Shown here piece after piece: positions 1 through 13,964 of a stretch of 13,964 bases of DNA. This DNA is from Deltaproteobacteria bacterium RBG_13_61_14 (lineage in GTDB: Bacteria > RBG-13-61-14). The notes below the pieces were generated by a model. It did no database searches. It was not told the origin of the DNA and was given only the letters and a program-made list of their open reading frames with translations. The stretch spans positions 17,310 to 31,273 of the forward strand of contig MGQK01000075.1 in assembly GCA_001797815.1 (NCBI GenBank). The letters are read 5' to 3'. Made by a program: the position numbers and the translations under genes. Positions within the stretch are counted from its first letter, which is position 1. Every line of letters starts with the position of its first letter.

Positions 1-73
1 AAGACTCCCTTGAGGAGCGGGGGCGGGTCTGAGAGTGGAGTCGTGCAGGATCTTGCACAATCCGAAGGGACAA
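1..73 (-). CDS. possible partial hypothetical gene at window edge
   Basis: A TTG codon at 73-71 on the minus strand is preceded by GGAGG with a 7-nt gap, an ideal ribosome-binding arrangement. The frame stays open to the window edge and begins (M)SLRIVQDPARLHSQ. The product is unrecognised and truncated, so function cannot be judged. An ATG at 80-78 in another frame also overlaps the same GGAGG but sits too close to it, and its translation looks less natural. The call rests on the start signal and on open frame only. Confidence 0.25.
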   Translation of the reverse strand, partial: MSLRIVQDPARLHSQTRPRSSRES

Positions 74-266
74 GTTTCATCCTCCCTTATCTTCGCCCTG
101 GCCGGTTCGCGCGGGAGGCGCGCGGCAACCATGCAGGATGGGACGGGTTCTGAATCTTGCCGACCGAAGGCCCAGGACCAGGCCGGAGGTCAGCGGATTC
201 TTCAAGGGGGGGCGCGCGATCTTGAACTTGGCAACCTCACGGGCGTCCTCGGGTGAGGGCCTTTAT

Positions 267-351
267 ACATAATTGCATTTTATCAGGACTTTTTCATCAG
301 ACAGGAAGGGCGGGAAAAAGTAAGGCTTCCGTCTGATAAAATTAATTATGT
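267..351. repeat. AT-rich inverted repeat, ~20-nt arms
   Basis: Arms at 267-286 and 333-351 are complementary apart from a two-for-one difference in the middle. A second, nested inverted pair (ATCAGACAGGAAG at 297-309 against CTTCCGTCTGAT at 327-338) shares part of the right arm, so two alternative hairpins are possible. The island is clearly more AT-rich than the DNA around it. It could be a regulatory hairpin, a recombination site or a miniature element. Confidence 0.6.
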
Positions 352-497
352 AAAGTTCAAGATTCTCTGCGCGCGGGAGAGCCAAGCCCTTAGAGGCTGG
401 CCGGGGAAATTCTTGGACCCCAAAAGGGGCAAATGGAAACCAGGCGGCACTCTGCACGATCCCTCTTGAGCTACTGATCTTTTCTTCTCTTTGATCT

Positions 498-560
498 TGG
501 GGCCTTGCCCCCGGCCCGCAAGGGCCGCTGGGAACAAGGCCGAAGGCCAGAGGCCAGCGG
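498..560. repeat. cluster of small GC-rich palindromes
   Basis: Several short stem-loops lie side by side: GGCCC-gcaa-GGGCC at 513-526 (with a GNRA-type GCAA tetraloop on the plus strand), GGCC-gaa-GGCC at 538-548, and an outer pair CCGCTGG/CCAGCGG at 525-531 and 554-560 that encloses the second one. There is no T-tract, so this is not a classical terminator. Confidence 0.55.
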
Positions 561-601
561 AGCGCCGAGCAACGACCGAGCCACCTTCGCGGGGCCACCC
601 T

Positions 602-630
602 TCTCCGGTTACAAACCGGAGCCACACCCG
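602..630 (+). repeat. CCGGTT-nnn-AACCGG palindromic repeat, copy 1
   Basis: The stem CTCCGGTT / AACCGGAG with loop ACA is followed by CCACAC. The same stem core and the same CACAC tail occur twice at 10799-10863 in the lipA 3' end. This makes a three-copy family in the window, over 10 kb apart. Confidence 0.6.
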
Positions 631-739
631 CGCAGCCCAAATCGACTCGCCGCCAGCAGCTCGCATCAGGTCAAGCCCTTCGAGGCCAAGCCCAAAAGGG
701 CTGAGGTGATCAGGGTTGGGGGGCGCGGGCGGCCGGTGA

Positions 740-763
740 TTCAGACACCGATCGGTGTCTGAA
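740..763. promoter_or_regulatory. perfect 24-nt palindrome, operator-like
   Basis: Twelve bases starting TTCAGACACCGA are followed by their exact reverse complement with no spacer, centred on CGATCG between 751 and 752. Dimeric repressors bind sites of this size and symmetry. No gene with a convincing start lies immediately next to it, so its target is unknown. It could also be a recombination or replication site. Confidence 0.5.
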
Positions 764-1049
764 AATCACATGGCCGGGGGAGCATTGGATTCTTCTCTTG
801 AGGGCGCTTCGCGGTTGCCGTGGAACTCGCGAAGAAGGTCCGAGACCTTTGGTGCGAGGGAATTGAGAGAGATCAGTCCTGGGGCATCCTGGGAAGTTGG
901 TTTTCGGTTCCGGTGCCTGGTTCAGGTTCGAAAGTGTCTCTTTTTCGCCGCAGAGCCTATTTTGGGGCACTACCAGGGGATTTTTCGAGCCACAAAGTCA
1001 ACCCTTAAAACCCCGTCCGTTCTCTACTTTCTGGGCACCATTTTAAAAA

Positions 1050-1151
1050 TTTCGCTTCATCCCGATTCGACAGGCTCACGGCCGGCAGCTTCGAGAGCGG
1101 CAAGAAGGCGCGACATTTCCTCGGGTATATCCAATTATGGATGAAGCGAAA
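1050..1151. repeat. 13-bp perfect inverted repeat pair
   Basis: TTTCGCTTCATCC at 1050-1062 and GGATGAAGCGAAA at 1139-1151 are exact reverse complements enclosing 76 bp. The right arm overlaps the last codons of the minus-strand gene ending at 1135. The left arm contains the TGA that would end that frame if the gene's TAA were read through. Confidence 0.6.
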
Positions 1152-1422
1152 CGACGACCCGCCAGATGTCCCAGAGCGGCGTGTGATCCACCAGGCGGGC
1201 CTTCATAGACGAGAACCGCTTGAGCAAAGCGGACTCTTGGCTACAGATCAAAGCAAGGAGCTGAGCGAACTTCAAGTTTTGGGGAGTGATCCCTTTGGAC
1301 TTGGAAAGGTCCTCGCCGCGAGGGTGCAGAGCCAGCCGCAAATCCCTCCGGAGAAAATCGAGTTCAAGAAGTAACTGCTCTTCATAATTGAAGCGGGGGA
1401 CGGCTCGGGGGGGATCAGACAA
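1135..1422 (-). CDS. hypothetical protein, 95 aa
   Basis: Unrecognised soluble protein, rich in Leu, Arg and Glu and probably helical (NYEEQLLLELDFLRRDLRL near residues 12-30). The first available start is TTG at 1422, because an in-frame TGA lies just upstream. The Shine-Dalgarno sequence is poor, so the start is uncertain. The upstream part of the gene crosses a seven-C run, and a single-base slip there could have separated it from a longer N-terminus. The frame stays convincingly coding beyond its TAA: 25 further codons (LDIPEEMSRLLAALEAAGRE...) run to TGA at 1059-1057. The TAA may therefore be a recent nonsense mutation of a 121-residue protein. It is the last gene of the element's minus-strand train. 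Confidence 0.6.
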   Translation of the reverse strand: MSDPPRAVPRFNYEEQLLLELDFLRRDLRLALHPRGEDLSKSKGITPQNLKFAQLLALICSQESALLKRFSSMKARLVDHTPLWDIWRVVVSLHP

Positions 1423-1527
1423 ACGATGAGCTCAGTCCGCCTAGTAGCCTTTGGTTCTTCGGCGGACCCGGACGGCTTTGCGGGCGGTGGCCCAGAGATC
1501 GGTTCGCTTGGGTCTGGTCTCATTGGA

Positions 1528-1704
1528 TTATTCACTTAAAGAACACACTTCGACTTGCTCAGTCATTAGAGGAGCATAGTGAACGAAGTCGGGAACCCCC
1601 TTGACCATGAGCACGACCGCCGAAGGCGGTTTCACCGGAGGAAAGAACCGGGCCGGGTCAGCCCGGTAGATAAAGTTAAGATCATTGGTGGTGATCGGGT
1701 TCAT
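1528..1704 (-). CDS. hypothetical protein, 58 aa
   Basis: A small unrecognised protein starting MNPITTNDLNFIYRADPARF and ending EVCSLSE. Its ATG overlaps the TGA of the upstream gene as ATGA and is preceded by GGAGG, so the start is well supported and translation is probably coupled. No signal peptide or membrane segment is visible. After the TAA at 1530-1528 the same frame continues for 28 codons with natural-looking content (NETRPKRTDLWATARKAVRV...) before TAG at 1443-1441 and TGA at 1434-1432. This suggests that the original protein was longer and basic at its C-terminus. Confidence 0.65.
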   Translation of the reverse strand: MNPITTNDLNFIYRADPARFFPPVKPPSAVVLMVKGVPDFVHYAPLMTEQVEVCSLSE

Positions 1705-2087
1705 GTTCCTCCACTCCTCTTCGAACGGCGAACGATTTCAGGCTTCCGGCGAGGGATTATGCTCGGATGCATGGTTGCAAAAGGATCAGGGAGAGGTCCG
1801 CAACTTGTGGTCATGTGGGTAAGATAAAAAGAAGGAGAAGAACGGTAGACGACTCCGAAGATCAAAACCGGCTGATCGGGACCAGGGTTGAGGCTGGTAA
1901 AATCCAAAGAGAGAGGACCGGAGCCATACCTTTCTCCGGCCAAAGTGACCGGATGGTCTGCAGACCCCAGTTGGCCGGGAATGTTGAGCTTGGTGGCAAA
2001 GACTCGAACATAATAAGCGGCAACATTAACAGCCTGGGCGGTTCCCGACAAGCCGTCTCTGGTGAAATCTCGAAGCTCATTGGCCAT
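1701..2087 (-). CDS. hypothetical protein, 128 aa
   Basis: The ATG at 2087 follows AAGGAG at ideal spacing and lies inside the tail of the preceding reading frame, which supports the start. The protein begins MANELRDFTRDGLSGTAQAV. The middle has alternating hydrophobic and small residues that would suit beta strands (VAAYYVRVFATKLNIPG, PVLIFGVVYRS). The last 30 residues are basic (IPRRKPEIVRRSKRSGG). I do not recognise the family. Small beta-rich proteins like this occur among virion or adaptor proteins of phages, but nothing here proves that. Its stop overlaps the next gene by 4 nt. Confidence 0.7.
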   Translation of the reverse strand: MANELRDFTRDGLSGTAQAVNVAAYYVRVFATKLNIPGQLGSADHPVTLAGERYGSGPLSLDFTSLNPGPDQPVLIFGVVYRSSPSFYLTHMTTSCGPLPDPFATMHPSIIPRRKPEIVRRSKRSGGT

Positions 2088-2154
2088 GTTTACTCCTTAC
2101 GATCAAGAATATCTGAAACTGTATGTCCCGAAGGGTCTTAAGTTCAGCCTTGAT

Positions 2155-2295
2155 CTAGGCGACATCCTCGGCCAGATGCAGGTGGCGCTCCTCGCAGACC
2201 GAGCGAGGAACCGGACGCAGGTAAGCCGACATGCCCGCGACCGCGCTGATCAGAAGCACCGACAGATAGCCGGGCCAAGACTTAAGCTCGGTCAA
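2155..2295 (-). CDS. small single-pass membrane protein, 46 aa, possibly truncated by amber codon
   Basis: It starts at TTG 2295, which overlaps the TGA of the upstream gene as TTGA. The protein has a short N-terminus, one hydrophobic segment (about residues 8-24, YLSVLLISAVAGMSAYL) and a polar tail ending HLHLAEDVA before TAG at 2157-2155. Past the TAG the frame continues IKAELKTLRDIQFQIFLIV and ends at TGA 2079-2077, overlapping the start of the next gene. The continuation forms a plausible helix together with the residues before the stop, so the intact product was probably 72 residues with a membrane anchor and a helical tail. Holin-like or lysis-accessory roles are possible but unproven. 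Confidence 0.55.
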   Translation of the reverse strand: MTELKSWPGYLSVLLISAVAGMSAYLRPVPRSVCEERHLHLAEDVA

Positions 2296-2420
2296 GGCTC
2301 CGCCTCTTCCTCTTGCAAATAGGTGGTCAAGAGCAGCTGGATCAGAGCCACGATGCTCTCCTTTTCCAGCCAGAACTCGACCAGCTCTCCCTGGTCATCC
2401 TTGAACTTTATTTTTTTCAA
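2292..2420 (-). CDS. hypothetical protein, 42 aa
   Basis: The TTG start at 2420 is preceded by GGGGGTGA, a strong ribosome-binding site overlapping the stop of the upstream frame. The product starts (M)KKIKFKDDQGELVEFWLEK and ends TTYLQEEEAEP: a short beta-hairpin-like start followed by an amphipathic helix (ESIVALIQLLLTTYLQEE). It is acidic overall. The family is unrecognised. The 4-nt TTGA overlap with the following membrane protein gene indicates coupled translation. Confidence 0.6.
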   Translation of the reverse strand: MKKIKFKDDQGELVEFWLEKESIVALIQLLLTTYLQEEEAEP

Positions 2421-2424
2421 GGCA

Positions 2425-2618
2425 TCACCCCCAACGGCGAAGATTCTCAAAAAATCCAAACTTGGCGTTCAGCACAAAAACCGGGCGACCGCCATGAGCT
2501 TCCATGGTGCGGCGCACCCGCTCGATAACGGACCACGTGGAGTTGCTCCTTTGGTTGAGGGATGAATGAAGGCTTGGTCTGGATTAGACTCAAGGAAGGG
2601 TAGGCGGAGTTGCTCCAT
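2425..2618 (-). pseudogene. broken small gene (frameshift) or gene with ACG start
   Basis: Two coding-looking pieces lie in different frames. The first starts at ATG 2618 (MEQLRLPFLESNPDQAFIHP). The second covers 2538-2425 and reads WSVIERVRRTMEAHGGRPVF followed by VLNAKFGFFENLRRWG to TGA at 2427-2425. A one-base loss near 2545-2535 would join them into a protein of about 64 residues. Alternatively the second piece is its own 37-residue gene: AAAGGAG lies 7 nt before an ACG codon at 2538-2536, just where an ATG would be expected. An ATG at 2505 is also in frame but has no good ribosome-binding site. Confidence 0.45.
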
Positions 2619-2656
2619 CTACCACTGTAAAAATGTTGCGGTTATTACAGATCTGT

Positions 2657-2956
2657 TTAGAGTTCCTGGCTCTGGACGATCTGGAATGGTTCGCCGCAGT
2701 CGAGGCAAACGAAGGTGACGACTCCGGTGCGCAGATTCAACTCAAGACCGAAATTGGTAGAGAAGCAATGCGGACAACACCAAGGAGGGGGATAGCGCTC
2801 AAAATGGAAGAAGCGCTGGCCGCTGGACCAGGAAACATTGATCCAGGGCTTCACTTCGCATCGAAGCCGGAAAGAGCGGCCTGACGCTGTTTGCTCAAGC
2901 TCTCGGTTCTCGTAGAGAAGCGCGATGATCTCGGTTTGCAGCTCTAACTTGGTCAT
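2657..2956 (-). CDS. small zinc-ribbon protein, 99 aa
   Basis: The ATG at 2956 overlaps the TGA of the upstream gene as ATGA and follows GAGGTGA at good spacing. The protein starts with a short helical segment (MTKLELQTEIIALLYENREL). It then carries two Cys pairs, CPHC near residue 61 and CLDC near residue 84, about 20 residues apart, which is the layout of a zinc ribbon. The strand between them (FGLELNLRTGVVTFVCLDCG) fits a treble-strand ribbon. Such small zinc-ribbon proteins occur widely in phages and plasmids as DNA- or protein-binding adaptors. The specific family is not identified. It ends at TAA 2659-2657, close to a small palindrome (ACAGATCTGT). Confidence 0.7.
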   Translation of the reverse strand: MTKLELQTEIIALLYENRELEQTASGRSFRLRCEVKPWINVSWSSGQRFFHFERYPPPWCCPHCFSTNFGLELNLRTGVVTFVCLDCGEPFQIVQSQEL

Positions 2957-3165
2957 GGCTCACCTCGACAGACCGCGACTTCATGAGGAAACTCCCGGCG
3001 AAGTCGCTCAAGGTTCACTGGATCGGCATGCTGGATGGCGGTGAAGAGAGCAGTGGAAAAACTGCCGCCTACCCCCAACAGGAAAAGACGATAGTCATCT
3101 TGAGCGCGTTTCCGGTTCCAGGCCTCCCGTTCGGCAGGAGTGCTTCCACAATCACCATCGCACAT
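2953..3165 (-). CDS. hypothetical protein, 70 aa
   Basis: A strong GGAGGTGA sequence precedes the ATG at 3165. The protein begins MCDGDCGSTPAERE and has a central hydrophobic stretch (YRLFLLGVGGSFSTALFTAI). It ends with a helical motif ADPVNLERLRREFPHEV. The 'A-D-x-x-N-x-x-x-L-x-x-x-F-P-x-E-V' ending resembles short accessory proteins I associate with mobile elements, but I cannot name the family. The gene overlaps the following zinc-ribbon gene by 4 nt, so the two are probably co-translated. Confidence 0.7.
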   Translation of the reverse strand: MCDGDCGSTPAEREAWNRKRAQDDYRLFLLGVGGSFSTALFTAIQHADPVNLERLRREFPHEVAVCRGEP

Positions 3166-3431
3166 GATTCACCTCCGGCCCTGGTGTAGTGGCCCACACG
3201 TGGATACAGGACCTGGTCGTCCACCGGCACGAGAATGGCCTTTTGAGGCCATTTGAGGCGGAATTTTAATTTTGGATAAAAAAGAGCTTCGGGATCGCGT
3301 AGTGGCCGAGGATCCCGGCCGAGATTCAAGGAATCGCCCCAGGCTAGAATAAAGGCGATCAAGCTGACCTGAATCCAAAAGAGACCGGAAGCATCCAAGT
3401 CGGAAGAGATGGCGCTGACGGACCCGGCCAT
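3069..3431 (-). CDS. hypothetical protein with one hydrophobic segment
   Basis: The open frame from ATG 3431 reads MAGSVSAISSDLDASGLFWI, then a hydrophobic stretch (LFWIQVSLIAFILAW, about residues 17-31), then a basic region (ALFYPKLKFRLKWPQKAILV). A TTG at 3464 is an alternative start: it overlaps the recombinase stop as TTGA, the junction style used elsewhere in this train. The last 30 or so residues overlap the next gene in another frame and look unnatural, so the true gene may once have ended near the next gene's ribosome-binding site (about 3169) and lost its stop through a frameshift. Function unknown. Confidence 0.45.
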   Translation of the reverse strand: MAGSVSAISSDLDASGLFWIQVSLIAFILAWGDSLNLGRDPRPLRDPEALFYPKLKFRLKWPQKAILVPVDDQVLYPRVGHYTRAGGESCAMVIVEALLPNGRPGTGNALKMTIVFSCWG

Positions 3432-3460
3432 GATCCTGACCACGCTTGCAGCGATAACTC

Positions 3461-4285
3461 TCAACCAGATCCAAGTAAACCGTTGTAATGGCCGAGGTAA
3501 TTAGCGATCTCCGGCAAAGTCTTGCCTTCTTCAAGCATCAGCTCAGCCATGGTATGGCGGAACTGGTGAAGCCCGGCCTGGCCGGACAAGCCGGCCTTGT
3601 TGAGGAGTTTCTTGATCTGCTGACCGACCGTGGCATGCTGGACCCGCTCGCTCTTCCAGGTGACGAACATGGCCGGCTCCCCGGCCGCGGCGAGTTGTTC
3701 GCGCCAAGAGATCCAGCGGAGCATCAGACCCTGGCAGTCCTCGGAAAGCTTGATCGAGCGCGGCCTTCCGCTCCTGGTCTCCATCCAGAGGATTCCAGAA
3801 GCAGGATCGAACTGGGCGCGGTCGAGGTTGAGCAGGGAGCCGACGCGGAGGCCGTGAGTGAGCACGAGCATGACCATGACCTTGAGGCGGAAGGCGCCCA
3901 GGTCGTGGATTACTTTTCTGGTCTTGGTGTTCTCTTCGAGGACTTCGAGAATGCGCATGAGCTGGTCGCGGTGGAAGCCGAGATGGGGTTGCAGGACGGC
4001 GCGGGGCCGGGGGATGCGGGAAAGCGGGGACTTGGCGAGCTTGCCTTCCTCATAGAGCCAGAGGCAGAACTTATGGAGGACTGACCAGGCCCGGACACGG
4101 GCGACTGGTCGGAGAGAGTTGAGGTAGGAGGCGCAGTTGACCGAAGAGAGAGGATCATCGGCGAGCAAGTAGGCATGGCGGATGAGACCTAGAACATGCT
4201 GGCGGTGGATGGCATTGGTGCGAGGAAAGAAACCCTGGCAGGATAAGAACTCGGACAAGGATTTTTCAAGGTCGGGTGAAGTCAT
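3461..4285 (-). pseudogene. tyrosine recombinase (phage-type integrase), broken before catalytic Tyr
   Basis: A site-specific recombinase of the XerC/phage integrase family, expected to cut and rejoin att sites. The N-terminal SAM-like core-binding domain covers about residues 1-100. The catalytic domain follows, with Arg147 (THGLRVGSLL), a candidate Lys179 (SIKL), His240-x-x-Arg243 (HQFRHT) and His266 (YLGH). After His266 the frame ends NGLLGSG, without the expected catalytic tyrosine. In the adjacent frame the DNA reads TTVYLDLVES at once, which looks like the missing active-site segment. His266 and that Tyr are separated by 10 bases rather than the 24 or so that are usual, so a deletion of about 14 bases fits. 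The start ATG at 4285 has an AAGG ribosome-binding site. The gene lies next to tRNA-Glu, a typical integration target. Confidence 0.7.
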
Positions 4286-4303
4286 GGTTTGGCCTTCTTT
4301 CTC

Positions 4304-4380
4304 TGATGGGATTTAAACCCGTGGGAACGCGGGATTTTGAACCCGTCCCTCGATGGGATTCGAACCCGTGCTTTGGGACG
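4304..4380 (-). repeat. three tRNA T-arm-like remnants, probable att scars
   Basis: Three tandem imperfect copies of a tRNA T-arm occur at about 4305-4323, 4328-4346 and 4352-4370. On the minus strand each reads CACGGGTT..AATCCC or a close variant. The copy nearest the tRNA also matches part of the acceptor stem (GGGACG). All resemble positions 4433-4462 of the intact tRNA-Glu. They sit exactly between the recombinase gene and the tRNA, as left-over attachment sites would. Confidence 0.55.
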
Positions 4381-4429
4381 GAGAGAAGTCTAGGAATAAT
4401 AAAGAATTAGAAGAAGAACTGAAGAACAT

Positions 4430-4507
4430 TGGCGTCCCCAACGGGATTTGAACCCGTGTTGCCGGATTGAAAGCCCGGTGTCCTGGGCCAGGCTAGACGA
4501 TGGGGAC
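4430..4507 (-). tRNA. tRNA-Glu (UUC)
   Basis: Read on the minus strand, the 78-nt gene begins GTCCCCATCGTCTAG and ends TGGGGACGCCA. The acceptor stem pairs GTCCCCA with TGGGGAC. The anticodon loop is CTTTCAA, giving UUC. The T arm is ACGGG-TTCAAAT-CCCGT. The CCA end is encoded. It lies between the degenerate recombinase and the histone-like protein gene and is the likely integration target of the element. I see no clear promoter directly upstream. A GC-rich hairpin (CCGCTCG/CGAGCGG) lies at about 4529-4545. Confidence 0.95.
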
Positions 4508-4596
4508 GCCGGCCGGGAACGAGGATTTCCCGCTCGGGAGCGAGCGGCCTTTCCCTCCCGGCGAGGCTCGTGCAATCGCTCCGGGTAAAATAACCC

Positions 4597-4628
4597 GCAC
4601 TCTCCGAAGCTTTACACCCGGAGAGCGC
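4597..4628 (-). terminator. probable rho-independent terminator of the histone-like gene
   Basis: A 10-bp stem with one mismatch pairs 4597-4606 with 4619-4628, 20 nt past the stop of the gene at 4648. In the minus direction it is followed by a moderately T-rich run (GGTTATTTTACC). Confidence 0.5.
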
Positions 4629-4647
4629 CGCACCGGAATCGTTTAAA

Positions 4648-4968
4648 TTATTTCGCCGCTTTTTGCCGCACTCTGCGCCGCATCTGCTGGTAGTGATTGG
4701 CGCACAGGCGCTTGGCGTAAACCTTGTTCGAGCAGCCCCGCTTCGCGCACTTCTTGAATTTCTTACTCGGCTTCCGGCCCCGCCTCTTGCCGGCCACCTT
4801 CACTCCCTTGGGCCGCCCCGGCCGGCCCCGCCGACCCCGCTTCGGCTTGCGGCCCGGCTTGCCTCGCTTCTTGCCGAGCTTCTTGACCTGCTTCTTGAGA
4901 TCCTTCAAATCCGAAGCGATACTGTTGAGTAGTTTTTCCAGTCCCCCGAGCGCACTTCCTTTTGGCAT
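4648..4968 (-). CDS. basic histone-like DNA-binding protein with zinc motif, 106 aa
   Basis: Likely a nucleoid-associated protein. Residues 1-30 form a predicted helix suitable for oligomerisation (LEKLLNSIASDLKDLKKQVK). Residues 31-72 are a Lys/Arg/Gly/Pro-rich linker with AT-hook-like cores (GRRGRPGRP at 45-53 and GRKP). Residues 74-92 hold Cys74, Cys79, Cys89 and His92, a probable zinc site (CAKRGCSNKVYAKRLCANHY). The layout, an oligomerising helix and basic tail, recalls H1-like or H-NS-type proteins, but I do not recognise a named family. The ATG follows AGGAGGGCAGGA. A strong promoter lies upstream and a terminator downstream, so it is a monocistronic and probably highly expressed gene. 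Confidence 0.8.
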   Translation of the reverse strand: MPKGSALGGLEKLLNSIASDLKDLKKQVKKLGKKRGKPGRKPKRGRRGRPGRPKGVKVAGKRRGRKPSKKFKKCAKRGCSNKVYAKRLCANHYQQMRRRVRQKAAK

Positions 4969-5021
4969 TCCTGCCCTCCTTTTTCCTCGGCTTCAAGCCC
5001 GAAAACATATTTTGGGTGAAT

Positions 5022-5049
5022 ATTATATCTTAAAAAATTCTTTTTGCAA
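5022..5049 (-). promoter_or_regulatory. sigma70-type promoter for the histone-like gene
   Basis: The minus strand carries TTGCAA (5049-5044), a 16-nt spacer and a perfect TATAAT (5027-5022). Long A and T tracts upstream (5053-5066 form a 14-nt A6-TA-T6 palindrome) resemble an UP element. The predicted leader is about 45 nt. Confidence 0.75.
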
Positions 5050-5075
5050 CTAAAAAATATTTTTTCCGCAAAAAA

Positions 5076-5402
5076 TTATGACATGACATAATCTTCCCGA
5101 ATCGGGCTGAAGCTGTCCTGGGCCCGGGTCTCTTCCAGGGCTTCCGCCGAGTGCTCCACCTGGGAAGGCACTCGGACGCCCTGGCCCGCCTCCAAAACAA
5201 AGGTCTCCGTTCCGACCGTCATCTTGAGCCGGCCCTGGATCACCACGCTGATCTGCTCGTGCGGATGCCGGTGCGGCGGCACCACTGCCCCGGCCAAAAG
5301 CCGGATAAAGGTGACCATGACCTGATGCAAGTGCACTTCGCGCAGGGTCACCCCGGGCAGCATCTCCCGCGAAGCCAACTCCGTAACCACAAATTTTTCC
5401 AT
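5076..5402 (-). CDS. cupin-domain protein, 108 aa
   Basis: A small single-domain cupin, a beta-barrel protein that usually binds a metal ion and acts as an enzyme or small-molecule sensor. The first cupin motif is visible as a His cluster at residues 44-50 (PPHRHPHEQ, followed by VVIQG). The second motif is around residues 72-84, with His84 (VPSQVEHSAEAL). The length is typical of single-domain cupins, and the substrate is unknown. The ATG at 5402 follows GAGAGG at good spacing. The same frame stays open much further upstream, but there it crosses another gene's coding strand. The gene is divergent from the PilO/PilN-like gene, with about 100 bp between. Confidence 0.85.
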   Translation of the reverse strand: MEKFVVTELASREMLPGVTLREVHLHQVMVTFIRLLAGAVVPPHRHPHEQISVVIQGRLKMTVGTETFVLEAGQGVRVPSQVEHSAEALEETRAQDSFSPIREDYVMS

Positions 5403-5419
5403 GATCCTCTCCCTTCGCT

Positions 5420-5461
5420 TTTCCGGCCGGAAATTATACAACCCGATTCCATCGCCCACAA
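5420..5461 (-). promoter_or_regulatory. cupin promoter with palindromic operator candidate
   Basis: A perfect TATAAT (5438-5433) lies 17 nt from a weak -35, TTGTGG (5461-5456). A perfect 14-nt palindrome TTTCCGGCCGGAAA (5420-5433) begins at the last base of the -10 element and covers the expected start of transcription, a good position for a repressor. Confidence 0.6.
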
Positions 5462-5469
5462 CTTTTTTC

Positions 5470-5498
5470 TCGACAAACCCGTTGCGCGATGCTATAGA
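5470..5498 (+). promoter_or_regulatory. promoter for leaderless PilO/PilN-like mRNA
   Basis: TCGACA (5470-5475), a 17-nt spacer and TATAGA (5493-5498). Only 6 nt separate the -10 from the ATG at 5505, so transcription should start at or near the A of the start codon. No Shine-Dalgarno sequence is present. Confidence 0.6.
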
Positions 5499-5504
5499 TA
5501 AATT

Positions 5505-6251
5505 ATGTTTCGGCGCAGCCTGTTCGTGATCGCCATCCTGGTCGCCAGCCTGGCCTGGCCCCAGTGCCAATGGCCTGGAAAAACCGACCAGCCGCTCCCT
5601 TTCTTTAAAAAGGAGACCTCGAAGGAACCGCAAAAAATTGCGCTCCCCGGCATGGTCCCCGAGGGAGCGGACCTCTCCGCCGCTATCGCCGATTGCGCGG
5701 GCCCGGTCCAGCTCAAGGAATTGCGGCCGTCCCCCATCGGCGGGGCCGCTAACCGCTCGAGCGCGGCCGTGACCGTCTCCGGCAGCTTCCAGGGGCTGGC
5801 GGATTTTATCGCCTGCTTCGCCCAGGGCGAGGTGAAGTGGGAACTGGGCGACCTGAAAATCTGGCGCGGGCCGCCCAAGTTTTTCGACTACCGGATGGAG
5901 GTCAATCTCATCGCCTACCAATTCGTCATGGTCCCGGGCCCCGAGCTCCCGGACCGGGCCGCGGCGGAGAAGTGGTTCCAGGGACTTCCCGCCCGGGTGC
6001 GGAAGGAAGTCGGCCTGCTCAGCGATCTCTATGTTGCCACCGAGCCGAGCATCGAGCTGCGCCAGATCGCCCTGAGCAAGGGGCAAGGCAGCCTGTCGGG
6101 CCGGGCGCTGAGCTACGAGGATATTTCCGCCTTGATCGAGGAGTTGAAGGGCAAAGGGCTGGTCCAGAATCCGCGGGTGGAAACTATCCGGCCCAGCAAG
6201 TCGCGGATGGTGGAGAAGAAGCAGGAGTTCGAACTCCGGTTCGCGTGGTAA
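5505..6251 (+). CDS. exported PilO/PilN-like protein, 248 aa
   Basis: The N-terminus (MFRRSLFVIAILVASLAWPQ) is a signal peptide or membrane anchor. The Cys at 21 has no proper lipobox. Two segments look like the C-terminal ferredoxin-like modules of type IV pilus assembly proteins: about residues 88-140 (AVTVSGSFQGLADFIACF, then a strand pair), PilO-like, and about 195-247 (LSGRALSYEDISALIEELK, then VETIRPSK), PilN-like. If so, it is a compact protein combining both modules without the usual cytoplasmic partner region. No other pilus genes are nearby. It could also belong to a general secretion or unknown periplasmic family. It has a strong promoter without a leader and a terminator after the stop. 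Confidence 0.6.
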   Translation: MFRRSLFVIAILVASLAWPQCQWPGKTDQPLPFFKKETSKEPQKIALPGMVPEGADLSAAIADCAGPVQLKELRPSPIGGAANRSSAAVTVSGSFQGLADFIACFAQGEVKWELGDLKIWRGPPKFFDYRMEVNLIAYQFVMVPGPELPDRAAAEKWFQGLPARVRKEVGLLSDLYVATEPSIELRQIALSKGQGSLSGRALSYEDISALIEELKGKGLVQNPRVETIRPSKSRMVEKKQEFELRFAW

Positions 6252-6270
6252 AAGCCGGACGGTAAAAAAA

Positions 6271-6309
6271 ATCCCGCGGTCGAAAAAACCGGCCACGGGA
6301 TCTGTTTTT
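6271..6309. terminator. bidirectional rho-independent terminator
   Basis: A 12-bp stem with one mismatch and one wobble pair joins 6271-6282 and 6290-6301 around an A-rich loop. On the plus strand it is followed by a T5 run (6305-6309), ending the PilO/PilN-like gene. On the minus strand it is followed by eight T, ending the tRNA-Asp transcript that approaches from the other side. Confidence 0.8.
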
Positions 6310-6310
6310 C

Positions 6311-6387
6311 TGGCGGGGCCGACGGGACTTGAACCCGCGCCCTCTGGCTTGACAGGCCAGCGTTATAACCAACTTAACTACGGCCCC
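6311..6387 (-). tRNA. tRNA-Asp (GUC)
   Basis: Read on the minus strand, the 77-nt gene begins GGGGCCGTAGTTAAG and ends CGGCCCCGCCA. The acceptor stem is GGGGCCG/CGGCCCC. The anticodon loop is CTGTCAA, giving GUC. The T arm is GCGGG-TTCAAGT-CCCGT. CCA is encoded. It lies 51 nt downstream of tRNA-Val on the same strand, separated from it by a terminator-like hairpin. Confidence 0.95.
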
Positions 6388-6388
6388 G

Positions 6389-6431
6389 AAAAAAATCCCA
6401 GTTCCGCCCCGATAGCGTGATTCAGAACTGG
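6389..6431 (-). terminator. terminator-like hairpin between tRNA-Val and tRNA-Asp
   Basis: In the minus direction a 7-bp stem (CCAGTTC/GAACTGG, 6431-6425 and 6404-6398) with a 20-nt loop is followed by TGGGA and seven T. The T-run touches the 5' end of tRNA-Asp. It may attenuate read-through or serve as a processing signal. Confidence 0.55.
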
Positions 6432-6438
6432 ATGGCGA

Positions 6439-6514
6439 TGGTGGGCGGGACAGGGCTTGAACCTGCGACCTTCGGCTTGTAAGGCCGACGCTCTCCCAGC
6501 TGAGCTACCCGCCC
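6439..6514 (-). tRNA. tRNA-Val (UAC)
   Basis: Read on the minus strand, the 76-nt gene begins GGGCGGGTAGCTCAGCTGG and ends CCCGCCCACCA. The anticodon loop is CTTACAA, giving UAC. The T arm is GCAGG-TTCAAGC-CCTGT. CCA is encoded. It is the first gene of the Val-Asp pair and has its own promoter. Confidence 0.95.
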
Positions 6515-6531
6515 CGCCGAAACACCCTGTC

Positions 6532-6559
6532 ATGATACCAAGAAACCTCGGAAAGTCAA
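6532..6559 (-). promoter_or_regulatory. sigma70-type promoter for tRNA-Val/tRNA-Asp
   Basis: The minus strand carries TTGACT (6559-6554), a 16-nt spacer and TATCAT (6537-6532). The expected start is about 10 nt upstream of the mature tRNA-Val end. Confidence 0.75.
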
Positions 6560-6610
6560 GAGTCCTTTGCTCTTGCCACTTCTTTCCAGGCTCGCGGCAG
6601 CGGAAAAAAT

Positions 6611-9600
6611 TCAAAACAGGTCGAGCTGAGGATCGGGCGGCTGATCGTGGCCGGCGCGGCGGGGGAGCTTGGCTTCGGCCAGCAGTTCCTGTTCAATCGC
6701 GCGCAGGAAGGGGGAAGGGGTCTGGTCCTGGAGCTTGCCTTGCCAGCGGCGCCGGGCCGCGTGGCTCAAGAAAAGCAGGAGCCGGGCGCGGGTCATGCCC
6801 ACGTAGAACAATCTCCGCTCTTCCTCCCGTTCCGGAGCCGAGGCCAGACTCCGCCGGTGCGGGAGGATTCCGTCCTCGCAACCCACCAGGAATACCGCCG
6901 GAAACTCGAGGCCTTTGGAGGAGTGCAGCGTCATCAGGGTCACCCGGTCCGCCCGCGGCTCCCGGCTGTCCACCGCCGCCCGTAGCGCCTGGTGCTCGAG
7001 GAACCCGCAGAGGTCGCGGCCAAAAGGCTCGGCTTCGGCCAGCCACTTGGGCCGGAGCCGGTCGCGGACCTCGGGGTCAGACACCACTCCGCTCCCGCTT
7101 AAAAGTTCCGCGATCAGGTCGGCCACCTCCCGCTCGCCTATGCATTTTTGCAATAAAAGCAAGTCCTCGCCGGATCGGCCCCGGCCCCAGAGCGGGTGCA
7201 GGGCTCCCGTCTGCGGGCGGGCGATGAGCTTGAGCGCGGCCAGGAGCCGGCCGGCGCTTTCCGCTTCCGGGTCGGGCCCGATCTTCTGGAAGGGGATGCC
7301 GGAGCGGGCGAAGGCTTCGAGGAGCGGGAGACTGAGGGAATCCTGCCGGTAAAGGACCGCGAAGTCGGCAAAGCTCCAGGCGTGCTCTTCGGAGCGGGCA
7401 TCCACCCGGCCGCTGTCCAGGGAAAAGAAGCCGGTGCCGCCTACCAGTTTTTCAATGGTGTGGACCACGAACTCGGCCTCGGCCCGGTCGCTTCTGGCCG
7501 CGAGCACCGAGATCCTCGCGTCTCCGGCCTCGCCGGCCGCGGTGATCGCCACCTCGCCGCCGGGCGCGAGCAGTTGCGCCGAGGCGCGCTGGATCACCGG
7601 GGTGGAGCGGTAATTGCGGCGGAGCTCGATCACCCGGGCGCCGGGGTAATCCTGTTCAAAGCGGAGGAAGTAAACCGGGTCCGCGCCGCGAAAGCCGTAG
7701 ATGGCCTGGTCCGGGTCGCCGATCACGAACAGGTTGGCCCCGGCCGGGGCCAGGAGCCGCACCAGTTGGCATTGCGCCGCGTTAATGTCCTGGTATTCGT
7801 CCACCAAAATCCACTGGAAGCGCTCGCGCCAGCGCTTCAGCGCCATGGCATCCTCGCGCAAGCGGCAAACCGGCAGGGCCAGGAGGTCGTCGAAGTCCAC
7901 CGCGCCGGCCTCAGCCAGCGCGGCTTGATAGGCGGCAAAGGTCTCTCGGAACTCAGGCTCGACCTCCTCCGGCCGGGCCAGGTTCTGCTTGGCCAGGGAG
8001 ATTTTTTCCACCAGGCGGCCGCGGGAACGGCCGGAAATCTTCTGGACCAGGAACTCGCGCTCGTCCTCATCCAACACGATCAAGTCCGGGGGCAAACCCA
8101 AGGCGCAGGCTTCCTCCCGCAGGATCATCAACCCGAGCGAGTGAAACGTGCGGATGGTCAGGCCCTGGAACCGGGCCGGGTCGGCCAGGAGCGCTTGCAA
8201 CCTTCCCGCCATCTCGTCCCGGGCCGCGTTGGTGAAAGTCACGGCCAGGATTTTCTTCGGGCCCACTCCGCGCCGGCCGATCAGGTGAGCAATGCGATGG
8301 GTCAGGGTCAAGGTCTTGCCGGTGCCGGGGCCGGCCTTGATCAGGAGCGGGCCTTCGCCGTGCTCGACCGCGGCTTGTTGCAGAGCGTTCAACTCCGGGA
8401 CTGATGCGCCGACTTCGGACGCCGGCTCCTCGCCGAACCGCGGAGCAGCCGAGGTCCGCGGCTTTTTCCGGGCCGGGGCCTTGGCCGGGGCCGGCCTTTT
8501 CTTCTCCGTGGGTGCGGCGGGTCCGGAGTCTTCTGGGGGTTGAAACCAGCCGGCTTTTTTGAGCAGGCGGTCGCGCTCGCCTTCTTGGAACAGCCGGACA
8601 GTGCCGTATTCGCCGTCGTAGCCGGCCGCGACCTGCACCTCGCCGGCGCGCATGCGGCGGAGCGACTCGGCGAGCAGCGGCGGGCCGGCCGGCTCGATCT
8701 CTGCCAGGTCCGCGCTTTCCAAAATGAATAGCTCCGGCCCGAACCGGGAGAGCAGCTTCTCGTATTCCGCGGCCACGCCCTTGGTTGCCGGCCCCGCGTC
8801 CAGCACTTCGCCCAGCACCTCGACCAGGGGGACCAAGCTGCGGAAAGGATGGCGCCGGGCCGGACCCTCGCCTTCCGGCCGGTCGGCCAGTTCCTCCACC
8901 CGGTGCATCACCCCGACCGTGACCGGCTTGCCGCATTCCGGGCAGCGGCCCTTGAGCTTTCGCGTCTGGGCCGGGTTCAAGCGGGCGTTGCATTTGCGGT
9001 GGCCGTCGAAATGGTATTTCCCCTCTTCCGGGAAAAACTCGACCGTGCCCAGGTAATGCGCGCCGGTGCGGAGCGCCTCGCGGAGGGCCGGGTAGGAAAG
9101 CTCGGTGTCAAAGACGTTTGCTTCCCGGCCGAGCTTGGCCGGCGAGTGCGCGTCGGAGTTGGAGACCAGGGTCAGCCGGTCGAGCATGGAGAGCCGCCAG
9201 TTCATGGGCGGGTCCGAGCTTAAGCCGGTCTCGACCGCGAAGATTTGCGGGGCCAGGTCGCCGTAGGCTTCTTCCAGCGAGTCGAAGCCGGACTTGGAGC
9301 CCAGAAGCGAGAACCAGGGCGTCCAGATGTGGGCGGGGATGAAGACCGCCTGCTCCGAGGCGTGGAGCGTCATCTCGAAAAGGTCGCGCGAGTCGAGGCC
9401 GAGAATGGGCCGGCCGTCCGCCGAGAGGTTCCCGATGCGGGCGAGCGCCGCGTTCAGGCGGGCCGCGGATTCCAGGTCCGGCATCAAGATCAGGTTGTGG
9501 ACCTTGCGCACCTTCTCGTGGCGCTTGTAGATGTTGCTGATCTCCACCGAGAGGATGAAACGGACCTCGCCCGGGCAGGAGCGGGGGACTCCCTGAGAGC

Positions 9601-9814
9601 GCCCCGGCCCGGGCCGCAGGCGGAAGAGACCCGGCTCCGCCGGCTCCAGGGATTCCTTGATTTCCGCGAACCACTTGGGGTGGGTGAAGTCGCCGGTGCC
9701 GACCACGGTCACACCCTTGCGCCGGGCGGATCGGTCCAGGTTGACGAGGTTGCAGTCGCGGCTGGTGGCGCGGGAGAGGTAGGAATGGACGTGGAAGTCG
9801 CTCACGAACCGCAT
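6611..9814 (-). CDS. endonuclease Q-UvrD helicase fusion with sliding-clamp motif, 1067 aa
   Basis: Predicted DNA repair protein. Residues 1-425 match endonuclease Q, a PHP-fold enzyme that nicks DNA 5' of deaminated bases. Visible are DFHVHS (6-11), DFTHPKWF (42-49), Glu91, His106, PAHIWTPWFS (160-169), SNSDAHS (218-224) and a zinc site with Cys275, Cys291 and Cys294. A Lys/Pro/Ala-rich linker covers about 430-470. Residues 475-1050 are a superfamily 1 helicase: Walker A GPGTGKT (495-501), DEYQD (672-676), GDPDQAIYGFRG (699-710), NYRST (734-738), TLHSSKGLEFPAVF (962-975) and FYVGMTRAR (1003-1011). The helicase part is shorter than UvrD. The last residues, QLDLF (1063-1067), match the bacterial sliding-clamp-binding consensus. 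The start is the ATG at 9814, because homology begins there; the frame stays open further upstream only across lipA. Divergent from lipA. Confidence 0.9.
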   Translation of the reverse strand: MRFVSDFHVHSYLSRATSRDCNLVNLDRSARRKGVTVVGTGDFTHPKWFAEIKESLEPAEPGLFRLRPGPGRSQGVPRSCPGEVRFILSVEISNIYKRHEKVRKVHNLILMPDLESAARLNAALARIGNLSADGRPILGLDSRDLFEMTLHASEQAVFIPAHIWTPWFSLLGSKSGFDSLEEAYGDLAPQIFAVETGLSSDPPMNWRLSMLDRLTLVSNSDAHSPAKLGREANVFDTELSYPALREALRTGAHYLGTVEFFPEEGKYHFDGHRKCNARLNPAQTRKLKGRCPECGKPVTVGVMHRVEELADRPEGEGPARRHPFRSLVPLVEVLGEVLDAGPATKGVAAEYEKLLSRFGPELFILESADLAEIEPAGPPLLAESLRRMRAGEVQVAAGYDGEYGTVRLFQEGERDRLLKKAGWFQPPEDSGPAAPTEKKRPAPAKAPARKKPRTSAAPRFGEEPASEVGASVPELNALQQAAVEHGEGPLLIKAGPGTGKTLTLTHRIAHLIGRRGVGPKKILAVTFTNAARDEMAGRLQALLADPARFQGLTIRTFHSLGLMILREEACALGLPPDLIVLDEDEREFLVQKISGRSRGRLVEKISLAKQNLARPEEVEPEFRETFAAYQAALAEAGAVDFDDLLALPVCRLREDAMALKRWRERFQWILVDEYQDINAAQCQLVRLLAPAGANLFVIGDPDQAIYGFRGADPVYFLRFEQDYPGARVIELRRNYRSTPVIQRASAQLLAPGGEVAITAAGEAGDARISVLAARSDRAEAEFVVHTIEKLVGGTGFFSLDSGRVDARSEEHAWSFADFAVLYRQDSLSLPLLEAFARSGIPFQKIGPDPEAESAGRLLAALKLIARPQTGALHPLWGRGRSGEDLLLLQKCIGEREVADLIAELLSGSGVVSDPEVRDRLRPKWLAEAEPFGRDLCGFLEHQALRAAVDSREPRADRVTLMTLHSSKGLEFPAVFLVGCEDGILPHRRSLASAPEREEERRLFYVGMTRARLLLFLSHAARRRWQGKLQDQTPSPFLRAIEQELLAEAKLPRRAGHDQPPDPQLDLF

Positions 9815-9821
9815 AGCGCGA

Positions 9822-9849
9822 ATTCTAGCAAAGCCTGGCCCAGGGTCAA
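9822..9849 (-). promoter_or_regulatory. promoter for leaderless EndoQ-helicase mRNA
   Basis: The minus strand carries TTGACC (9849-9844), a 16-nt spacer and TAGAAT (9827-9822). Seven nt separate the -10 from the ATG at 9814, so the transcript should start at the start codon. No Shine-Dalgarno sequence is present. Confidence 0.65.
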
Positions 9850-9887
9850 ATTCCAAACCGGTCACGCCAATCCGGCCCGAAAGATTC

Positions 9888-9916
9888 TTTACAAGTATTC
9901 TTAATCCGGCTAAAAT
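9888..9916 (+). promoter_or_regulatory. promoter for near-leaderless lipA mRNA
   Basis: TTTACA (9888-9893), a 17-nt spacer and TAAAAT (9911-9916). The lipA ATG is 9 nt past the -10, leaving a leader of about 2-4 nt. Confidence 0.7.
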
Positions 9917-9925
9917 TAAAAAGAT

Positions 9926-10867
9926 ATGCAATCCAGGCTTGTTCTCCGGAAGCCCCGGCACCTGCAAGCGATCCGAGTTTTGCCCCAGGCCAGGCGGGCC
10001 GTGAAAATCCGGCTCCGCCAGGCCCGGCTGCATACGGTGTGCGAGTCGGCCCGGTGCCCGAACCTGGGGGAGTGTTTTTCCCGGCCCACGGCGGCGTTCC
10101 TGATCCTGGGCAACCGCTGCACCCGCGCCTGCGGCTTCTGCGCTGTGGAGCACGGCTCGCCCGGACCGGCGGACCCGGCCGAGCCGGAAGCCGTGGCCGA
10201 GGCGGCTCGCGCGCTGGGCCTGCGCTACGTGGTCATTACCTCCGTGACCCGGGATGACCTGGCCGACGGCGGCGCCGGCCAGTTCGCGGCCGCGATCCAG
10301 GCGGTGCGCCGGCTGCTGCCGGCAGCCAAGGTGGAGGTCTTGACCCCCGACTTCCGGGGCGAGGCGCGGGCGATCGCGGTGGTGGCCGAGGCCGGGCCGG
10401 ATGTGTTCAACCACAACCTGGAGACGGTGCCGGTCCTGTATCCGCGCGTCCGGCCGCAGGCGGATTATGGGCGCTCGCTTCAGTTGTTGCGGACGGTGAA
10501 AGCGAATGCGCCCGGGCTAGTGACCAAGTCCGGCCTGATGCTGGGGTTGGGCGAAAGCCCGGCCGAGGTGGAAGCGGTGCTGGAGGACGTGCTGGGCGCC
10601 GGGGTGGAAGTCCTGACCCTGGGCCAGTACCTGGCGCCTTCGCGCCGGCACTTGCCGGTGGCGCGCTATCTTGAGCCGGAAGAGTTCGAGGAATGGGCCG
10701 AGCGGGGAAGGGCCAAGGGCTTCCGGCGGGTGTTTGCCGGACCGCTGGTGCGGAGCAGTTATCACGCGGAAGAAGTGTGGGAGACAGCTATGAAAGAAGC
10801 ACCGGTTGAAAACCGGTGGCACACAAAGGGGGCGCCGGTTTCAAACCGGCGGCACACGAGAGGATGA
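9926..10867 (+). CDS. lipA: lipoyl synthase, 313 aa
   Basis: Radical SAM enzyme that inserts two sulfur atoms into octanoyl groups on lipoyl domains of 2-oxoacid dehydrogenases or glycine cleavage H protein. The auxiliary cluster ligands are Cys39, Cys44 and Cys50 ([12 protein letters not shown]). The radical SAM cluster ligands are Cys65, Cys69 and Cys72 (CTRACGFC). The conserved C-terminal RSSY motif is at 276-279. Residues 292-313 ([20 protein letters not shown]...) are not part of the family: they are encoded by two palindromic repeats, and they carry the frame into the aminotransferase start, where TGA and ATG overlap. The start at 9926 has no ribosome-binding site, but a promoter lies immediately upstream. 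No lipB is visible in the window. Confidence 0.95.
10799..10863 (+). repeat. two CCGGTT-nnn-AACCGG palindromic repeats in the lipA 3' end
   Basis: Copy 2 (10799-10830) has stem CACCGGTT/AACCGGTG and copy 3 (10831-10863) has stem GCCGGTTT/AAACCGGC. Each is followed by GGCACAC plus a purine-rich tail. They match copy 1 at 602-630. They encode the odd tail of LipA in one frame and [10 protein letters not shown] in another. The second copy's tail (GAGAGG) supplies the sequence just before the aminotransferase ATG. Confidence 0.75.
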
Positions 10868-12039
10868 CGCAATTTCAACGGATGAACCGGCTTCCGCCCT
10901 ATGTTTTCAACCAGGTGGTGGAAGCGATGAAGGAAGCCCGGCGCCAGGGGGAGGACATCATTGACTTAGGGATGGGCAACCCGGACCTGCCCACGCCCCA
11001 GATCATTGTGGACAAGGTCAAGGAAGCCCTTGACAACCCCCGGAACCACCGCTACAGCGCCTCCCGGGGCATCGCCGGGCTGCGCAAGGCGATCTGCGAC
11101 TGGTATCAGCGCAACTACGAGGTGGACCTGGACCCGAATACCGAGGCTATCGCCACCATCGGGGCCAAGGAGGGGCTCTCGCATTTGGTCCTGGCCACGG
11201 TGGACTCTGGGGACGTGGTATTCGTGCCTAATCCGACTTACCCGATCCACGCCTATTCGGTGGTGATCGCGGGCGGCGACTTGCGCACGATCCCGCTGAC
11301 CGGGGAGGACGACTTCTTTGCCGGGCTTTTGGCGGCGACCAAGACCACCTGGCCGCTGCCCAAGATGATGATCCTGTCCTTCCCGCACAACCCCACCACC
11401 CGGGTGGTGGAGCTGGACTTTTTCCAGAAGGTGGTGGCTTTTGCCAAGGAGCACAAGATCTGGATCGTCCACGACCTGGCCTACGCCGATCTCTGCTTTG
11501 ACGGCTTTCGCGCGCCCAGCTTCCTGGAGGTGCCGGGCGCCAAGGAGGTGGGCGTGGAGTTGTACTCCATGAGCAAGGGTTATTCCATGCCCGGCTGGCG
11601 CGTCGGGTTTTGCGTGGGCAACCGCCATCTGGTCGCGGCCCTGGCCCGGATCAAGAGCTACCTGGACTACGGCATCTTCCAGCCCATCCAGATCGCCAGC
11701 ACCGTCGCGCTCAACGAGTGCGATGACGTGCCGCCGCAGGTTTGCGAGGTTTACCGCCGCCGGCGGGACGTCTTGGTGGACGGGCTGGTTAAGCTGGGCT
11801 GGCCCTTGAAGAAACCCAAGGCTACCATGTTTGTCTGGGCCAAGATCCCGGAGCCGTTTGCCCAGATGAACTCGGTGGACTTCAGCTTGAGACTTCTGGC
11901 CGAAGCCAAGGTGGCGGCCAGCCCGGGCGTGGGCTTCGGCGGGGTGGGCGAGGGCTACGTCCGCTTCGCCCTGGTGGAGAACGAGCACCGGATCAAGCAG
12001 GCGCTGCGCGGGATCCGGAAGATGTTTCGGAAGGGGTAA
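10864..12039 (+). CDS. PLP-dependent aminotransferase, AlaC-like, 391 aa
   Basis: Class I/II fold-type I aminotransferase. The N-terminus ([15 protein letters not shown], then [16 protein letters not shown]) matches AlaC-like enzymes that transfer amino groups between glutamate and pyruvate, and also resembles DapL-type enzymes. PLP-site residues visible are Asn176 (PHNPTT), Asp204 and Tyr207 (HDLAYAD), the Schiff-base Lys238 ([11 protein letters not shown]) and Arg246. The ATG at 10864 overlaps the lipA stop (ATGA) and fits the usual family start. The upstream GAGAGG touches the ATG and so is poorly spaced. It stands before hom and thrC, an order I remember from other bacteria such as Geobacter, suggesting a role in the aspartate-alanine branch. 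Substrate remains inferred. Confidence 0.85.
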
Positions 12040-12046
12040 GGAGAGG

Positions 12047-12126
12047 TATGTAGTATGTAGTATGTAGTATGTAGAGGATGGGAGATCGGGGTGCCCCCCT
12101 ACATACGACATACAACATACGACATG
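12047..12126. repeat. heptamer tandem repeat with inverted partner
   Basis: Four exact TATGTAG units (12047-12074) are followed, after 24 bp, by a 28-nt arm (12099-12126) that is complementary except at four positions, three of them in the same phase of the heptamer (units read TATGTCG or TATGTTG on the minus strand). The pair fills the gap between the aminotransferase stop and the hom start and could form a long hairpin. Confidence 0.8.
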
Positions 12127-12133
12127 CTAAACA

Positions 12134-13441
12134 ATGAAGACAATCGCTATCGGCTTACTGGGTTACGGCACCATCGGCCAGGGCGTGATCAAGCTCTTGC
12201 AGAAGAACGCCCGCCTGATCGAGGACCGGCTGGGGGCCAGGCTCGAGCTGGCCGGAGTGGCGGACCCGGACCTGACCCGGCCCCGCCAGGTCAAGGTGGC
12301 GAAGCGGCTCTTGACCCGTGACCCCTTTCGGCTGGTCCGGGACCCGAAAATCCCGCTGATCGTGGAGCTGGTCGGCGATTGGCCGGGCGTCAAGGAGCTG
12401 ATCCTGGCGGCGCTCCGGGCCAAGAAGTCGGTGGTGACCGCCAACAAGGCGCTGTTGGCCAAGCACGGGGCCGAGCTGTTCGCCGAGGCGGAAAAGCAGG
12501 GGGTGGACATTTACTACGAGGCCAGCGTGGCCGGGGGAGTGCCCATCATCCGGGTGCTGCGCGAGGGCCTGATCGCCAACCGCATCCAGGCGGTCTACGG
12601 CATCGTCAACGGCACCTGCAATTACCTGCTTACCGAGATGAGCCAGGGCCGCGGCGATTTCCAGACCATCCTCCAGCAAGCCCAGGCCAAGGGCTATGCC
12701 GAGGCGAACCCGGCGTCGGACGTGGAGGGCCACGACGCCTCGCACAAGCTTGCCCTCTTGATCCGCCTGGGCTTCGGCGTGCCCATCCGTTTGAGCCAGA
12801 TTTACCGGGAGGGCATCACCGCGCTCGCGCCCGCGGACTTCGAGGCCGCGGCCGAGTTCGGCTTTGCCATCAAGCTCCTGGCCATTGCCAAGCTCAAGGA
12901 CGGCCGGGTGGAGGCGCGGGTGCATCCGACCCTGATCCCGGCCGGCTCGCTGCTCGCCGACGTCGGCGGGGTGTTCAACGCGGTTTACGTGGTCGGCGAT
13001 TTCGTGGGCCCGACCCTTTACTACGGCCGGGGCGCGGGCATGGACCCGACCGCCTCCGCCGTGGTCTCGGACCTGATGGAGCTGGCCCGCAACTACTTGC
13101 GGGGCGAGCCGGGCCGGCGCCTGCCCTCGGGCTCGTTCCAGGACTCGCGGCCGCAAAAGCTCCGGGTGATGCCCCAGCCCGAGGTCTTGACCCAGTATTA
13201 TTTGCGGATGCAGGTGCGGGACCAGCCGGGCGTGCTCTCGAAGATCTCCGGCCAGTTGGCCAAGGAGAACATCAGCATTTCCGCCGTGGTCCAGCGCGGC
13301 CGGGGCGGCAAGACGGCGCCGATCGTGATGCTGACCCACACCGCTTCCGAGGCGGCGATGGAGAAGGCGCTGAAGCGGCTGAACCGGCTCGCGGTGGTGC
13401 AGAAGCCGATCCAGCGCATCCGAATCGAGACGGCATTGTAA
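12134..13441 (+). CDS. hom: homoserine dehydrogenase with ACT domain, 435 aa
   Basis: Reduces aspartate semialdehyde to homoserine with NAD(P)H, the branch point to threonine and methionine. The Rossmann motif GYGTIG is at 10-15. The catalytic region has Lys105 (TANKALLAK), the substrate loop EASVAGGVPII (129-139), GIVNGTCNYLL (156-166), Asp201 and Lys205 (DASHKLALL). Residues about 352-430 form an ACT domain (YYLRMQVRDQPGVLSKISGQ), usually the site of threonine feedback inhibition. Length and order match typical monofunctional bacterial enzymes. No Shine-Dalgarno sequence precedes the ATG at 12134; the heptamer hairpin lies directly upstream. The next gene is threonine synthase, so the threonine pathway is clustered here. 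Confidence 0.95.
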   Translation: MKTIAIGLLGYGTIGQGVIKLLQKNARLIEDRLGARLELAGVADPDLTRPRQVKVAKRLLTRDPFRLVRDPKIPLIVELVGDWPGVKELILAALRAKKSVVTANKALLAKHGAELFAEAEKQGVDIYYEASVAGGVPIIRVLREGLIANRIQAVYGIVNGTCNYLLTEMSQGRGDFQTILQQAQAKGYAEANPASDVEGHDASHKLALLIRLGFGVPIRLSQIYREGITALAPADFEAAAEFGFAIKLLAIAKLKDGRVEARVHPTLIPAGSLLADVGGVFNAVYVVGDFVGPTLYYGRGAGMDPTASAVVSDLMELARNYLRGEPGRRLPSGSFQDSRPQKLRVMPQPEVLTQYYLRMQVRDQPGVLSKISGQLAKENISISAVVQRGRGGKTAPIVMLTHTASEAAMEKALKRLNRLAVVQKPIQRIRIETAL

Positions 13442-13498
13442 GAGAAGAAGAGGATCCGCAGAGAGACTCCGCCGAAGCGCTACGTCCTCCGCGAAGGC

Positions 13499-13521
13499 GG
13501 ATTACGCAGATTTCGCAGATT
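13499..13521 (+). repeat. CGCAGATT-containing interspersed repeat
   Basis: Two CGCAGATT octamers lie 9 bases apart (start to start) after a GGATTA start. This resembles a short interspersed sequence I remember from many metagenome-derived genomes. It lies in the hom-thrC gap. A GC-rich hairpin (CCGCGAC/GTCGCGG, 13540-13560) follows, without a T-tract. Confidence 0.45.
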
Positions 13522-13575
13522 GAAGAAAAAAAGCTGTGGCCGCGACTGGGGCGGTCGCGGGTGAAGGAATCTCAC

Positions 13576-13614
13576 ATGGTTGAAGATAGGAAAGCATTTC
13601 GAGGCAGGATTTGA
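13576..13614 (+). CDS. possible 12-codon leader ORF before thrC
   Basis: ATG at 13576 follows AAGGA at a good distance and encodes [12 protein letters not shown]. It contains no run of threonine or isoleucine codons, so classical attenuation is not supported. It may be chance. Confidence 0.2.
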
Positions 13615-13651
13615 GCTTTTGGGAAGCCGATCAACCCCAAAGGAATCAGAG

Positions 13652-13964
13652 ATGAGTTATCGGGGCGTGGTGGACCGCTACTGGGACTTGCTGCCGCTGA
13701 AAAAGCGGGAGTGCATCGTCACCCTGCTCGAGGGCGACACCCCTTTGATCCCGTCCCGCCGGCTGGCGGAGAAGGTCTGCCCCGGGGTGGAGTTGTTCTT
13801 CAAGTTCGAGGGTCTGAACCCGACCGGCTCGTTCAAGGACCGGGGCATGACCGTGGCGGTGAGCAAGGCGCTTGAAGACGGGAGCCAGGCGGTGATCTGT
13901 GCCAGCACCGGCAACACCTCGGCCTCGGCCGCGGCCTATGCGGCCCGGGCCGGCTTGAAGGCTT
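13652..13964 (+). CDS. thrC: threonine synthase, N-terminal part (runs off window)
   Basis: PLP enzyme (fold type II) that converts O-phosphohomoserine to threonine. The first 104 residues are visible: [19 protein letters not shown], then [17 protein letters not shown] with the PLP Lys62, then the phosphate-binding [19 protein letters not shown] (83-101). Early residues are as expected for the family. The ATG at 13652 follows AAAGGA at good spacing. It lies downstream of hom on the same strand, separated by about 210 bp that hold a repeat and a hairpin, so it may have its own regulation. The C-terminus lies beyond the window. Confidence 0.95.

Follow-up and report, generated by a model that had tools for sequence, protein, structure and literature searches.

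The closest described relatives of the protein reported here are the archaeal endonuclease Q (EndoQ) enzymes PfuEndoQ and TkoEndoQ. Alanine mutants of PfuEndoQ at E76, H84 and H139 are inactive, and G169 and S171 shape a pocket for uracil and hypoxanthine from which thymine and adenine are excluded (PMC8307549). In archaea, a PIP box at the C-terminus of EndoQ mediates binding to the sliding clamp PCNA, which stimulates the enzyme, and clamp motifs of bacterial EndoQs had already been pointed out in that work (PMC4858679). For the fate of the DNA after the nick, the discoverers of EndoQ considered either displacement by a polymerase or the action of EndoV together with an unnamed helicase (PMC4357722). 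The fusion protein described below shares with the archaeal enzymes the EndoQ domain and its fold, the catalytic glutamate and histidines, the counterpart of D193, the two pocket residues, and a C-terminal contact with the sliding clamp, which is made by the PIP box in archaea and is predicted in the fusion. It differs from them in that the described enzymes bear no helicase, in that its clamp motif is of the bacterial QLxLF type and is placed after the helicase, and in that one ligand position of the zinc ribbon is occupied by histidine where PfuEndoQ has cysteine.

Three further systems invite comparison. The standalone bacterial EndoQs of Bacillus pumilus, B. subtilis and those Desulfobacterota in which the enzyme is solitary likewise combine an EndoQ domain with a C-terminal β-clamp motif (PMC4858679), but in these a helicase is neither joined nor adjacent, and the solitary Desulfobacterota proteins separate from the helicase-linked group in a phylogenetic tree. 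UvrD, PcrA and Rep have the same fold and the same ATPase and helicase motifs as the second half of the fusion, which nevertheless falls below the equivalog cut-offs for these families and is flanked by an N-terminal EndoQ and a C-terminal clamp motif. The Gabija system also partners a nuclease (GajA) with a UvrD-like helicase (GajB); in the fusion, however, the nuclease is an EndoQ, unrelated to GajA, both activities reside on one chain that ends in a clamp tail, and there is no recurring defence context.

The fusion gene occupies positions 6611..9814 on the minus strand of the window, by which we mean the whole 13,964-nucleotide stretch of DNA that was analysed, and runs from an ATG at 9814 to a stop codon at 6613-6611, encoding 1067 amino acids. 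Open reading frame analysis showed the frame to be uninterrupted from 9814 to 6611. The initial annotation had placed the gene exactly, without stating the strand, and the hallmarks that it listed (PAHIWTPWFS, SNSDAHS, CPEC and the superfamily 1A helicase motifs) are all present in the 1067-residue chain. The same frame stays open further upstream to a GTG at 10414, an extension that overlaps a radical-SAM, lipoyl-synthase-like gene on the plus strand (9926-10867); alignments with homologues begin at residue 1, corresponding to the ATG at 9814. No strong ribosome-binding site is visible ahead of the fusion gene. An artificial fusion arising from a frameshift or an assembly error is ruled out by the open frame and by the recurrence of the architecture in many genomes, and chance joining is excluded because the two-domain chain is found in 70 of the 80 nearest homologues and because a template-free AlphaFold model shows both folds. 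The fusion recurs in many bacterial phyla, and it therefore looks real rather than a one-off.

Residues 1-423 (8546..9814, minus strand) make up the EndoQ domain, with a PHP catalytic domain, a zinc ribbon and a C-terminal lobe, as judged from similarity to PfuEndoQ and from the fold. An EndoQ-like PHP nuclease had been proposed for residues 1-425, and residues 5-411 indeed match residues 5-385 of PfuEndoQ (5zb8, 7k30), nearly its whole length, with an E-value of 4e-48. Structure prediction of this part likewise recovered the EndoQ fold: in the template-free model, which was built from 50 fusion sequences and has a mean pLDDT of 84, residues 1-423 superpose on PfuEndoQ 5zb8 with a Z score of 40.7 and an rmsd of 3.5 over 388 residues, the catalytic lobe containing low-confidence stretches (residues 163-176). 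E91, H106 and H162, the equivalents of PfuEndoQ E76, H84 and H139, are invariant in 61 of 61 fused homologues, as are the pocket residues G197 and S199 (PfuEndoQ G169 and S171), while D221 (PfuEndoQ D193, a position occupied by asparagine in the 7k31 entry) is kept in 60 and H8 in 59 of the 61. H162 lies within the PAHIWTPWFS motif (residues 160-169; 9308..9337, minus strand) and D221 within SNSDAHS (residues 218-224; 9143..9163, minus strand). The zinc ribbon, located by alignment (residues 272-294; 8933..9001, minus strand), has H272, C275, C291 and C294 as its putative ligands and ends in CPEC; the three cysteines are present in all 61 fused homologues and H272 in 60, so that the pattern is HxxC...CxxC in place of the CxxC...CxxC of PfuEndoQ, where C249 takes the position of the histidine. 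The EndoQ half scores 172 bits against the hypothetical equivalog TIGR00375, whose cut-off of 326.6 bits it does not reach, and is not filed there; all matching Desulfobacterota genomes likewise remain under 326.6 bits. By alignment and fold, then, residues 1-423 are an EndoQ in which every tested catalytic and pocket residue is intact, and which is predicted to be active.

A linker that is predicted to be disordered (residues 424-471; 8402..8545, minus strand), with pLDDT below 50 at about residues 423-471, leads into a helicase of UvrD/PcrA type and superfamily 1A (SF1A) at residues 472-1050 (6665..8401, minus strand). It was recognised by PF00580 (E 9e-70) and PF13361 (E 2e-35), the UvrD N- and C-terminal domains spanning residues 475-1019, and by its fold. 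The initial annotation's reading of residues 470-1067 as a complete SF1A helicase of UvrD type is borne out by the match of residues 474-1049 to PcrA, UvrD and Rep (E 1e-80), by the superposition of model residues 470-1050 on the same three proteins (Z 36-39, with about 34-41% identity in the structure alignments), and by the conservation of the ATPase and SF1A helicase motifs among the fusion homologues, including Walker A, AGPGTGKT (residues 494-501; 8312..8335, minus strand), and Walker B, DEYQD (residues 672-676; 7787..7801, minus strand). None of the helicase equivalog cut-offs is attained, the scores being about 400 against 911 bits for PcrA, 363 against 951 for Rep and 308 against 1144 for UvrD. 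Contig C17 of the same genome encodes a further helicase, which is PcrA-like, ends in ARLEPLP and has no C-terminal clamp motif. Because its scores lie so far under the cut-offs, and because the genome has this PcrA-like helicase of its own, the fused motor is, as far as sequence comparison can tell, a diverged and additional helicase.

The last five residues of the chain, QLDLF (residues 1063-1067; 6614..6628, minus strand), form a β-clamp-type motif, identified from its conservation and from the clamp-binding consensus QLxLF, which is typically C-terminal (PMC4549789). In 54 of 61 fused proteins the last 12 amino acids contain a strict clamp motif, where shuffled sequences give a mean of 0.08, and elsewhere in the fused proteins such motifs occur at about 0.1 per protein; among 50 aligned fusions Q1063 and L1066 are invariant. 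The gene for the clamp, dnaN, is present in the same genome, on C63, and the QLDLF tail should dock the fusion onto the β sliding clamp through this predicted contact. A second motif, QxxLF, is found at the junction of EndoQ and linker in 34 of 62 fusion homologues, the protein of the window having none, and it looks like a remnant of the C-terminal tail of EndoQ itself. In Omnitrophota, where the two halves are split, EndoQ ends in QLTLF, QLSLF or similar, and a Q..LF-like peptide also closes nearly all of the 20 solitary EndoQs that were read from Desulfobacterota frames without a fusion. The partner helicases show the same feature: the split helicases of loci L065, L067, L079 and L085 end in a clamp-type peptide, as does that of L111, and that of L064 ends in QLEFF, while the L086 and L084 helicases are cut short by the contig end. 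That bacterial EndoQs have such a tail had been noted before (PMC4858679); what is new here is the clamp motif in helicase fusions and on partner helicases. The initial annotation had been silent on the C-terminal clamp motif, on the second motif at the junction and on the separate-gene form.

When 84,980 species genomes were scanned, at least 588 relatives were confirmed, and in 70 of the best 80 of these EndoQ homologues the EndoQ frame also encodes a UvrD-type helicase, seven of the 70 being truncated at a contig boundary and two apparently frameshifted. This survey, which the initial annotation had proposed, places the fusion in about 13 phyla, namely Desulfobacterota, Myxococcota, Planctomycetota, Actinomycetota, Acidobacteriota, Gemmatimonadota, Chloroflexota, Verrucomicrobiota, Spirochaetota, Cloacimonadota, Pseudomonadota, KSB1 and Binatota, and in cultured species, the domain pairing being carried by Desulfonema magnum, Saccharopolyspora hirsuta, Tamaricihabitans halophyticus and Polyangium sp. 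When genomes were drawn evenly by phylum, with the seed genome in each draw and a frame of at least about 870 amino acids as a proxy for fusion, EndoQ matches were obtained in 103 of 148 Desulfobacterota, with about 41 in fusion-length frames, and fusion-length frames in 6 of 95 Myxococcota, 7 of 99 Planctomycetota and 3 of 100 Actinomycetota. The earlier view that EndoQ occurs in a few bacteria was therefore too low an estimate.

In seven Omnitrophota loci EndoQ is a separate gene of about 430 amino acids, and the helicase homology starts 24-94 nucleotides downstream of it in five of the seven, and 0.9 and 4.7 kb away in the others; in the Desulfobacterota locus L111 a helicase gene follows EndoQ directly. 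A tree of EndoQ sequences, which did not include the Bacillus proteins, gathers the fused and the helicase-paired sequences into a single clade, supported at 96/99, from which 19 solitary EndoQs are separate. In this tree the split forms from Omnitrophota cluster with fused KSB1 sequences inside a clade that is largely fused, a pattern compatible with fission and with repeated fusion alike. In the helicase tree, which was midpoint-rooted and has weak deep support, the L111 helicase lies among the PcrA, UvrD and Rep controls, so the L111 pair may be a separate association. Taken as genomic patterns, fusion and operon pairing provide independent evidence pointing to cooperation between the nuclease and helicase activities. 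No fixed gene partner across phyla was found among the homologue neighbourhoods. The fusion gene is near dnaN in 13 loci of Desulfobacterales and their relatives; several of these have gyrB beyond dnaN, and some an intervening RdgC-like gene. The only recurring neighbours are these (dnaN/gyrB and the RdgC-like gene) and, at a few loci, an SLT transglycosylase.

The initial annotation had raised the idea that carriers might lack uracil glycosylases or EndoV. For uracil glycosylase (UDG) this is contradicted by its presence in the genome under study and in 45 of 47 carrier genomes; the fusion adds to repair by uracil glycosylase and does not replace it, and because UDG is found in nearly all carriers, the principal substrate of the fusion may be something other than uracil. 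EndoV is indeed absent from the same genome and from 32 of the 47 carriers, but in Desulfobacterota the association is not significant, either when fused genomes (14 of 41) are compared with those without EndoQ (23 of 47; Fisher p 0.20) or when fused and standalone EndoQ are compared (p 0.31), kinship being ignored in both tests. Compensation for loss of EndoV thus holds for this genome and is not significant in Desulfobacterota, and for this reason repair of hypoxanthine as the main duty is at most possible.

It appears probable that the fusion is a clamp-tethered nick-and-unwind excision enzyme for deaminated bases or AP sites. The order of events put forward in the initial annotation, in which the lesion is recognised, nicked on its 5' side and the DNA then unwound, is the best inference that the observed domain anatomy allows as to activity, clamp binding and coupling. 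Going by its motif, the QLDLF tail would first dock the protein on the β sliding clamp. EndoQ would then flip out a deaminated base (uracil, hypoxanthine or xanthine) or engage an AP site and, by homology, cut the phosphodiester 5' of the lesion, leaving a 3'-OH. Motors of the UvrD/PcrA/Rep type move 3' to 5' on the strand that they track. Since it is the damaged strand 3' of the nick that is to be displaced, the motor must track the intact strand, in the direction of polymerase extension. From this polarity and the strand geometry, the fused helicase is expected to load at the EndoQ nick and to run 3' to 5' along the undamaged template, away from the 3'-OH, so that the damaged strand would be peeled off from its 5' end and the template freed just in front of the polymerase that elongates the 3'-OH; flap removal and ligation would fall to ordinary enzymes. 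The unwinding step resembles the removal by helicase drawn by the discoverers of EndoQ (PMC4357722). Points against this model are that the motor is diverged, its scores lying far below the helicase equivalog cut-offs, that UDG occurs in nearly all carriers, that the modelled catalytic lobe has low-confidence stretches, and that a strand-displacing PolA could process a nick with a 5' lesion without any helicase.

Other roles for the same anatomy must be weighed against nick-and-unwind excision. The presence of UDG in almost every carrier would also suit a nickase of AP sites or of a broad range of lesions that acts downstream of glycosylases: UDG and similar enzymes would make AP sites, EndoQ would cut on their 5' side, and the helicase would open a long-patch gap. 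AP sites are substrates of EndoQ, and PfuEndoQ is poorer on hypoxanthine and uracil than on a synthetic abasic site (PMC11354406), but the pocket for uracil and hypoxanthine is invariant in the fusions, and we regard this role as unlikely. A quite improbable role is that of a replication-coupled surveillance translocase, in which the motor carries EndoQ along DNA at the fork that is single-stranded or has just been unwound, and in which it acts before EndoQ cuts at a deaminated base that it meets. The clamp tail and the dnaN neighbourhood would accord with it, EndoQ is active also on single-stranded DNA (PMC8307549), and the long disordered linker permits either order of motor and nick; against it, a template cut ahead of the fork would risk breaks.

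A Gabija-like nuclease-helicase directed against phage, for example against phage DNA containing uracil or hypoxanthine, seems very improbable indeed. The helicase half does match the PADLOC models for GajB, with 264 bits, and a possible antiviral role of bacterial EndoQ has been mentioned (PMC8307549), but the PcrA model outscores GajB (404 bits) and the EndoQ half has no match to any PADLOC model. Among 101 proteins neighbouring the homologues, each listed defence family matches at most four, and GajA is not among the first 25 of the 85 families listed. EndoQ had no match in 50,697 phage records and the fusion was not found in plasmid records, while the placement near dnaN and gyrB in some lineages and the conserved clamp tail point to housekeeping. 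Without phage or plasmid carriage, recurrent defence neighbours or a PADLOC match for the EndoQ half, a defence system of Gabija type is not favoured.

EndoQ, its occurrence in bacteria and its clamp motif have been published. For the fusion of EndoQ to a helicase, no descriptive or experimental paper was found in the open literature, to which the search was largely confined, subscription papers lying mostly outside it; this agrees with the initial annotation, which knew of no experimental work on such fusions, and automatic annotations of the fusion probably exist in databases. The fusion looks like a real, unstudied repair machine. More tentatively, and with somewhat less than even confidence, it may represent a widespread and undescribed bacterial repair route, in which EndoQ is teamed with a dedicated helicase of the UvrD family, as a fusion or through an operon, and both bear sliding-clamp motifs; fusions with two such motifs could fill both protomers of one clamp ring, with nickase and helicase flanking the lesion in a single complex. 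For the fate of DNA after the EndoQ nick, the fusion names candidate downstream partners in a specific helicase and the clamp. It makes the EndoQ pathway testable with one protein and DnaN, and the pairing of domains is available in cultured species such as Desulfonema magnum and Saccharopolyspora hirsuta.

Directly downstream of the gene for the EndoQ–UvrD fusion lie two tRNA genes on the same minus strand, for tRNA-Val (6439-6514) and tRNA-Asp (6311-6387), followed by an isolated plus-strand gene (5505-6251) for a PilN-like fimbrial assembly protein (E 1e-7). On its other side, a plus-strand gene group (9926-13963) runs divergently from the fusion gene and encodes a radical SAM lipoyl-synthase-like protein, an aminotransferase, homoserine dehydrogenase and, in a last, incomplete gene, what looks like the start of threonine synthase. 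Further left, a minus-strand gene (4648-4968) specifies a histone H1-like protein of 106 aa, very rich in Lys, Arg, Gly and Pro, which matched nothing in Pfam; its C-terminal CAKRGCSNKVYAKRLCANHY segment could bind zinc. Beyond tRNA-Glu (4430-4507, minus strand), there is a tyrosine recombinase gene (3461-4285, minus strand; Phage_integrase match, E 8e-20), possibly the sign of an integrated element or of what is left of one. The left flank around it has few genes and a lower GC content.

In other genomes, a short RdgC-like protein (~204 aa; PF04381, E 4e-7) is encoded upstream of the fusion (loci L018, L027, L033, L044, L069 and others). Its gene adjoins one for an unknown protein of ~175 aa. 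In some loci this pair separates the fusion gene from dnaN, and the two may together represent a split RdgC. Several fusion-carrying genomes gave weak partial EndoV matches (E 1e-7 to 1e-12), unlike canonical EndoV, which possibly constitute a diverged EndoV-like family.

At L012, L038 and L047 no helicase homology was found in the vicinity of EndoQ; these EndoQs belong to the helicase-linked clade of fused and operon-paired proteins. The L012 EndoQ retains QKTLF at the old EndoQ/linker junction, and the persistence of this motif suggests that the helicase part has been lost there.
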